DNA of 64,000 nt, taken from positions 1 through 64,000 of the forward strand of contig JADGPD010000003.1 in NCBI GenBank assembly GCA_017882615.1, given 5' to 3'. The notes beneath the pieces are model-generated. The model worked only from the letters and a program-made list of their open reading frames with translations, had not been told where the DNA came from and did not search any database. This document shows, piece by piece, positions 1-64,000 of the stretch. Made by a program: the position numbers and the translations under genes. The stretch comes from Thermoleophilia bacterium (GTDB lineage: Bacteria; Actinomycetota; Thermoleophilia; Gaiellales; Gaiellaceae). Every line of letters starts with the position of its first letter. Positions within the stretch are counted from its first letter, which is position 1.

Positions 1-1
1 C

Positions 2-1264
2 GGCCTGATCACGATGACCGGCTTCGCCAGCGTCTACATCGCGCGCCAGAACGAGATCTCGGCCGGCTCGCTCTCCTACGCCGGGTTTTTCTTCGCCCTT
101 TACCTCATCGCTCATTTCGTCGGTCGTCTCACTGTCCCCGACGCCGATCCTTACTTGCTGCCGATGGCGGCGCTGCTTACCGGGGTCGGGCTGACCGAGA
201 TCTACCGGCTAAACCCCACCGACGCTCTTCGCCAGGGGCTTTGGGTGGTGATCGGAGTCGCCGGTTTCTCCGCCACGCTGATCGCACTTCGTCACGACTT
301 TCGCCGCCTCGAATCGTACAAGTATCTGTTCGGGTTGTCGGCGCTCGCCCTGCTCTTCTTGCCGGCGCTGCCGAAGATCGGCCGTTCGATAAACGGGGCG
401 CGCCTCTGGGTGCATGTCGGGTCGCTCCAGTTCCAGCCGGGCGAGCTGGGAAAGATCGCGATGATCGTCTTTCTGGCCGCCTATCTGCACTCCAAGCAGG
501 AGGTGCTTGCGCTGGGCCGGCTGAAGGACTTCGGGCCGCTGCTCGCCATCTGGGGCTGCGCGATGCTCGTTCTCGTCGCCACACATGATCTCGGTAGCGC
601 CCTTCTCTTCTTTGGGATCTTTCTGGCGATCCTCTACCTGGCGACCAGCCGGCTGCTCTACGTGGGCGTCGGGATGACGCTCTTCTTGGTCGGCGCGGCC
701 GGCGTCTACGAGACGACGGCGCACGTGCGCAGCCGGGTGACCATCTGGCTGCACCCCTGGACTACCCAGGCCGTTCCCTGCCCGACCCGCGGCGGCCTGC
801 TGATGCAGCGCCAGGAGTGCGAGAGCTTCCAGCTCGTCAAGTCGCTCTACTCGATCGCCCAGGGTGGCTTTTCGGGCACCGGGTTGGGCAAGGGCACCTT
901 CACCCTCACCAACGGGCATAGCCTGATTCCCGACCTCAACACCGACTTCATCTTCTCGGCGCTGGCTCAGGAGCTGGGCCTGGTTGGAATTGCGGCGCTG
1001 CTACTCGTGCTGATGTTCTTCGTAGTGCGCGGCTTCAACATCGCCCTCTCGGTCGATGACGGCTTCTCGAAGCTGGCCGCCGCCGGGTTGACGTTCGGCT
1101 TCGCGCTCCAGACCTTCATCATCATCGGCGGCATCCTTCGCCTGATTCCGCTGACCGGCATCACGCTTCCCTTCATCAGCTACGGGGGCTCGAGCGTGGT
1201 GGCCAACTTCATCCTGCTCGCCGGCTTGTTGCTCGTGTCCCAGAGAGCGAACGAGGCGCGATGA
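2..1264 (+). CDS. ftsW: FtsW/RodA/SpoVE-family peptidoglycan glycosyltransferase, 5' end cut by window edge
   Basis: Polytopic SEDS protein that polymerises lipid II into glycan strands at the inner membrane, normally with a class B PBP. The frame is open from base 2, before the first in-window ATG at 14, so the N-terminus lies outside the window. About ten hydrophobic segments are visible. SEDS signatures are present: a QFQPGELGK stretch near residue 140 (counted from the ATG) and PFISYGGSS near 386-394. It overlaps the PBP gene downstream by 4 nt (ATGA), so the two are probably translationally coupled. FtsW and RodA cannot be told apart from this alone; beside pknB in Actinobacteria it is usually annotated RodA/FtsW. 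Confidence 0.93.
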   Translation, partial: GLITMTGFASVYIARQNEISAGSLSYAGFFFALYLIAHFVGRLTVPDADPYLLPMAALLTGVGLTEIYRLNPTDALRQGLWVVIGVAGFSATLIALRHDFRRLESYKYLFGLSALALLFLPALPKIGRSINGARLWVHVGSLQFQPGELGKIAMIVFLAAYLHSKQEVLALGRLKDFGPLLAIWGCAMLVLVATHDLGSALLFFGIFLAILYLATSRLLYVGVGMTLFLVGAAGVYETTAHVRSRVTIWLHPWTTQAVPCPTRGGLLMQRQECESFQLVKSLYSIAQGGFSGTGLGKGTFTLTNGHSLIPDLNTDFIFSALAQELGLVGIAALLLVLMFFVVRGFNIALSVDDGFSKLAAAGLTFGFALQTFIIIGGILRLIPLTGITLPFISYGGSSVVANFILLAGLLLVSQRANEAR

Positions 1265-2751
1265 ACGCTCGCATCCGAATCGCTGCCCTGACTTCGCTCA
1301 CGATGCTCGTCGCGCTGATCGTCGCCTCCACCTACTGGCAGGCCTGGGCGGCGCCGGATCTCGCCAATAGGAGCGACAACTCCATCCAGCAGGTTTCCGA
1401 GTTCACCATCGACCGAGGACGGATCTTCGCCGCCAACGGCACGACGCTGGCGAAAAACCGCATCGTCCACGCCGGCGGTCAGACCTACTACTTCCGTCGC
1501 TACCCGCTTGGCTCGCTGACCGCGGCGGCGGTCGGATACGCAACGCAGACCAAGTCGCGGGCGGGCCTGGAGAACTCGGCCAACGATTTCCTGACGGGCG
1601 CCGACCAGACCCTCGCCGGCACGTTCAAGCAGATCGGCGACCGCTTGCTCGGCGCCACGATCCACGGCAGCGACGTCTACACCTCGCTCAACCTCGACGC
1701 CCAGCGCATCGCCACGCAGGCGCTCGGCTCGAACTGCGGCGCCGCCATCGCCATCGAGCCTTCGACCGGGCGCATCCTCGCGCTCGTCACCAAGCCGAGC
1801 TACAACCCCAACGACGTCGAAAACCACTACAACCGCATCGGCAAGATCACGTCGCCGGGTTGTTCTCCGGCTTCGCCGCTGGTCGACCGCGCCACGCAGG
1901 GCCTCTACCCGCCGGGCTCGTCCTTCAAGGTCGTCACCGCCGCGGCGGCTCTCGACAGCGGTCGCTTCACTCCCACGTCGAGCTTTTACGACCCTGGCTA
2001 CTGCATCGAGTACAAACAACAGGTGAGGAACTTCAGCGATCAGAGTGGGCCGGAGGTGTTCGGCCATCTCTCGCTCGCAACGGGCTTCACGGACTCGGTG
2101 AACTCGGTCTTCTGCAACATCGGTAAGCGGCTCGGGATACACAACCTCATGAACTACGCGCGCCGCTTCGGCTTTGACCAAACTCCCTCGATCGACCTGC
2201 CCAGCAACGCCCTCGCGATCAGCGGCCTCTATCAGCGCTCCCACCTGCTCGGCCCGGGCCAGGACGGCCAGGCCGATCCGGGGCGTGTCGCTTTCGGCCA
2301 GAGCCTGCTGCTCGTCACGCCGCTGCAGATGGCGATGGTCGCCGCCACGGTCGCCAACAACGGCACCGAGATGCAGCCACACCTGGTCGATCGCGTGCGC
2401 CGAAGCGACGGCGGGATCGTGCGCATCAAGCCCCAGGAGCTCGCGCAACCGATCAAGCCCGAGACGGCACTGGAGCTGACGCAGATGATGGAGTCGGTCG
2501 TGACGAGCGGCACCGGGACGGCGGCCGCTATCCCGGGCGTAAAGGTCGCCGGCAAGACCGGTACCGCCGAAAACGGAACCGGCCAGCCCAACACGACCTG
2601 GTTCATATCCTTTGCGCCCGCTGACGCGCCGCGGGTCGCGGTGGCGGTCGTACTCCAGAATCAAACCGGCACCGGCGGCACGACCGCAGCGCCGATTGCG
2701 CGCCAAATCATGCAGGCGATCCTGTCCTCCGCGCCGAACTCCAACTCCTGA
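1261..2751 (+). CDS. pbpA: Penicillin-binding protein 2 / FtsI-type transpeptidase (class B PBP)
   Basis: D,D-transpeptidase that cross-links peptidoglycan outside the membrane, partner of the SEDS protein encoded just upstream. An uncleaved signal anchor lies at about residues 8-28. The three penicillin-binding motifs are intact: SxxK at S220-K223, SxN at S279-N281 and KTG at 432-434. At 496 aa it is on the short side, with a compact N-terminal dimerisation region as in mycobacterial PbpA. The ATG start overlaps the upstream stop by 4 nt. It is followed 17 nt later by pknB, the classical actinobacterial wall-growth operon order. Confidence 0.95.
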   Translation: MNARIRIAALTSLTMLVALIVASTYWQAWAAPDLANRSDNSIQQVSEFTIDRGRIFAANGTTLAKNRIVHAGGQTYYFRRYPLGSLTAAAVGYATQTKSRAGLENSANDFLTGADQTLAGTFKQIGDRLLGATIHGSDVYTSLNLDAQRIATQALGSNCGAAIAIEPSTGRILALVTKPSYNPNDVENHYNRIGKITSPGCSPASPLVDRATQGLYPPGSSFKVVTAAAALDSGRFTPTSSFYDPGYCIEYKQQVRNFSDQSGPEVFGHLSLATGFTDSVNSVFCNIGKRLGIHNLMNYARRFGFDQTPSIDLPSNALAISGLYQRSHLLGPGQDGQADPGRVAFGQSLLLVTPLQMAMVAATVANNGTEMQPHLVDRVRRSDGGIVRIKPQELAQPIKPETALELTQMMESVVTSGTGTAAAIPGVKVAGKTGTAENGTGQPNTTWFISFAPADAPRVAVAVVLQNQTGTGGTTAAPIARQIMQAILSSAPNSNS

Positions 2752-2768
2752 CCTAACCTTTACGAGCC

Positions 2769-4685
2769 ATGACACCTCCTGACCCACTAATCGGCGCCCT
2801 CTTCGACGGGCGCTACAAGATCCTCAAGAAGCTCGGTTCGGGAGGGATGGCGACCGTCTATCTCGCCGAAGACCAGGAGCTCGGCCGGCGTATCGCGATC
2901 AAGATCCTGAACGCCAAGCACGCCTCCGACAAGCAGTTCGTCGAGCGCTTCCGGCGCGAAGCCTCCAGCGCCGCCAGCCTCTCGCATCCCAACATCGTGC
3001 AGATCTACGACCGCGGCAACGCCGAAGGCACGTACTACATCGCCATGGAGGTAATCGAGGGTCGCACGCTCAAGGAGCTGGTGATCGAGCGCGGCCCCTC
3101 GCCGATCCTCGTCGCCGTCAACTACGGCCGCCAGATTCTGGCAGCGCTTCGCTTCGCGCACCGAAACGGCCTCGTGCATCGCGACATCAAGCCGCACAAC
3201 GTGCTCGTGGACGACGAGGGTCGGGTGAAGGTCACCGACTTCGGGATCGCGCGAGCGGGCGCCAGCGAGATGACCGAGGTCGGCTCGATCATCGGCACCG
3301 CCCAGTACCTGTCGCCCGAGCAGGCCCGCGGCGCACCGGTCGACGACCGCTCCGACCTCTACTCGGTCGGAGTTCTCCTCTACGAGCTGCTCACCGGCGA
3401 GGCGCCCTTCAACGGCGACACCCCGGTCGAGATCGCCATGAAGCACCTTTCGGCCGTGCCCGAGCCGCCGTCGGCGAAGCGGCCCGAGATCTCGCCCGAG
3501 CTCGACGCGGTCGTCCTGCGCGCTCTGGCCAAGAACCCCGACGATCGCTACCAGAGCGCCGCGGAGATGGACGCCGACCTGAGCGCAATCTCGAAGGGCC
3601 TGGAGATCAGCGATGTTACGACCGACGCCGCCACGACCGTGCTGGCGGGGGCCGGCCTCTCGGCGCCGACGATGATCACCAAGGCGCCTACGCGAGTGAC
3701 GCCGCCGATCCGATCGGGCGCGCCCGCTCCACCCCCGGCGCCGCCCGGCTACTACGACCTCCAAGACGCCACCGTGCGGCGCCCGGTCTGGCCTTGGCTG
3801 CTCGCGCTGGCCCTGGCGATCGCCGTGGGCGTCGCCTTCTGGATCGTCTACCGGCAACTCTCCGAGAGCTCTCCCGTGCCGGTCCCCTCCGTGACCGGAT
3901 TGACCAAGGAGGCTGCGAAGGCGAAAATCTCCCGCGCCGGCCTCGTCTCGAGGGTGATCTACAAGACATCCACCAAATACAAGTCGGGCGATGTATCCCA
4001 GCAAGACCCGACCGGGGGCGAGCGCCTCGCCCCGAACAGCACGGTTCGCATCTGGGTCTCCACCGGAACCGGCAATATTCGCGTCATATCGGTCATCAGC
4101 ATGGATCAGTACAAGGCAATCGCCGCGTTGAGCAAGAGCGGCTTCCAAGTCGCTCCGAAACCCGCGTACAGCGATACGGCGCCGATTGGGACGGTCTTCA
4201 ACCAAGATCCGCTCGGAAGTGTCAAGGCGAAAGCGGGCTCGACCGTGACAATCTGGGTCTCGAAAGGGCCGGCTCCGATCCCCGTCCCCAACGTTGTCGG
4301 TTCGCTCTACAACACCGTCTATCACCCGCTGATAGACGCGGGGTTCAAGATTAATAAGCAGGAAGTGGCGTCCGACCAGCCCAAGGGCACGATTCTCGTC
4401 CAGGATCCCACCTCTGCGGCGCCCAAACAACCGCCCGGCACTACGATCACGCTCCAGGTCTCCCAGGGGCCGCAGCTTGTTTCCGTTCCTTCGGTCGTCA
4501 ACTCCGACGCCGCGACCGCCGAGGCGACTCTCACAGCGGCGGGATTCAGTTACGACCCGGTACCGCAAGACACTCCGAATGCCAGCGAAAACGGGATCGT
4601 CCTAAAACAGACTCCGGAGGGGAACAAGCAGGCCGCTCCGGGCTCGACCGTAACGATCTACGTCGGCAACTTCGTCGCGCCGTGA
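2769..4685 (+). CDS. pknB: PknB-type Ser/Thr protein kinase with PASTA repeats
   Basis: Membrane receptor kinase that senses muropeptides or lipid II through extracellular PASTA domains and phosphorylates division and wall-synthesis proteins. The cytoplasmic kinase domain (about 12-275) has the glycine loop GSGGMATVY, catalytic K45, HRD at 137-139 and DFG starting at D157. A Pro-rich juxtamembrane stretch leads to a single membrane segment at about 340-361. Four PASTA-type repeats fill residues about 368-638, each with the typical 'VPxVxG...A...L...G' pattern and a final 'G..V.I.VS.G'. It overlaps ddl by 4 nt (GTGA). Confidence 0.96.
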   Translation: MTPPDPLIGALFDGRYKILKKLGSGGMATVYLAEDQELGRRIAIKILNAKHASDKQFVERFRREASSAASLSHPNIVQIYDRGNAEGTYYIAMEVIEGRTLKELVIERGPSPILVAVNYGRQILAALRFAHRNGLVHRDIKPHNVLVDDEGRVKVTDFGIARAGASEMTEVGSIIGTAQYLSPEQARGAPVDDRSDLYSVGVLLYELLTGEAPFNGDTPVEIAMKHLSAVPEPPSAKRPEISPELDAVVLRALAKNPDDRYQSAAEMDADLSAISKGLEISDVTTDAATTVLAGAGLSAPTMITKAPTRVTPPIRSGAPAPPPAPPGYYDLQDATVRRPVWPWLLALALAIAVGVAFWIVYRQLSESSPVPVPSVTGLTKEAAKAKISRAGLVSRVIYKTSTKYKSGDVSQQDPTGGERLAPNSTVRIWVSTGTGNIRVISVISMDQYKAIAALSKSGFQVAPKPAYSDTAPIGTVFNQDPLGSVKAKAGSTVTIWVSKGPAPIPVPNVVGSLYNTVYHPLIDAGFKINKQEVASDQPKGTILVQDPTSAAPKQPPGTTITLQVSQGPQLVSVPSVVNSDAATAEATLTAAGFSYDPVPQDTPNASENGIVLKQTPEGNKQAAPGSTVTIYVGNFVAP

Positions 4686-5704
4686 GCCGCCTTCGCGTAG
4701 CAGTGCTGATGGGCGGCCGTTCTAGCGAGCACGACATCTCGGTCGCCTCGGCAAGCTCGGTGGTCGAGGCCTTGCGCGACCGCTACGACACCGTCTCGGT
4801 AGAGATCGACCGAGAGGGCCGTTGGGCTCTTCCGGCCGCCGTGCCGCCCACGCTGGAAGCAGCGGAGCACACCAGTAAGCCCGTAGAGACGCTGCCCGTA
4901 CCGGCCGAGTCGTCCGTACCGGCAACCCTGGCGGATGTGGACGTCGTCTTTCCGGTGCTGCACGGGCCCTTCGGCGAGGACGGCACCGTCCAGGGCCTGC
5001 TCGAGCTGGCCGGCTTGCCCTACGTCGGCGCAGGCGTTCTGGCCTCAGCGCTGTGCATGGACAAGGACGTCTTCAAGGCCGTGCTGCGCGACCGCGGCAT
5101 CCCGGTGACGCCGAGCGTCACCCTGCACCACGGCGACCCCGAGGAGCATCCCTTCTCCTATCCCGTCTTCGTCAAGCCCGCGCGGCTCGGCTCCTCGGTC
5201 GGCATCAGCAAGGTGCACGACCAGAGCGAGCTCGGCCCGGCGCTGGAGCTCGCCTTCCGCCACGACGAGAAGGTGTTGATCGAGGAGTTCATCGACGCGC
5301 TCGAGGTGGAGTGCAGCGTGCTCGGCAACCGCGAGCCGATCGCCTCGCTGCCGGGCCAGATCATCGCTCACGCCGAGTGGTACGACTTCGCAGCCAAGTA
5401 CGAGAAGGGCGGGATGGAGCTGGTGGTGCCGCCGCCCATCTCCGCCGAGGCGGTCGAGCGAGTTCGGCGCCTGGCAGTCGAGGCCTTCGTCGCCGGCGAG
5501 TGCGAAGGAATGGCCCGAGTCGACTTCTTCGTCCGTGGCGAGGAGGTGCTGGTGAACGAGCTCAACACAATCCCGGGCTTCACTTCCACCAGCGTCTACG
5601 CCAAGTTGTTCGCCGAATCGGGCATCTCGTACCCCGAGCTGCTCGATCGCCTGATCGCCCTGGCGCTCGAGCGCCACAAGCGGCAGCAGCGATACGCCTA
5701 CTGA
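4682..5704 (+). CDS. ddl: D-alanine--D-alanine ligase
   Basis: Cytoplasmic ATP-grasp enzyme that makes D-Ala-D-Ala for the peptidoglycan stem peptide. The N-terminal GGRSSEHDISVASA motif, the central HGPFGEDGTVQG motif and the C-terminal metal-binding 'NELNTIPGFT' loop are all present. At 340 aa it has the expected family length. The GTG start overlaps the pknB stop (GTGA), so it is the last gene of the wall operon. The convergent aminotransferase gene ends only 12 nt beyond. Confidence 0.96.
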   Translation: MSRLRVAVLMGGRSSEHDISVASASSVVEALRDRYDTVSVEIDREGRWALPAAVPPTLEAAEHTSKPVETLPVPAESSVPATLADVDVVFPVLHGPFGEDGTVQGLLELAGLPYVGAGVLASALCMDKDVFKAVLRDRGIPVTPSVTLHHGDPEEHPFSYPVFVKPARLGSSVGISKVHDQSELGPALELAFRHDEKVLIEEFIDALEVECSVLGNREPIASLPGQIIAHAEWYDFAAKYEKGGMELVVPPPISAEAVERVRRLAVEAFVAGECEGMARVDFFVRGEEVLVNELNTIPGFTSTSVYAKLFAESGISYPELLDRLIALALERHKRQQRYAY

Positions 5705-5715
5705 ATCCGAGATCG

Positions 5716-7038
5716 TCAGCCGGCGAGAGCGGCGCCGAGCGCGTCTTCCCAGACGTCGAGCGCCTCTTCGAGCTCGTCGTCTGTGATCACCAGCGGCGCA
5801 AGAACGCGCACGCAGTTGCCGTACAGCCCCGCCTTGAGCAGAAGCAGGCCGCGCTGCAGCGCCTCCTCTATCACTCGTGTCGCCAGCTCGGGCGCGGGCT
5901 GCTTGGTCTCCCTGCTCTTCACCAGCTCGATCGCGAGCATCGAGCCGATACCGCGCACGTCTCCGATCTGCTCGAAGCGATCCTGCCAGACGTTCATTCG
6001 CGTGAGCAGAGTCGTACCGAGCACCTTCGCCCGCTCGATCAGATTCTCGCTCTCGATCACATCGAGCACGGCGTTCGCCGCGGCCAGACCAACCGGGTTT
6101 CCGCTGTAGGTGCCGCCGATGGCTCCTTCGTGCGGCGCGTCCATGATTTCCGCTTTGCCGATCACGCCGGAGAGGGGTAGCCCGGAAGCCAGCGCCTTGG
6201 CTACTACGACCAGGTCGGGCTCGACACCATAGTGCTCGATCGCGAACATGGCGCCGGTGCGGCCGAAGCCGGACTGCACCTCGTCGGCCACGAACACGAT
6301 CCCGTGCTCGTCGCAGATCTCGCGCAGGCCCCGCAAAAACTCCTTCGGCGCCGGGACGAAACCGCCCTCGCCCTGGATCGGCTCGATCACGATCGCGGCA
6401 ACCTCAGCCGGCGCCACCTGCGTCACCAGCGCCCGCTCGAGCGCGGCGAGAGCCTCCGAAGCGGAGGGACCGCGGTAGTCCTGAGCGTAGGGGAGGTGAT
6501 AGACGGCCGGCGCAAGCGGGCCCATCCCGATCTTGTACGGATTGGCCTTGGACGTCATCGTCAGGGCCAGAAGGGTGCGCCCATGGAACCCGCCCTCGAA
6601 GGCGATGACGGCGGGGCGCTTGGTCGCCAGGCGCGCGATCTTGACGGCGTTCTCGACCGCCTCGGCGCCGGAGTTGAAGAAGACCGCTCGTCCCGGGCCG
6701 CTGAACGGCGCCGCCGCGACCAGTCGCTCGGCGACGGTCGCGTAGATCTCGTACGGGACAACCGCGAAATCGGTGTGCAGAAAGCGGCCCGCCTGTTCCC
6801 TAACCGCCTCGACCACGTGGGGATGAGAGTGCCCTACCGCGAGACAACCGATCCCTCCGGTGAAGTCGAGCAGGCGATTGCCGTCGACGTCCGTCACTAC
6901 CGTTCCCAGCGCCGAGTCGACGACGAGCGGCGCCTGGACAGTCAGCGGCGCGGCGACCGCGCTCTCCTTTCGCGCCATGATCTCACACGAGCGAGGGCCC
7001 GGAATATCGGTGAGGAGTTGGATCGCCGAGGAGGTCAT
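5716..7038 (-). CDS. gabT: Class III PLP-dependent aminotransferase, GabT-like (4-aminobutyrate transaminase)
   Basis: Transfers an omega-amino group, probably from GABA, to 2-oxoglutarate. The class III features are clear: a GG-rich 'FTGGIGCLAVGHSHP' N-terminal stretch, the 'FFNSGAEAVENAVK' cofactor phosphate-binding region, 'VADEVQSGFGRTG' and the PLP lysine at about K281 in the AKALASG motif. The length of 440 aa is typical. An ornithine or acetylornithine aminotransferase is a less likely alternative, because the 'SGNPVGLAAANAVLDVI' stretch is closest to GabT proteins. The gene appears monocistronic and convergent with ddl. Confidence 0.88.
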   Translation of the reverse strand: MTSSAIQLLTDIPGPRSCEIMARKESAVAAPLTVQAPLVVDSALGTVVTDVDGNRLLDFTGGIGCLAVGHSHPHVVEAVREQAGRFLHTDFAVVPYEIYATVAERLVAAAPFSGPGRAVFFNSGAEAVENAVKIARLATKRPAVIAFEGGFHGRTLLALTMTSKANPYKIGMGPLAPAVYHLPYAQDYRGPSASEALAALERALVTQVAPAEVAAIVIEPIQGEGGFVPAPKEFLRGLREICDEHGIVFVADEVQSGFGRTGAMFAIEHYGVEPDLVVVAKALASGLPLSGVIGKAEIMDAPHEGAIGGTYSGNPVGLAAANAVLDVIESENLIERAKVLGTTLLTRMNVWQDRFEQIGDVRGIGSMLAIELVKSRETKQPAPELATRVIEEALQRGLLLLKAGLYGNCVRVLAPLVITDDELEEALDVWEDALGAALAG

Positions 7039-7081
7039 CTCCGCCGGGACGATAGCGGAGCGCCGACTGCGCTCGCCGAGG

Positions 7082-8263
7082 TTAGCTCACCGGCTGAAGC
7101 GTGCCGGGGGTGTACTCGCCGCTCGCGTTCCAGATCAGGAATCCGCGTGCGCCGTTGTTACGAACAGCCAGGATCTCGTCTCTGATGTCGGCGAGAGTGA
7201 ACTTGCGCCCCATCGTGAAGTCCTGGATCCAGGGAACCAGCTCGGCCTTACTCCCGCGGATCGCGGTGTTGAAGTCGTCCAACGCGTAACCAACCGTCAT
7301 GCCCGGAGCGGCCTGCGGATCGGTTAATCCGTAAGTTCCCGGGTTGAAGTGCGACGGATACGCCATCGGCGAGAGCGCATCGACGTAGCGCGCCATCTTC
7401 TGCGGCGACTGCCCGACGCCTTGCTTTTCGCTCGCCGCGAGCCCGAAGACGTCGGCCGAGACGCGCACGCCCAGCGGCTTGAGCTGACCGGACGCGTACT
7501 GGAGGAACTTGGCGATCGTCGTCGACTCCGGCTCGTTTACCTTGCCTGGCCAGACTGCGCTTTCGATCGGCCCGTCCGAGGGGAAGCGCACGTAGTCGAA
7601 CTGGATCTCGTCGAAGCCGGCCTTGGCGGCGGCCTTCGCAATCGAGACGTTGTAGTCCCAGACTTTCTTGTTGTACTCGTTCGACCAGCCGAGACCCCTG
7701 TCATTGACCCAGATCGAGCCGTCTGAATGCTGGATCGCGAGATCGGGCCGGTGCGCCGTGAGTACGGGATCCTCGAAGACCGCAATGCGCCCGATCAGGT
7801 AGATGCCGCGAGCGTGAAGCTGCTTGGCCACTTTGGCCGGGTTGTAGTAGTTGCCCGCCGCGCCAACCTGATCAGCCAGAGGAGCCTCGGGCGAGGAGAA
7901 GGCGACCGTACCGTTCTCGTCCTTGACGTCGAGCTCGATCGTGTTCAGGCCCTCGTTGGTCAGGCTCGCATACTCGGCCAGCTTGCCCTCCAGCGAGGCG
8001 AGCATCATGGTGACGTGAATACCGCGGATCTCCTTCGGAAGGAAGGATTTCGGTTTCGGCGAAGTTTTAGTCGTGGTGTGCTTGCTGGCCTCGGTAACGG
8101 GCGAGCCTGCACCGCGTGCCGTCATCCAGACGGCTAGTCCGCCCAGGGTCGCCGAAGTCACGAGCGCGAGCAGGAAGGCAGTACGGCGCAGCTTACGCCG
8201 GCGCCGGGCATTTGCACGTCGCTCGTGGAAACGAGCGTTTGGATCGACGGGCTCGAGTACCAC
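7082..8263 (-). CDS. Putative glycoside hydrolase (DUF4015 / COG1306-type TIM barrel), membrane-anchored
   Basis: Likely surface-exposed glycosidase-like protein. Residues about 25-48 form a membrane anchor after an Arg-rich cytoplasmic start, followed by a Thr/Lys linker. The rest shows the DUF4015 pattern: 'IRGIHVT', 'NTIELDVKDENG', 'GIYLIGRIAVFEDP', 'WSNEYNKKVWDYN' and 'GFDEIQFDYVRFPSDG'. The last resembles strand-end catalytic acids of alpha-amylase-like barrels. The family has no firmly assigned substrate, so function is unknown beyond probable polysaccharide hydrolysis. The GTG start at 8263 begins MVLEPVDPN. The 220 nt up to the next gene hold no clear feature. Confidence 0.8.
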   Translation of the reverse strand: MVLEPVDPNARFHERRANARRRRKLRRTAFLLALVTSATLGGLAVWMTARGAGSPVTEASKHTTTKTSPKPKSFLPKEIRGIHVTMMLASLEGKLAEYASLTNEGLNTIELDVKDENGTVAFSSPEAPLADQVGAAGNYYNPAKVAKQLHARGIYLIGRIAVFEDPVLTAHRPDLAIQHSDGSIWVNDRGLGWSNEYNKKVWDYNVSIAKAAAKAGFDEIQFDYVRFPSDGPIESAVWPGKVNEPESTTIAKFLQYASGQLKPLGVRVSADVFGLAASEKQGVGQSPQKMARYVDALSPMAYPSHFNPGTYGLTDPQAAPGMTVGYALDDFNTAIRGSKAELVPWIQDFTMGRKFTLADIRDEILAVRNNGARGFLIWNASGEYTPGTLQPVS

Positions 8264-8483
8264 GCAGATGGCACCCTATCGGACCCATTCACAACTGCAA
8301 AGCCTCTAGCGAACGATGAAATCCGCAGTTTGCAAGGAAAAGCTGCCGTTATCGGGCCGCCCGGTGTCGAGCTGCCGCTCACCGGGCATAGGATTCGGTT
8401 GTGGATCAGAGTGAGCGCTCGATCGGGCTAAGCGTTATCGCGGCGCGGAGAGCAACGAGCGCCGGCAGCGCATCGGCCGAGAC

Positions 8484-9371
8484 ATGATCCTCGTTACCGG
8501 TGCCACCGGCTTCATCGGGCGCCACCTCGTCGCCGGCCTTCGCTCGCTCGAGCAGCCTGTTCGGTGCCTCGTCCGCTCGAGCTCGCGCGGGCGCAAGCTC
8601 GAGGCTCAAGGCTGCGTACTCGCGCTCGGGGATATGACCGATCCGGACAGCCTGCGCGCGGCTTGTGACGGTGTTGACGCGGTGATTCACCTGGTTGCCG
8701 TCATCCGCGGCCGGCCGGTCGATTTCCAGCAGACGATGGCGGCGGGGACGCGAACGCTCGTCGAGGCCGCGCGTGCTGCTCAGGTACGCCGCTTCATCCT
8801 TGTCAGCGCTCTTGGCCTTGCAGAGGAAACCTCCGAGCTGACGCCCTATTACCGAGCAAAGTGGGACGAGGAGCGGACGCTCAAGGCCTCAGGCCTGGAG
8901 CACGTGATCTTTCGTCCGAGCTTCGTTTTTGGGCGTAGCGGCGGCATTCTTCCCACCTTCATACGCCTCGTTCGTTACTCGCCTCTCACACCCGTGCTCG
9001 GGCCCGGGACGCAACGCATTCAGCCGGTCGCCGTCGAGGATGTCGCGTCCCACTTGATCAAAGCGGTCGAGCTCGAAGAAGCCCGCGACAGGACCTTCGA
9101 CCTCGTGGGGCCCGACCAGGTGAGCTGGGACGAGCTCTACGGCCTGATTGCGAGCGTGATCGGCAAACGCCGCCGGCGCGTTCACATTCCGTTTGCACTC
9201 GCTCGAGCTGAGGCCACGCTCTTCGAGCGCCTGCCCGGATTCCCGTTCACTCGCGATCAGCTGAAGATGCTTGCCGCCGGCGACAACGTCGGTGATATCG
9301 ATGCCACGGAGCAGGTTTTTGGGCTTCCGCTGCAATCGCTGGAAGAGCAAATCCGGCGCGCGACGGCCTGA
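8484..9371 (+). CDS. NAD(P)-binding atypical SDR (complex I NDUFA9-like / epimerase family)
   Basis: Rossmann-fold nucleotide-binding protein of 295 aa. The GATGFIGRHL dinucleotide-binding motif starts at about residue 5. A YYRAK stretch at about 121-125 occupies the catalytic Tyr-x-x-x-Lys site of the extended/atypical SDR class. The rest resembles NDUFA9-like or sugar-epimerase-related proteins ('VIFRPSFVFGRSGG', 'IQPVAVEDVA'). The substrate cannot be deduced. Bacterial members have been linked to quinone or lipid metabolism, but that is only family knowledge. It is isolated, facing into the repeat-rich intergenic stretch downstream. Confidence 0.85.
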   Translation: MILVTGATGFIGRHLVAGLRSLEQPVRCLVRSSSRGRKLEAQGCVLALGDMTDPDSLRAACDGVDAVIHLVAVIRGRPVDFQQTMAAGTRTLVEAARAAQVRRFILVSALGLAEETSELTPYYRAKWDEERTLKASGLEHVIFRPSFVFGRSGGILPTFIRLVRYSPLTPVLGPGTQRIQPVAVEDVASHLIKAVELEEARDRTFDLVGPDQVSWDELYGLIASVIGKRRRRVHIPFALARAEATLFERLPGFPFTRDQLKMLAAGDNVGDIDATEQVFGLPLQSLEEQIRRATA

Positions 9372-9408
9372 CAAGATCCGCAAAAGACCTGATCAGAGCT
9401 CAGTTCGG

Positions 9409-9549
9409 AATGAAGACCCGTCGATTGGGTGCGATCGGTGGATGCGAGACTAGGACGCAGTGTCGCGTTCGTAGCCGGAGGCTACGGATGCGACCGAGGA
9501 CAACGTCCTCGCGCCGCCGAGCGCGGCCAGGCGGCGGAGTGCTTCGTTT
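9409..9549 (+). repeat. Structured dispersed repeat, family A, copy 1
   Basis: About 140 bp clearly related to 43507-43645. It begins around a conserved block (GATCGGTGGATGCGA, ..TAGGACGCAG), then a perfect 15-bp stem at 9462-9494 (GTCGCGTTCGTAGCC, loop GGA, GGCTACGGATGCGAC, counting G-T pairs). Next comes CGAGGAC-AAC-GTCCTCG, a GC-rich arm pair, and it ends at GGAGTGCTTCGTTT. Stem bases differ from copy 2 but pairing is kept. No convincing protein-coding frame. Confidence 0.75.
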
Positions 9550-9562
9550 CGAAAGGAGTTCG

Positions 9563-9594
9563 AAAAAGAAGGAGGGCCGCCGAGACGGCCCTCC
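9563..9594 (-). terminator. Rho-independent terminator (minus strand) of the small 9.7-kb transcript
   Basis: Hairpin GGAGGGCCG / CGGCCCTCC at 9571-9594 with a 6-nt loop. On the minus strand it is followed by TTCTTTTTC. It closes a minus-strand transcript arriving from about 9770. Confidence 0.7.
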
Positions 9595-9689
9595 AATCCG
9601 GTCACCAGCGTTGGATTTGGTAGAGGCGCTTCCAACGACCTAGGTCGCGGCGCGATTAGCGAGCCCCCTACGCTGGCTAGGCGATTCCC

Positions 9690-9769
9690 GGTGGTCCCGG
9701 GGACACGCCCCTACCCGCTGGTACCTCCGCTGCCAGTACTGGAATCTCTCACTGGACCACCTCCTTTCC
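9690..9769 (-). promoter_or_regulatory. Extended Shine-Dalgarno with a downstream anti-Shine-Dalgarno
   Basis: On the minus strand 9769-9754 read GGAAAGGAGGTGGTCC, almost a full complement of the 16S rRNA 3' end, 7 nt from a GTG at 9752. Its GGTGGTCC (9761-9754) is exactly complementary to GGACCACC at 9697-9690 on the same strand. The RNA could therefore fold with the ribosome binding site hidden and the 13-codon frame in the loop. This looks like translational control or a structured small RNA; the trigger is unknown. Confidence 0.55.
9711..9752 (-). CDS. Putative 13-residue leader peptide / micro-ORF
   Basis: GTG start followed by codons for MRDSSTGSGGTSG and a TAG stop. It is chosen because an unusually strong extended Shine-Dalgarno ends 7 nt upstream, far better than at most genes in the window, and a terminator follows at 9594-9571. 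Gly/Ser/Thr composition suggests no folded domain. The short transcript lies about 250 nt downstream of sufU on the same strand but does not obviously lead into another gene, since the next gene is convergent. It could be a leader peptide, a dual-function RNA, or a decoy that binds ribosomes. Function unknown. Confidence 0.4.
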   Translation of the reverse strand: MRDSSTGSGGTSG

Positions 9770-9838
9770 GCGATACCAACATGATAGGCATTACGTCAAG
9801 ACGTGGGCCAAGTTGCGAGCCGCCACGACTTCGTCGCG

Positions 9839-9955
9839 AGTGCCTCGTCTGCTCCGAGAAGCGCTCTGGGCTGGGCGTGGTTGTGAGCAGTGTTCGAAGC
9901 GTGTGGGCCGGGGGGCGGCGTTCTGCGAGCTGCGCCCGCCATGTCGGTCGCGGCG
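9839..9955 (+). repeat. Dispersed repeat, family B, copy 1 (lacks the left hairpin)
   Basis: About 115 bp related to the right part of the copies at 28178-28374 and 29420-29625. Shared blocks are TGCCTCGTCTGCTCC, a GTGGTTGTG..CAGTGTTCG block, and the right end TGCGCCCGCCATGTCGGTCG. The long left hairpin of the other copies is absent here. No supported gene. Confidence 0.7.
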
Positions 9956-10005
9956 ACTCAAGGAAAGCGGGGTTCATCCCGCGGGGCGGCCGCGGTAGCA
10001 AGAAG

Positions 10006-10455
10006 CTACTCGAACTCAACTTCGTCGATGCCCGTCCACTCCTCGGGGAGCGGGGTGCCGGCGGACTTGTGCAGGGCGACCTTGATTACACCCAGGCCGA
10101 GCAGGGCGCATTTGAGCCGGATTGGCGTCAGCGGAGTACCGCTCTCAATCATCATCGCCACCAGCGGCGTATCGTCCTTGTCGATCGCAGCCACTTCGGC
10201 GGCCTTGCGACCGACGACCTCCTCGCTCAGCATCGAGGCGGCGGCCTGGCTGATCGCGCAGCCGTGACCCTCGAAGGCGATCTCCTCGATCGTCTCGCCG
10301 TCGGCGCCGAAGCGCAGCGTGACCAGCAGCTCATCGCCGCAAAGCGGATTCTGTCCCTCGGCTTCCGCGTCGGCGGGATCGAGCCGGCCGTGGTGACGCG
10401 GGCTCTTGTAGTGATCGAGGATCAGCTCGCGGTAGAGATTGTCGATGCTGCTCAT
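10006..10455 (-). CDS. sufU: Fe-S cluster assembly scaffold SufU
   Basis: Zinc-binding IscU-like protein of Gram-positive SUF systems; it accepts persulfide sulfur from SufS. Zinc/cluster ligands are visible: C39 (with D41) in NPLCGDE, C66 in GHGCAIS and C116 in RLKCALLG, counted from the ATG at 10455. That start is preferred to an upstream TTG at 10482 because a GGGCGGAG ribosome site precedes it and family members begin similarly. The C-terminus has the extra stretch typical of SufU rather than IscU. sufS lies upstream on the same strand with a 178-nt gap that holds a palindrome. Confidence 0.93.
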   Translation of the reverse strand: MSSIDNLYRELILDHYKSPRHHGRLDPADAEAEGQNPLCGDELLVTLRFGADGETIEEIAFEGHGCAISQAAASMLSEEVVGRKAAEVAAIDKDDTPLVAMMIESGTPLTPIRLKCALLGLGVIKVALHKSAGTPLPEEWTGIDEVEFE

Positions 10456-10524
10456 CGGTGCTCCGCCCGGTAACGCTTGCAAGATTCGGGGTCGCTGGCA
10501 CCAAGCGATGCCAGGACGCAGAAA

Positions 10525-10550
10525 GTGTCCGTACTGGTTAGTACGGACAC
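10525..10550. promoter_or_regulatory. Perfect 10-bp inverted repeat between sufS and sufU
   Basis: GTGTCCGTAC and GTACGGACAC flank a 6-nt centre (TGGTTA). With no T-run beside it, it looks more like a regulator operator or RNA hairpin than a terminator. The 17 bases just left (GCGATGC, C, AGGACGCAG) match family A repeats at 16 of 17 positions, so it may be a diverged copy of that element. Confidence 0.45.
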
Positions 10551-10633
10551 GACTGAGGACGCGGCTCTACGTGCCGACGCAGCGCGCCGCGTGATGGCGG
10601 GCAAGAAGCCGGAGGGTATTGCTGGATGGGGCA

Positions 10634-11878
10634 CTATGCGAAGACCTTCTGCGCCCGCTCGAGGCCGACGACGAGACGATCGACCTCCTCGGGCAGCGAA
10701 TAGAGGTAGAAGCTGGCGCGGCTGGTCGCCGCGACGCCGAGCTTGTGCATCAGCGGCTGGTTGCAGTGATGGCCCGCACGCACGCAAACGCCTTCGGCGT
10801 CGAGGATCTGGGCGACGTCATGCGGATGGATCCCCTCCAGGTTGAAGGAGACGATTCCGGCCCTGCGCTCGAGCGGCGGCCCGTAAAGAGTCAAGCCGGG
10901 CAACTCGCCCAGCCGCTCCAGCGCGTAGGCCGCGAGCTCGTGCTCGTGCGCAGCGATTGCCTCCAGGCCGATGCCTTCCAGGTAGTCGATCGCCGCACCG
11001 AGCGCCACCGCCTCGGCGACCGGAGGCGTCCCGGCCTCGAACTTGTGCGGCAGCTCGGCCCAGGTCGTCTTCTCGACCGAGACGCGCCGGATCATGCCTC
11101 CGCCGGTCAAGAACGGACTCATCTTCTGCAGCAGCTCGGCGCGCCCGAAGAGCACGCCAACACCGCTCGGGCCGCACATCTTGTGGCCCGAGAAAGCGAG
11201 GAAGTCGCAGTCCAGCGCCTGCACGTCGACCCTGCGATGGGGTGCCGCCTGCGCCGCGTCGATAACGGCGATAGCGCCTCGCTCGTGAGCGAAGGCAATC
11301 AACCTCTCGACCGGAACGATCGTCCCGAGCGAGTTCGAGACGGCGGTGATGGCAATGATCTTCAGTCGGCCACCTCCGGCCAGCCGCTCCAGTTCGTCCA
11401 GCTCCAGCTCGCCCTCGCCGGTAACCGGAATGACCCTGAATTCGGCGCCGGTTCGCCTGGCCACTTCCTGCCAGGGCACGAAATTGGAGTGGTGCTCGAG
11501 CTCACTCGCCAGCACGATGTCGCCCGGGCCGAGGTTGTCCAGGCCCCAGGCGTAAGCGACGAGGTTGAGGCCCTCGGTCGTGTTGCGCGTAAAGACGACT
11601 TCGCGCGGCGAGCTGGCGTTGATGAACTCGCGCGCCTTCTCGCGCGCCTGCTCGTAGGCCGCATTGGCGCGTTCGGCCAGTGCGTATACGCCGCGGCCGA
11701 CGTTGCCGTAGGAGTTCTCGTAAAAGTCTTTCAGCGCAGCGATTACCTGCCGCGGCTTGTGCGCGCTCACAGCCGAGTCGAGGAAGGCGAGCGGCTTTCC
11801 CTCCTCCAGTTGCTCGAAGATCGGGAAGTCGGCGCGGATACGCCGCGCGTCCAGCTTGACGTTTTGCTTCACGGCCAC
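10634..11878 (-). CDS. sufS: Cysteine desulfurase SufS
   Basis: PLP enzyme that takes sulfur from cysteine and passes it to SufU for Fe-S cluster assembly. It is 414 aa, group II type. The PLP lysine is K233 in the SGHKMCGPSG motif, and the persulfide-forming cysteine is C372 in RAGHHCNQP. Substrate-side residues 'SNSLGT' and 'DAAQ' are conserved. It is the upstream gene of a sufS-sufU pair; sufBCD are not in this window. Confidence 0.95.
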   Translation of the reverse strand: MAVKQNVKLDARRIRADFPIFEQLEEGKPLAFLDSAVSAHKPRQVIAALKDFYENSYGNVGRGVYALAERANAAYEQAREKAREFINASSPREVVFTRNTTEGLNLVAYAWGLDNLGPGDIVLASELEHHSNFVPWQEVARRTGAEFRVIPVTGEGELELDELERLAGGGRLKIIAITAVSNSLGTIVPVERLIAFAHERGAIAVIDAAQAAPHRRVDVQALDCDFLAFSGHKMCGPSGVGVLFGRAELLQKMSPFLTGGGMIRRVSVEKTTWAELPHKFEAGTPPVAEAVALGAAIDYLEGIGLEAIAAHEHELAAYALERLGELPGLTLYGPPLERRAGIVSFNLEGIHPHDVAQILDAEGVCVRAGHHCNQPLMHKLGVAATSRASFYLYSLPEEVDRLVVGLERAQKVFA

Positions 11879-11902
11879 AGATCTATCGTACCGAGACGAT
11901 TC

Positions 11903-12316
11903 TCAATCGCCGCGCTGCGCGGGCGAGGCATCGCTCGCGGCGGTGATCCGGTGACCGTCCGACTCCAGGGCGCTCAGGGCTCGCTCGAGATCCCGCTCGC
12001 GGACGAGGAGGTAATCGGTGTCGAAGGTTGAGAGCGAAAAGACGGCGATCTCCGCCCGCGCCAGAGTCCCCGTCAGCGTCGCGAGAATCCCGACCAGCGA
12101 GAGGTCGAGCTGGCCCGCGACGCAAAGGACGCGCCAACCCGACTCGCTCCTGACCGACTCCGGCACCGACCCGGCGGCCGAGACGATCGACAGCTCGTCG
12201 GGCGTCCAGGTCGCGGCCAGCAGCTCTCCTCGTGCCCACTCGGGCAGCGTCTCGTCGGGCGATAGCCGACTGACTGCGTAGCTGCCGGCGAGCAACCGGA
12301 GGTCGAGAGCGCTCAC
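11903..12316 (-). CDS. ACT-domain protein (CASTOR/ACT_7-like)
   Basis: Small 137-aa protein with a likely ligand-sensing role. The C-terminal half ('GQLDLSLVGILATLTGTLARAEI' into 'VFSLSTFDTDYLLV') has the beta-alpha-beta-beta pattern of an ACT domain that binds amino acids, with a second diverged module in the N-terminal half. The start is GTG at 12316. No catalytic domain is attached, so a regulatory or amino-acid-sensing role is inferred from the family only. It sits 24 nt upstream of sufS on the same strand and may be co-transcribed. Confidence 0.75.
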   Translation of the reverse strand: MSALDLRLLAGSYAVSRLSPDETLPEWARGELLAATWTPDELSIVSAAGSVPESVRSESGWRVLCVAGQLDLSLVGILATLTGTLARAEIAVFSLSTFDTDYLLVRERDLERALSALESDGHRITAASDASPAQRGD

Positions 12317-12418
12317 GCCGGACCAGATAGAAAGGACGTCCAGGCCGGTGCTACCGCGCCGTGAACGTCCTTGTCACCTTCGAGCTTAGGACGCCGCGAA
12401 CGTTCGTTCAACCCAACC

Positions 12419-13234
12419 TCACTGCTCGATCAGGCGGATGGTGATCTTGTCGCCGGGAACGGCGCCGAACATGTTCGCCGCGTCGCCGCCCGAAATGGCT
12501 ACTGCGAGGTTAAGGAACGAGTCTTCGTAGAGCATGATGTCGCCGCGCCTGGCGTCGGAGAAGGTACGCGCCGTGATCGCGTAATAGCGCTCACCGGCGT
12601 GCTCGAGCTCGATCTTCGTCCCCACCGAGAGGCCCAGAGCCTCGAGATGCTCGTTGCGGAGATTGAGCTGCATGTTCCCGAAACGGTCGGTGTCGACCAC
12701 CGAAGCTTTGATCCGGCCGCCGTGTGCCTCCGGCTTCGGGATGTCCAGCCGCACGAGCTCGGCCAATTCGAGGCTCGGGCCCAGCTCTTCGATCGGTACG
12801 CCCAGCGCGAGGTGCGCAGCCGCCGGAGAAAAGATGTCGCGGCCGTGAAAGGTCGGCGCCACTTCCTTCATCGCATAGGCGGGATTGGTGAGTTGATGCG
12901 CTCGCTCGATGCCGCCCATCCGCTCGGCTGCAGGCAGAAGCAACCCGTTGTCGGGTCCCACATAGAGGCGCCCGCATTGATCCTCGACCGCGATCACTCG
13001 GCGGTCGGTTCCGACCCCGGGGTCGACGACGGCGAGGTGCACCCCGGGTGGCATATACGGAATCGTGTCGGCGAGCGCCAGCGCCCCTTGCAGGACGCGG
13101 CGAGGCTCGATCCCATGCGTGATGTCGATGATCTCAGCATCCGGAGCGATGCTCTTTATTACGCCGTGGCACGTTCCGACGAAATCGTCCTGGAGGCCGA
13201 AATCAGTGAGGAAGGTGATGAAGCGAAAGCGCAT
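12419..13234 (-). CDS. SAM hydrolase / SAM hydroxide adenosyltransferase (DUF62 family)
   Basis: Member of the DUF62/fluorinase-like family that hydrolyses S-adenosylmethionine to adenosine and methionine. Family hallmarks are visible: 'FITFLTDFGLQDDFVG' at the N-terminus, 'DITHGIEP' near residue 37, 'HLAVVDPGVG' and 'YVGPDNGLL'. The ATG at 13234 is preferred to 13273 because GGAG lies 7 nt upstream and the protein then begins MRFRFITFL like its relatives. It lacks obvious halogenase context, so a housekeeping role is likely. Confidence 0.9.
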   Translation of the reverse strand: MRFRFITFLTDFGLQDDFVGTCHGVIKSIAPDAEIIDITHGIEPRRVLQGALALADTIPYMPPGVHLAVVDPGVGTDRRVIAVEDQCGRLYVGPDNGLLLPAAERMGGIERAHQLTNPAYAMKEVAPTFHGRDIFSPAAAHLALGVPIEELGPSLELAELVRLDIPKPEAHGGRIKASVVDTDRFGNMQLNLRNEHLEALGLSVGTKIELEHAGERYYAITARTFSDARRGDIMLYEDSFLNLAVAISGGDAANMFGAVPGDKITIRLIEQ

Positions 13235-13295
13235 GGACGGCTCCATTGTCACCGCTTCTGTAGCCATTGCCAAAGACCTGTTGTAGCTAATCGGC

Positions 13296-14180
13296 TCAAA
13301 CGAGCGCGTCGATCAGCACGAAAACGAGGAACACGATCGCAATGATGCCGTTGATGGTGAAGAAAGCAGCGTTCAGCCTGCGTAGATCGCCCGGCGAGAC
13401 GATCAGATGCTCGTAAAGGAGTAGCGCGGCGACTGTGGCGACGCCGATCCCCCAGATAAACCCGGCCCCGCCTTCGATTCCGGCGAGCGCCAGTGCCGCG
13501 ACGGTCGCGAGATGGAGAGCGCGAGCGGCCCAGAAGGTCGCCGGCACGCCGAAGCGCACGGCGAGGGAGTGGAGTCCCTGCTCGCGATCGACCTGAAGGT
13601 CGAACAACCCGTAGAGCAGATCGAAGCCCGCGACCCAGCAAGCGACGCCGAGCCAGAGAGCGAACGGCGCCGGGGCGAGCGGCTTGCCAACCGCCATCCA
13701 GGCGGCGAGCGGCGCCAGACCGATGGTCACTCCCAGCCAGAGGTGACAGAGCCAGGTCGCCCGCTTCAGATACGGATAGACGACGAACGCCGCCACGGGA
13801 ATGGGCCACAGATAGCGAACGATGGGCGCCAGCCGAAGAGTGGCCAGGACCAAAAGCGCGAGCGCTCCGAGACAGAAGGCCGCTACCTGCCACAGCTCGA
13901 GACGCCCGCTCGGAAGCTCGCGGCCTGCCGTGCGCGGATTACGAGCATCGATTTCGCGATCGACCACGCGGTTGATCCCCATCGCCAGCGAGCGAGCGCC
14001 GACCATCGCCAGCGTGATCCAGAGCAACTCCTGCCAACCGGGAAATCGATCCGCCGAGCGAAACGCGAGCAACGCCCCGACATAGGCGAAGGGCAGCGCG
14101 AAGAGCGTGTGCTCCAGCTTGACAAGCGCCACCAGGCGCCAGACGATCGAACTTCTCGGGCGAATCTCAGCTGTCGTCAT
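13296..14180 (-). CDS. UbiA-family prenyltransferase (menaquinone biosynthesis type)
   Basis: Integral membrane prenyltransferase joining a polyprenyl diphosphate to an aromatic ring, probably for menaquinone (MqnP- or MenA/UbiA-like). About eight hydrophobic segments. Both Asp-rich diphosphate/Mg motifs are present: N-x-x-x-D-x-x-x-D in 'NRVVDREIDARNPRTAGR' and D-x-x-x-D in 'LFDLQVDREQG'. The ATG at 14180 is preferred over a longer frame because the extra N-terminus (to 14312) is Arg-rich shadow of otsA. It overlaps the 3' end of otsA by 14 nt, implying co-transcription. Confidence 0.88.
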   Translation of the reverse strand: MTTAEIRPRSSIVWRLVALVKLEHTLFALPFAYVGALLAFRSADRFPGWQELLWITLAMVGARSLAMGINRVVDREIDARNPRTAGRELPSGRLELWQVAAFCLGALALLVLATLRLAPIVRYLWPIPVAAFVVYPYLKRATWLCHLWLGVTIGLAPLAAWMAVGKPLAPAPFALWLGVACWVAGFDLLYGLFDLQVDREQGLHSLAVRFGVPATFWAARALHLATVAALALAGIEGGAGFIWGIGVATVAALLLYEHLIVSPGDLRRLNAAFFTINGIIAIVFLVFVLIDALV

Positions 14181-15687
14181 GCGCCGGTCTTGCCTTCGCC
14201 GACGGGTCGCCCGGCTCGCCTCTTCTCGCCCGGCAGTCGTCGAGATCGCGCAGTAGGCCGTTGATCCACCTGGCCAGATCGTGCTCTTGAACCCAGGCGC
14301 GGATGTCCTCAATCCAGCGCTTGCGAACGTCCGCTCTCATCGTCAGCGCCTCGTAGATCGCGAGCGCCTGAGCAGGGACGTCGAAGGGATCGATCGCCAG
14401 CGAGAAGGGGCCCAGCTCCTCGTGGGCTCCGGTGTTCTCAGAAAGTATGAGGACGCCGTCGCGCTCGTTCGCCAGCGGCGCCTCCTTGGCGACCAGGTTG
14501 AGCCCGTCGGAAATGGCATTCACGAACAAGACGTCGTACTGCTTGTAGGCCGCGATCGACTGATGAACGTCGTCTTCTATTTGCAGATCGATCGCCGTCC
14601 AGCCCTGTTGTTGAAAGCGCTCGTTGACCCGCTGCGCCTCGCGCTGAATCGCCTCGAGATAGTTCTCGTACTCGGGGATGTTCAGGCGCGAGGGGTCGAG
14701 ACAGGAGAGCATCGTGACGCGCCCGTGTAGCTCGGGATGCTGCTCGAGAAAGAGCTCGAAGGCGCGAAAGCCGCGGACGATGTTCTTGGAAGGATCGGTC
14801 CGATCGACGCGCACGACCAGGAACTCGGGCCTCGTCTCGATGATGCGACGCTCGTGCTCCTGAACCCTCGGGTCTTCGACCAGCGCCGCCAGCTCGTCGG
14901 GATCGATCGAGATGCCTCGCGCACTCAAACAGGTCGTGGCGCCGGCGTGGGAGACGGCGGCTTCGCCCGAAATACGCTTGGCGCCGACAACGGACTGCGC
15001 CGATTGGATGAAGTTGCTGCGCCAGCGAGTGGTGTGGAAGCCGACCACGTCGTTCGCCAGCAACCCGTCGTGGATGGCCACCGTGATTTCCTCGGGAAGG
15101 ACGCGCCAGCAGTTGAGCTGCGGCCACGGGATGTGGACGAAATGGAGCAACACGGCGTCGGGGGCGCGTGCCCGCACGAGCCGCGGCGCCAGGTAGAGGT
15201 GGTAGTCGTTGAAGAAGACGATCGCCTCGGGTCGTCGCGACAGCTCTTCGAGCGCGGCCTCGGCGAAGACCGCGTTGATTGGCGCGTATCCGCCCCGCCA
15301 GGCCTCGACCAGCCCGCTTCGCTTGCTGTCCGGCTCACGAACCAGATCCCAGAGACAGTGCTGCGTGAACCAAAGCGTCGGATTGGCGACGACGTTGTAG
15401 TACTGGTCGTATGCCGAGGGCTCGTGCGCCAGCAGGCGAAGCCGGCAGTCGGCGCCGTTCTCGAGCCGCTCCTCGACCGCCTGCCCGTTGCTCTCCTCGG
15501 CGATCTCGCGATCGACATCGCTCATCGCGCTGGCGATCCAGGTCACGTCGTGGTGCATGGCCAGACTCCCGAGCGCCGTTACGAGACCGCCACCTCCGCG
15601 TTTAGCCTCGCGAACTTGCTCGGGCCCGCGCTGGTAGGTAACCGGACCCCGGTTCGAGACGATGATGATCTCTCGCCGCTTGCCCAC
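14167..15687 (-). CDS. otsA: Alpha,alpha-trehalose-phosphate synthase (GT20)
   Basis: Cytoplasmic enzyme that makes trehalose-6-phosphate from a nucleotide-glucose donor and glucose-6-phosphate, for osmotic and desiccation protection. GT20 features: 'IIIVSNRGPVTYQR' with the GGGGLVTAL loop, 'NDYHLYLAPRLVR', 'HIPWP' and the donor-binding 'RVDRTDPSKNIVRG' followed by 'SENTGAHEELG'. At 506 aa it is a single-domain synthase without fused phosphatase. No trehalose-6-phosphate phosphatase gene is visible in the window. It lies 48 nt downstream of the TreT-like gene. Confidence 0.93.
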   Translation of the reverse strand: MGKRREIIIVSNRGPVTYQRGPEQVREAKRGGGGLVTALGSLAMHHDVTWIASAMSDVDREIAEESNGQAVEERLENGADCRLRLLAHEPSAYDQYYNVVANPTLWFTQHCLWDLVREPDSKRSGLVEAWRGGYAPINAVFAEAALEELSRRPEAIVFFNDYHLYLAPRLVRARAPDAVLLHFVHIPWPQLNCWRVLPEEITVAIHDGLLANDVVGFHTTRWRSNFIQSAQSVVGAKRISGEAAVSHAGATTCLSARGISIDPDELAALVEDPRVQEHERRIIETRPEFLVVRVDRTDPSKNIVRGFRAFELFLEQHPELHGRVTMLSCLDPSRLNIPEYENYLEAIQREAQRVNERFQQQGWTAIDLQIEDDVHQSIAAYKQYDVLFVNAISDGLNLVAKEAPLANERDGVLILSENTGAHEELGPFSLAIDPFDVPAQALAIYEALTMRADVRKRWIEDIRAWVQEHDLARWINGLLRDLDDCRARRGEPGDPSAKARPAHDDS

Positions 15688-15735
15688 GCAGATTGAAGCC
15701 TACTAGCTGGCTTTCCCGCCTCGTGGAGCGGCCTG

Positions 15736-17016
15736 TCAGACGTTGGCGATCAGCTCGGCCTCGGCGCCGCCCGTATCGTGACCAAGCAGGTGATTGAAGA
15801 GCACCAGCCAATCGCGCAGGAGTCGCGGCGTGAGGAATTTCCGTCGAACGTCTTCTTTCCCGAGCAGCGCCTGCCGGCGGGCCCGATCGGGATCGCGCAA
15901 AGCATCCAAGCAAGCCTCCGCGCACTCCTCGGGCGACGACACCAGGCGACCCGTCTCGCCGTCGCGGATCTGGGTCACTATGCCGCCGACACGCCCGGCG
16001 ACGGTCGGGCGCCCCTTCCACAGCGCCTCGGAGACCGTCAGCCCGAAGCCCTCGCGAATCGACTTCTGGAGCACGACGGACGAGTGAACCTGGAAGGCGT
16101 TCACCTCCACCGAGCCGACGTTGTTCAGGTTGGAGAGGATGTATATGTCGGGATCGCCGTCGGCGTATGCCACGGTTCTGTTGTAGTAATCCCAGCCCTC
16201 GGGATCGTCATGCGCCATCGATCCGACGAGCGCCAACTGGATCTCGGGGAACTTTCGCTTGACCAGCCGGTAGCTGTCGATCACGCCAAGCGGATCCTTC
16301 CAGGGGTCGAAGCGAGACACCTGCGTCAGGAGCGGGCGGTCGACGTCGATTCCGAACTGGTCGAGGATGTAGGCGGCGTCTTCTCGCGACAGCGCCATGT
16401 TCTTCGGCGCCAGCGGATCGATTGCCGGCGGCCAGATGAACGCGGGCGGCAGACCGGGCCTCGCGGGGATGTACTGCCGACGGTGGAAGATCATCGCGTC
16501 GTATTGCGAGATCTGCGGCGCGAGGAAGTCGATCACGTCGGGGTTCGGATCCGAGAGGTCGATGTGGCAACGCCAAACCCATTTCGCCTTCGAGGAGGAG
16601 AAGTGCTCGATCATGCCCACCGGCTGCGGGTCGTGCACGATAATCACGTCGTAATCCGAGTCGTCGAGCTGCGCCGCGTTCAGCTGGTTGTAGCGACCGA
16701 AGATCTCCTGGTCTTCGTGGGAGAGCCCGCGCCGATCGCCCTGGAGCGCGTTGTGAACGGCCTTCGTGACGTTGAAGAACTCCTCCTGGCCGTGGATGAT
16801 TCGCCACTCCACGTCGAGCCCGGCGTCGCGCATGAGCGGGATGAGGGTGTACTGGATCTCCGCGACGCCTCCGCCGAACGCCGTTGCCGACAGATGCAGC
16901 ACGCGCAAGCCTTTGATCGGCTCGGCAAGGTGCTTGATCTCCTCCATCAGGCCCCGCGAGACAATCGAGGCGTAGTCGGCAAGCGACTTGTGCCCCGTGT
17001 TCACGAGCTGCAGCAT
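15736..17016 (-). CDS. GT4-family glycosyltransferase, TreT-like (trehalose glycosyltransferring synthase)
   Basis: Retaining glycosyltransferase of 426 aa. Overall pattern fits TreT, which joins NDP-glucose and glucose directly into trehalose: 'LRVLHLSATAFGGGVAEIQY', 'WRCHIDLSDPNPDVIDFL', 'QVSRFDPWKDPLGVID' and the donor-site 'QKSIREGFGLTVSEALWKGRPTVAG', with E-x7-E type acids. It is directly upstream of otsA on the same strand, which supports a trehalose role. A different glycosyl acceptor cannot be excluded from sequence alone. A short gap separates it from the anti-sigma-type ATPase upstream. Confidence 0.82.
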   Translation of the reverse strand: MLQLVNTGHKSLADYASIVSRGLMEEIKHLAEPIKGLRVLHLSATAFGGGVAEIQYTLIPLMRDAGLDVEWRIIHGQEEFFNVTKAVHNALQGDRRGLSHEDQEIFGRYNQLNAAQLDDSDYDVIIVHDPQPVGMIEHFSSSKAKWVWRCHIDLSDPNPDVIDFLAPQISQYDAMIFHRRQYIPARPGLPPAFIWPPAIDPLAPKNMALSREDAAYILDQFGIDVDRPLLTQVSRFDPWKDPLGVIDSYRLVKRKFPEIQLALVGSMAHDDPEGWDYYNRTVAYADGDPDIYILSNLNNVGSVEVNAFQVHSSVVLQKSIREGFGLTVSEALWKGRPTVAGRVGGIVTQIRDGETGRLVSSPEECAEACLDALRDPDRARRQALLGKEDVRRKFLTPRLLRDWLVLFNHLLGHDTGGAEAELIANV

Positions 17017-17069
17017 CGTCCCCGAGCGAACGCTCCGAGACTTCCGTCGATCGCCTGGGCGGGCTTCCT

Positions 17070-17480
17070 TTAGGAGTCGAGCCGTTTTACGAATCGAAGC
17101 CGTGATCCGCCGCCCATCTTCTCGCTGATCTCGAGGTCGTCGACGATCGCTCGAATGATCGCTATCCCGAGGCCTCCCTCACCGAAGTCGATCTCTTCGA
17201 GGCCGCTCGGTGGCACGAACCCGCGCCCCTGGTCGCAGACCTCGACGATCAAGCGGTCGGATTGGAGCTCGTAGAGAATCTCCACCGTTCCGTCGCCGGA
17301 GCTGTACGCGTGACGCACCGAGTTCGAGCAAGCCTCGGTCAGCGCCAGCTTGAGATCGGCCAGCGTCTCCTCGGGAAACTCGCGCGCGCGCGCCAGCGCC
17401 GTGAGGGCCAAACGCCCGAGCGTGATGTACTCGGCCTTCGCCGGGATCGTCAGGTTGATGACTGCGCTTTCTGAGCTCAT
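17070..17480 (-). CDS. GHKL ATP-binding protein, RsbW-like anti-sigma factor kinase
   Basis: Small stand-alone histidine-kinase-like ATPase (136 aa). N-box 'ALTEACSNSVRHAY' and G-boxes 'VCDQGRGFVPP' and 'EGGLGIAIIRAIVDDLEI' are intact. Proteins of this architecture bind and inhibit a SigB-type sigma factor or phosphorylate an anti-anti-sigma STAS protein. No partner sigma or STAS gene is adjacent; the gene lies upstream of the trehalose genes on the same strand, so a link to stress regulation of trehalose synthesis is only inference. Confidence 0.85.
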   Translation of the reverse strand: MSSESAVINLTIPAKAEYITLGRLALTALARAREFPEETLADLKLALTEACSNSVRHAYSSGDGTVEILYELQSDRLIVEVCDQGRGFVPPSGLEEIDFGEGGLGIAIIRAIVDDLEISEKMGGGSRLRFVKRLDS

Positions 17481-17660
17481 GGGGAAGTTCCGTGCCGCTT
17501 TCGACTCCGAACGAATCTAGCCTCAGGATACGACAACCGCGGGGAGTGTATTCCCAACCGCCCACCAATCATGCACTCGATCGTCGCGGCGGGCTCTCAG
17601 AAGCGCACCCGCTGGTGCGAAGCGCCGGGATAACCGAACTCCGTTTTTGCCTAGCGCGCC

Positions 17661-17680
17661 GTTTTCACGTGGAAACGGGG
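17661..17680. promoter_or_regulatory. Candidate parS (ParB-binding) site
   Basis: CCGTTTTCACGTGGAAACGG is a near-perfect 20-bp palindrome (one G-T-type mismatch) containing TTTCACGTGGAA, the core of the bacterial parS consensus TGTTTCACGTGGAACA. It covers the stop codon of the histidine kinase gene. The outer two bases per arm differ from the usual consensus. It lies 18 kb from parB and 23 kb from oriC, a normal distance for parS. Confidence 0.45.
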
Positions 17681-19082
17681 TTGCCTCCGGCCTCTTCCTC
17701 GCTCTTGGCCAAGGGAAGCGAAAGCCTGAAGCGTGTAGATCCCGGCTGCGACTCCAGCGTCAGGTCGCCGTTCATCCGTCTTGCCCATTCGCGAGCTATC
17801 GCAAGACCCAGGCCGCTGCCAGATGACTTCTCTCCGCTCAGGCGGAAGAAGCGCTCGAATACGCGCTCCTGCTGGTCGGCGGGAATACCCGGGCCGCTGT
17901 CTCCGACGATCAGGAAACCGCTGTCGCCCTCCTCGGCCGCGCCGATCGAGACGGAAACGCCGCCGGGCGTGTGAACGAGCGCATTCTCGAGCAGTATCCG
18001 GCCGATCTGGAGCGTTCGCTGCTCATCAGCCTCAACCAACAGGTCGCTCTCGTTGGCGACCGAGAGCGTGAGCGGGTGCGCCGATAGCTCCGCAGCGGCT
18101 TCGAACTCCCTCTTCAGCGACTCGGCCAAAGCCGGCAAGGCCAAAGGCTCGACGACCAGATCGAACTTCTCGGCGTCGAGGCGCGAAAGGTCGAGTAGTG
18201 CCGTTGCCAGCTTCTCGAGACGCTGCACCTGACCGCGCATCGTCTCCAGGAACTCCCGTCTGTTCGCCTCGCTCATCTCCTCTTCGCTCAGGAGCTCCAG
18301 CGACCCCGAAAGCGCAAAGATCGGCGTTCTCAACTCGTGCGAGGCGTTCGCTATGAACTCGCGTCGCGCCTCGTCCAACCGGGCCAGGCGCTGGCGCATG
18401 CGCTCGAAGCTGCGCGCTAGTTGCCCGACCTCGTCCTTCCCCTCGTCCTCGATCGGCTGTTCGAGCGAGCCTACGGCGATCCGGTCGGCACCCCGCTCCA
18501 GGCGACGAATCCGCGAGGTAAGCCGGCGAGCGCCGAGGACGCCGATCAAGAGCGCGATCAGTAGGGAGGGAAGAGCCGCGATCAGGAGCTGCTTACGCAC
18601 GGTGCGCACGCTCTGATTCGCCTCGGCGAGGGAGCCCGAAAGTAGAACCACCTCGGAACTCCCCGCGATCGGTACCGCCACCTCGGCGCGTTTCATACCA
18701 CCTCGATTCAGTGTTCCTCGTACTACTCGCCCGCTGCTCGCGGCGGCGAGAGCGACCGGGTCGGACTCGATCGCGCTCGAGCTCGCGCGCAGGGAGTCGG
18801 CTACCACCGCAAGCTGCATCGGAGGTCCCAACTCCTGAAAGACCACGATTCGAACATCGAGCGCCGATGCGCTGTTCTCGACGCGGGACTGCAGGAAGAA
18901 GCTATCCCCACTGGTCACGCCGAAGGCGATCCCGGCCGCCGAGCGCTCGAGCTCGTTCAGGCGATTCGAAACCAATTGGTTGTCGAGCGTGGGCACGACG
19001 ACCAGGTAGCTCGTCGTCAGCGCGACGAGGACGAGCACGACCAGCGCGGTAATGAGTTGACCGCTGACGCTCCGCAGTGCCC

Positions 19083-19086
<4 letters not shown>
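17665..19086 (-). CDS. Sensor histidine kinase (two TM segments, HAMP, HisKA, HATPase)
   Basis: Transmembrane sensor of a two-component pair. TM1 spans about 10-31, an extracytoplasmic sensor domain 32-166, TM2 167-186 and HAMP about 187-239. The phospho-accepting histidine is H250 in NASHELRTP. The ATP-binding domain carries 'DSGPGIP', 'FFRLSGEKSSGSGLGLAI' and a final strand. The stimulus is unknown. Its start overlaps the stop of the regulator gene upstream by 4 nt (19083-19086), so the two form one operon. Confidence 0.93.
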
Positions 19087-19778
<692 letters not shown>

Positions 19779-19814
19779 ACCTGGTCCCGATCTGATCCCT
19801 ACTATTACCACACG

Positions 19815-21728
19815 GTGAGAGTCTCAATGCGGCCCAATCTACGGTCAGCGAGACCGCGACCAGGTTCGCTCGAAAGGCCGCTCAATGCGCGGATCTATCG
19901 CGGCGCCTGGATTGTGGTGTTGATCCCTATTCTGATCGTCGCCTTCAGTGTCGCTCGACAGGAGCCGCTTGCGGCGCCGTCCCTGACTTCGACCTTCGAT
20001 CCCGGCGCGGTTGTCTCGGCGATCACCAACCCGGACGGCTTTGCCGCTACATATCGCGATCGTAGCCCCGGCGCGGCGAACAGCGAAACGCTTCGAAACT
20101 GGGTCCGCGACCAGTTCTCCGCGCTCGGGCTCAATACGAAAGTCGACCAGTTCAATGCTCAAGTTCCCGGTATCGGCAAGGTCGGACTGAGCAATATCAG
20201 CGCGACTGTTCGAGGCCGCTCCGCCACCGAGATCGTCGTTCTGGCCCACCGCGACAACGGCGGCGAGGGGGCGGGGGTTAACGACAACGCTTCCGGCGCG
20301 GCAGCGATACTCGAGCTGGCGCGCCCGTATCAAAACCTGCTCAATTTCGTCTCTCCGCCCGTGCCGGCGCACACCCTCGTCTTTCTCTCCACCGACGGTG
20401 GAGCGTTCGGCGCAATCGGGGCAGCGCGCTTCGCTCAGCGTCACAGCGTCGAGCATCGCATCGCCGCGGTAATCGTTCTCGACTCGATTGCCGGAAGCGG
20501 AAAACCGCGCGTGCTCTTCAACGGCGATACGACGAGCCTGCCCTCTCCCGTTTTTATCGCAACGGCAAACCAGATTCTCGGCGAGCAGTCCGGCGCGGTA
20601 ATCACGCACCCGAGCCCGCTCCACCAGCTATTCGACCTGGCCTTCCCATTCAGCCTCTACGAGCAGGCACCCTTCGTAGCGCGGGGAATCCCGGCCGTAA
20701 CGCTGACGACCGCCGGCGACCGGTATCCGAACCCGCTCACGGACACAGCGGCCGCACTCACCGACAAGACCAATCGCACCGCGAGGGCGCATCTGGCGCA
20801 GATCGGGCGAGCGAGCGAGCAGTTGCTGGCCGCTCTCGATCAGGGAGCGCCTGAGCCTCACGTAAGCCAAGCCTCCTACATATATCTGGGCGGCCGCTTC
20901 GTACACGGCTGGGCCATCCAGCTACTGCTCATCGCAACGCTCATTCCTGCGTTGGTGACCATCATTGATCTCTTCGCGCGCTGCCGCCGGCGCCAGATCG
21001 CGTTTTGGCCCGCGTTGCGCAGCCTCGCCCGCCGGCTCGGCTTCTGGCTCTCTCTCCTGGTGCTCTTCTGGCTCTTCGCCGCGGTCGGATTCTGGCCCAA
21101 AGGCTCAGGACGGCCGCTGTCGCCCGATAGCCTCGCGGCCACCTCCTTACCGGTGGCGGCGCTCGTCGGTTTCGCCTTTCTCACCTTCGGCGCTTGGTTG
21201 ATCTCCCGCGACCGGCTACTGCCGCGCCGGGAGACGAGCCCCGAGCAGGAGCTGGCCGGCTACGCCAGCGCGCTGCTGGTAGTCGCCTGCGCCGCCCTCG
21301 CCGTCGCCTGGCTCAACAGCTACGCGCTTCTCTTTCTGCTGCCGCCGCTTCATGCCTGGATCTGGCTACCGCAGGTGCGCCGATACCGGCCCTGGTCTTC
21401 CTTGGTGTTGCTCGTCGCCGGGCTGCTCGGTCCCCTCCTCATCTTCTTGGAGCTGGCGGTGCGGCTACACCTCGGTCTGAGCGTGTTCTGGTACGTGACG
21501 GCTCTCGCGGCCGTCGGCTTTCTCAAGCTTCCGTTCTTGATCGTCGCGACGTTGCTCGCGGCCGCCGCCGCCCAGCTCGCGGCTCTCAGTGTCGGTCGCT
21601 ACACGCCCTACCCGGCTCCGGACGAGCGCCCGCAAGAGATCCTTCCGCGCCGGGTAGCCCGCCGCGCCGAGCTCCTTTCACAGCATTGGAGCGAAGCTCG
21701 AGCGGCTCATCAGCCGCACGGCGACTGA
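19815..21728 (+). CDS. M28-family zinc peptidase-like protein with C-terminal membrane domain
   Basis: 637-aa membrane protein. An N-terminal signal anchor lies at about 31-47. An M28 aminopeptidase-like domain follows, with zinc-ligand candidates H145 (LAHRDN) and D157 (VNDNASG). The usual 'DGEE' loop reads 'TDGGAF', so the catalytic Glu is not where expected and activity is uncertain. Residues about 365 to 600 contain seven or so membrane helices, followed by a short Arg-rich tail. The start is GTG 19815 or ATG 19827. It diverges from the two-component pair and may be its target; that is inference. Confidence 0.75.
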   Translation: MRVSMRPNLRSARPRPGSLERPLNARIYRGAWIVVLIPILIVAFSVARQEPLAAPSLTSTFDPGAVVSAITNPDGFAATYRDRSPGAANSETLRNWVRDQFSALGLNTKVDQFNAQVPGIGKVGLSNISATVRGRSATEIVVLAHRDNGGEGAGVNDNASGAAAILELARPYQNLLNFVSPPVPAHTLVFLSTDGGAFGAIGAARFAQRHSVEHRIAAVIVLDSIAGSGKPRVLFNGDTTSLPSPVFIATANQILGEQSGAVITHPSPLHQLFDLAFPFSLYEQAPFVARGIPAVTLTTAGDRYPNPLTDTAAALTDKTNRTARAHLAQIGRASEQLLAALDQGAPEPHVSQASYIYLGGRFVHGWAIQLLLIATLIPALVTIIDLFARCRRRQIAFWPALRSLARRLGFWLSLLVLFWLFAAVGFWPKGSGRPLSPDSLAATSLPVAALVGFAFLTFGAWLISRDRLLPRRETSPEQELAGYASALLVVACAALAVAWLNSYALLFLLPPLHAWIWLPQVRRYRPWSSLVLLVAGLLGPLLIFLELAVRLHLGLSVFWYVTALAAVGFLKLPFLIVATLLAAAAAQLAALSVGRYTPYPAPDERPQEILPRRVARRAELLSQHWSEARAAHQPHGD

Positions 21729-21733
21729 CCTCG

Positions 21734-23965
21734 TCAGGGGCTGATCGCCGGCGTAGAGGTAGTCGTCGCGGGCGGCGGAGGAGCTGTCGTTGTCGTCACC
21801 GGCGGTGGCGGCGGAGGAGCTGTCGTTGTCGTCACCGGCGGTGGCGGCGGTGCCGTCGTCTTCGTGGTTGCCGCGCGTGACGTTGTGGCCTTGGTTGTCG
21901 TCGCCTTTGTCGAGGCGGTCGTTGTCGCCGACGTTGTCGGGGTCACTCCCGTCGAGCCCAGGTAGCCGTAGCTTCCCCGTGTCCAGGTTACGAATCTGGC
22001 CGCCGTGTCGGGCGTGGGGAAGTCGCGCACGGGCATGCTCGCCATCGCCGGCGCCATGAAGTCGTGCCAGATCGACGCCGGGATATTGCCCCCCGCGATG
22101 GCGACGCCGTGCACATATACGGGTCTTTCTGCGTCGGGGTAACCGACCCAGACAGCCGTCGCGAGCTGCGGGGTGTAACCGCAGAGCCAGCCGTCATCGT
22201 GGTTGTCGGTCGTTCCCGTCTTGGCCGCCGCCGTTCGGCCGAAATACGCGCGGACCGCGGTACCGCTCGTTATATTCGACTCGAGCACCTTGGTCACCTC
22301 GTATGCCACCCAATCGGGGATCACCCGCTGGCGCTTCGGCTTGCCCCAGCCGGCGCTCTTGTCGGCTTTGCCGTCGGGAAGAACGACTCTCGTGATAGCC
22401 AGTGGTTCTGAGCGGATGCCGCCGGCGGCGAGCGTCGCGTAGGCGTTCGCCATCTCCAGCGGAGAAACGGCCGCGGTTCCGAGCGCCATCGCGGGCACGA
22501 TATCCCGAGCTTGTAGCCGAATGTTGCCGAGCTTGTAGGCCATGTCGGCAACGTTCTGAACACCCGCATCGAGAATGAGCTGGGCGAAGACGGTGTTGTC
22601 GGACTGCAGCGTCGCGCTCGCCACCGAGATCGTGCCGGAATAGGTGTTGCTGTAGGTGTGCACGCTCCAGGGCGCACTACCCGGATCGGGCTGATAGGTG
22701 AAGGGGGCCGAGGTGTAGTAGGTCGTATAGGGGTTCATGCCCTGCTCGATCGCCGAGGTGAGGACGAACATCTTGAAGGTCGAGCCGGGCTGCCGCCGAG
22801 CTTGGGACGCGAGATTGAACTGGTTTTTCCGCTTGCCCGGAATGATGCCGGTCATCGCCTTGATGGCACCCGTCCGGGGATCGATGGCGATGACGGCCGA
22901 GGCGGGGTCGGAGCTGTAGTAGAGGTTGTCGCGAATCGCCTTCCTCGCCAGCCGCTGCATGCGCGGGTTGATCGTCGTGTAGACCTTCAGGCCTCCGGAT
23001 TGCACGGTCTCGGTGCCGTACTCCTTGACCAGTTGATCGTGGACGTAGTCGAAGAAGTACGGCTCTTTGATGTTCTTGTAGATGTTTCCCTGCTTGAGGT
23101 GGATCGGCGTAGCGATCGCCTGCCTGTATTGGGCGCGACTGATGTCCTTGTTCTTGAGCATCGCCTTCAGCACTTCGTTTCGTCGCGTCAGCGCGGCCGG
23201 CCTGCTGACGAACGGGTCGTAGTCGCTGGGCGCCTGGGGCAGGCCGGCGAGAAGCGCCGCCTGCACCAGTGTCAGCTGGCTCGCGTGCTTGGAGAAGTAG
23301 GTCTCGGCAGCGGCCTCGACGCCGTTGGCGTTCGCGCCGTAGAAAACCTGGTTCATGTAAGCGGTCAGGATCTCCTGCTTCGACCAGGCGTTGTCGAGCT
23401 TGCGCGCCAGGCAGACCTCCTTCAGCTTGCGACTCACGGTGCGCTCTTTGTTCGAGATGTAGAGGGCGCGAGCCAGCTGCTGGGTGATCGTCGATGCTCC
23501 CTGAACGGCCTTCCGAGCGCGGAGGTCGGCGATGGCGGCGCGCGCGATACCGACGTAGTCGACACCACCGTGCTCATAGAAGCGTCTGTCTTCGATCGCA
23601 ACGACGGCCTTCGGCATCCAGGGTGAGATCTCGTTCCAGCCCACGGTCTGGCGATTCTGCGCCGTCGGAATCGAGCCGAGAAGCGACCCGTCGGCGGCGT
23701 AAACAAAGGAGTTCTCGCCCATGGCGACCGGGCTCAGCGACGAGAGGCTGCAGTTGGTGAAGACGATGCCGCCGCCGGTGACGCCGCCGATTCCCAGCAA
23801 CACGACAACGCCGATGACCACCCCGAGGATCGTCTTCTTCGTATGGCGGCGCCGCGCCAGCCGAGCGCGATGGCGACGCTGCCGCCGGCGCATGTCGGCG
23901 TATTCATCGCTGCTACGCGCAGCGCGCGCCGGGCTCGGGCGGCCTTTTCTCGAAGGCGGGCTCAT
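21734..23965 (-). CDS. Bifunctional class A penicillin-binding protein (PBP1A/PonA type)
   Basis: Inner-membrane enzyme that both polymerises and cross-links peptidoglycan. A basic cytoplasmic start precedes TM about 45-68. The GT51 domain has catalytic E125 in AIEDRRFYEHGG and the 'GASTITQQLARAL' motif. The transpeptidase domain has S395-x-x-K398 (PGSTFK), SDN ('QSDNTVFAQ') and K582-T-G (AAKTGTTDN). After the catalytic core, about 70 residues of Thr/Ala/Pro form a linker-like tail ending at the C-terminus, as in actinobacterial PonA proteins. The start overlaps the stop of mscS by 4 nt. Confidence 0.95.
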   Translation of the reverse strand: MSPPSRKGRPSPARAARSSDEYADMRRRQRRHRARLARRRHTKKTILGVVIGVVVLLGIGGVTGGGIVFTNCSLSSLSPVAMGENSFVYAADGSLLGSIPTAQNRQTVGWNEISPWMPKAVVAIEDRRFYEHGGVDYVGIARAAIADLRARKAVQGASTITQQLARALYISNKERTVSRKLKEVCLARKLDNAWSKQEILTAYMNQVFYGANANGVEAAAETYFSKHASQLTLVQAALLAGLPQAPSDYDPFVSRPAALTRRNEVLKAMLKNKDISRAQYRQAIATPIHLKQGNIYKNIKEPYFFDYVHDQLVKEYGTETVQSGGLKVYTTINPRMQRLARKAIRDNLYYSSDPASAVIAIDPRTGAIKAMTGIIPGKRKNQFNLASQARRQPGSTFKMFVLTSAIEQGMNPYTTYYTSAPFTYQPDPGSAPWSVHTYSNTYSGTISVASATLQSDNTVFAQLILDAGVQNVADMAYKLGNIRLQARDIVPAMALGTAAVSPLEMANAYATLAAGGIRSEPLAITRVVLPDGKADKSAGWGKPKRQRVIPDWVAYEVTKVLESNITSGTAVRAYFGRTAAAKTGTTDNHDDGWLCGYTPQLATAVWVGYPDAERPVYVHGVAIAGGNIPASIWHDFMAPAMASMPVRDFPTPDTAARFVTWTRGSYGYLGSTGVTPTTSATTTASTKATTTKATTSRAATTKTTAPPPPPVTTTTAPPPPPPVTTTTAPPPPATTTSTPAISP
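21772..21849 (-). repeat. 36-bp tandem repeat inside the PBP 3' end
   Basis: Two almost identical 36-bp units (period seen at 21781 and 21817) encode the Val-Thr-Thr-Thr-Thr-Ala-poly-Pro tail. Such in-frame repeats can change copy number by slippage and vary the length of the extracellular tail. Confidence 0.7.
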
Positions 23966-24693
23966 GCGAAAGCCCCATCGCTACGCAGCCGCTCGTGGGC
24001 GCGCAGCCTCAGCTCCTTCTCGAGCGTGTCGGCGGACACCGCATCGGTGGCAACCGCTCGAATACAGATCGTTGCTTTATCAGCCAGCTCGCTCACGTAA
24101 ATTTCGAGCCCCTCTTCGTCTGCAAGCGTCTCCTTCAAGCCGGCTACGACCTTTCCGAGCTCGAGCTCGAGCGGAATCTGCACACAGACTTCGGCAAGCG
24201 TTTCATGCCCTCGGATCGAGAGGTTCTTAATGGTATCGGAGGCGAGCTTCTCATTGGGGACCACGAGCCGCGCGCCGTCGCCCAGACGAATGAACGTGTA
24301 GTTGAGGGTGATCTCCTCGACCACCCCTCGCTCGCCGGAGGTCTCGATCACATCGCCGATTCGCAGCGGCTGGGTTGTGGCGATCATCAGCCCGGCGATT
24401 ACGTTGGCGATCGTCGTCCGCGCCGCGAAGCCAAACACGATGCCCACAATCGCCGAGGAGGCGAGAATCCCGCCCGCCACCGCCCTCACCTGGGGTATGA
24501 CGAGCAGCGCCGAGAGCAGTCCCACGAAAATGATGCCCGCGCGCACGCTTCGTCTGAGTATCCGGTAGCGAGTCATCGCGCCCGGATCGAGCTTCCTCCG
24601 CGAGAGCGATCGATCGACGATCTCCGAAACGATGAAGGTGAGCGCGATGACGGCGCCGAGAACGGCCAGGCGGTACCAATCCCAATCGGGCAT
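23962..24693 (-). CDS. Small-conductance mechanosensitive channel (MscS family)
   Basis: Pore-forming protein that releases solutes on hypo-osmotic shock. It is 243 aa, smaller than E. coli MscS (286). Hydrophobic helices lie at about 7-25 and 50-67, and the pore-lining TM3 region is at 'GGILASSAIVGIVFGFAARTTIANVIAGLMI', rich in Gly/Ala as required. The beta domain 'PLRIGDVIETSGERGVVEEITLNYTFIRLGDG..VVPNEKL' is typical, followed by an alpha/beta C-terminal part. It is upstream of, and overlaps, the PBP gene by 4 nt, so envelope stress and wall synthesis genes are co-transcribed. Confidence 0.92.
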   Translation of the reverse strand: MPDWDWYRLAVLGAVIALTFIVSEIVDRSLSRRKLDPGAMTRYRILRRSVRAGIIFVGLLSALLVIPQVRAVAGGILASSAIVGIVFGFAARTTIANVIAGLMIATTQPLRIGDVIETSGERGVVEEITLNYTFIRLGDGARLVVPNEKLASDTIKNLSIRGHETLAEVCVQIPLELELGKVVAGLKETLADEEGLEIYVSELADKATICIRAVATDAVSADTLEKELRLRAHERLRSDGAFA

Positions 24694-24787
24694 GACTCCC
24701 TATTCAACGAAGACGCGCGACTTCCTCAGCACTCGAGCGGTCGTGCCGGCGGACCGATCCGGGCGGCGTCGATATCATCGGGACGAA

Positions 24788-25693
24788 GTGCAATCGCTTT
24801 TCGCAGCTCGCCGCCGGCCCTTGCACGCGGGGCCTCTACGTCGCCTCTCGCTACTTGCGCTTCCGCTCGCGCTTGTCGTGCCCTTCGTCCTGAGCGCCTG
24901 CGGAGAGAAACCGGAGCCGACCGGCGCGAGCGTTCGCCTCTATCCGCTGTCGGTGCGCGATGCAGACGGCCACCTCGTAGCTCTGAAGGCCAAACCGAAG
25001 TCGATCGCCGTTGCTGGAACCGCTCCTACGGCGCTCGCCTCTACTCTGAGGCTCTCGGTGACTCGAGTGGGAACGGGCAGCGGCGCGCTCGATCTCGGGC
25101 TGATCCGGCGACTGAAGCCTCAGCTCGTCCTAGTCGGCTCGGGTATCACCAAGATCGCCATCGCGCAGGCGCGAGCTCTCGGCTTTGCCGTCTATGTCAT
25201 GCACGATCAGACGCTCGACGGCATCGAGCAGTCGCTTTCCGACGCCAGTCTGCTCGCGGGTGTGCCGCTGCGAGGGCGGAGCGAGCGAACTCGGATCGCC
25301 AGTGGACGCGAGACCGTTCGGACGGCCCTCGCCGCCGCCGAGCCGGTGCGCGTCTTCATCGATCTCGGCCGCTTCACCACCGCCTCGAACAACTCTTTCA
25401 TCGGAAGCATCATCGGTGCGGCAGGAGGAGTCGACGTCGCCGGGCCGGACGTACAAGAGGGATCCTTCCCGTTAAAGCGCCTGCGCCGGCTCAAGCCCGA
25501 GGTGCTCGTAATCGGCACCGACTCGCGCCTCACGCTCGCCAAGCTACGGCACAACCCCGCAACGCGCTGGCTTCCGGCGGTTCACAACGGTCGCGTCGTA
25601 CGCGTCGACCTTCAACTGCTCGAGCCCGGGCCCGCTGCCGTGGACGGCCTGCGCGAGCTCGCCGCCGCTCTGCATCCCGATGCGTTCAGCTGA
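24788..25693 (+). CDS. BtuF/FhuD-like ABC transporter substrate-binding lipoprotein
   Basis: Predicted surface lipoprotein of 301 aa. The GTG at 24788 is chosen: it gives a basic start, a hydrophobic signal and a lipobox LSAC with C38; the longer frame to 24632 adds an Arg-rich stretch overlapping mscS. The mature part has the helical-backbone class III binding-protein pattern (PF01497): 'PKSIAVAG', 'LKPQLVLVGSG', 'GGVDVAG', 'LKPEVLVIG' and 'VHNGRVVRVD'. The ligand is probably a corrinoid or Fe(III)-siderophore. No permease or ATPase is adjacent, so it may be an orphan. Confidence 0.82.
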   Translation: MQSLFAARRRPLHAGPLRRLSLLALPLALVVPFVLSACGEKPEPTGASVRLYPLSVRDADGHLVALKAKPKSIAVAGTAPTALASTLRLSVTRVGTGSGALDLGLIRRLKPQLVLVGSGITKIAIAQARALGFAVYVMHDQTLDGIEQSLSDASLLAGVPLRGRSERTRIASGRETVRTALAAAEPVRVFIDLGRFTTASNNSFIGSIIGAAGGVDVAGPDVQEGSFPLKRLRRLKPEVLVIGTDSRLTLAKLRHNPATRWLPAVHNGRVVRVDLQLLEPGPAAVDGLRELAAALHPDAFS

Positions 25694-26315
25694 CCTCGAC
25701 TGTGTCACCGTCGATGCCTATGGGACATTGGTCGCGCTCGAAGATCCCGTTCCCGCGCTCGAGAGCGGGCTCAGGCGGCACGGGGTCGCGCGCTCGCGAG
25801 ACGCGATTACCGCCGCTTTCAAAATTGAGATGGAGTACTACCGCGAGCGGTCGTTCGAAGGACGTGACAGCACCTCTCTGGAGCGGCTCCGCCGCGACTG
25901 TTGTGGCGTTTTTCTCACCTCGCTCGGGGTCGAACTCGAGCCCGAGGAGCTCATGTCGGACTTCGTCGCCTCGCTTCGCTTCCGCGCCGAGCCCGGTGCG
26001 ATCGAGGCGATGCGCCTGTTACGGAGCCGGGGGCTGGCGCTCGCAGTCGTCTCGAACTGGGACTGCTCGCTGGGGCAGCGGCTCGAGGAGACGGGCCTGC
26101 TCGGGTTTTTTGACTGCACCGTCAGCTCGGCCCTGGTCGGGGCGACGAAGCCTGATCCGCGACTTTTCCTTTATGCGCTGGAGCAACTCTCCGCTGCGCC
26201 GGAGCGCTCGCTGCACATCGGAGACTCCGAAGACGACCGATCGGGAGCAATATCAGCGGGAATGGAGTTCGCGTGGGCACCACTACAAACGGCAGTGAAG
26301 GCGCTGTCCGAGTGA
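25680..26315 (+). CDS. HAD-superfamily hydrolase (haloacid dehalogenase-like)
   Basis: Cytoplasmic phosphatase-like enzyme of 211 aa. Motif I is 'VTVDAYGTLV' with the nucleophile Asp (DAYGT form), motif II 'VVSNWDCSLG', motif III the Lys of 'ATKPDPRLF' and motif IV 'HIGDSEDDRSGA'. An alpha-helical cap lies between motifs I and II. Substrate unknown. The start overlaps the lipoprotein gene by 14 nt and its end overlaps the CPBP gene, giving a three-gene operon. Confidence 0.87.
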   Translation: MRSADLDCVTVDAYGTLVALEDPVPALESGLRRHGVARSRDAITAAFKIEMEYYRERSFEGRDSTSLERLRRDCCGVFLTSLGVELEPEELMSDFVASLRFRAEPGAIEAMRLLRSRGLALAVVSNWDCSLGQRLEETGLLGFFDCTVSSALVGATKPDPRLFLYALEQLSAAPERSLHIGDSEDDRSGAISAGMEFAWAPLQTAVKALSE

Positions 26316-26980
26316 CCGAGCGACCAGACTGGGGGCGCCTCGCCGCCTGGGCGCTGATCGCGATACCGCTGATCGCTCTCGGCTTTGTCAGCTACGCCAT
26401 GTCGAACTCGGCGAGCTCGTCGAAGGAGGCTCTCTTCAACTGGTCGTTCGCCGCAAGCAGCGTCGTTCTGTACGGCATCTGGATCGCGTTATCGCTCGCT
26501 ATCTCGAACAAGCGCCCGGAGCTTCGCGCCTTCCGTCTGCCGCGGATCGGCTGGGGCGCGATAGGCGGACTCGGGCTCCTTGCCGTCGCGGCGACGCTCG
26601 TTGCAAGCGCCATCGTGAACGCTCTCGGCGGCCACCCGGGGCGCGAGCAGCAGCTTCTCAGCGGTCACTGGCAATCCGGGAGGCTCGCTCCCTTCATCGC
26701 CAGCGTGCTCGTTCTCACCGTGCTCACGCCGCTCGCCGAGGAGCTGTTCGTCCGCGGGCTCGGCTTCAGCCTCTTTTCGCCCTTTGGCCGCGCCGCCGCG
26801 ATTTCAGTACCGGCGCTGGCGTGGGCGCTGATGCACGGTCTTCCGGCCGCGATCTTCCCGCTCTTCGTGTTCGGTATCGCGCTCGGCTACCTGCGCGATC
26901 GCTCCGATAGCGTCATCCCCGGGATGATCGTTCACGGCCTGTACAACGGTCTCGCGGTAGCGCTCGCCTTCGCCGTCTGA
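26312..26980 (+). CDS. CPBP-family intramembrane glutamic protease (Abi/CAAX-like)
   Basis: Polytopic membrane protease of the CPBP family. The conserved motifs are EEx3R in 'AEELFVRG', H in 'ALMHGLPA' and H-x3-N in 'HGLYNG'. Six or so hydrophobic helices. The GTG at 26312 overlaps the HAD stop by 4 nt (GTGA) and is preferred to the GTG at 26273. Bacterial members have been linked to bacteriocin immunity or protein maturation, but the substrate here is unknown. Confidence 0.87.
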   Translation: MTERPDWGRLAAWALIAIPLIALGFVSYAMSNSASSSKEALFNWSFAASSVVLYGIWIALSLAISNKRPELRAFRLPRIGWGAIGGLGLLAVAATLVASAIVNALGGHPGREQQLLSGHWQSGRLAPFIASVLVLTVLTPLAEELFVRGLGFSLFSPFGRAAAISVPALAWALMHGLPAAIFPLFVFGIALGYLRDRSDSVIPGMIVHGLYNGLAVALAFAV

Positions 26981-27027
26981 ACTTAGTCCGCGCGCGACCT
27001 CCATCACGCCGACTATCCTGCGCTCGA

Positions 27028-28176
27028 ATGCGTTCCCTCTTTTCCCTTTTTACCGTCGTTCTCGTCGCCGCCGTTGCGGCAATCGCTCCGTCGCGAGTCG
27101 CGGCCGCCGACGCCGTCGCTAACGCCGGCGACACGCTCTCGCTTTCGCAACCGCGTGTGACCACCTTTGGAGAAACACGCTCGTTCGTCGGAGCGCTGGC
27201 GCCCGGCCGAGCAGGCGTGAGCATCGACCTGGTCAGTGCCGACACCGTGCTCGCGCAAACACTGACGACCGCAAACGGCAGCTTCAGCTTCAATCTCCGC
27301 CTCACCGGCCCCGGGCCATATCTGGCTCGCTCCGGCTCGATTGTCTCTTCGTCGGTGAGCGTCTCGATGCGGCCCATCCTCACGGTCTCGCTACGAGGCG
27401 ATCGGGTGGTCGGCCAGCCGCTTCAACTCCGTGCCCGTCTTCGTCCCGCCGCGGCGGGCAAACTGCGCCTAATCGTCGTTCGCGGGCACAAGCGGGCGTT
27501 GAGCCGCTTCGTGCCAATCGGAAAACCCTTTACTTTCTCTCTCGCGCGAGCGGCGAAACACACCGTCTGGGTCGAGGTCGAGCCGAATGCCGGCTACACG
27601 CAGATCGCTCGAAAATTCCATCTCGGGGTGACTGCACCGCCGCTACACCTGGGCTCCCGAGGCCGCACCGTTCGGCTGCTCGAGAGCGCGTTGATCGCTC
27701 ACCACTTCGCGCTCCTACACGCCGATTCGGCGTTCGGCGCCGACACCTTGGAGGCCGTCTACGCACTTCAGAAACTCTCCGGACTATCGCGCAGCGGACG
27801 AATGAGTGAGGCCGCCTGGCGCGCGCTCGGGCGCTCCGCGCCGCCGCGGCCGCGCCTGCGAGGGAGCTACGTAGAGGTCGACAAGACCAAGCAGGTTCTC
27901 TACGTCGTGCGGGGCGGCGAGGTGGCGCTGATCGTCCCCGTCTCGACGGGGGCTACCGGGAACACGCCGATCGGAATCTTCCACGTTTACAGCAAGGTTC
28001 CGGGTGGGGCGGTCATGTATTACTCGAACTACTTCACCGGAGCGTTCGCCATTCACGGCTACGTCGATGTGCCCCCTTACCCGGCTTCTCACGGCTGCGT
28101 GCGCGTGCCGATGTGGATCGCAACGCATCTGTACGGACTCATTTCGATGGGCATGCGCGTCTACATCCACTACTAG
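27028..28176 (+). CDS. L,D-transpeptidase (YkuD) with peptidoglycan-binding domain
   Basis: Exported enzyme forming 3-3 cross-links or attaching proteins to peptidoglycan. A Sec signal covers about 1-26 (cleavage near AAA-DA). A beta-rich middle part precedes a PG_binding_1 repeat at about 210-272 ('GRTVRLLESALIAHH', 'LEAVYALQKLSGL'). The YkuD domain ends with the catalytic S-H-G-C-V-R motif, C357. The length of 382 aa agrees with multi-domain actinobacterial versions. It is followed at once by the family B hairpin at 28178, which probably terminates its transcript. Confidence 0.92.
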   Translation: MRSLFSLFTVVLVAAVAAIAPSRVAAADAVANAGDTLSLSQPRVTTFGETRSFVGALAPGRAGVSIDLVSADTVLAQTLTTANGSFSFNLRLTGPGPYLARSGSIVSSSVSVSMRPILTVSLRGDRVVGQPLQLRARLRPAAAGKLRLIVVRGHKRALSRFVPIGKPFTFSLARAAKHTVWVEVEPNAGYTQIARKFHLGVTAPPLHLGSRGRTVRLLESALIAHHFALLHADSAFGADTLEAVYALQKLSGLSRSGRMSEAAWRALGRSAPPRPRLRGSYVEVDKTKQVLYVVRGGEVALIVPVSTGATGNTPIGIFHVYSKVPGGAVMYYSNYFTGAFAIHGYVDVPPYPASHGCVRVPMWIATHLYGLISMGMRVYIHY

Positions 28177-28177
28177 T

Positions 28178-28220
28178 CCAGCGAAAGTCCGCCGGCAGAG
28201 CCGGCGAAGGCTATCGCTGG
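28178..28220 (+). terminator. Hairpin directly after the L,D-transpeptidase stop
   Basis: CCAGCGAAAGTC-CGCCGGC with a short AGA loop, then GCCGGCG and a slightly imperfect right arm ending TATCGCTGG. It starts 2 nt after the stop codon. No T-run, so it may be an RNA-stability or REP-like structure rather than a classical terminator. Confidence 0.5.
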
Positions 28221-28374
28221 TACGACCACTGAATACGAGTCAGCGCGCCTCCGGCGCATGTGCCTCGTCTGCTCCTACGAGCGAGGCGAGCTGGCCGTGG
28301 TTGTGGTCAGTGTTCGGGGCGGAGGGCCCCGGGGACGGCGTTTGGTGAGCCGCGCCCGCCATGTCGGTCGCGGC
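28178..28374 (+). repeat. Dispersed repeat, family B, copy 2
   Basis: About 197 bp, closely related end to end to 29420-29625. Order: a long hairpin (28178-28220), GCGCC-TCC-GGCGC, a GCCTCG..CGAGGC pair around TCTGCTCC, a GTGGTTGTGGTCAGTGTTCG block, and the conserved right end GAGCCGCGCCCGCCATGTCG. It fills most of the gap between the L,D-transpeptidase and chorismate mutase genes. Confidence 0.8.
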
Positions 28375-28422
28375 CGCTGAATGATTCCAGCGGCGCCGCG
28401 CATGGGCTACGATCTTCGCCCC

Positions 28423-28701
28423 ATGAGCGCTAGCAGCCAAGACCCTGTTCTTCTGGCCTTGCGAGAAGAGATCGCCGCCGCCGATCGCGACCTGCTCTCC
28501 GCCTTTTCGCGCCGCCTCCAGGTTGCGGCGAAGATCCGCGCCCACAAGGCCGACTGTGGCTACGACTTTGTCGATCTCGAGCGCGAGAAACAGTTACTCG
28601 ACGAGTGGCGTCGAGCAAACGGCGGAGCAGTCTCCGATGAGACGCTGCTGGCGTTGTTCGAGTCGGTGCTCAGCTTGAGCAAGCGCGAAGCCGGGCGCTA
28701 A
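28423..28701 (+). CDS. Chorismate mutase type II (AroQ-like) domain protein
   Basis: Small all-helical enzyme (92 aa from the ATG at 28423) that converts chorismate to prephenate for Phe/Tyr synthesis. The pattern is 'LREEIAAADRDLLSAFSRRLQVAAKIRAHKA' with the conserved first-helix Arg, then 'REKQLLDEWRR' and a third helix ending 'LFESVLSLSKREAG'. An upstream in-frame ATG at 28402 is possible; neither has a strong ribosome site. It overlaps the convergent nuclease gene by 4 nt. Confidence 0.85.
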   Translation: MSASSQDPVLLALREEIAAADRDLLSAFSRRLQVAAKIRAHKADCGYDFVDLEREKQLLDEWRRANGGAVSDETLLALFESVLSLSKREAGR

Positions 28702-29228
28702 GACAAAGGTTCGTCTTCGTCCTCTTCGTCTACTTCGCCTTCCGGGTCGATCGCGAACTCCTCGGGCGAGACGGTTTCGAGGAACTGCTTGAACTGAGTG
28801 ACCATCTCCTCCTCGCTCACTTCGTCGCCCTCGAACTCGACGGCAGACTCCTCCATCACCTCATCGGCGACGAAGATCGGCGCGTCGAGGCGAATAGCGA
28901 TCGCGATCGCGTCGGAGGGGCGCGCGTCGATCTCGATCTCATCGCCGTTTTGCCGCACCGTTATCGAGGCGTAGAAGGTGCTGTCCTTGAGGTCGGTCAC
29001 GGCGATCGAGACCACCTCGCCGCCCAGCCGCTGGACGATGTCGGCAACTAGGTCGTGAGTCATCGGTCGCGGAACGGGAGCGTCCTGAATCTTCATCAAG
29101 ATCGCCGCCGCTTCCGGATGACCGATCCAGATGGGGAGAAACTTGTTCCCGTCGACCATCTTCAGCAGGACGATCGGCGTCTTGCCGACGAGATCAAAGC
29201 TCACCCCGTAGATCTCCATCCTGATCAT
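28698..29228 (-). CDS. Bifunctional nuclease family protein (DUF151)
   Basis: DUF151/BFN domain protein, family annotated as having DNase and RNase activity. The fold region covers about residues 1-130 with 'GVSFDLVGKTPIVLLKM', 'LPIWIGHPEAAAI', 'PRPMTHDLVADIV' and 'RPSDAIAIAIRLDAPIFVADEVM'. A very acidic tail (EVDEEDEDE) ends it. ATG 29228 is chosen because GGAG lies 7 nt upstream and the domain starts immediately; the longer frame to 29288 is less likely. In Actinobacteria this gene is usually near MerR or aminoacyl-tRNA genes, which is not seen here. Confidence 0.88.
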   Translation of the reverse strand: MIRMEIYGVSFDLVGKTPIVLLKMVDGNKFLPIWIGHPEAAAILMKIQDAPVPRPMTHDLVADIVQRLGGEVVSIAVTDLKDSTFYASITVRQNGDEIEIDARPSDAIAIAIRLDAPIFVADEVMEESAVEFEGDEVSEEEMVTQFKQFLETVSPEEFAIDPEGEVDEEDEDEPLS

Positions 29229-29324
29229 CGCTCGGCTCCACTCCCGATTGTAGCCCCGTAGTAATCGGACAAAACCCTCGCTCGTCAAGCCCTCTCAGCT
29301 TCGGCGCGGATTGGCGAGGCGAGC

Positions 29325-29330
29325 TATTAT
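29325..29330 (+). promoter_or_regulatory. Putative -10 box for tRNA-Ile
   Basis: TATTAT lies 10 nt upstream of the mature tRNA 5' end in an otherwise GC-rich stretch. No good -35 hexamer is evident. Confidence 0.4.
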
Positions 29331-29340
29331 CCTCAGCCGC

Positions 29341-29414
29341 GGGCGATTAGCTCAGTCGGTTAGAGCGCCGCTCTGATAAGGCGGAGGTCGGTGGTTCGAA
29401 TCCACCATCGCCCA
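29341..29414 (+). tRNA. trnI: tRNA-Ile (anticodon GAT)
   Basis: 74 nt. Acceptor GGGCGAT pairs with ATCGCCC plus discriminator A. D-arm GCTC/GAGC, anticodon stem CCGCT/GGCGG with loop CTGATAA (anticodon GAT), T-arm GGTGG-TTCGAAT-CCACC. The 3' CCA is not encoded. A single tRNA outside an rRNA operon; the family B hairpin starts 6 nt after it. Confidence 0.97.
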
Positions 29415-29419
29415 CTTCT

Positions 29420-29462
29420 CCAGCGAAAGTCCGCCGGCAGAGCCGGCGAAGACTTTCGCTGG
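29420..29462 (+). terminator. 43-nt hairpin after tRNA-Ile
   Basis: CCAGCGAAAGTC-CGCCGGC / GCCGGCG-aa-GACTTTCGCTGG: 19 paired bases, a 3-nt loop and a 2-nt bulge, beginning 6 nt after the tRNA. It probably sets the 3' end or protects the precursor. No U-tract follows. Confidence 0.55.
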
Positions 29463-29625
29463 TATAGCTTCTGTGGACGAGTCAGCGCGCCTTTGGCGCT
29501 TGTGACCCGTCTGCTCCTAGTCGCGTGCTCGGCTAGCCGTACGTGTGATCAGTGTTCGAGCCGGACGGACCCCGGGGGGGGTTGGCGTTTAGTGAGCCGC
29601 GCCCGCACAGGTCGGTCGCGGCGGC
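29420..29625 (+). repeat. Dispersed repeat, family B, copy 3
   Basis: About 206 bp in the same orientation as copies 1 and 2. The left 43 nt are an almost perfect hairpin. Then come GCGCC-TTT-GGCGC, GTCTGCTCCTAG, a GTGTGATCAGTGTTCG block, a G-run, and the right end GAGCCGCGCCCGCA. The rest of the gap to 29794 (about 170 nt) shows nothing recognisable. Confidence 0.8.
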
Positions 29626-29794
29626 GGGCACTGGCCCCTGTGACCTTTTTCGTTGAAGCGCGCCTCTGCAAGGCCGTGTTGGAACACTGTCCGCGCAGGG
29701 CTCGCACGCTCAGCGGCGCCCCGAGAAACTGAGGGGTGCTGTTGGGACTCGCCCCTCGAGTGCGATTACCACCCGCGCCGGGTATAGGCCCCTC

Positions 29795-30565
29795 ATGCTT
29801 CTTGAAGGGCGAAAGGCGATCGTCACCGGCGCCTCGAGCGGAATCGGCAAGGCCACGGCTCTTCGGCTCGCGGCGGAGGGCGCGCAGGTGTGCCTGAACT
29901 ACTACTCCGACAACGACAAACCGGGCGCCAAGCAGGCTGTGAAGGAGATCGCCAAAGCGGGCGGGCACGCGATCGCGCTTCAGGCCGATGTCGGGAGGGA
30001 AGACGACGTGACGCGTCTCGTTTCCCGAGCGGCGAGCGAGTTCGGCGGGCTCGATCTGCTCGTCAACAACGCCGGCATCGAGAATCAGGTCGCGCTGATC
30101 GAGATGCCGCTTGCCACCTGGGAGAGAGTCCTGCGCACCAATCTGACCGGTGCCTTCCTCTGCCTGCGCGAAGCGGCCAAGCTGATGATCGCCGCGAAGA
30201 GCGGCGTCGTGGTCAACGTCTCGAGCGTGCACGAGTTCATACCCTGGCCGGGTTACGCGCACTACTGCAGCTCGAAGGGCGGGCTCAAGCTGCTGATGGA
30301 GACGGCCGCGCGCGAGCTTGCGCCCAGTGGCGTGCGAGTCGTGAACGTGGCGCCGGGCGCGATCATGACGCCGATCAACGAGCGGCTACTCGAGCATCCC
30401 AAGGAAGAGCATACGGTCGAGGAGGAGATCCCGCTCGGACGTATGGGGAGCGCGGAAGAGGTAGCCGGCGCGATCGCTTGGGTGGCCAGCGCCGAGGCCG
30501 ACTACGTCACCGGAACGACGCTCGTCGTCGACGGCGGCATGTCCCTTTACCCAAAGTTCGTCTGA
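29795..30565 (+). CDS. Short-chain dehydrogenase, glucose 1-dehydrogenase type
   Basis: Classical SDR of 256 aa. TGASSGIGKA cofactor loop at about 11-20, NNAG near 88-91, catalytic Ser in 'NVSSVHEFIPWPGYAHYCSSKGG' with Y-x-x-x-K following, and 'PGAIMTPIN'. The 'VHEFIPWPGYAHY' block is characteristic of bacterial glucose 1-dehydrogenases, which oxidise beta-D-glucose to gluconolactone. The debranching-type enzyme follows 6 nt later, so a shared role in glucose or glycogen use is plausible. Confidence 0.85.
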   Translation: MLLEGRKAIVTGASSGIGKATALRLAAEGAQVCLNYYSDNDKPGAKQAVKEIAKAGGHAIALQADVGREDDVTRLVSRAASEFGGLDLLVNNAGIENQVALIEMPLATWERVLRTNLTGAFLCLREAAKLMIAAKSGVVVNVSSVHEFIPWPGYAHYCSSKGGLKLLMETAARELAPSGVRVVNVAPGAIMTPINERLLEHPKEEHTVEEEIPLGRMGSAEEVAGAIAWVASAEADYVTGTTLVVDGGMSLYPKFV

Positions 30566-30571
30566 CGCTTG

Positions 30572-32713
30572 ATGACTCGCCTGTCCACCAGTCGAGTGCT
30601 CACCCATGGGGCTTCGACGCTGATCGCCGACATCAGGGAGACGCTGACCACGAAGTCGGGCGGAGTCTTCTGCCTCTGCGCGGGCGGCGGCGACATCGAT
30701 TCGTCGGTCTCGCCGGCGCACGGCCTCTACTTCCACGACACTCGCTTTCTCGACCGCGCCGTCCTGCGCTTAGGCGACGAGCCCCTCTCGGTGCTGCTCT
30801 CGAGCGCGATCGACGACGACCGTTCGGTGAGCGAGCTCACCAATCCCGATCTCGAGCTGAAACGCGGCCGGATGATTCCCAAGCAGCAGATCGGCATCCG
30901 CCGCGAGCGACGGCTCGGCGAGCCGGCCGTTGAGAAGATCTATCTGCGCAACTTCGGGCTCGGCGCGGTGACGCTCGAGTTCGCGCTCGAGTTCGCGGCC
31001 GGCTTCGACAGCATGTTCGTCATCCGCGGCGCTTCGGTCGGGCGGCGCGGAACGCTGCACAAGCCGCGCTGGACGAACAAACGGCTGGTGTTTCGGTACG
31101 ACGGTGCCGACGGGCGCGTGCGTACGACGAAGCTTTCCTTCGATCCTGCTCCCACCCGGCGGGGCGCGGACGGGACGGCTCACTACCGAGTCGAACTGGC
31201 GCCCGGCGCGGGTATGTGCGTGCGCGTCGTCTTCGAGATCTCCGATCTGGGCAAGGGCGCGCTCGAGACGAAGCCGGAATCGTGGCGCCAGCGCAGGCCG
31301 AGCTTCTCAGGCGTGCGCATCTCGTCCGACAGCGCGCTCTTCAACCGCGTTCTCGATCGCTCTTTTGCCGACCTGCATATGCTCACGACGCGCGAGCGCG
31401 GCGAGGTCTTCTTCGCTGCGGGGGTGCCTTGGTTCGTGTGCCTCTTCGGACGCGACAGCATCATCACGGCGCTCGAGACGGTCGCCGACGACCCTCGAAT
31501 TGCCGCCCAAACGCTGATTCTGCTGGCGCGCTACCAGGGTCGCCACCACGACGAGTGGCGCGACGAGGAGCCCGGCAAGATCCCGCACGAGCTCCGAGTC
31601 GGGGAGATGGTGAACCTCGGCGAGGTACCTCAGGCGCCCTACTACGGCACTGTCGACGCAACCCCGCTCTTTCTTTGCTTGCTGGCCGAGTACGTGCGCT
31701 GGACGGGCGATCTCGACCTCTTCCACAAGCTAGAGGGAAACGTCGAGCGCGCGCTGCGCTGGCTTGACGAGTTCGCCGACCACGACGGCGACGGCTTCGT
31801 CGATTATGTCTCCCGCTCCGCGCAGGGTCTCGCCAACCAGGGCTGGAAGGACTCCGGGAACTCGATCGCAAACGCCGACGGCTCCGCCGCCGAACCTCCG
31901 GTGGCGCTGGTCGAGGTACAGGGATACGTCTACCGAGCTCGTCTCGACACTGCCTGGCTGTATCGCATCAGCGGCCGCAACGAGGAGGCCGCGCGGCTCG
32001 AGAAGGAGGCTCGGGCGCTACGAAGACGCTTTCAGAGCGCCTACTGGCTGCCCGATCGCCGCTTTCTCGCGGTCGCTTTGCAGAAGGACGGGCGCCCGGC
32101 CGAAGCGATCACGTCCAACCCCGGTCAGGCGCTTTGGTCGGGAATCGTCGGCACTCGGCACGCCCGGTCGGTCGCGAGCATGCTCCTCTCCAAGCGGATG
32201 TTCAGCGGCTGGGGCGTGCGTACGATGGCCGAAGGCGAGCCGGCCTACAACCCGCTCGACTACCAAGTCGGGGCCATCTGGCCGCACGACAACGCCCTGA
32301 TTGCCGCCGGGCTCAAGCGCTACGGCTTCGACAAGGAGGCCCTAAGTGTGTTCACGGCCGTCTACCAGGCGGCGACCCGCTTCCCGAACTACCGCCTGCC
32401 CGAGGTCTTCGCCGGCTTTGCGCGCGGCGACTCGCCCGAGCCGGTGCGCTATCCCGTCGCCTGCTCGCCACAAGCCTGGTCGGCCGGCGCGATCCCGTAC
32501 TTGCTGCGCAATTCATTGGGGTTGGAGGCGGACGCGACCCAGCACACGCTCCGCATCGTTCGCCCGACACTTCCGGACTGGCTCGGCGAGGTCGCCGTCC
32601 GTCGCCTCAAGATAGGTCAGGCCACCGTCGACCTGCTATTCAACCGCCGCCACGATGAAACCTCGGTGACGGTGCTCGAGCAGCACGGGCTTCTGGACGT
32701 GCTCGTGGAGTAG
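30572..32713 (+). CDS. Amylo-alpha-1,6-glucosidase / glycogen-debranching-type protein
   Basis: Two-domain enzyme of 713 aa. The N-terminal GDE_N_bis domain (about 20-210) contains 'GLYFHDTRFLDR' and 'LRNFGLGAVTLEF'. The C-terminal (alpha/alpha)6 barrel (about 250-700) contains 'AAGVPWFVCLFGRDSIITALETV', 'YYGTVDATPLFLCLLAEYVRWTGD', 'NQGWKDSGNSI' and 'QVGAIWPHDNALIAAGL', typical of GH15-like debranching enzymes. Acidic catalytic candidates are the Asp of GRDS and that of WKDS. The ATG at 30572 follows a TTG at 30569. It is encoded directly after the glucose-dehydrogenase-type SDR. Confidence 0.9.
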   Translation: MTRLSTSRVLTHGASTLIADIRETLTTKSGGVFCLCAGGGDIDSSVSPAHGLYFHDTRFLDRAVLRLGDEPLSVLLSSAIDDDRSVSELTNPDLELKRGRMIPKQQIGIRRERRLGEPAVEKIYLRNFGLGAVTLEFALEFAAGFDSMFVIRGASVGRRGTLHKPRWTNKRLVFRYDGADGRVRTTKLSFDPAPTRRGADGTAHYRVELAPGAGMCVRVVFEISDLGKGALETKPESWRQRRPSFSGVRISSDSALFNRVLDRSFADLHMLTTRERGEVFFAAGVPWFVCLFGRDSIITALETVADDPRIAAQTLILLARYQGRHHDEWRDEEPGKIPHELRVGEMVNLGEVPQAPYYGTVDATPLFLCLLAEYVRWTGDLDLFHKLEGNVERALRWLDEFADHDGDGFVDYVSRSAQGLANQGWKDSGNSIANADGSAAEPPVALVEVQGYVYRARLDTAWLYRISGRNEEAARLEKEARALRRRFQSAYWLPDRRFLAVALQKDGRPAEAITSNPGQALWSGIVGTRHARSVASMLLSKRMFSGWGVRTMAEGEPAYNPLDYQVGAIWPHDNALIAAGLKRYGFDKEALSVFTAVYQAATRFPNYRLPEVFAGFARGDSPEPVRYPVACSPQAWSAGAIPYLLRNSLGLEADATQHTLRIVRPTLPDWLGEVAVRRLKIGQATVDLLFNRRHDETSVTVLEQHGLLDVLVE

Positions 32714-32742
32714 TGGAGGCTCGAGGCGAGCGTGGATTCCGG

Positions 32743-33075
32743 TCAGCTGCTCGGTGGGTGCGGCTCGTTACCACGCCGGCGCCGCGTCCGCAAGTGGAAG
32801 ATGACGCTGGTCACAATTCCCAGCAACCAACCGAGAACGGCGGCAGTAACGATGATCCAGACGAGCGAGGCGTGGCTCGTGCCGACCACCCAACTCAGCT
32901 TCACCTGGCCTGTGTTTGCGACCGCCAGCGCGATCACGACGACAAGCAGCGCCACCAGGGTGAACGCCCAGGCGTAGAGATAGGTGCGGTGGCCGTGCCT
33001 GCGCAGGCGCGCGGAGCGGGGCTCGACAGGTTCCGTTGCGGGTGCCTGTTGCGGTGACTGCGATTCGTCTTGCAT
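32743..33075 (-). CDS. LapA-like DUF1049 membrane protein
   Basis: 110 aa with two transmembrane segments (about 32-53 and 69-92) joined by a short loop 'NTGQVKLSWVVGTSHASL', the signature of lipopolysaccharide-assembly A-type proteins. The second TM is followed by a short Arg-rich end. In Gram-positives the function is unknown. It is convergent with the debranching enzyme gene. Confidence 0.8.
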   Translation of the reverse strand: MQDESQSPQQAPATEPVEPRSARLRRHGHRTYLYAWAFTLVALLVVVIALAVANTGQVKLSWVVGTSHASLVWIIVTAAVLGWLLGIVTSVIFHLRTRRRRGNEPHPPSS

Positions 33076-33245
33076 CCCTACTCCTGATCGTCCGCGGGTC
33101 TACGGTCTACTACATACAAGAATAGCGCTGGAAAAAGCGGTCTTATGAGCATCATGGCGGCGAGAAGCAACCCCCGTGATGGTAAAATAAGACGGTTGAG
33201 GATCGCTTTCCATTGCTCTGCTTTGGTTGGCGCAGATAGCGCCTG

Positions 33246-33860
33246 GTGAGAATGCACGAGAAAAAACCCGAACACCTACGCATCCTGATCGCCAATGAGC
33301 GACGGGATCGGCTCGAACTGCTGGCTCAAGTCGTGACCCGGCTGGGCCACGAGGTGATCGCGCGCGAGGTCGACGTGAAGGAGGTCGCCGCCGTAACCGC
33401 GCAAGTACAGCCCGACGTCGCGCTTGTCGGGCTCGGGCTTTCCTCGGAGCACGCGCTCGAGCTGATATCGGAGATCGTTCGCGACGCCTCGTGCCCGGTA
33501 ATCGCCTTGCTATCGGCTAAAAACCCGGACTACGTGCACGAGGCAGCCAAGCGCGGCGTCTTCGCGTACATCGTCGATACCACTCCCGAGGAGCTGCAGA
33601 GTGCGATCGACGTAACCCTGCAGCGCTTCACCGAGTACCACAACCTCCAAGGTGCGTTCGGGCGCCGTGCTGTGATCGAGCAAGCAAAGGGAATCTTGAT
33701 GGCGCGACACTCGGTCGGCGCCGACAAGGCATTCGAGATGCTGCGCGAGCACTCCCAGCACAATGGCCGCAAGCTCGGGGATGTGGCCGCGGCAGTCGTC
33801 GACAGCCACCAATTGATGATGCCGGCGATTGACATGGAGACAGCCGAGTCGCAAGCCTAG
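33246..33860 (+). CDS. ANTAR-domain RNA-binding regulator with degenerate receiver
   Basis: Antitermination-type regulator of 204 aa. The receiver-like domain covers about 11-128, but the phospho-acceptor position reads G62 in 'PDVALVGLG' instead of Asp, and the switch Lys-Pro is missing. The ANTAR three-helix domain (about 140-200) is intact: 'LQGAFGRRAVIEQAKGILMARHSVGADKAFEMLREHSQHNGRKLGDVA'. It should bind tandem hexaloop RNA hairpins to prevent termination. GTG 33246 or ATG 33252 may start it. No sensor kinase gene is adjacent. Confidence 0.9.
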   Translation: MRMHEKKPEHLRILIANERRDRLELLAQVVTRLGHEVIAREVDVKEVAAVTAQVQPDVALVGLGLSSEHALELISEIVRDASCPVIALLSAKNPDYVHEAAKRGVFAYIVDTTPEELQSAIDVTLQRFTEYHNLQGAFGRRAVIEQAKGILMARHSVGADKAFEMLREHSQHNGRKLGDVAAAVVDSHQLMMPAIDMETAESQA

Positions 33861-34130
33861 TCCACGCTCCCCGAGAAGCTCCCGGCGCTGCGGCAAGACA
33901 AGCGAGGCGCACGAATTGTGCCGCTACGCGAACCAATCGGGGGTATATGGAGATACCGCGCACGGTGGTAACGTTTGTGCAGCGGTGTCTCAACGATCGA
34001 CGCCGCGGATCGTCGGGCGGTAGCCGTAATCCTCGACGCCGTGAAGGATCCGCCCTCAGCAGAGCAGGCCGGAGAAGCCGTCGGCATTCGCCGGCATCGA
34101 AGCTCATTCAAGCTGGGGGAAGGATCCAAG

Positions 34131-35111
34131 ATGAAGTTCTTAAAGTACGTTCCAGGCACAAAGCGCGTGCGTATTGCCGCTTCTTCACTTACGGCCTTGG
34201 TCGCACTGTTCTCGGCGGGGCTCCTCGTAGCGCTCGTCAGTGGGGCCCAGGCGGCCGCGACAACAGTGCCGCTCGGCACCGCCGACAGTTTCGTGGTCCT
34301 GGCCGGCGCCGGCATCACGAACACCGGACCGACCACACTCAACGGAGATATCGGGACATTCCCGACAACTTCGATCTCCGGAAGCGGGTCGCTGACCATC
34401 ACCGGAGCCAACCACGCCGGCGACGCCGTCACGCAGGGCGCGAAGACCGACCTCGTGACCGCCTACAACACCGCTGCCGGTGAGGGGCCCACCTCGCCGA
34501 TCGCAGCCGACCTCGGCGGGCGAAACCTGGCGCCTGGCGTCTATAACTCCGCCTCCTCGATCGGGCTCACCGGGGCTCTCACGCTCAACGCCGGCGGCAA
34601 TCCGAGCGCCGTCTTCGTCTTCCAGGCGGGCTCCGCGCTCACGACGGCATCGGGAAGCACTATCAACCTGGTCAATGGCGCTCAGGCCTGTAACGTCTTC
34701 TGGCAGATCGGTAGCTCGGCGACGCTCGGTACCGGCTCCACTTTCCGCGGAACCGTTCTCGCCCTCACCTCCATCACGGCCACTACCGGTGCGACCATCG
34801 AGGGGCGGTTGCTAGCCCGTAACGGCGCCGTCACACTCGACACGAACACCATCACGAAAGCGACGTGTGCGGCCGTAACCGCAACGACCGCAACGACCGC
34901 AACATCAACGACCGCAACGACCGCAACATCAACGACCGCGACCACCAGTAAGTCGACTGCTACCGCGAAGAAGGCTGCCGCCGCGAAGAAGGCTTCCGCC
35001 GCGAAGAAGGCTGCTGCCGCGAAGAAGGCTGCCGCCGCGAAGAGAGCCGCTGGCGCGGCGACAAGCGCGGCTGCCAGGGAAGCTCTCCGCCGAGCCGCCT
35101 TCACCGGCTAA
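34131..35111 (+). CDS. Ice-binding-like protein (DUF3494) with Lys/Ala-rich tail
   Basis: Exported beta-solenoid protein of 326 aa. ATG 34131 is supported by a GGGGGAAGGA ribosome site and by a signal sequence at about 11-41. The DUF3494 region (about 42-250) includes 'FVVLAGAGITNTGPTTLNGDIGT', 'LGGRNLAPGVYNS', 'AVFVFQAGSALTT' and 'NVFWQIGSSATLGTGSTFRGTVLA', as in bacterial ice-binding proteins. The tail (about 250-326) is a Thr-Ala-rich repeat followed by five KKAAAA-type units. The family binds ice or acts as an adhesin; which applies here is unknown. It pairs with an L,D-transpeptidase 18 nt downstream. Confidence 0.87.
   Translation: MKFLKYVPGTKRVRIAASSLTALVALFSAGLLVALVSGAQAAATTVPLGTADSFVVLAGAGITNTGPTTLNGDIGTFPTTSISGSGSLTITGANHAGDAVTQGAKTDLVTAYNTAAGEGPTSPIAADLGGRNLAPGVYNSASSIGLTGALTLNAGGNPSAVFVFQAGSALTTASGSTINLVNGAQACNVFWQIGSSATLGTGSTFRGTVLALTSITATTGATIEGRLLARNGAVTLDTNTITKATCAAVTATTATTATSTTATTATSTTATTSKSTATAKKAAAAKKASAAKKAAAAKKAAAAKRAAGAATSAAAREALRRAAFTG
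34870..35055 (+). repeat. Tandem repeats in the DUF3494 gene tail
   Basis: First a run of ACCGCAACGACCGCAACATCA-like units (15-27 bp) encoding Thr-Ala repeats, then five 18-bp units (GCGAAGAAGGCTGCCGCC type) encoding Lys-Lys-Ala repeats. Unit variation at third codon positions suggests age rather than recent slippage. Confidence 0.75.
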
Positions 35112-35129
35112 CGGGAGGAACCCCAGCGA

Positions 35130-35918
35130 ATGTTGCCCGGGAAAAAAACCGGAAGTTGGCAGGGGCGGGCGGCGCAACGGCTCCGCCCCTGCCGCATTCA
35201 TCGGCCGGCGGTATTGACATTGCTGGTGCTGCTCGCCGTGGCGTTCATGGCCACGGTGAGAGCAACGCCCGCGGCCGGCTTGACGATCGTGATCGTCAAG
35301 CCGAGTCAGGAACTGGCGGTTCTGTTCAGGCCGCATGAGGCGTTTTCACGGCCTTCAAAGCATTCTGCGGCCTTGTACTCCGTGCCGGCGCGGCAACCGA
35401 TCACTGCGGAGCGAACCGTGCTCCCCGTGGTCGGTCACAAGACGAGCGCCCGCGGGCTCCGCTGGCTACACGTCAAGCTTCCCGGGCGCCCGAATGGGCG
35501 CACGGGCTGGATCAGGAAACGCGCGACGGTCGCCGCGACGACGCGCTGGCATATCGTCATCGACACGTCCAGACGGCAGGCAACCGTCTACAAACGGGCG
35601 CGCCCGGTGCGCATCTTCAGCGTCGTCGTCGGAAAGCCCTCCACTCCCACCCCGCTCGGTAGGTTCTTCGTCGAAGAGTCCATCAAACTGCGAGCGGGCG
35701 CCGTTGGGGCACCGTACGCGCTCGCGCTTAGCGCGCGCTCTACCGTCTTTCAGGAATTCGAGGGAGGCCCCGGTCAGATTGCCATGCACGGGGTGGCGAA
35801 CGTCGGCGGCAAGCTCGGTAGCGCGGTCTCTCACGGCTGCATACGCCTCAGCGGCGGCGCGATGAGTTGGCTCGTTACCCGCATCGGTCCCGGTACGCCA
35901 GTAACCATCACGGGCTGA
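35130..35918 (+). CDS. L,D-transpeptidase (YkuD) with SH3-like N-terminal part
   Basis: Exported or anchored 262-aa enzyme. A hydrophobic segment lies at about 27-46 after a basic start. Residues about 50-135 look SH3-like ('HKTSARGLRWLHVKLPGRPNGRTGWI'). The YkuD domain (about 138-262) ends with S-H-G-C-I-R, catalytic C237, and an upstream H in 'IAMHGVANVGG'. Placed right after the ice-binding-like gene; it might attach that protein's Lys-rich tail to peptidoglycan, which is inference. Confidence 0.9.
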   Translation: MLPGKKTGSWQGRAAQRLRPCRIHRPAVLTLLVLLAVAFMATVRATPAAGLTIVIVKPSQELAVLFRPHEAFSRPSKHSAALYSVPARQPITAERTVLPVVGHKTSARGLRWLHVKLPGRPNGRTGWIRKRATVAATTRWHIVIDTSRRQATVYKRARPVRIFSVVVGKPSTPTPLGRFFVEESIKLRAGAVGAPYALALSARSTVFQEFEGGPGQIAMHGVANVGGKLGSAVSHGCIRLSGGAMSWLVTRIGPGTPVTITG

Positions 35919-35946
35919 GCTTTACCGTCGGAGTCGTTGTTTTCGA

Positions 35947-36801
35947 TCAGCTTTGAGCTGCTCGTTCGAGCGCCTCGACCAGCTCGGCCAGTTCAGTCTC
36001 GTCTGCGAAGCGGAGCTCGAGCTTGCCGGGACTTACACGGGCACGAAAGCCGGTCAGCTGCTCGGCTGCCGTGGTCGCGCGTGAGGCAAGGTCGGGGTCG
36101 AGCGACGCGGGTCGCGGCCGGCGTTGGCGCGGCGCGCCCGCGTCGCGAGTGGCCTGCTCGACTTGGCGTACGGAAAGGCCGTTCTTGACCGCGCGCCGAG
36201 CCAGTGCCCTGCGGGCATCGTGGTCGGGAAGGGCGAGGATCGCCCGGGCGTGGCCTTCGCTCAGCACGCCCGAGGAGAGCATCTGCAGCACCTCGTCGGG
36301 CAGCTCGAGCAGGCGCAGCCGGTTCGAGACCGACGGCTTCGAGCGCCCGACCCGATCGGCTATCTCGCCCAGTGCCAGTCCGAACTCGTCCAACAGCACG
36401 GCGTAGGCACGAGACTCTTCCAACGGGGAGAGCTGCTCGCGGGCGACGTTCTCGACCAGCCCGAGCACAACGCTCTCGCGGTCGTCAGCTTCGCGTATCA
36501 CCGCCGGCACAGTGGCCAGCCTGGCTTCGCGCGCGGCGCGCAGACGCCGCTCGCCGGCGATCAGCTCGTAGCCGCCGTCCTTTCGGGGGCGTACCAGCAG
36601 CGGCTGCAACAGGCCTTGCGCCCTGACCGAAGCGGCGAGGCCGGCCGCGGCATCGCTGTCGAACGCCTTGCGCGGCTGGCGCGGATTGGCATGGATCATC
36701 TCGAGCGGCAGGTGCACCAGCTCGGACTCGCCGGCGCCGCCGACCAGCACCTCGAGGCCGCGTCCCAATCCGCGTCGACCGGTTCGACCGCCGTCAAGCA
36801 C
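35947..36801 (-). CDS. parB: Chromosome-partitioning protein ParB (Spo0J)
   Basis: CTP-dependent DNA clamp that loads at parS and organises the origin region. 284 aa from GTG 36801 (a TTG at 36810 is the alternative). CTPase motif GERRLRAA and 'VENVAREQLSPLEES' are present, followed by the helix-turn-helix 'LALGEIADRVGRSKPSVSNRLRLL' and a short C-terminal dimerisation helix. It overlaps parA by 8 nt or so. A possible parS is at 17661-17680. Confidence 0.96.
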   Translation of the reverse strand: MLDGGRTGRRGLGRGLEVLVGGAGESELVHLPLEMIHANPRQPRKAFDSDAAAGLAASVRAQGLLQPLLVRPRKDGGYELIAGERRLRAAREARLATVPAVIREADDRESVVLGLVENVAREQLSPLEESRAYAVLLDEFGLALGEIADRVGRSKPSVSNRLRLLELPDEVLQMLSSGVLSEGHARAILALPDHDARRALARRAVKNGLSVRQVEQATRDAGAPRQRRPRPASLDPDLASRATTAAEQLTGFRARVSPGKLELRFADETELAELVEALERAAQS

Positions 36802-37549
36802 GCTCGACAAGCTCCATCGCCACCTTCCAGTAGGCCTCGGCGCCCGACGAGCGCCGGTCGTGAACTATCGCCGGCAGCCCGAAGCTCGGCGCCTCGGCCA
36901 GCCTCACCGAGCGCGGCACGGCGGTCTTGAACACCAGCTCGCCGAAGTGCCGTCTCACCTCTTCGGACACCTCGGCCGAGAGCCGCGTCCGCCCGTCAAC
37001 CATCGTCAACAGCAACCCCCCGATCGCCAGACGCGGATTGAGGCTGCGCCGAATCAGCTCGATCGAGCGCATCAGCTGCGACAGGCCCTCGAGCGCGTAG
37101 TACTCGGCCTGCACTGGTACCAGGACGCGATCGGCAGCGGCCAGCGCGTTCACCGTCAACGGACCAAGCGAGGGCGGGCAATCGAGAAAGACGAAGCGGT
37201 AGCGGGCGGTCGCCTCGATCAGCGACTCGGCGAGATAGCGATCGCCGCCCGGGTGCTGCGCGAGCTCCACCGCGGCGCCGGCAAGATCGGGCTTGGCCGG
37301 GACGAGGTCGAGATTCGCGAAGCGTGTGTGCTTGACCAGATCGCCCAGCGGCACCCCATCGAGAAGGTCGTAGGAAGAGGTTCCGTTCGCGCGCGCACCG
37401 AGCCCCGAGGTGGCGTTCGCCTGCGGATCGAGATCGACCACCAGCGCGGGCTCCCCTGCTTCCGCCAGGCAGGCGGCGAGGTTGATCGCGGTCGTCGTCT
37501 TGCCGACGCCGCCCTTCTGGTTTGCAAGCGCGTAGATATGGCCGGTCAC
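36794..37549 (-). CDS. parA: Chromosome-partitioning ATPase ParA (Soj)
   Basis: Walker-type ATPase that works with ParB to segregate origins. Deviant Walker A KGGVGKTT at about 12-19 with the signature Lys, 'DLDPQANATSGLG', Walker B 'FVFLDCPPSLG' and 'VPVQAEYYALEGLSQL'. GTG start at 37549. The 251-aa length is typical of chromosomal ParA. It sits in the conserved order rsmG-parA-parB beside the origin. Confidence 0.96.
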   Translation of the reverse strand: MTGHIYALANQKGGVGKTTTAINLAACLAEAGEPALVVDLDPQANATSGLGARANGTSSYDLLDGVPLGDLVKHTRFANLDLVPAKPDLAGAAVELAQHPGGDRYLAESLIEATARYRFVFLDCPPSLGPLTVNALAAADRVLVPVQAEYYALEGLSQLMRSIELIRRSLNPRLAIGGLLLTMVDGRTRLSAEVSEEVRRHFGELVFKTAVPRSVRLAEAPSFGLPAIVHDRRSSGAEAYWKVAMELVERA

Positions 37550-37588
37550 GTGCCCACTCTACTCATGGGCACGGACAGGGCTGGCGGC

Positions 37589-38203
37589 TCAGATCAGCGG
37601 TCGTTTGCGCGCAATTCCCGGCTTACGCGGGAACCTCGGAGGCGTCGGCTCGAGCTTCGGAATCAGCACAAGCTGGCGATCGCGAGAACCTTCCACGGGG
37701 TACAGTTCGGGCTCGCCGCCGCCAAGCAAACGCGCTACTGGAGCAAGATCGTGTTCGAGCGAACCTGTGAAGAGAATCGCGGCGCCGCCGGGCCTGACGA
37801 GCGGCAAGCACCACTCGAGCGCCACCGGCGGTGCGGCTAGCGCCTTGGCCACGACGACGCCGTAGGAATCGACCTCCTGCTCTTCGGCGCGGCCGCACAC
37901 GACGCTCAGGTTCGGGAAGTCCTGCTCGAAGCCCTCGAGAAACCGGCACTTGCGCTGCTGCGACTCGATCAGCGTCACCGTGCGCTCGGGGAAAGCCGCC
38001 GCAAGTGGAATCCCTGGAGCTCCTCCGCCCGAGCCGACATCGGCGATCGGGCCGGTAAAGCGCGAGACGAGCGGGGTCGCCTTCAGGCTGTCGAGCAGGT
38101 GCTCTCGTCTGGCTCGATCGAGCTCGCGAATCGAGGTCAGCCCGGGCGTTCGAAGCAGCGCCTCCAGCCAGCGCTCGAGCCGGGGGTCGAGCTCAGTCGG
38201 CAT
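37589..38203 (-). CDS. rsmG: 16S rRNA m7G527 methyltransferase RsmG (GidB)
   Basis: Methylates G527 of 16S rRNA using SAM; loss is known to give low-level streptomycin resistance in other bacteria. Rossmann motif 'IADVGSGGGAPGIPLA' near residue 52, then 'VTLIESQQRKCRFLE' and 'VVCGRAEE'. The start overlaps the jag stop by 11 nt. It belongs to the conserved rpmH-to-parB block. Confidence 0.95.
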   Translation of the reverse strand: MPTELDPRLERWLEALLRTPGLTSIRELDRARREHLLDSLKATPLVSRFTGPIADVGSGGGAPGIPLAAAFPERTVTLIESQQRKCRFLEGFEQDFPNLSVVCGRAEEQEVDSYGVVVAKALAAPPVALEWCLPLVRPGGAAILFTGSLEHDLAPVARLLGGGEPELYPVEGSRDRQLVLIPKLEPTPPRFPRKPGIARKRPLI

Positions 38204-38870
38204 CCGCCGGCAGCACGACCACGTGGCGGCTCGGGTCGCTTCCCTCGCTCGCCGTGGTCACTCCCGCGTAGCCCTTCAAGCGCTCGTGCACGAGCCGGCG
38301 TTCGTAGGCGCTCATCGGCTCCAGCGCCTGCGGCTCACCGCTGGAGATCACGCGCTTGGCCGCCTGAAGAGCCGCGTAGCTGAGAGCCGCTTTCTGACGC
38401 TCGCGATAGCCGCCCGCGTCAACCGACGCCCGCTTGGCGCCGGGGCCGACCTGCTGGTGGACGATCGCGTTTGCGATCTGCTCGATCGCATCGACCGTTT
38501 GGCCGCGCCGACCGATCAGCACGCCGAGGTCTCCGCCCGAGAAGCGGATGCTCACCGTCTCGTCCTCCTCGCTCAACTCGACCTTCGTATCCGGCGCGAT
38601 GGTACGCACGATCGCTTCGGCGTAGGCGCGCAGAGAAGCGGCGAGCTCGCTCTCCTCGCGGGCCGGTTGATCGGGAACGAGCGCGAAGGCCACCGCCCGG
38701 GCCGGACGCGAGCCGATACCCAGGAGTCCGCGTTCGCCCTCTTCCACGACCTGCACCGAAACCGACTCCGGGTCGATCCACGGTGCCTTGCGCCTTATCT
38801 CGGCCAGCGCCCGCGCAGAAGCTTCTTCGGCGTCGGCGCCCTCAGTCTCGACATGAAGCTCCTCCGTCAC
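38193..38870 (-). CDS. jag: Jag/KhpB RNA-binding protein (Jag-N, KH, R3H)
   Basis: RNA-binding protein associated with KhpA and YidC in Gram-positives, linked to division control. 225 aa. The Jag-N domain covers about 1-55, the KH domain about 75-150 with 'SGGDLGVLIGRRGQTVDAIEQIAN', and R3H about 155-220 with 'RERQKAALSYAALQAAKRV' and 'YERRLVHERLKGY'. The GTG start at 38870 overlaps the yidC stop (GTGA). An apparent much longer frame upstream is the yidC shadow. Confidence 0.93.
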   Translation of the reverse strand: MTEELHVETEGADAEEASARALAEIRRKAPWIDPESVSVQVVEEGERGLLGIGSRPARAVAFALVPDQPAREESELAASLRAYAEAIVRTIAPDTKVELSEEDETVSIRFSGGDLGVLIGRRGQTVDAIEQIANAIVHQQVGPGAKRASVDAGGYRERQKAALSYAALQAAKRVISSGEPQALEPMSAYERRLVHERLKGYAGVTTASEGSDPSRHVVVLPADAD

Positions 38871-39718
38871 CTGCGCCCACCGCCCTTCTTCTTCTTGCGC
38901 TTCACGCGACGAGGCGGTTGCGGCGCCCGTGGCTGCTCGGTCGTCTGCTTGGCCGGCGCGGCCGGAGTTCGCGACGATCTCTTGACCGGCGGCGGCGGCT
39001 TGGGAATCAGCGTCCTGGTAATCAGGCCTTGCCCGACAGTCCAGAGGTTGGTCGTCGCCCAGTAGAGAACGAGCCCGACCGGGAACCGGAGAATGAAGGG
39101 CAAGATCACGAACGGCAGCACCATCATCATCACGCGCTGCGACTTCTGTGCCGTTCCCGACATGAAGTAGGTCGAGGCGACCTGGCTGCCGACGTAGATC
39201 ACGAGCAGTACGTAGCCGCTCCAGTGGTCGACGATGTTGAGGGTGATGTTGGGAAAGAGACTGTGCCCGAGCCAGGAGAAGTCGCCGCGCGACACGCAAA
39301 AGTTCGGGTTCGCCGCATGACCGCGGCAAGGGACAGCTTTCGCAAAGTCTTTCAGGACGAAATAGAGCGCGATGAAGATCGGGAACTGCGCCAACATCGG
39401 CAGGCAGGAGGCCATCGGGTTGATGTTGTTCTCCTTGTAGAAGCGCATCAGCTCCTGCTGCTGGCGCTGCTTGTCGTGCTTGTAGCGCTTCTGAATCTCT
39501 TTCATCTCCGGCGCGTGCGCCTGCAGGCTCTGCATCGAGTGGATCTGCTTGACGGTGAGCGGGACGATCACGATGCGGACGATCACCGTCAGCACCACGA
39601 TCGCCCAGGCCCAGGGGAGATGGGCGCTGTAGTGCAGCCATTCGAGGATGAAGCGGAAAAGATCCTTAAGCGGGTTGAGAATCCCGCTGAGCGCGCTGGA
39701 AACGATTAGCGAGTTCAC
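38867..39718 (-). CDS. yidC: Membrane protein insertase YidC/Oxa1
   Basis: Inserts proteins into the membrane with or without SecYEG. Five hydrophobic segments and the Oxa1 core: 'WAIVVLTVIVRIVIVPLTVKQ' with the conserved groove Arg, 'NNINPMASCLPMLAQFPIFIALYFVL' and 'FILRFPVGLVLYWATTNLWT'. A Lys/Arg-rich tail (RRVKRKKKKGGGRR) ends it, as in Gram-positive homologues that bind ribosomes. The GTG at 39718 gives a 283-aa protein and overlaps the yidD stop by 4 nt. Confidence 0.95.
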   Translation of the reverse strand: MNSLIVSSALSGILNPLKDLFRFILEWLHYSAHLPWAWAIVVLTVIVRIVIVPLTVKQIHSMQSLQAHAPEMKEIQKRYKHDKQRQQQELMRFYKENNINPMASCLPMLAQFPIFIALYFVLKDFAKAVPCRGHAANPNFCVSRGDFSWLGHSLFPNITLNIVDHWSGYVLLVIYVGSQVASTYFMSGTAQKSQRVMMMVLPFVILPFILRFPVGLVLYWATTNLWTVGQGLITRTLIPKPPPPVKRSSRTPAAPAKQTTEQPRAPQPPRRVKRKKKKGGGRR

Positions 39719-39978
39719 GCCGGTTGTCCTCGATGTAGGTGGCTGCAAGGCCGCCCGAACAAGCGCGCGTCTTCCGGCATGTCCACGCCGCCCGCACTCC
39801 ACGGGTTACAGCGCAAAAGCCGCCAAGCGGTCAAGAGTGTCCCGCGAATGAGGCCGTAGCGCTTGAGCACTCCGATCGCGTAGCTCGAGCAGGACGGGTA
39901 GTACTTGCAGCTCGCCGGAAAGAGCAGCCCGAGCGTGTAGCGGTACAGATAGACGAGTGCGATCGCCGGATACTTCAC
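39715..39978 (-). CDS. yidD: Membrane protein insertion efficiency factor YidD
   Basis: Small amphipathic protein of 87 aa. Family signature 'LFPASCKYYPSCSSYAIGVLKRYG' and 'WRLLRCNPWSAGG' are present, including the invariant cysteines. It lies between rnpA and yidC, its usual place, with 4-nt overlaps on both sides. Confidence 0.95.
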   Translation of the reverse strand: MKYPAIALVYLYRYTLGLLFPASCKYYPSCSSYAIGVLKRYGLIRGTLLTAWRLLRCNPWSAGGVDMPEDARLFGRPCSHLHRGQPA

Positions 39979-40316
39979 GAGCCCGCCTTTTCCATCACTT
40001 CGTCAACGCGCTCGCCGAGCCAGTCGAAGTCATGCGACTCCGCAGCCTCGACCAAGCCGGGGCGCGCGGCCAGCACATAGTCGAAACCCGCTTTGCGATC
40101 GTTCAACGGCCACACCTCTCGCAGCATGCGCTTGAGCCTGTTGCGCTTGACGGCCGAACCGACGCTTCTCGGTATGGCCAGCCCCAGGCGCGGCTCACTG
40201 TTTGCGTCCTCGCGCGGAAAGGCGTGCAGCGTGAAGAAGCGAGTCGAGGTCGAGCGGCCATGGCGGTAGACATTGTCGAAATCACGCGAGCGCGAGAGAC
40301 GGTGCCGGCGTTCCAC
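39975..40316 (-). CDS. rnpA: Ribonuclease P protein component
   Basis: Basic protein subunit of RNase P, which matures tRNA 5' ends. GTG 40316 gives 113 aa starting MERRHRLSRSRDF, the usual N-terminus, with GAGG about 9 nt upstream. The RNR-like core 'RLGLAIPRSVGSAVKRNRLKRMLREV' is intact. The open frame continues in phase to a GTG at 40361, which would overlap rpmH by 26 nt; that longer form is less likely but cannot be excluded. It overlaps yidD by 4 nt. Confidence 0.92.
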   Translation of the reverse strand: MERRHRLSRSRDFDNVYRHGRSTSTRFFTLHAFPREDANSEPRLGLAIPRSVGSAVKRNRLKRMLREVWPLNDRKAGFDYVLAARPGLVEAAESHDFDWLGERVDEVMEKAGS

Positions 40317-40335
40317 CTTGCGCGCCTCGCCCGGA

Positions 40336-40470
40336 CTAAGCGGATAACCGCTTGCGACCACGAGCCCGCCGGCGCTTCAGGACCACGCGACCGGCCCGCG
40401 TCTTCATCCGTGCGCGAAAGCCGTGCTTACGCTTCCGGCGGCGTACGTTTGGTTGGTAGGTGCGCTTCAC
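40336..40470 (-). CDS. rpmH: 50S ribosomal protein L34
   Basis: 44-residue very basic protein beginning [20 protein letters not shown] and ending KRLSA, the standard L34 sequence. GTG start at 40470. Too short for normal ORF length cut-offs. First gene of the rpmH-rnpA-yidD-yidC-jag-rsmG-parA-parB block, transcribed away from the origin. Confidence 0.97.
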
Positions 40471-40499
40471 GGTCTTGCAGATCCTAGAGGTCAGAGCCC

Positions 40500-40766
40500 G
40501 TTCTGCGGGCGAGCGCCAGTATAGACGAGGCCCGCGAGATAGAAGTTATCCACAGTCTGTCCGTCTGTCCCGCAATCGCCTTTATGCCCGCATCGGGGTC
40601 TATATGGGATGGTCCTCAGGCTCGTTCTCCACACCTGTGGATTACAGTGTGGACGCGCCAATATGCCTGCAAAACGGCGCCATTTCCGATCGTTTGGCTG
40701 TGGATAAACGCCCGTTGTTAGGCCGCCGCGACGCTGATATGCTCGCACCTCCGCCTTCGACGGCGG
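40500..40766. other. oriC: Replication origin region (oriC), rpmH-dnaA interval
   Basis: DnaA boxes: perfect TTATCCACA at 40546-40554 and perfect inverted TGTGGATAA at 40699-40707. One-mismatch boxes lie at 40625-40633 (TTCTCCACA) and 40636-40644 (TGTGGATTA). A lower-GC patch surrounds 40590-40680. Gene direction switches here (minus to the left, plus to the right). The dnaA promoter must lie here as well. Confidence 0.85.
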
Positions 40767-42152
40767 ATGGACGGTCAACAAGTGGAATCATCACTCCTGG
40801 ACAACGCCGAGAGTCTCTGGGCCGCGGTCGCTGAGCGCCTGCGCGAAGCCTTGAGCGAAGCCACCTTCCAGACCTGGTTCGGATCCGCCGGAGGAAGCGA
40901 GCTGAACGATGACTTCTTCGTCGTCGCGGTTCCGAACGAGTTCACTCGCGAGTGGATCGAGGGGCATTTCCTCGATCTTCTCCGCGCCACGGTGAAGGAT
41001 CTGGTCGGGCACGAGTGCGGCGTTCTGCTTTCGGTGATGGACCCTCTCGAGGCGCTCGTGGCCGAGTCGGCGCCGCCCGAGCCCGCCCGCGAAGAGGTGG
41101 AGCGAAGCGAGGTTCGCACCTCGCCGACGGGCGTCAATCCCAAGTACACCTTCGATCTGTTCATCATCGGCTCCTCGAATCGTTTCGCGCATGCTGCCGC
41201 CCTCGCGGTCGCCGAGCGGCCCGCCCGCGCATACAACCCGCTTTTCATCTACGGCGGCACGGGGCTCGGAAAGACCCATCTTCTGCACGCGATCGCACAC
41301 TACGTCTCCCAGCACTCGCGCAACTCGAGCGTCTTCTACGTCACCAGCGAGAGTTTCATGAACGACTTCATCGACTCGCTGCGGGACAAGCGCATCGACA
41401 GCTTCAAGCAGCGCTACCGCCACTACGACGTGCTACTCGTCGACGATCTTCAGTTCTTCGAGGGTAAGGAGCGGATCCAGGAGGAGTTCTTCCATACCTT
41501 CAATGCACTTTTCGAAGCCGGTAGTCAGGTCGTACTCTCATCCGACCGGCCGCCTCGCGAGCTGGCGACGCTCGAGCCCCGCCTGCGCTCGCGCTTCGAG
41601 TGGGGGCTCATCACCGACATCCAGCCGCCCGACCTCGAGACGCGGATCGCAATCCTGCGTAAGAAGGTCCACACCGAAGGCATCCACGTTCCCGACCCTC
41701 AGGTTCTAACCTTCATCGCCAGTCTGATCTCGTCGAACATCCGCGAGCTCGAGGGTGCGCTGACGAGGGTAGTCGCCTTCTCCTCGCTGACGGGGCGCCT
41801 GATGACCGTTGAACTGGCTCAGGAGGTTTTGAAGGACGTCTTCCCTCCCGAGGCGGCGGAGGTGAGCATCCATCACATTCAAGAAGAGGTGGCGGGTCGC
41901 TTCGGCCTGTCTCTCACCGAGCTCTGTAGCGACAGGCGTTCGCAGAACATCGTCTATCCCCGCCAGGTGGCTATGTACCTCTCGCGCGAGCTAACGGATT
42001 CTTCTCTTCCGAAGATTGGCAAGGAGTTCGGCGGTCGCGACCACACCACGGTTATTCATGCGACGTCGAAGATCGCGCGCCTGATCAAGGAAGATCGTTC
42101 GGTCTACAACCTCGTTCAAGAACTCACGGCTCGCATCAAGCAGGTGCGTTAG
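40767..42152 (+). CDS. dnaA: Chromosomal replication initiator DnaA
   Basis: Origin-binding AAA+ ATPase of 461 aa. Domain I covers about 1-90, followed by a short linker. The AAA+ domain starts near 115 with Walker A '[13 protein letters not shown]' (about 163), Walker B '[12 protein letters not shown]', and sensor II '[11 protein letters not shown]'. Domain IV has the DnaA-box binding signature '[15 protein letters not shown]'. Start at ATG 40767. The flanks on both sides carry DnaA boxes, so the gene is probably autoregulated. Confidence 0.98.
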
Positions 42153-42338
42153 CTGTGGATCGCCGGTGGACGAATGTGGACACTTTGGACACTTTGGTGC
42201 GACGTGCCCGCACTCTTCCTGTTCTGCTTTACTTCTCCCCAGCCGTCGTCCTCAACGAAACCTCACTTTTGACGCGGGATTGAGGGTGGTTTCCTCGCTC
42301 CTAACAAGCTCTATTACGACTACGAGGAAATATCTCTA
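42153..42338. promoter_or_regulatory. dnaA-dnaN intergenic region with weak DnaA boxes
   Basis: TGTGGATCG at 42154-42162 and TGTGGACAC at about 42175, then two TTTGGACAC-like units in tandem and an AT-richer stretch up to dnaN. Probably the second half of a bipartite origin plus the dnaN promoter. Boxes here differ from consensus by two bases. Confidence 0.5.
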
Positions 42339-43493
42339 ATGATTGAAACAGATACGAGCCTCACTTCCGGTATAAAACTCCGCTGCTCGAGAGAGCGTCT
42401 TGTCGAAACCGCGTCGATGGTTGCGCGCGCTGTCTCGTCGCGTAGCTCAGTCCAGGTTCTGGCCGGAGTTCTTGTTACGGCTGAGAACGGACGAGTTCGT
42501 CTCGCCGCAACTGATATGGAGCTTTCGATAATTTCGTCGTTTGAGGCGGAGATCGAAGGAGAGGGAGCGAGCGTCGTCCCTGGGAAAGTATTCGTGGATG
42601 CTTGCCGCTCACTTCCGAGCGGCGAAAGCGAAGTCACGATCGAGCAGACGAGCGGCTCGAGGATGGTCAGCCTCTCTTGCGGCAGCGCGTCTTACCGCCT
42701 TAACGTCTCGACGACGGAGGATTTCCCACGCCTACCCGAGATGACCTCCGAAGGCGTCTTCAAGGTGAACCGCGAGGCGTTCCTCGAAACCGCCGGGCGC
42801 GTAGCCCGCGCCGCATCGCGTGACGAGTCACGGCCGGTGCTGACGGGGATTCTCGTGCAGTTCGAGAAAGGCTCGGCTGCGTCGACACGCAAGCTGACCA
42901 TGGCTGCGACCGACTCCTATCGCCTTGCCGTAAGGGAGACGGAGCTCGCCGGCGACACGCCGGAGCTTGAGGCAATCGTTCCGGCTCGCGCCATCGCCGA
43001 GCTAGCACGCATTCCCGCCACCGGTAGCGAGCTCGAGTTGGCGATTCACGACAACCACGCCATCTTCTCGCTCGGAGACACGACGCTGAGCACGCGGCGA
43101 ATAGACGGGCAATTCCCGAATCATCGCCAGCTCCTTCCCGAAGCCTTCGAGCACACGGTAAAGCTGGCGCGGCTGGAGTTCCTCGACGTCGTGCGCCGTG
43201 TCGCGGTGATGGCGCAGCGAACTAGCCCGATCAGACTTCACTTCGACGCAGGCCTGATGACTGTCTCGGCGCAGACGCAGGATGTCGGCGAAGCAAGCGA
43301 GACGCTGCCGGTCGCCTTCAGCGGCGTTCCGATCGAGATCGGGTTCAACGCGGAGTTCTTGCGCGAGGGAATCGAGTCTGTGATCGGCGACGAGATCGAG
43401 CTGAACCTGATCAACCCGATCCGCCCCGGACTCCTTCGCGCGGAGGGCGACAGCTTCTGGTACCTGATCATGCCGATCCGCCTCGCGGGCTGA
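42339..43493 (+). CDS. dnaN: DNA polymerase III sliding clamp (beta)
   Basis: Ring-shaped processivity factor of 384 aa with the usual three repeated domains. Recognisable parts: 'VLAGVLVTAENGRVRLAATDMELSI' and 'RPVLTGILVQFEKGS' through to the C-terminal 'LINPIRPGLLRAEGDSFWYLIMPIRL'. ATG 42339 with GAGGA upstream. Lies between dnaA and recF as in most bacteria. Confidence 0.98.
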   Translation: MIETDTSLTSGIKLRCSRERLVETASMVARAVSSRSSVQVLAGVLVTAENGRVRLAATDMELSIISSFEAEIEGEGASVVPGKVFVDACRSLPSGESEVTIEQTSGSRMVSLSCGSASYRLNVSTTEDFPRLPEMTSEGVFKVNREAFLETAGRVARAASRDESRPVLTGILVQFEKGSAASTRKLTMAATDSYRLAVRETELAGDTPELEAIVPARAIAELARIPATGSELELAIHDNHAIFSLGDTTLSTRRIDGQFPNHRQLLPEAFEHTVKLARLEFLDVVRRVAVMAQRTSPIRLHFDAGLMTVSAQTQDVGEASETLPVAFSGVPIEIGFNAEFLREGIESVIGDEIELNLINPIRPGLLRAEGDSFWYLIMPIRLAG

Positions 43494-43506
43494 GGGGCCT
43501 CGTCCA

Positions 43507-43645
43507 AAATGACGACCCACCGACCGGGCGTGATCGGTGGATGCGATGCTAGGACGCAGCGCCTCGTTCGTAGCCGAAGCTACGGGCGAGGCCGAGGACA
43601 ACGCAGCTCGCCTCCGAGCGCGGCCGGTCGGTGGAGTGCTTCGTT
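43507..43645 (+). repeat. Structured dispersed repeat, family A, copy 2
   Basis: About 139 bp related to 9409-9549 over its whole length. The hairpin 43561-43592 (GCCTCGTTCGTAGC, loop CGAA, GCTACGGGCGAGGC) has 14 pairs including two G-T. Other shared blocks are GTGATCGGTGGATGCGA, CTAGGACGCAG, CGAGGACAACG, GAGCGCGGCC and GGTGGAGTGCTTCGTTT. Its right end supplies the GGAG and start codon region of recF. Confidence 0.8.
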
Positions 43646-44719
43646 TTGAGTCGAGGCCTTACAGTTCGCGAGATCACTCTGCGCGACTTCCGCTCGTACG
43701 AGCGCCTCGAGCTGGAGCTGGAGGGCGGTCTCGTGCTGGTCGCGGGACCGAACGGAGCCGGGAAGACGAACCTGGTCGAGGCCGTGCACGTCGGCACTCA
43801 AGCCTTCTCGCCGCGAACGAGAGCCGATGCTCAGCTGATTCGCTTTGGTTGCGATGGGGCTCGCGTTGCACTTCGGGCCGAGCGGCGCGGAGGGAACGCC
43901 GCCGTAGAGGTGACGATAATCCGCGGTGAAAGCAAGCGGGCGCGTCTGAACGGTGCCCCACTGTCGGCGACCGACCAGCTGAGGAGCGAACTTCCGACGC
44001 TGGTCTTCACGCCCGACCGGCTGGTGGTGATCAAAGGTGGGCCGGCGGTGCGCCGGGCCTACGTCGACCGGACGCTGACGCGGCTTCTTCCCACTCGAGC
44101 GAACCTCCCGCGCACTTACGGTGAAGCGTTGGGCCAGCGGAACGCCTGCCTGCGGAAAATCGGTCTCGGCTTCTCGAGCAAGGAGGCGCTCGCGCCCTGG
44201 AACGAGCAGGTGGTGACGCTCGGATCGTCGCTCCAGGCGGCCCGCTTGCGCTCGATCGAGCTGCTTTCGCCGCGTTTCGCGGACGTCGGAGAGGCGCTCG
44301 GGCTGCCGGATTGCAAGCTCGAGTACTCGGCCGAGCCGCTCACTTTGGAGTCGCTCGAGCGCCGGCTGGCGCGCGACCTGGAACGGGGAACGACGAGCGC
44401 CGGCCCACATCTGGACGAGGTCGTCGTTCTGGCCAAGGGGCTCGAGCTCCGTTCGTTCGGCTCGCAGGGAGAGCAGCGGACGGCGGTACTGGCGCTTCTA
44501 CTCGCCGAAGCAGAGCTGCTGACCGAGCGGGACACCGGCGCCCCGCTCCTGTTGCTCGACGACGTGCTTTCGGAACTCGATGTGGGCCGGCGCGAGGCCC
44601 TGATCGGGCGCCTGCGCGGGCTCGGGCAAACGATCGTTACCGCCACCAGCGACAGCGCTTTGCCCGCGCGGGCGGATCAGGTCATATTGGTAAACGAGGG
44701 AACCGCGAGGACAGCGTGA
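43646..44719 (+). CDS. recF: DNA replication and repair protein RecF
   Basis: ABC-type ATPase for loading RecA at gaps. Walker A 'GPNGAGKTNLVEAV' lies near residue 36, the signature 'SFGSQGEQRTAVLALLLAEAELL' near 275 and Walker B 'LLLLDDVLSELD' near 302. The start is uncertain. TTG 43646 (MSRGLTVREITL, GGAG 9 nt upstream) is preferred over an in-frame GTG at 43631 that lies wholly inside the family A repeat; either way the initiation region is repeat-derived. The stop overlaps the ATG of dciA by 1 nt. Confidence 0.93.
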   Translation: MSRGLTVREITLRDFRSYERLELELEGGLVLVAGPNGAGKTNLVEAVHVGTQAFSPRTRADAQLIRFGCDGARVALRAERRGGNAAVEVTIIRGESKRARLNGAPLSATDQLRSELPTLVFTPDRLVVIKGGPAVRRAYVDRTLTRLLPTRANLPRTYGEALGQRNACLRKIGLGFSSKEALAPWNEQVVTLGSSLQAARLRSIELLSPRFADVGEALGLPDCKLEYSAEPLTLESLERRLARDLERGTTSAGPHLDEVVVLAKGLELRSFGSQGEQRTAVLALLLAEAELLTERDTGAPLLLLDDVLSELDVGRREALIGRLRGLGQTIVTATSDSALPARADQVILVNEGTARTA

Positions 44720-45177
44720 TGGAGAGGCTCGAGAGAGAGATCAGAAAGGTAGCCAAACGAGTCGGTCTTCCGGCCGCGAGCGAGCTGGTTCGAATCTGGC
44801 CGCAAATGGTCGGTGAGACGATTGCCGCGAACGCCTGGCCGGCGCGGCTGAACCGCAAGGGAGTGCTGCAGGTCAACACGAGTTCCGCGACGTGGGCATT
44901 CGAGCTGAAGCACCTAGCGCCTCAGATCCTCGCCAAGCTCGAGCAGGAGCTGGGTGGGGAATGCCCGAGCGAGCTTCGCTTCGTGCCCGGGCCCGTGCCC
45001 GGGAAGGGTCGAGAGGCCGACGCACCGCTCGCATCGAAGGAGCCTACGACGACCGCGCGAGAGCGCGAGCAAGGCGAAAAGCTGGCGGCTGTTATCGACG
45101 ACGAAGAGCTGCGCGCGCTGGTTGCCCGGGCGGCGGCGGCGAGCCTTGCTCAAAACTGCCGAAAAGGCGCACCTTAG
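44719..45177 (+). CDS. DUF721 / DciA-family protein
   Basis: 152-aa protein with the DUF721 domain at about 8-95 ('ELVRIWPQMVGETIAANAWPARLNRKGVLQVNTSSATWAFELKHL'). DciA proteins are the ancestral loaders/operators of the replicative helicase in bacteria lacking DnaC. The usual position between recF and gyrB in Actinobacteria is kept. ATG 44719 has GAGGA 7 nt upstream. The C-terminal third is Glu/Ala-rich and looks disordered. Confidence 0.88.
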   Translation: MERLEREIRKVAKRVGLPAASELVRIWPQMVGETIAANAWPARLNRKGVLQVNTSSATWAFELKHLAPQILAKLEQELGGECPSELRFVPGPVPGKGREADAPLASKEPTTTAREREQGEKLAAVIDDEELRALVARAAAASLAQNCRKGAP

Positions 45178-45213
45178 GCCCACTTCCGACCGCTCTTTCT
45201 GATAGACTACGAT

Positions 45214-50148
<4,935 letters not shown>

Positions 50149-50158
50149 GAGCGGATCC

Positions 50159-51121
50159 CTATCGGGATCGGCTCTTCGGTAGTGCTTCGCGTAAGCGAGC
50201 GGCGGCTTCTTCGGGCGGCAGCGTGTTGATGTAGATGCCGGCGCCGAGCTCGATGCCGGCGAAAACGGTGAGCCGCGGCACCAACTCCAGGTGCCAGTGG
50301 CCGTCTTGCTGGAAGTTGTGCAGCCAGATATTGAAGGGCGAAGGACCTTCGACCGCGTTCAGCCGCCGTACTCCCTCGGCCGCCAGCGCCAGCGCCGCGC
50401 CAAGCAGCTCGCTACTACCGAACGCATCGGGCTGGTGATCATCGGGCGCGATCAGCAACTCGTAGGGCGCCCTGCCGGTCGGCACTACGGCGAGAGAGAC
50501 GGTACGGTCGCCGAGCCTGCGCTCGGCCAGCTTCAAGGCCGGATCGAGATCGTGCAGTAGGGCGCAAAGCGCGCAGCTGTCTCGCCGCAACCGCGGCGCC
50601 TCGGCTGCGACCTCGGGCGGCGCCTGCTCGAGCCAGACGAGCTGGGAATGCGAATGCGGCAGGGAGGCCCCGGACGCCTTTCCCTCGTTGACCACGGCGA
50701 GGAGATGATCAAAACCCTTCGCCCAGGCTCTCTCGGCCGCCTCCGCCCAGGATTCGGCGATCAGGACGAGTTGCTCGTCGGAAACGTCGGCCAGCGAGCG
50801 AATGTGAGTCGGCGTGTGCACGACGACCTGCTGCCGCGCGAAGGCGGGATAGAGGTTGGGCACGACGCGCACCTTCCAGCCCGGTGTGTCGGGCTCGCGC
50901 CCCTTCGCGGCGCCGAGCGCAAAGAGCTCGGGCGGCGTTTGTTGCTCACGTCCTTCGCAGAAAGGACACCTTTCCGCCTCGTCGGGCGCCTCGGGCTCTC
51001 GCCGGGTCTCGAAGTGCCCCGGCCGCAGCGTGCGCGAGGGCGCGAAGATCACCTCGCGTCCAGAAAGCGGATCGCTGAGGATTCGCTGCGCGCTGTCGTG
51101 CGTTCCGGCTTCAGTCGTCAT
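50159..51121 (-). CDS. galT: Galactose-1-phosphate uridylyltransferase (GalT-like)
   Basis: HIT-superfamily nucleotidyltransferase of the Leloir pathway. 320 aa from ATG 51121 (longer frame to 51160 less likely). Zinc-site cysteines in 'CPFCEGREQQTPPE'; 'VRVVPNLYPAF'; the active H-x-H-x-Q motif 'ASLPHSHSQLVW'; 'FNIWLHNFQQDGHWHLELVPR' near the C-terminus. It ends 10 nt from the gyrA stop, convergent. Might use a different hexose-1-phosphate, since no galK or galE lies nearby. Confidence 0.88.
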   Translation of the reverse strand: MTTEAGTHDSAQRILSDPLSGREVIFAPSRTLRPGHFETRREPEAPDEAERCPFCEGREQQTPPELFALGAAKGREPDTPGWKVRVVPNLYPAFARQQVVVHTPTHIRSLADVSDEQLVLIAESWAEAAERAWAKGFDHLLAVVNEGKASGASLPHSHSQLVWLEQAPPEVAAEAPRLRRDSCALCALLHDLDPALKLAERRLGDRTVSLAVVPTGRAPYELLIAPDDHQPDAFGSSELLGAALALAAEGVRRLNAVEGPSPFNIWLHNFQQDGHWHLELVPRLTVFAGIELGAGIYINTLPPEEAAARLREALPKSRSR

Positions 51122-51167
51122 CGCGTCAAGGCAGCGTAGCGAAGCCGGGCGGCGGCACAAAAGCCGC

Positions 51168-51752
51168 TCAAATTGCTACCTCGGCCAGCCAGATCCGATA
51201 GTGACGCTCGAGCTGCGCGAGGATGCAAATGAGCAGTTCGACGCGGTCGATCGGGCGACCGAGCTCGAGGGCCAGTGAGCTGGCCGGAAAGACCGGGCGC
51301 GCGGGTAGGTCGCCGGCCCCCTGCTCGACGTTGACGCCGACTCCGAGCACGACGCGGCCCGCACTTGCCTCGGCGAGGATCCCGGCGACCTTCTTTCCTG
51401 CGAGCAAGACGTCGTTCGGAGGCTTGACGGTAGCTTGGCCGTCGAACGAGGCGATTGCCTGGACGATCGCCTCGGCGGCGACGGGCGTGAAGGAGGCAAG
51501 CCGGGCTGTGGCAACCTGCGGCCGCAAGCACAGCGAGAAGAGCAGTCCTTTCCCCGCCGCTCCTCGCCAATCGCGCCCCCTCCGTCCTCTTCCGCGCGTC
51601 TGCTCCTCGGCCAGCGCAAGCGCGCCCTCGGGTGCGTCCGGCGGAAGCAGATCCTGGGTGGAGGAACAGCGCTCGGCGTACAGATAGAGAGGCGCGCCGA
51701 AGCGTCCGCGCAGGCGCGGCCTGACGGCTAGAGGTGCGAGCGTTATCGCCAC
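51168..51752 (-). CDS. birA: Biotin--[acetyl-CoA-carboxylase] ligase (BirA, catalytic domain only)
   Basis: Attaches biotin to BCCP. 194 aa, without the N-terminal helix-turn-helix of E. coli BirA, so it is not a repressor. 'TRGRGRRGRDW' (biotinyl-AMP loop), 'KPPNDVLLAGKKVAGIL' and 'VVLGVGVNVEQ' are visible; the usual KWPND reads KPPND. GTG start at 51752. It diverges by 21 nt from the operon that contains accD and accA, fitting a shared role in fatty-acid synthesis. Confidence 0.88.
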   Translation of the reverse strand: MAITLAPLAVRPRLRGRFGAPLYLYAERCSSTQDLLPPDAPEGALALAEEQTRGRGRRGRDWRGAAGKGLLFSLCLRPQVATARLASFTPVAAEAIVQAIASFDGQATVKPPNDVLLAGKKVAGILAEASAGRVVLGVGVNVEQGAGDLPARPVFPASSLALELGRPIDRVELLICILAQLERHYRIWLAEVAI

Positions 51753-51773
51753 GATCTCTACACTAGTTCAGCC

Positions 51774-52394
51774 GTGAAACCCCAGAGAGCCGATCGCCGT
51801 CGAATCAGTAGCCCACTCCGGGTCGACTCGATAATCCGTTACGAAAGGCTCAGCGATCCGATCTTGATCAAGCGCGCGAAAGACGGCGACCAGAAGGCGC
51901 TCGAGGCGCTTTGCGAGCGCTACGCAGAGAGGGTCGGACGGATCGCGCGACGCGAGCTGTCCGACCAGCGCGACGCCCAGGACGCGGCGCAGGATTCGTT
52001 GCTCAAGCTCTGTCAGAGGATCGGGCAATATCGAGGCGACGCGCAGTTCGCGACCTGGCTGCATCGGCTGGTGGTCAACACCTGCCACGACACCGCCGCT
52101 CGCGAGGGTTTACGCCGCGCCGCCCCGCTGCCGGATGAGTTCGAGCTGGAACACGCCCGAGACGGCGATCCCGTTGCCGAGACGCTGGGCGCCGAGCTGC
52201 GCGCCGAGCTGTCGGGCCACTTGAGCGAGCTGCCCGTCGAGCAGGCTCGTGTTGTGGTGCTCAAGGACGCTCTCGGTTTCTCGTTCGAGCAGATCGCCGG
52301 TGCGGCGCGAATGCCGGTCGGCACCGCCAAGTGCTACGCGCATCGTGCTCGCAAGCGCCTTCGCGAACGCCTCGCAAAGGAGGCGGCCGCATGA
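51774..52394 (+). CDS. ECF-like RNA polymerase sigma factor
   Basis: 206-aa sigma-70 family factor. Region 2 (about 30-105) with 'ALCERYAERVGRIARRE', 'AQDAAQDSLLKLCQRI' and 'FATWLHRLVVNTCHD'; region 4 (about 140-195) with 'LSELPVEQARVVVLKDALGFSFEQIAGAARMPVGTAKCYAHRARKRLRE', a helix-turn-helix for -35 recognition. Its stop overlaps the fabZ start (ATGA), so it heads the fatty-acid operon. No anti-sigma gene follows. Which promoters it reads is unknown; autoregulation of this operon is a plausible guess. Confidence 0.9.
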   Translation: MKPQRADRRRISSPLRVDSIIRYERLSDPILIKRAKDGDQKALEALCERYAERVGRIARRELSDQRDAQDAAQDSLLKLCQRIGQYRGDAQFATWLHRLVVNTCHDTAAREGLRRAAPLPDEFELEHARDGDPVAETLGAELRAELSGHLSELPVEQARVVVLKDALGFSFEQIAGAARMPVGTAKCYAHRARKRLRERLAKEAAA

Positions 52395-52831
52395 CGCTGA
52401 CACTTCCACTGGGAATTGCGGAGATAGAGGCGATACTGCCGCACCGCGACCCGTTTCTGCTCATCGACGAGGTGGTCGAGCTCGAGCCCGGCAAGCGGGC
52501 TGTGGCGCGCAAGACCGTGCGCGGCGACGAGTGGTTCCTCGCCGGCCACTTCCCGGGCAGGCCGATCATGCCCGGCGTGCTGATGGTCGAGGGCCTCGCT
52601 CAAACGGGCGCCGTGGCCGTCCTGACGGTCGAGGGGAACGAGGGCAAGATGGTGCTCTTCGGCGGCATCGACGGTATCCGCTTCAAGCGCCTGGTCGAGC
52701 CCGGCGACACGCTCGAGTATGTATGCGAGATCGAGGCCGTGCGAGGTCCGGTTGGGAAAGGCAAGGTCAAGGCCACGGTCGACGGGCAGCTTGCTGTCCG
52801 CGGCACGCTGACCTTCGCGGTGGAGCAGTGA
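52391..52831 (+). CDS. fabZ: 3-hydroxyacyl-ACP dehydratase FabZ
   Basis: Hot-dog fold enzyme that dehydrates 3-hydroxyacyl-ACP in FAS II. 146 aa. Start motif 'LPHRDPFLLIDEV' with catalytic His, and 'LAGHFPGRPIMPGVLMVEGLAQ' with catalytic Glu. ATG 52391 overlaps the sigma factor stop; its own stop overlaps the fabH GTG. Confidence 0.95.
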   Translation: MTLTLPLGIAEIEAILPHRDPFLLIDEVVELEPGKRAVARKTVRGDEWFLAGHFPGRPIMPGVLMVEGLAQTGAVAVLTVEGNEGKMVLFGGIDGIRFKRLVEPGDTLEYVCEIEAVRGPVGKGKVKATVDGQLAVRGTLTFAVEQ

Positions 52832-53841
52832 TAGGCGTCTGCTCAGGAAGGCCGGTCTCGATCACGGGGCTCGGTTGCTACGCGCCCGAGCGCGTGCTCA
52901 CGAACGACGAGCTCGCAAAGATGGTGGACACGAGCGACGAGTGGATCCAAGCGCGCACCGGTATCAGGGAGCGCCGCATCGCCGCGGCGCACGAAGCGAC
53001 CTCCGACCTGTGTCTTCCCGCTGCCGAAGCGGCTCTCGCCGATGCGGGCGTCAAGGGCTCGGAGATCGATCTGATCATCGTGGCCACGATCACGGCGGAC
53101 ATGCTCTTTCCCTCTACCGCCGCGATTCTTGCCAGCCGTCTCGGCGCGGGTAGCGCGGCCGCCTACGATCTTTCGGCGGGATGCACAGGCTTTGTCTACG
53201 CGCTCACCCAGGGCTTCGGGGCAATCTCGGCCGGCCTTGCGCGCCGGGTGCTCGTGGTCGGCGCCGACACGCTTTCGCGCGTAGTCGATTGGGATGATCG
53301 CGCGACCTGCGTTCTCTTCGGCGACGGCGCCGGCGCGGTGGTGCTCGAAGAGGTCGCCGGTGGCGGTTTTCACGCCTTTGATCTAGGTGCGGACGGCGCT
53401 GGCGGAATGGAGTTGTTCATGCCTGCCGGCGGCTCGCGCCGCCCGGCCAGCGCAGAAACGATTGCGGAGCGCGAGCACTATGTGAAGATGAACGGGCGCG
53501 AGGTGTACAAATTCGCGACCAGGGTGCTGCCCAGCTCGGCTCACGCCGTGCTAGACGTCTTGGGGAGAAGCATCGAGGACATCGACCTCTACGTTCCGCA
53601 TCAGGCAAACCTTCGTATCATCGAACACGCCGCAAAAAAACTGGGAGTCGAAAAGGAGCGCGTTTTCGTCAACGTCGATCGCTATGGCAACACCTCGTCG
53701 GCCTCGATTCCACTCGCACTATGCGAAGCACGGGAAGAAGGACGACTGGCGGACGGAACGCTCGTGCTCATGACTGGAATGGGCGCGGGGCTGACCTGGG
53801 GCTCGAGCGTGATCACGTGGACGGAAGGGAGAAACAAATGA
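52828..53841 (+). CDS. fabH: Beta-ketoacyl-ACP synthase III FabH
   Basis: Starts fatty-acid synthesis by condensing acyl-CoA with malonyl-ACP. 337 aa. Catalytic triad visible: C119 (SAGCTGFVYAL), H258 (PHQANLRI) and N288 (GNTSSASIP). Start GTG 52828 (GTGA overlap with fabZ); the longer open frame upstream is shadow of fabZ and the sigma gene. Confidence 0.95.
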   Translation: MIGVCSGRPVSITGLGCYAPERVLTNDELAKMVDTSDEWIQARTGIRERRIAAAHEATSDLCLPAAEAALADAGVKGSEIDLIIVATITADMLFPSTAAILASRLGAGSAAAYDLSAGCTGFVYALTQGFGAISAGLARRVLVVGADTLSRVVDWDDRATCVLFGDGAGAVVLEEVAGGGFHAFDLGADGAGGMELFMPAGGSRRPASAETIAEREHYVKMNGREVYKFATRVLPSSAHAVLDVLGRSIEDIDLYVPHQANLRIIEHAAKKLGVEKERVFVNVDRYGNTSSASIPLALCEAREEGRLADGTLVLMTGMGAGLTWGSSVITWTEGRNK

Positions 53842-54791
53842 GTACTGACGAACAGGGCCGAACGAAAGGGAAGGTTGCCTTCTGCTTCCCCGGCCAGGGA
53901 TCGATCGAAGCCGGAATGGGCCGTGAGATCGCCGAAGCGGTACCCGAGGCGATGGCGGTGTACGAACGCGGAAGCGAGAGCTGCGGCCTCGACCTGCGCA
54001 CGCTCTGCTTCGCGGGCCCCGTAGAAGATCTGGTTGACACGTCGATTCAGCAGCCGGCGCTGCTGGCTACGAGTTTGGGCATCTTGGCGGCGATCGAGGC
54101 GCTTGGCTTCAAGCCCGATTACGTGGTCGGCCACTCGGTTGGAGAGTTCGCGGCGCTGGCGGCCGGAGGGGCACTCGACCCGGCGGAGGCGATCGGACTC
54201 GTGCGCGAGCGCGGGCTGGCGATGGCCGAGGTCGCCAGGGAGAACCCCGGCGCGATGGCGGCGATCCTCGGGCTCGAGGACGAGGTAGTCGAGGAGCTTT
54301 GCCGCGAGATTCATTGCGTCTGGCCCGCTAACTACAACTGCCCCGGCCAAGTCGTCATCTCGGGACAGACCGACGCAGTGGACGAGTGCTGTGAAGAGGC
54401 TCAGCGAGAGGGCGCCAGGCGAACGGTCCGACTGCCGATCTCGGGCGCGTTCCACAGCCCGCTGGTGGCGCGGGCGGCCGAGCGCTTCCGCCCGGTGATC
54501 GAGCGAGCACGCTTCGGCGAACTCCAGATCGCCTTCATGTCGACCGTCAGCGCGCAGATCGAGAATCGCCAGAAGCTCGCAGGGCTTCTCGTCGATCAAC
54601 TAACGGCGCCGGTGCGATTCACCCAGGCGACCAGAGGTCTGATCTCAAACGGCGTGCGCACCTTCGTCGAGGTTGGCCCCGGCAACGTGCTTTCGGGCCT
54701 GGTCAAGCGCATCGACCGCAGCGTCGAGACGATCTCGGTCAACAGCCTGGCCACGCTCAAGAAGGTCGAGGAGGTGCTGTCGGTTGCCTGA
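53838..54791 (+). CDS. fabD: Malonyl-CoA:ACP transacylase FabD
   Basis: Loads malonate onto ACP. 317 aa. 'FCFPGQGSIEAGMG' N-terminal motif, nucleophile S100 in GHSVGEFAAL and H206 in 'SGAFHSPL'. ATG 53838 overlaps the fabH stop (ATGA). The gene ends where fabG begins, with an 8-nt overlap. Confidence 0.95.
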   Translation: MSTDEQGRTKGKVAFCFPGQGSIEAGMGREIAEAVPEAMAVYERGSESCGLDLRTLCFAGPVEDLVDTSIQQPALLATSLGILAAIEALGFKPDYVVGHSVGEFAALAAGGALDPAEAIGLVRERGLAMAEVARENPGAMAAILGLEDEVVEELCREIHCVWPANYNCPGQVVISGQTDAVDECCEEAQREGARRTVRLPISGAFHSPLVARAAERFRPVIERARFGELQIAFMSTVSAQIENRQKLAGLLVDQLTAPVRFTQATRGLISNGVRTFVEVGPGNVLSGLVKRIDRSVETISVNSLATLKKVEEVLSVA

Positions 54792-55515
54792 GGCATACGC
54801 TTCGCTGGAGGGAAAGCGGGCGCTGATCACGGGAGCCGCGCGCGGCATCGGTCGCGCGATCGCCGCCCAGCTCAAGGGCGCGGGCGCGGAAGTTCTCTGC
54901 TGCGACCTCCCCGGTACGAGCGAGAACGAAGAGGTGGCGCGCGAGGTCGGTGGGCAGGCGCTCTACGCCGACGTCACGAAGGCCGACGACGTCGAGAAGC
55001 TGATCGCCGAGGCCGGTGACATCGACATCCTGATCAACAACGCCGGCATCACTCGCGACGGACTACTGGCACGCATGTCGGAGGAAGACTGGCGGGCGGT
55101 CATCGACGTCAATCTCACCAGCGTCTATCTGATGTGCCACGCGGCGATCCGCGGCATGATGAAGCGCCGCTCGGGCGCGATCGTCAACCTCTCCAGCGTC
55201 GTCGGGCTGCACGGGAATTTCGGCCAGACCAACTACGCGGCTTCCAAGGCCGGCATCGTCGGCTTCACCAAGTCGCTCGCGCGTGAAGCCGGGACTCGCG
55301 GCGTTCGGGTAAACGCGGTCGCGCCCGGGTACATCGAGACGCGCCTGACGGACGTCCTGCCCGACGAGGTCAAGACGAAGATGCTCGAGGCCACGTCGCT
55401 CGGCCGTTTCGGTCAGCCCGAGGACATCGCCCGCGCGGTGCACTTCCTCTGCTCGGACGAGGCGGCGTACATCACCGGCGAGGTACTCGTCGTCGACGGC
55501 GGGATGGCGATGTGA
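54784..55515 (+). CDS. fabG: 3-oxoacyl-ACP reductase FabG
   Basis: SDR that reduces 3-ketoacyl-ACP with NADPH. 243 aa. 'TGAARGIGRAIA' cofactor loop, NNAGITRDG, catalytic Ser in 'NLSSVVGLHGN' and Y-A-A-S-K. The start is a TTG at 54784, since no ATG or GTG is well placed before the conserved start 'LEGKRALITG'; it overlaps fabD by 8 nt. The stop shares one base with the fabF ATG. Confidence 0.92.
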   Translation: MPEAYASLEGKRALITGAARGIGRAIAAQLKGAGAEVLCCDLPGTSENEEVAREVGGQALYADVTKADDVEKLIAEAGDIDILINNAGITRDGLLARMSEEDWRAVIDVNLTSVYLMCHAAIRGMMKRRSGAIVNLSSVVGLHGNFGQTNYAASKAGIVGFTKSLAREAGTRGVRVNAVAPGYIETRLTDVLPDEVKTKMLEATSLGRFGQPEDIARAVHFLCSDEAAYITGEVLVVDGGMAM

Positions 55516-56768
55516 TGACCAAGAACGAGCGCAAGAGAGTCGTCATCACCGGGCTGGGCCTGGTCAACTCGCTGGGCAACGATATGGAGACCGCCTGGCG
55601 CAACCTGCTCGCCGGCGAGTCCGGCGCCGCGCCGATCACGCTTTTCGACACGACCGGATACGCGGTCAATTTCGGTTGCGAGCTGAAGGACTTCGATCCC
55701 ACCGTGTGGATCGACCGCAAACAGACGCGGCGAATGGATCGCTTTGCGCTGATGGCGCTCGCGGCGGCTCGGCAAGCCGAGGCCGACTCCGGTCTCGACA
55801 TCGCCAAGGAGCGTGATCGCATCGGCGCGGCGATCGCCACCGGCATCGGCGGTCTCCTCTCCTTCCAGGACTGCACGCTGACGCTGTTCAACCGCGGCGT
55901 CGATCGCGTCAGCCCGTTCTCGATCCCCTCGATCATTCCCAACATGGGCGCGGCCTGGGTCTCGATGGAGCTCGGGACTCGCGGCCCGCTGCTGGCGGAA
56001 TGCGCCGCCTGCGCCGCGTCGAACATGGCGATCGGCGATGCCACCGACTCGATTCGGCTCGGACGCGCCGACGTGATGCTCGCCGGCGGCGCCGAGGCCG
56101 GGATCACTCCGGTTGGAATCGGCGGCTTCGCCGCCATGCGCGCAATCTCGCGCCGAAACGACGACCCGAAGGGTGCGAGCCGACCGTTCGACCGCGACCG
56201 CGACGGCTTCGTGATGGGCGAGGGAGGAGCCGTGCTCGTGCTCGAGGAGCTGGAGCATGCGAGAGCGCGCGGCGCCAAGATCTACGCCGAGGTCGGCGGC
56301 TACGGCCTGTCCTCGGACGCGCTGCACATCACCGAGCCCGACCCCGTGGGCGAGAACCCGGCGCGGGCGATGAAGATGGCCTTCGCCGACGCGGCAATCG
56401 ACCCGTCCGAGGTCGACTACATCAACGCACACGGAACCTCGACGCCGCTTGGCGACGCAAGCGAGACGAAGGTGATCAAGCTTGCGCTGGGCGAGGAAAA
56501 CGCTTACCGGACGCCCGTGTCTTCGACCAAGGGGGCAACCGGGCACTGTCTCGGTGGCGCGGGTGCGGTCGAAGCGATCTTCTCGATCCTGGCGATACGG
56601 GACGGCATGCTTCCACCCACGATCAATCAGGAAAACGCTGATCCGGACTGCGATCTCGACTACATCCCGAACGAGGCGCGCAAAGCCGACGTGCGCGTGG
56701 CCGTGTCGAACTCCTTCGGGTTCGGCGGTCACAACGCGTCGATCGTGCTGCGGCGGTTCGAGGATTGA
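55515..56768 (+). CDS. fabF: Beta-ketoacyl-ACP synthase II FabF
   Basis: Elongating condensing enzyme of FAS II, 417 aa. Catalytic C166 in 'ECAACAASNMA', His residues in 'NAHGTSTPLGDASE' and 'GATGHCLGGAG', and the terminal 'SNSFGFGGHNASIVL'. ATG 55515 (GTG 55512 also possible) directly follows fabG. An acpP gene, which often lies just before fabF, is absent here. Confidence 0.95.
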   Translation: MTKNERKRVVITGLGLVNSLGNDMETAWRNLLAGESGAAPITLFDTTGYAVNFGCELKDFDPTVWIDRKQTRRMDRFALMALAAARQAEADSGLDIAKERDRIGAAIATGIGGLLSFQDCTLTLFNRGVDRVSPFSIPSIIPNMGAAWVSMELGTRGPLLAECAACAASNMAIGDATDSIRLGRADVMLAGGAEAGITPVGIGGFAAMRAISRRNDDPKGASRPFDRDRDGFVMGEGGAVLVLEELEHARARGAKIYAEVGGYGLSSDALHITEPDPVGENPARAMKMAFADAAIDPSEVDYINAHGTSTPLGDASETKVIKLALGEENAYRTPVSSTKGATGHCLGGAGAVEAIFSILAIRDGMLPPTINQENADPDCDLDYIPNEARKADVRVAVSNSFGFGGHNASIVLRRFED

Positions 56769-56898
56769 GGCGGGAGCGCCCACCGTCGAAGCAAAGTGAG
56801 GGCTAGACTTCCGAGGCTTCATGGAACTGATCCCGATACGAAGCACGCCACCGCCTGACCCCTGTCGGCGGCAGGGTGCATCGTTCTGAAACGAGCTT

Positions 56899-57747
56899 AT
56901 GGCCGGTCGAATAGACGTCTCAATCGAGCACAAGAACTCGCCGCCCGAACCCGGGGGCTCGAAGAAGCATCCCAACACCTGCCCCAAGTGCAACTCGCAC
57001 TACCGCGACGACGAGCTGGCGGCGAATCTGCGCGTCTGCGCCCAGTGCGACTACCACTTCCCGGTTGGCGCGCTCGAGCGGATCGAGCAGCTGCTCGACG
57101 ACGGCAGCTTCATCGAAGAGGCTGCCGATCTTCGCTCGGCCGACCCGCTCGGCTTCTTCGACCTTCGCTCCTACAAGGAGCGGATTGCCGAAGCAGAGCT
57201 GAAGACGGGTCTCGGCGACGCGATGCTGATGGGCCAGGGAAAGATCGAAGGTCTCGATTTTCAGCTCACGGTCATGGACTTCTCCTTCATGGCGGGCTCG
57301 ATGGGAAGCGTCGTGGGCGAGAAGTTCGTTCGAGCTTGCGAGCGAGCGATCGAGCGCAAGGTTCCGCTCATCTCGGTGAATGCCTCGGGCGGCGCGCGGA
57401 TGCAGGAGGGAATTCTCTCGCTGATGCAGGTCCCGAAAACGGTCTGCGCGGTGGAGAACATGCGCGACGCGGGCATCCCCTTCATCAGCGTGCTCACTCA
57501 CCCCACCACCGCGGGCCTGCTGGCCAGCTTCGCCACCCTTGGCGACATCACAATCGCCGAGCCGGGCACGCTGATGTGCTTCACCGGCCCGCGCGTCGTG
57601 CAGCAAACGGTGCGCGAGGATCTTCCCGACGATTTCGGACTCGCCGAGTCGAATTTCCGCTTCGGGCACCTCGACGCGATCGTCCGGCGACGCGAGCTCA
57701 AGCCGACTCTTGCCAAGCTACTAAGGTTGTTCGGCCATGTCGGGTGA
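56899..57747 (+). CDS. accD: Acetyl-CoA carboxylase carboxyltransferase subunit beta
   Basis: Zinc-ribbon half of the heteromeric carboxyltransferase producing malonyl-CoA. Zinc ligands C28, C31, C47 and C50; crotonase-like core with 'VNASGGARMQEGILSLMQ' and 'VLTHPTTAGLLASFATLGDI'. 282 aa. A 130-nt gap after fabF contains a small CCCTG/CAGGG hairpin near 56856, the only real gap in the operon. It overlaps accA by 11 nt. Confidence 0.95.
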   Translation: MAGRIDVSIEHKNSPPEPGGSKKHPNTCPKCNSHYRDDELAANLRVCAQCDYHFPVGALERIEQLLDDGSFIEEAADLRSADPLGFFDLRSYKERIAEAELKTGLGDAMLMGQGKIEGLDFQLTVMDFSFMAGSMGSVVGEKFVRACERAIERKVPLISVNASGGARMQEGILSLMQVPKTVCAVENMRDAGIPFISVLTHPTTAGLLASFATLGDITIAEPGTLMCFTGPRVVQQTVREDLPDDFGLAESNFRFGHLDAIVRRRELKPTLAKLLRLFGHVG

Positions 57748-58678
57748 GCTAGAGCTGAAGCTCCGCGACCGGCTGGCCAAGCTAAAGCGGCTGCATTTGC
57801 CGGGCGCCGGCATCTCGGACGAGGTGCGCCGGATCGAGCAGCAGCTGGAGAAGATGGACAGCGGCGACGAGCGCGATGAAGACGAGATCTGGCGCTCGGT
57901 CGAGTTCGCGCGCCATCCCGAGCGTCCCTATACGCTCGACTATATCGAGCGCCTGATCGGCGACTGGATCGAACTGCACGGCGATAGAGCCCGCATGGAC
58001 GATCCCGCCGTCGTCTCGGGCCTGGGCAGCTTCGCCGGCCGCACGGTGGCGGTCATCGGCCACCAGAAGGGCCGCGGCGACGCCGTGCAGAGGGTGAAGA
58101 GGAATTTCGGCATGTCGAACCCCGAGGGCTACCGGAAAGCCATGCGGGTGATGGATATCGCCAATCGCCACGGCTTCCCGGTGATCACATTCGTGGACAC
58201 TCCCGGCGCCTATCCGGGCGTTGCGGCCGAGCAGCACGGTCAGGGCGGTGCCCTGGCGGCCTCGCAGGCGGCGATGGCGCGCCTCACGGTGCCGGCGGTG
58301 GCCTGCGTGATCGGAGAGGGTGGCTCGGGCGGCGCGATCGCCTTTGCTCTGGCCAACCGCGTGCTCATGCAGCAGTTCGCGATCTACTCGGTGATCTCCC
58401 CTGAGGGCTGCGCCTCGATTCTCTGGCGCGACGCCGGTCAGGCGCGCAAGGCCGCGGCCGCCTTCAGGCCCGACGCGGTTCACTGCCTCGAGCTGGGCGT
58501 GATCGACAGCATCATTCCCGAGCCGAAAAACGGCGCACACAGCGATTACGACGAGGCGGCGAAACTGCTCGGCTCGTCGCTCCGCGCGACACTGGACGAG
58601 CTGAAAAAGATGAGCGGCAAGGATCTCCGCCGCGATCGCCGCGATCGCTTCCGATCGCACGGCGTCTTTGCCTCCTGA
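57737..58678 (+). CDS. accA: Acetyl-CoA carboxylase carboxyltransferase subunit alpha
   Basis: Alpha half of the carboxyltransferase. 313 aa, with 'RPYTLDYIERLIGDWIELHGDRA', 'GHQKGRG', 'FGMSNPEGYRKAMRVM', 'FVDTPGAYPGVAAEQHGQG' and 'GEGGSGGAIAFALANRVLMQQ'. A separate accD-accA pair is the bacterial/plastid type rather than the fused actinobacterial AccD5/AccA3 type, notable for an actinobacterium. Last gene of the fatty-acid operon. Confidence 0.95.
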   Translation: MSGELELKLRDRLAKLKRLHLPGAGISDEVRRIEQQLEKMDSGDERDEDEIWRSVEFARHPERPYTLDYIERLIGDWIELHGDRARMDDPAVVSGLGSFAGRTVAVIGHQKGRGDAVQRVKRNFGMSNPEGYRKAMRVMDIANRHGFPVITFVDTPGAYPGVAAEQHGQGGALAASQAAMARLTVPAVACVIGEGGSGGAIAFALANRVLMQQFAIYSVISPEGCASILWRDAGQARKAAAAFRPDAVHCLELGVIDSIIPEPKNGAHSDYDEAAKLLGSSLRATLDELKKMSGKDLRRDRRDRFRSHGVFAS

Positions 58679-58727
58679 CGAATTGATGGATCCGAGCCTC
58701 GCGGGTCGTGGCCGCCTCGGCGCGAGT

Positions 58728-58780
58728 TGATCCACAGAATCCACAGCTTCGTACCCAGCTTCGTGCACTAGTTATCGACA
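58728..58780. promoter_or_regulatory. Cluster of near-consensus DnaA boxes
   Basis: TGATCCACA (58728-58736) directly followed by GAATCCACA (58737-58745), then TTATCGACA (58772-58780): one, two and one mismatches from TTATCCACA. The surrounding 58679-58949 gap otherwise shows nothing recognisable. Confidence 0.35.
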
Positions 58781-58949
58781 AGCGCCGATATTCCGGCGAC
58801 GTGCACAGAAAAGTCGATTACCAGCGCTTTCATCCTCGAGAACGGCGAAGCGCGGCGTTCTGCGCTCGAGTTGAGCACCGGCTCTCCGCGGGACCGCTGT
58901 TGATGAAAGCACGGCCGCGCCCGGCCGTCTCGGGCGACGAAACGCCTCT

Positions 58950-59702
58950 CTAGCTCTCGGGCTCGCCCGCGTCTCCGCGCGCGAGCTGGCTCGGCTCGGC
59001 GACGGAGTCCTTGGCTATCGGGTCGAGCTTGTAGCCGACTCCGAAGCGCGTCTGAATGAAGGTGTGGCGGGAGGCGCGCCGGTCGATCTTGTCGCGCAAG
59101 CGCTTCACGCAGACGTCGACCGTCCGATCGCGGAAGGAGCGGCGGCGACCCCAGATCTTCTGCAGCAGCTCGTCGCGGGTAACGACTCGCCCGGCGTCGA
59201 GGGCGAGCGCGTAGAGCAGCTTGAACTCGGTGGGAGTGAGCTCGGCGTTGACCCCGTCCACGTAGGCCTGAACCTCGCGGGGGTCGATGCGCAGCTCTTC
59301 GAGCTCGAGCGCCTCTCCGTCCTGACGCGGCAGCGCGCTGTGCCCGCGGCGGGCGGCGGCGCGAACGCGAGCCACCAGCTCTTTCATCGAGATGGGCTTG
59401 ACCAGGTAGTCGTCGGCTCCGATCTCCAGTGCGTGGATACGGTCGTGCTCGCTGCCGCGGGCGCTGGCGACCACGATGGGCGTTCCGATTCCCTCGGCTC
59501 GCGCCAGCTCGATCAGGCGCCAGCCGTCCAGTCCGGGAAGCATCAGGTCGAGCACGCACACATCGGGCGCCCCGTAGCGCAGGCGCGCCAGCGCGACGTC
59601 GCCCTTCGTCACCAGAATCGGATCGAAGCCGTTTTCGGTGAGCGCTTCGGCCATCCCGCGGCCCAGAAGCTCGTCATCCTCGACGATCAGGACCTTCGTC
59701 AT
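58950..59702 (-). CDS. OmpR/PhoB-family response regulator (probably phosphate-responsive)
   Basis: 250-aa regulator. Receiver about 1-118 with acidic pair D9-D10, phospho-acceptor D52 (VLDLMLPGLDG) and switch K102. Winged helix about 140-235 ('ELTPTEFKLLYALALDAGRVVTRDELLQKIWG', 'TVDVCVKRLRDKI', 'RFGVGYKLDP'). A 15-residue acidic tail follows. Together with the kinase at 60355 and the pst genes it looks like a PhoP/RegX3-type system, though the kinase is on the opposite strand. A TGGTGAACG motif at 59758-59766 in its promoter resembles the pst direct repeats. Confidence 0.9.
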   Translation of the reverse strand: MTKVLIVEDDELLGRGMAEALTENGFDPILVTKGDVALARLRYGAPDVCVLDLMLPGLDGWRLIELARAEGIGTPIVVASARGSEHDRIHALEIGADDYLVKPISMKELVARVRAAARRGHSALPRQDGEALELEELRIDPREVQAYVDGVNAELTPTEFKLLYALALDAGRVVTRDELLQKIWGRRRSFRDRTVDVCVKRLRDKIDRRASRHTFIQTRFGVGYKLDPIAKDSVAEPSQLARGDAGEPES

Positions 59703-59886
59703 GCCTCGAACGGTACTGCTCGGCGGGTGTGTTTGGGGTTGAGCGGCTGTAACGATCTGGTGAACGATCGATGTCGGGGCGAACGGAGCAGGGTGATAGT
59801 GACCGTAACCGCCGGCCCAACTGCCGCCGATCCGAGGTGGTTGCCGACGGCAGTATCCGGGCTCGCTGCGAGGGGCCGGATGGCGA

Positions 59887-60036
59887 TCAAGCCGCCCGTT
59901 TCTCGGGCGTGCGAGTGAGGCACGAGCGGCAGATCCGCGTGAGCCGGCCCGAGCGAGCGAGTTGCTCGACCTCGCGCCCGCAGATCTCGCACCGCGTTCT
60001 CTGGGGATCTCTGATTGGGAGGCACCAGACGTTCAT
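59887..60036 (-). CDS. 49-residue zinc-ribbon protein
   Basis: Tiny protein with two Cys pairs, C-x-x-C in RCEICGREV and C-x-x-C in ICRSCLTR, 18 residues apart, fitting a small treble-clef or zinc-ribbon fold. ATG 60036 overlaps the stop of the preceding zinc-ribbon gene by 4 nt (ATGA), and a strong GAGGAGG lies 6 nt upstream, which decides the start and supports real translation. It also has a Met-Asn-Val-Trp-Cys start. Function unknown. Confidence 0.7.
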   Translation of the reverse strand: MNVWCLPIRDPQRTRCEICGREVEQLARSGRLTRICRSCLTRTPEKRAA

Positions 60037-60194
60037 GCAGCCCTCCTCAGCTGGGATACCTGCCAACGATTCGCCCCGCACATCGGGCAGCGCTCGGGCG
60101 ATTTGCTTGCCGCGATCCCATATCCGCAACCAGCGCAGACTCGATCGCGCTCGCGTCTCGGAAAGACGCTCTGTCTCTTCAGTTTTTCGTTCAT
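60033..60194 (-). CDS. 53-residue rubredoxin-like zinc-ribbon protein
   Basis: Frame from ATG 60194 encodes a basic N-terminus, then VCAGCGYGIA (C20, C23) and RCPMCGANRW (C36, C39), a 4-Cys zinc ribbon typical of rubrerythrin/rubredoxin-like metal sites. Stop overlaps the next zinc-ribbon start by 4 nt, so the two form a mini-operon between the response regulator and the histidine kinase. The frame is below usual gene-calling cut-offs. Likely protein or nucleic-acid binding; function unknown. Confidence 0.7.
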   Translation of the reverse strand: MNEKLKRQSVFPRRERDRVCAGCGYGIAASKSPERCPMCGANRWQVSQLRRAA

Positions 60195-60236
60195 GACCTG
60201 AACCTAGCCTGGCCACGGCGAGCCGTGGGTACCAGC

Positions 60237-60257
60237 TTGGTTACATTCACGTTCCGT
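60237..60257. promoter_or_regulatory. Putative regulator half-sites in the zinc-ribbon/kinase divergent promoter
   Basis: CTTGGTTACATTCACGTTCC shares TGGTTACA with the 11-bp repeats between pstS and pstC. Weak evidence; placed between two divergent transcripts. Confidence 0.25.
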
Positions 60258-60354
60258 CCTGGAGCGATCCTCACTCGCTACGCTCACCGTGATGCCGCTC
60301 CCGCGTAGGAACCGAAGCACGGATGGCGCTCGCGAAAAAGGGCGGGAGATCGAC

Positions 60355-61245
60355 ATGGCGCAGGCGCTGCTCGAGTACGGAGAGCTGGTCGCCTTCGTGC
60401 TCGACGGCGAGAAGAAGCTGGTGGAGGCCAGCAGCCGCGCCCGCGAGTTGTTCGCGGGGCTCGAGCCCGGCCGCGAGCTTCCCGAGACGGTCGAGCTGGC
60501 TAACGCGCGCCGCGTTCGATACTGGCAGGGCGACGAGCGGAGGACTTTGATCGTCGCACCCCTCGTCGATCAGGAGGCTTACGAGGAGCTGCGCATAGGT
60601 TTCACGGCCGCCGTCTCACACGAGCTGCGCACGCCGCTGGCCCGCCTGCTCATGCTGCTCGAGGCGATCGAGCGCAAGCCGAACGAAGCCGTCCAGATCG
60701 CGCTCCAGGCGCAACTAGAGGTCGAGCAGATGGACGAGCTCCTGAACGACGTCCTCTTCCTGAGCGAGCTCGAGAGTGGACGTGAGGTCGTCTCATTCGG
60801 TAGCGCGCCGGCCGTCCCGGTTCTCGAGCAAATCGCGACCGAGTTGAATGCCCGCGCCGATCTCGCCGGTGTATCCCTGAGTGTCGAGGGCGACCCGTCG
60901 CTCGAGCTTCCCCTGCGCCCCCGCATGCTTGCGATCGTCGTGCGCAACCTGGTCACGAACGCGATTCGCTACGCGGGCGTGGGCGCGAGCTGCAAGCTCT
61001 CGGTGGCTAAGTCGAGCTCCGGCGGGCTCGAACTGACAGTCAGCGACAATGGCGCCGGCGTCGATGCTGAGCATCTTCCCCGGCTGTTCGAGCGCTTTTA
61101 TCGAGCCGACAAGGCACGCGCGAGCAAGGGCAGCGGCCTCGGCCTGGCAATCGTCAAGCACGTGATCGCCGCGGCCGGAGGAAGCGTCAGCGCGAGCGGT
61201 GCACCAGGCGAAGGCTTGACCGTGAGCTGCACCTTTCCTGAGTAG
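60355..61245 (+). CDS. Soluble PhoR-like sensor histidine kinase
   Basis: 296-aa kinase. A short PAS-like N-terminal region (about 1-75) replaces the usual membrane segments; no TM helix is visible. Phospho-accepting H89 in AVSHELRTPLARL; HATPase with 'NLVTNAIRYAG', 'DNGAGVD' and 'FYRADKARASKGSGLGLAIVKHV'. ATG 60355 is chosen because GGGAG lies 7 nt upstream; the longer frame (60289) is weakly supported. Its 3' end faces pstS. Sensing phosphate via the Pst transporter is plausible from context. Confidence 0.88.
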   Translation: MAQALLEYGELVAFVLDGEKKLVEASSRARELFAGLEPGRELPETVELANARRVRYWQGDERRTLIVAPLVDQEAYEELRIGFTAAVSHELRTPLARLLMLLEAIERKPNEAVQIALQAQLEVEQMDELLNDVLFLSELESGREVVSFGSAPAVPVLEQIATELNARADLAGVSLSVEGDPSLELPLRPRMLAIVVRNLVTNAIRYAGVGASCKLSVAKSSSGGLELTVSDNGAGVDAEHLPRLFERFYRADKARASKGSGLGLAIVKHVIAAAGGSVSASGAPGEGLTVSCTFPE

Positions 61246-61252
61246 AACGAAA

Positions 61253-61281
61253 ACGGGCGCCGGTGTAAGGCCGACGCCCGT
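61253..61281. terminator. Bidirectional terminator between the kinase and pstS
   Basis: ACGGGCG-c-CGG / CCG-a-CGCCCGT with a 7-nt loop, AAAA on the left side and TCTT on the right, between two convergent genes. Confidence 0.75.
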
Positions 61282-61303
61282 CTTCTGGCAAGCGAAGTTA
61301 CTC

Positions 61304-62455
61304 CTACTGGATTCTTCCGACCAGCTTGAGCGACTCTTGCTGGACGACCTTCGGGATCGGTACGAAGTAGAGCGACGCACCGTAGGTCTGCCCACTTTTC
61401 AGCGCCCAGTTGAGGAACTGCTTCAGCGCGGCTCCCTGCTTCGCCGCCTTCGGCGCGATCACATAGGTGAAGGTGCAGATCGGGTAGGCGATGACGAGCT
61501 TCTTGTTCTTCGCCTTGGCCGCCGCAAGCTGCTTTCTCTGCTGCTTGAGGATCCTGGCCTTGAGCGTCGGGCTCTTCGTCGTGATCGGCTTGAACTTTGG
61601 CAGCGACGGCTTCGGCGGGTCGACGACGTCGATGACGAGTGAGTCGCCGGCTGCCTTGGCCTTCGTGATCAAGTTGGCGGTGGCTGCGATCGGTCCGGGT
61701 GTCGGCGTCACGAACTTGCCGGCACGGTTCTGGATCGCGAACACCTGGAAGTGGTTCGTCGTCGCGTAGGCGACGTCCACGTAGCAGATGCCGCCGTCGG
61801 TCTTGGCCAAAAGGGCCGAGACTCCGGAGCTCTTGGCGCCGCCGACACCGGTCGAGAAGGCCGGCTGCGTACCGACACCTATCTTGTGCGCAAACTCCGA
61901 GTCGAGCTCCGCGAGGTACTGGGTGAAGTTGTAGCTGGTGCCGCTCGCGTCGCTACGGAAGATCGGCGTGATCGGCTTGTCCGGAAGATTGACTTTCGGG
62001 TTCAGCTTCTTGAGCGCGGGATCCGACCAGTTCTTGATCGTGCCGAGATAGATCTGGGCCAGAACGGCACCGGTGATGTGCAGATTGGCCGGAAGCCCGG
62101 TCCCCCGGTACGCGATCGAGGTCGCCGAGAACGCCCAGGGAATCGTCAGGCAGTTGTTACAGGCGGTCTCCTGGTCGGGGGTCAGCGGCGCGTCGCTGGC
62201 GCCAAAGTCGACCGAGCGATTGGTTACGGCGGCGATTCCGGCGCCGCTCCCGATCGCCTGGTAATTGACGGTGTTGCCCGTAGCGCTTTTGAATGCCGGC
62301 TCCCAGGTCGAGACGAGCGGGAAGACGAAAGAGCTTCCGGCGCCGGTCAGGGTTGAAGCCGTGCTTCGCTGCACCGAGGCCTGCGCTGCACTGATACCGG
62401 CTGCGAGCGTTGCCACGATGGCGAGAGTGCTGATGAGAAACCCACGTCGGGTCAT
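61304..62455 (-). CDS. pstS: Phosphate ABC transporter substrate-binding protein PstS
   Basis: High-affinity phosphate binder. 383 aa with an N-terminal Sec signal (about 7-27, AQAS) and no lipobox cysteine, so it should be released or held otherwise. Phosphate contacts 'GAGSSFVFPL', 'SGAGI..F..SDAPL' and 'RSDASGTSYNF' are intact. A Lys/Pro-rich stretch at about 279-320 ('KARILKQQRKQLAAAKAKNKK') is not expected in standard PstS. It is transcribed away from pstC, with the shared control region between them. Confidence 0.93.
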   Translation of the reverse strand: MTRRGFLISTLAIVATLAAGISAAQASVQRSTASTLTGAGSSFVFPLVSTWEPAFKSATGNTVNYQAIGSGAGIAAVTNRSVDFGASDAPLTPDQETACNNCLTIPWAFSATSIAYRGTGLPANLHITGAVLAQIYLGTIKNWSDPALKKLNPKVNLPDKPITPIFRSDASGTSYNFTQYLAELDSEFAHKIGVGTQPAFSTGVGGAKSSGVSALLAKTDGGICYVDVAYATTNHFQVFAIQNRAGKFVTPTPGPIAATANLITKAKAAGDSLVIDVVDPPKPSLPKFKPITTKSPTLKARILKQQRKQLAAAKAKNKKLVIAYPICTFTYVIAPKAAKQGAALKQFLNWALKSGQTYGASLYFVPIPKVVQQESLKLVGRIQ

Positions 62456-62533
62456 CTGTTTGTGTCTCCTTGATTCGATTCAGAGTTCATCGAGGCGAGC
62501 CTGCCTGCGTTCCTCCCACTCGTGGGCAAGAAG

Positions 62534-62566
62534 GTGGTGGCGATGTGGTTACAACGTGGTGAATCG
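62534..62566. promoter_or_regulatory. Three tandem 11-bp direct repeats, candidate PHO box
   Basis: GTGGTGGCGAT, GTGGTTACAAC and GTGGTGAATCG follow each other with no gap; each begins GTGGT. The 11-bp period is that of PhoB/PhoP-family operators, and the complementary strand reads TTCACCAC/TAACCAC, near the actinobacterial GTTCACC unit. It lies 79 nt from the pstS start and 41 nt from the pstC start. Confidence 0.6.
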
Positions 62567-62607
62567 AAGTCCCGAGCTCCATCTCGCGCATCTAGGCTGA
62601 ACTCGCG

Positions 62608-63624
62608 GTGGAGACTTCAAACGTGGATAAGAAATCCGTTCTCGAGCGGACTCGCGGGAGGCTAGACCGAATTGGCGACCCGGCGCTCAAGGCGATCACT
62701 TTCGCCGCGGCGGCTCTCGCGGTCACCGTGCTCGGCCTGATCGCCTTCGAGCTAGTAAGGGGATCGCGCCTGGCCTTCCACCGTTTCGGTCTCGGCTTCG
62801 TGACATCGCAGACGTGGGACGCCATTCACAATCAGTTCGGCGCCCTCTCGCTGATCTTTGGAACAGCGGTCACGTCGATACTGGCAATCGCGATAGCTAC
62901 GCCGCTGGCAATCGCCATCGCACTCTTTCTGACCGAGCTGGCGCCGAAGCCCGTACGTGCGCTACTCGGCGCGCTAGTCGAGATGCTGGCGGCGATCCCG
63001 AGCGTCATTCTCGGCCTCTGGGGCATTCTCGTTCTCGGACCGTTCGTCCAGAATCAGCTCGAGCCGTTCCTGAACTCGACGCTTGGCTTCCTTCCGTTCT
63101 TCCGCGGCCCCCATTCAGGTACGGGCATCCTGACGGCGATTCTGATCCTGACGATCATGGTCGTGCCGATCGTTGCCAGTGTGACGCGGGAGCTGTTCGC
63201 AACCGTGCCACCGGAGCTGCGCGAAGGAGCGCTCGCGCTCGGCGCGACGCGCTGGGAGATGGTGCGTGGCGTCTTGCTCCCCGCCGCGCGCCCGGGAATC
63301 TTCGCAGCCGTGGCGCTCGGCTTCGGTCGTGCCGTGGGCGAGGCGATGGCGGTCCTGATGGTGATCGGTTCGCAGATCGGAATACATCTCTCACTGTTCG
63401 CCCACAGCGATACGCTCGCCGCGCGAATTGCCGGGCAATACAACGGCTCATCGACGAACCTGCAGACCTCGTCGCTCGTCTATCTGGCGACGATCCTGCT
63501 CGTGATCTCGCTGGCCGTGAACATCGGCGCCCAGCTGCTGATAAAGCCCATCGACCGACGCCCTCGCCGTCGGCGAATTGCTCTCGACAGGGCGTTCGAA
63601 GCCCAGGGACTGAGCGCTGATTGA
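62608..63624 (+). CDS. pstC: Phosphate ABC transporter permease PstC
   Basis: Integral membrane subunit of the Pst system. 338 aa with six main TM helices; the permease EAA loop 'ELREGALALGATRWEMVRGVLLPAARPGI' is clear, as is 'FGRAVGEAMAVLMVIG'. GTG start at 62608. The stop shares one base with the pstA ATG. pstB is beyond the window. Confidence 0.95.
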   Translation: METSNVDKKSVLERTRGRLDRIGDPALKAITFAAAALAVTVLGLIAFELVRGSRLAFHRFGLGFVTSQTWDAIHNQFGALSLIFGTAVTSILAIAIATPLAIAIALFLTELAPKPVRALLGALVEMLAAIPSVILGLWGILVLGPFVQNQLEPFLNSTLGFLPFFRGPHSGTGILTAILILTIMVVPIVASVTRELFATVPPELREGALALGATRWEMVRGVLLPAARPGIFAAVALGFGRAVGEAMAVLMVIGSQIGIHLSLFAHSDTLAARIAGQYNGSSTNLQTSSLVYLATILLVISLAVNIGAQLLIKPIDRRPRRRRIALDRAFEAQGLSAD

Positions 63625-64000
63625 TGAACGAGCCCGCCTTCACTCTTAAAGCGACCGGCCGTCTCCGGCGACGCCAACTAGTCAATCAAGGCATGGGCGC
63701 TCTGGCCGCCGGCGCTGCGCTGCTCGCTGTGGCAGTGCTTGCCATCGTCGTAATCTCGGTCGGCAGCCGCGGCGCCGGCTCACTCAATCTCGCTTTCTTT
63801 ACGCAAAACCAGGCTCAGGGGTTCAATCCCAAAGGTGGAGGTGTGCTGTTCGCGATCGTCGGCAGCGTCGTGCTGGTCGGTATAGCGACCTTGATCGCGC
63901 TACCGCTGGGCGTGCTGGTTGCTGTCTACGTCAGCGAGCTGGCACCTCCGCGGCTGGCACGCGTTGCCCGAATGGCGCTGGACATCTCCAACGGAATTCC
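63624..64000 (+). CDS. pstA: Phosphate ABC transporter permease PstA, 3' end beyond window
   Basis: ATG 63624 overlaps the pstC stop (TGATG). The frame is open to the last base and codes for at least 125 residues: a basic start, a TM at about 24-47, 'FFTQNQAQGFNPKGGGVLFAIVGSVVLVGIATLIALPLGVLVAVYVSELAPP', typical of PstA. It was missing from a simple ORF list only because no stop falls within the window. Confidence 0.92.
   Translation, partial: MNEPAFTLKATGRLRRRQLVNQGMGALAAGAALLAVAVLAIVVISVGSRGAGSLNLAFFTQNQAQGFNPKGGGVLFAIVGSVVLVGIATLIALPLGVLVAVYVSELAPPRLARVARMALDISNGI

Follow-up and report, generated by a model that had tools for sequence, protein, structure and literature searches.

Two families of small RNA provide the closest described parallels to the element analyzed here. 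Ms_IGR-5 (Rfam RF02471), a small RNA of Actinobacteria, is a stand-alone, confirmed transcript in S. avermitilis (PMC8780764), and its homologue is a confirmed transcript in S. lividans; in M. smegmatis, IGR-5 overlaps ncMSMEG15794c. Homologues in M. abscessus and M. smegmatis carry ribosome reads, as do tRNAs and other ncRNAs according to the authors of the same study (PMC4974804). CC2171 (RF01867) is a Caulobacter small RNA whose family gains one covarying pair in the Rfam 15 paper. A literature search returned no function for Ms_IGR-5 or CC2171, and nothing on the Shine-Dalgarno (SD) sequence, on CC2171 in Caulobacter, or on dual-function or anti-SD themes.

The element lies on the minus strand of a 64,000-nucleotide stretch of Thermoleophilia DNA (the window). 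Sequence comparison marks it as a stand-alone small RNA that is distantly related to Ms_IGR-5 and shares its plan with CC2171. A DNA search over 101 relatives detected it in 76, distributed over the family and the order and as a rule present in a single copy. Sixty loci of relatives were taken for comparison: frames were counted on 58, promoters and the proposed lock on 57, and covariation of the long-range helix on 35; the relatives share ancestry and all these counts overstate independence. The original prediction, in which a micro-ORF with an extreme ribosome site sits on a self-contained RNA, is thus borne out by a conserved, single-copy intergenic RNA. Its view that the RNA is of an unrecognized type did not survive, given the distant kinship with Ms_IGR-5 and the plan common with CC2171.

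The predicted limits of the RNA are set by a promoter element and a terminator. The -10 element TATCAT (9781-9786) matches TAnnnT, a hexamer that precedes the SD block by 16-19 nt in 56 of 57 relatives (by 17 nt in 43) and also stands there in many distant loci; no -35 of good quality was seen. A TTGACG stands at 9794-9799, just 7 nt upstream of the -10 and too close for an ordinary -35; TTGAC is kept at this position within the genus. An intrinsic terminator (9562-9594; stem 9594-9571 and T-rich tail) closes the unit, and terminators occur 150-230 nt after the start in nearly all relatives. The conserved -10 position and the near-universal terminators suggest a free-standing transcription unit, with a predicted transcript of ~212 nt in the window (9563-9774) starting near the A at 9774. 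On the minus strand, the predicted fold of the region is 2.6 sd more stable than those of shuffles. Rfam gave no match at the element, and the only ARAGORN hit in the window is a tRNA-Ile, far away.

The gene context of the element differs among clades. In the window, a SufU-like (NifU_N) protein (10009-10482) and a class-V aminotransferase (SufS-like, 10637-11878) are encoded upstream, both on the minus strand. No gene follows the element on that strand, as had been predicted; the next gene (8484-9371) is convergent. In 13 distant loci the upstream neighbor is divergent and encodes a protein that, judged by eye, resembles YgfZ. A 22-nt stretch (9540-9561) immediately beyond the terminator has an exact second copy elsewhere in the same genome (G000:C22:19678-19699) and recurs in G001, resembling a small dispersed repeat.

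The 5' part of the RNA is dominated by the full-length SD GGAAAGGAGGTGGTCC (9769-9754), which is nearly invariant in relatives. The 16-mer is complementary to the whole single-stranded 3' tail of 16S rRNA, GGAUCACCUCCUUUCU, with two G-U pairs; this tail was taken from the relatives L257 and L258, the genome's own 16S 3' end not having been found in the assembly. The near-perfect ribosome site of the original prediction is real. The stated spacing of 7 nt to the GTG holds for the GGAGG core but not for the full 16-nt block, which ends 1 nt before the start codon. Of the 397 genomes in a sample of the phylum, 91 contain exactly one copy of the SD 15-mer GAAAGGAGGTGGTCC, and a reversed control gave only a handful of matches across the whole table. 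A candidate hairpin at the 5' end (ACCGC/GUGGU), around the SD, is 97.7% paired in relatives, without covariation.

The SD is followed by a micro-ORF (9711-9752) that begins with GTG at 9752, encodes the 13-residue peptide VRDSSTGSGGTSG and ends in TAG at 9711, just as predicted. The frame was sought in related genomes, as had been proposed, and it is open in 58/58 loci, from a start codon, usually near-cognate, 2-6 nt after GGTGGTC through to the stop, while the other two frames are interrupted by stops in 42/58 and 25/58. Start codons in these loci are GTG (25), TTG (20), CTG (9), ATG (2), ATT (1) and ATA (1), so that 56/58 are non-AUG; the stops are TAG (48) and TAA (10). Within the frame lies a second, internal SD, GGAGGT (9723-9728), identical in close relatives and 9 nt before the stop codon. 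This spacing is exact in 57 loci of the order; L040, the sole locus from another family among the 58, has GGTGGC instead. The internal SD did not figure in the original prediction.

The same layout extends beyond the order. Among 70 distant loci identified solely through the SD 15-mer, 67 show the geometry of start, open frame, GAGGT and stop, compared with 0.4% of shuffled sequences; GAGGT lies 9-12 nt before the stop (10 nt in 58/67). The three exceptions are L105, which looks like a chance match, and L125 and L126, which differ only in the internal SD. Starts in the distant loci include ATT, ATC, ATA and CTG, and TGA stops occur. The last observation disposes of the idea, suggested by the lack of TGA in close relatives, that the stop is restricted to RF1 codons: TGA is used in 11/67 distant loci.

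The peptides behave quite differently. They are wholly different between clades (SGGTSG, SGGGSS, EVAGR, EVMRR), and GGAGGU is read in differing codon registers, with the distance from SD to stop staying at 9-10 nt. Between the f2 and f1 groups one base was lost and one gained such that the ACGGGC nucleotides and the frame were kept but not the residues, which argues against the peptide as the conserved entity. Since the peptides diverge and the geometry persists, it is probably the act of translation that is conserved. Part of the ORF conservation is at the nucleotide level and could have a structural origin. Nor does the element resemble a type I toxin mRNA, which would encode a hydrophobic membrane peptide; the 13 residues of VRDSSTGSGGTSG are hydrophilic.

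The end of the ORF is also one strand of a long-range helix, P1. Its 5' strand (9705-9722, 18 nt) comprises the last three codons, the TAG and the next 6 nt. Its 3' strand (9604-9629), just before the terminator, consists of GCGCCTCTACC, the bulge AAATCCAA and CGCTGGT. In 35 aligned relatives, 98.2% of the cells are paired versus 91.8 +/- 0.5 in shuffles, none of 500 of which reach this value; 37 cells are changed on both sides versus 8.8 expected, and 9 of the 18 pairs show both-side changes. Sliding the partner along reduces pairing to 31-40%, and the pairing energy in relatives is -27.2 kcal/mol with the own partner versus -21.5 with swapped partners. By inspection, an ACC at 9600-9602 can pair with the GGU of the internal SD, so that the P1 region can cover this as well; distant loci have CACC in the equivalent position.

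The helix can be followed into the distant loci, where the AAUCC(C)A-like bulge recurs. Pairing between the ORF end and the strand after this motif gave -12.6 for own and -10.1 for swapped partners, the best of 5000 permutations reaching -11.2; the test was anchored on the motif, and some of the assignments are probably wrong. An unanchored search for the partners failed to find them in these loci because the region is GC-rich. RNAalifold misses P1 on a mixed alignment, owing to a misplacement of the f3 group's 3' strand by MAFFT. A second candidate helix in the distant loci, P2, between GGACC of the ORF and a later GGUCC, is weak (27/5000 permutations were equally good). Taken together, the covariation and the energies identify P1 as a conserved lock whose closure would exclude translation of the ORF end.

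A different lock had been proposed originally, in which the SD octamer GGUGGUCC is sequestered by a complementary GGACCACC. Such paired 8-mers occur in only 10 of 57 relatives and are not a family trait. The conservation called for in both arms was found in one: the SD arm is nearly invariant, whereas the other is not conserved. In the window, GGACCACC (9697-9690) lies mostly within a local hairpin, CCCGG-GACCA-CCGGG (9687-9701), and part of it forms an arm of the stem, which is kept in relatives as CCCCG/CGGGG or CCCTG/CAGGG. The more general claim, that translation and folding are mutually exclusive, fared better; a fold that excludes translation is supported, but it operates through P1 and not through GGUGGUCC/GGACCACC. 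Next to this hairpin lies a conserved junction, AATCGCCTAGCCAGCGTAGGGG (9665-9686), near-invariant in A1 and A3. The palindrome noted originally, CGACCTAGGTCG (9636-9647), is present, as is the terminator noted with it; it belongs to a lineage-variable hairpin in a region of variable length, or absent, in relatives.

The kinship with Ms_IGR-5 is best traced through intermediate loci. The Rfam model matches many distant loci at the same place, with up to 97.9 bits, and also a Streptomyces griseoruber locus. The window, in contrast, falls short of even a weak score, far from the threshold of 45 bits: the model has no match in the window or at the element in its own genome, nor any up to E 5 in 12 order-level loci tried. 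A model of the close relatives with the SD left out (R1) finds as its best matches in 163 kb the f5 loci, another family of the same class (E 0.013-0.032), and these loci in turn match RF02471 (L122, 2.4e-4; L124, 1.4e-3; L123, 0.009; L107, 0.19). Homology between the window element and Ms_IGR-5 is thus transitive, on E-values that are rough. In L107, L122, L123 and L124, the Ms_IGR-5 match is followed on the same strand by a tRNA gene that starts ~20-60 nt beyond its end.

Both RNAs are single intergenic copies carrying the 5' GGAAGGAGGUGGUCC block (9769-9754 in the window, compared with the Rfam consensus) and a micro-ORF with a stop-proximal GAGGU. The Ms_IGR-5 consensus differs in pairing GUCC of the SD with a GGAC of the ORF, which is lacking in the window ORF, and it assigns no pairs to the strand making up outer P1. 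The RF02471 consensus letters GGUGgCugC and GcAGuCACC, equivalent to outer P1, are complementary yet not paired together. CC2171 shares the 5' GAAAGGAGGUGAUCC, the GUG start and a later GGAGG, and differs in that the alphaproteobacterial ORFs mostly have 18 codons; the element is the best CC2171 match of its genome (19.9 bits), far below the cut-off of 75. Two better known systems are similar in principle. Leader-peptide attenuators, such as the trp leaders, also use the position of a ribosome on a short frame to decide an RNA helix, but the window element has no downstream gene and no run of a sensed amino acid. Another RNA with a short reading frame read by ribosomes is tmRNA; identity with it was rejected, as the element has no tRNA-like domain or RF00023 match and the tmRNA of the genome is elsewhere (G000:C43).

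A pattern search with the A-form of the SD extended the comparison beyond the phylum. At least 119 stretches were found, mostly in Alphaproteobacteria but also in Acidimicrobiia, Candidatus Eisenbacteria and Myxococcota; among the 119 matches listed, the frame is missing from two, and a few resemble chance matches. The ribosome-rescue gene arfB (PF00472) is next on the same strand in 66 of these 119, all of the alphaproteobacterial type, generally 180-330 nt from the beginning of the SD; a terminator lies between the RNA and arfB in both loci printed as examples. Pairing of the alphaproteobacterial ORF with the 3' region gave -34.7 for own versus -34.5 for swapped partners, with no covariation shown, and these RNAs may be either homologous to or convergent with the window element. 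By eye, the P1 plan recurs in L176, an Eisenbacteria locus. An FMN riboswitch (3953-4119) is located ~100 nt beyond the RNA in this locus. Whether Ms_IGR-5, CC2171 and the element make up one ancient, multi-phylum class of ribosome-gated RNAs, which would sense translation initiation or termination as well as rescue capacity and control rescue factors such as ArfB in some lineages, is a tentative proposal that we consider rather doubtful.

The reading we favor, with a probability of roughly two in three, treats the element as a ribosome-gated switch in the form of a free-standing small RNA that is translated. The parts of this model drawn from comparison are the RNA unit with its -10 and terminator, the SD, the frame of 10-19 codons, the spacing of the internal SD, and P1. 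In the model, the 30S subunit would bind the SD avidly, but initiation on the weak start codon would be slow. Translation would then proceed to the stop codon. Here the P-site codon is about as far from the internal SD as in initiation, and the internal SD may hold the ribosome, whose presence would keep P1 from forming. Without an arriving ribosome, P1 would close over the stop codon and conceal some of the internal SD as well. The open and closed states would presumably differ in the fate of the RNA, with stability, target pairing, protein binding and ribosome trapping as candidate outputs. The RNA would in this way report ribosome loading or clearance rather than make a useful peptide.

The switch has two main rivals, ribosome trapping and arfB attenuation in Rhodobacterales. 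A decoy or storage RNA, in which the SD, the weak start and the stop-proximal SD hold 30S or 70S particles and trapping is itself the function, would account for the nearly invariant complementarity to the whole 16S tail, the mostly non-AUG starts and the ribosome reads on MS_IGR-5. It leaves the covariation of P1 unexplained, and we regard it as unlikely. Slightly less likely again is a transcription-attenuation leader, where the position of the ribosome controls read-through of the terminator. The downstream arfB in 66 of the 119 A-form matches listed, and the terminators preceding it in the two examples, fit such a leader, but the window has only the convergent gene beyond the element, the context varies among relatives, and no conserved antiterminator pairing was noticed.

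Two further explanations are less probable still. If the element were a classic base-pairing sRNA with an incidental frame, its conserved junction and hairpin loop could be the seeds; the in-frame geometry from start to stop in 58/58 and 67/70 loci, at 0.4% in shuffles, makes this very improbable. Least credible, and scarcely to be entertained, is a gene for a functional micropeptide. The conserved frame and the similarity of the N-terminal residues within clades would agree with it, but the peptide ends are unrelated between clades, the frame change between f2 and f1 spares nucleotides and not residues, and the 3' half is conserved as RNA structure.

The arfB neighborhood suggests a link to ribosome rescue. 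Two catalogued sRNA families without a known function appear to share one plan, consisting of a perfect ribosome site, a weak start, a stop-proximal SD and a helix over the stop, which the Rfam model of Ms_IGR-5 does not show. This plan gives a testable hypothesis, that ribosome occupancy sets the fold of these RNAs, in Streptomyces, M. smegmatis and Caulobacter.
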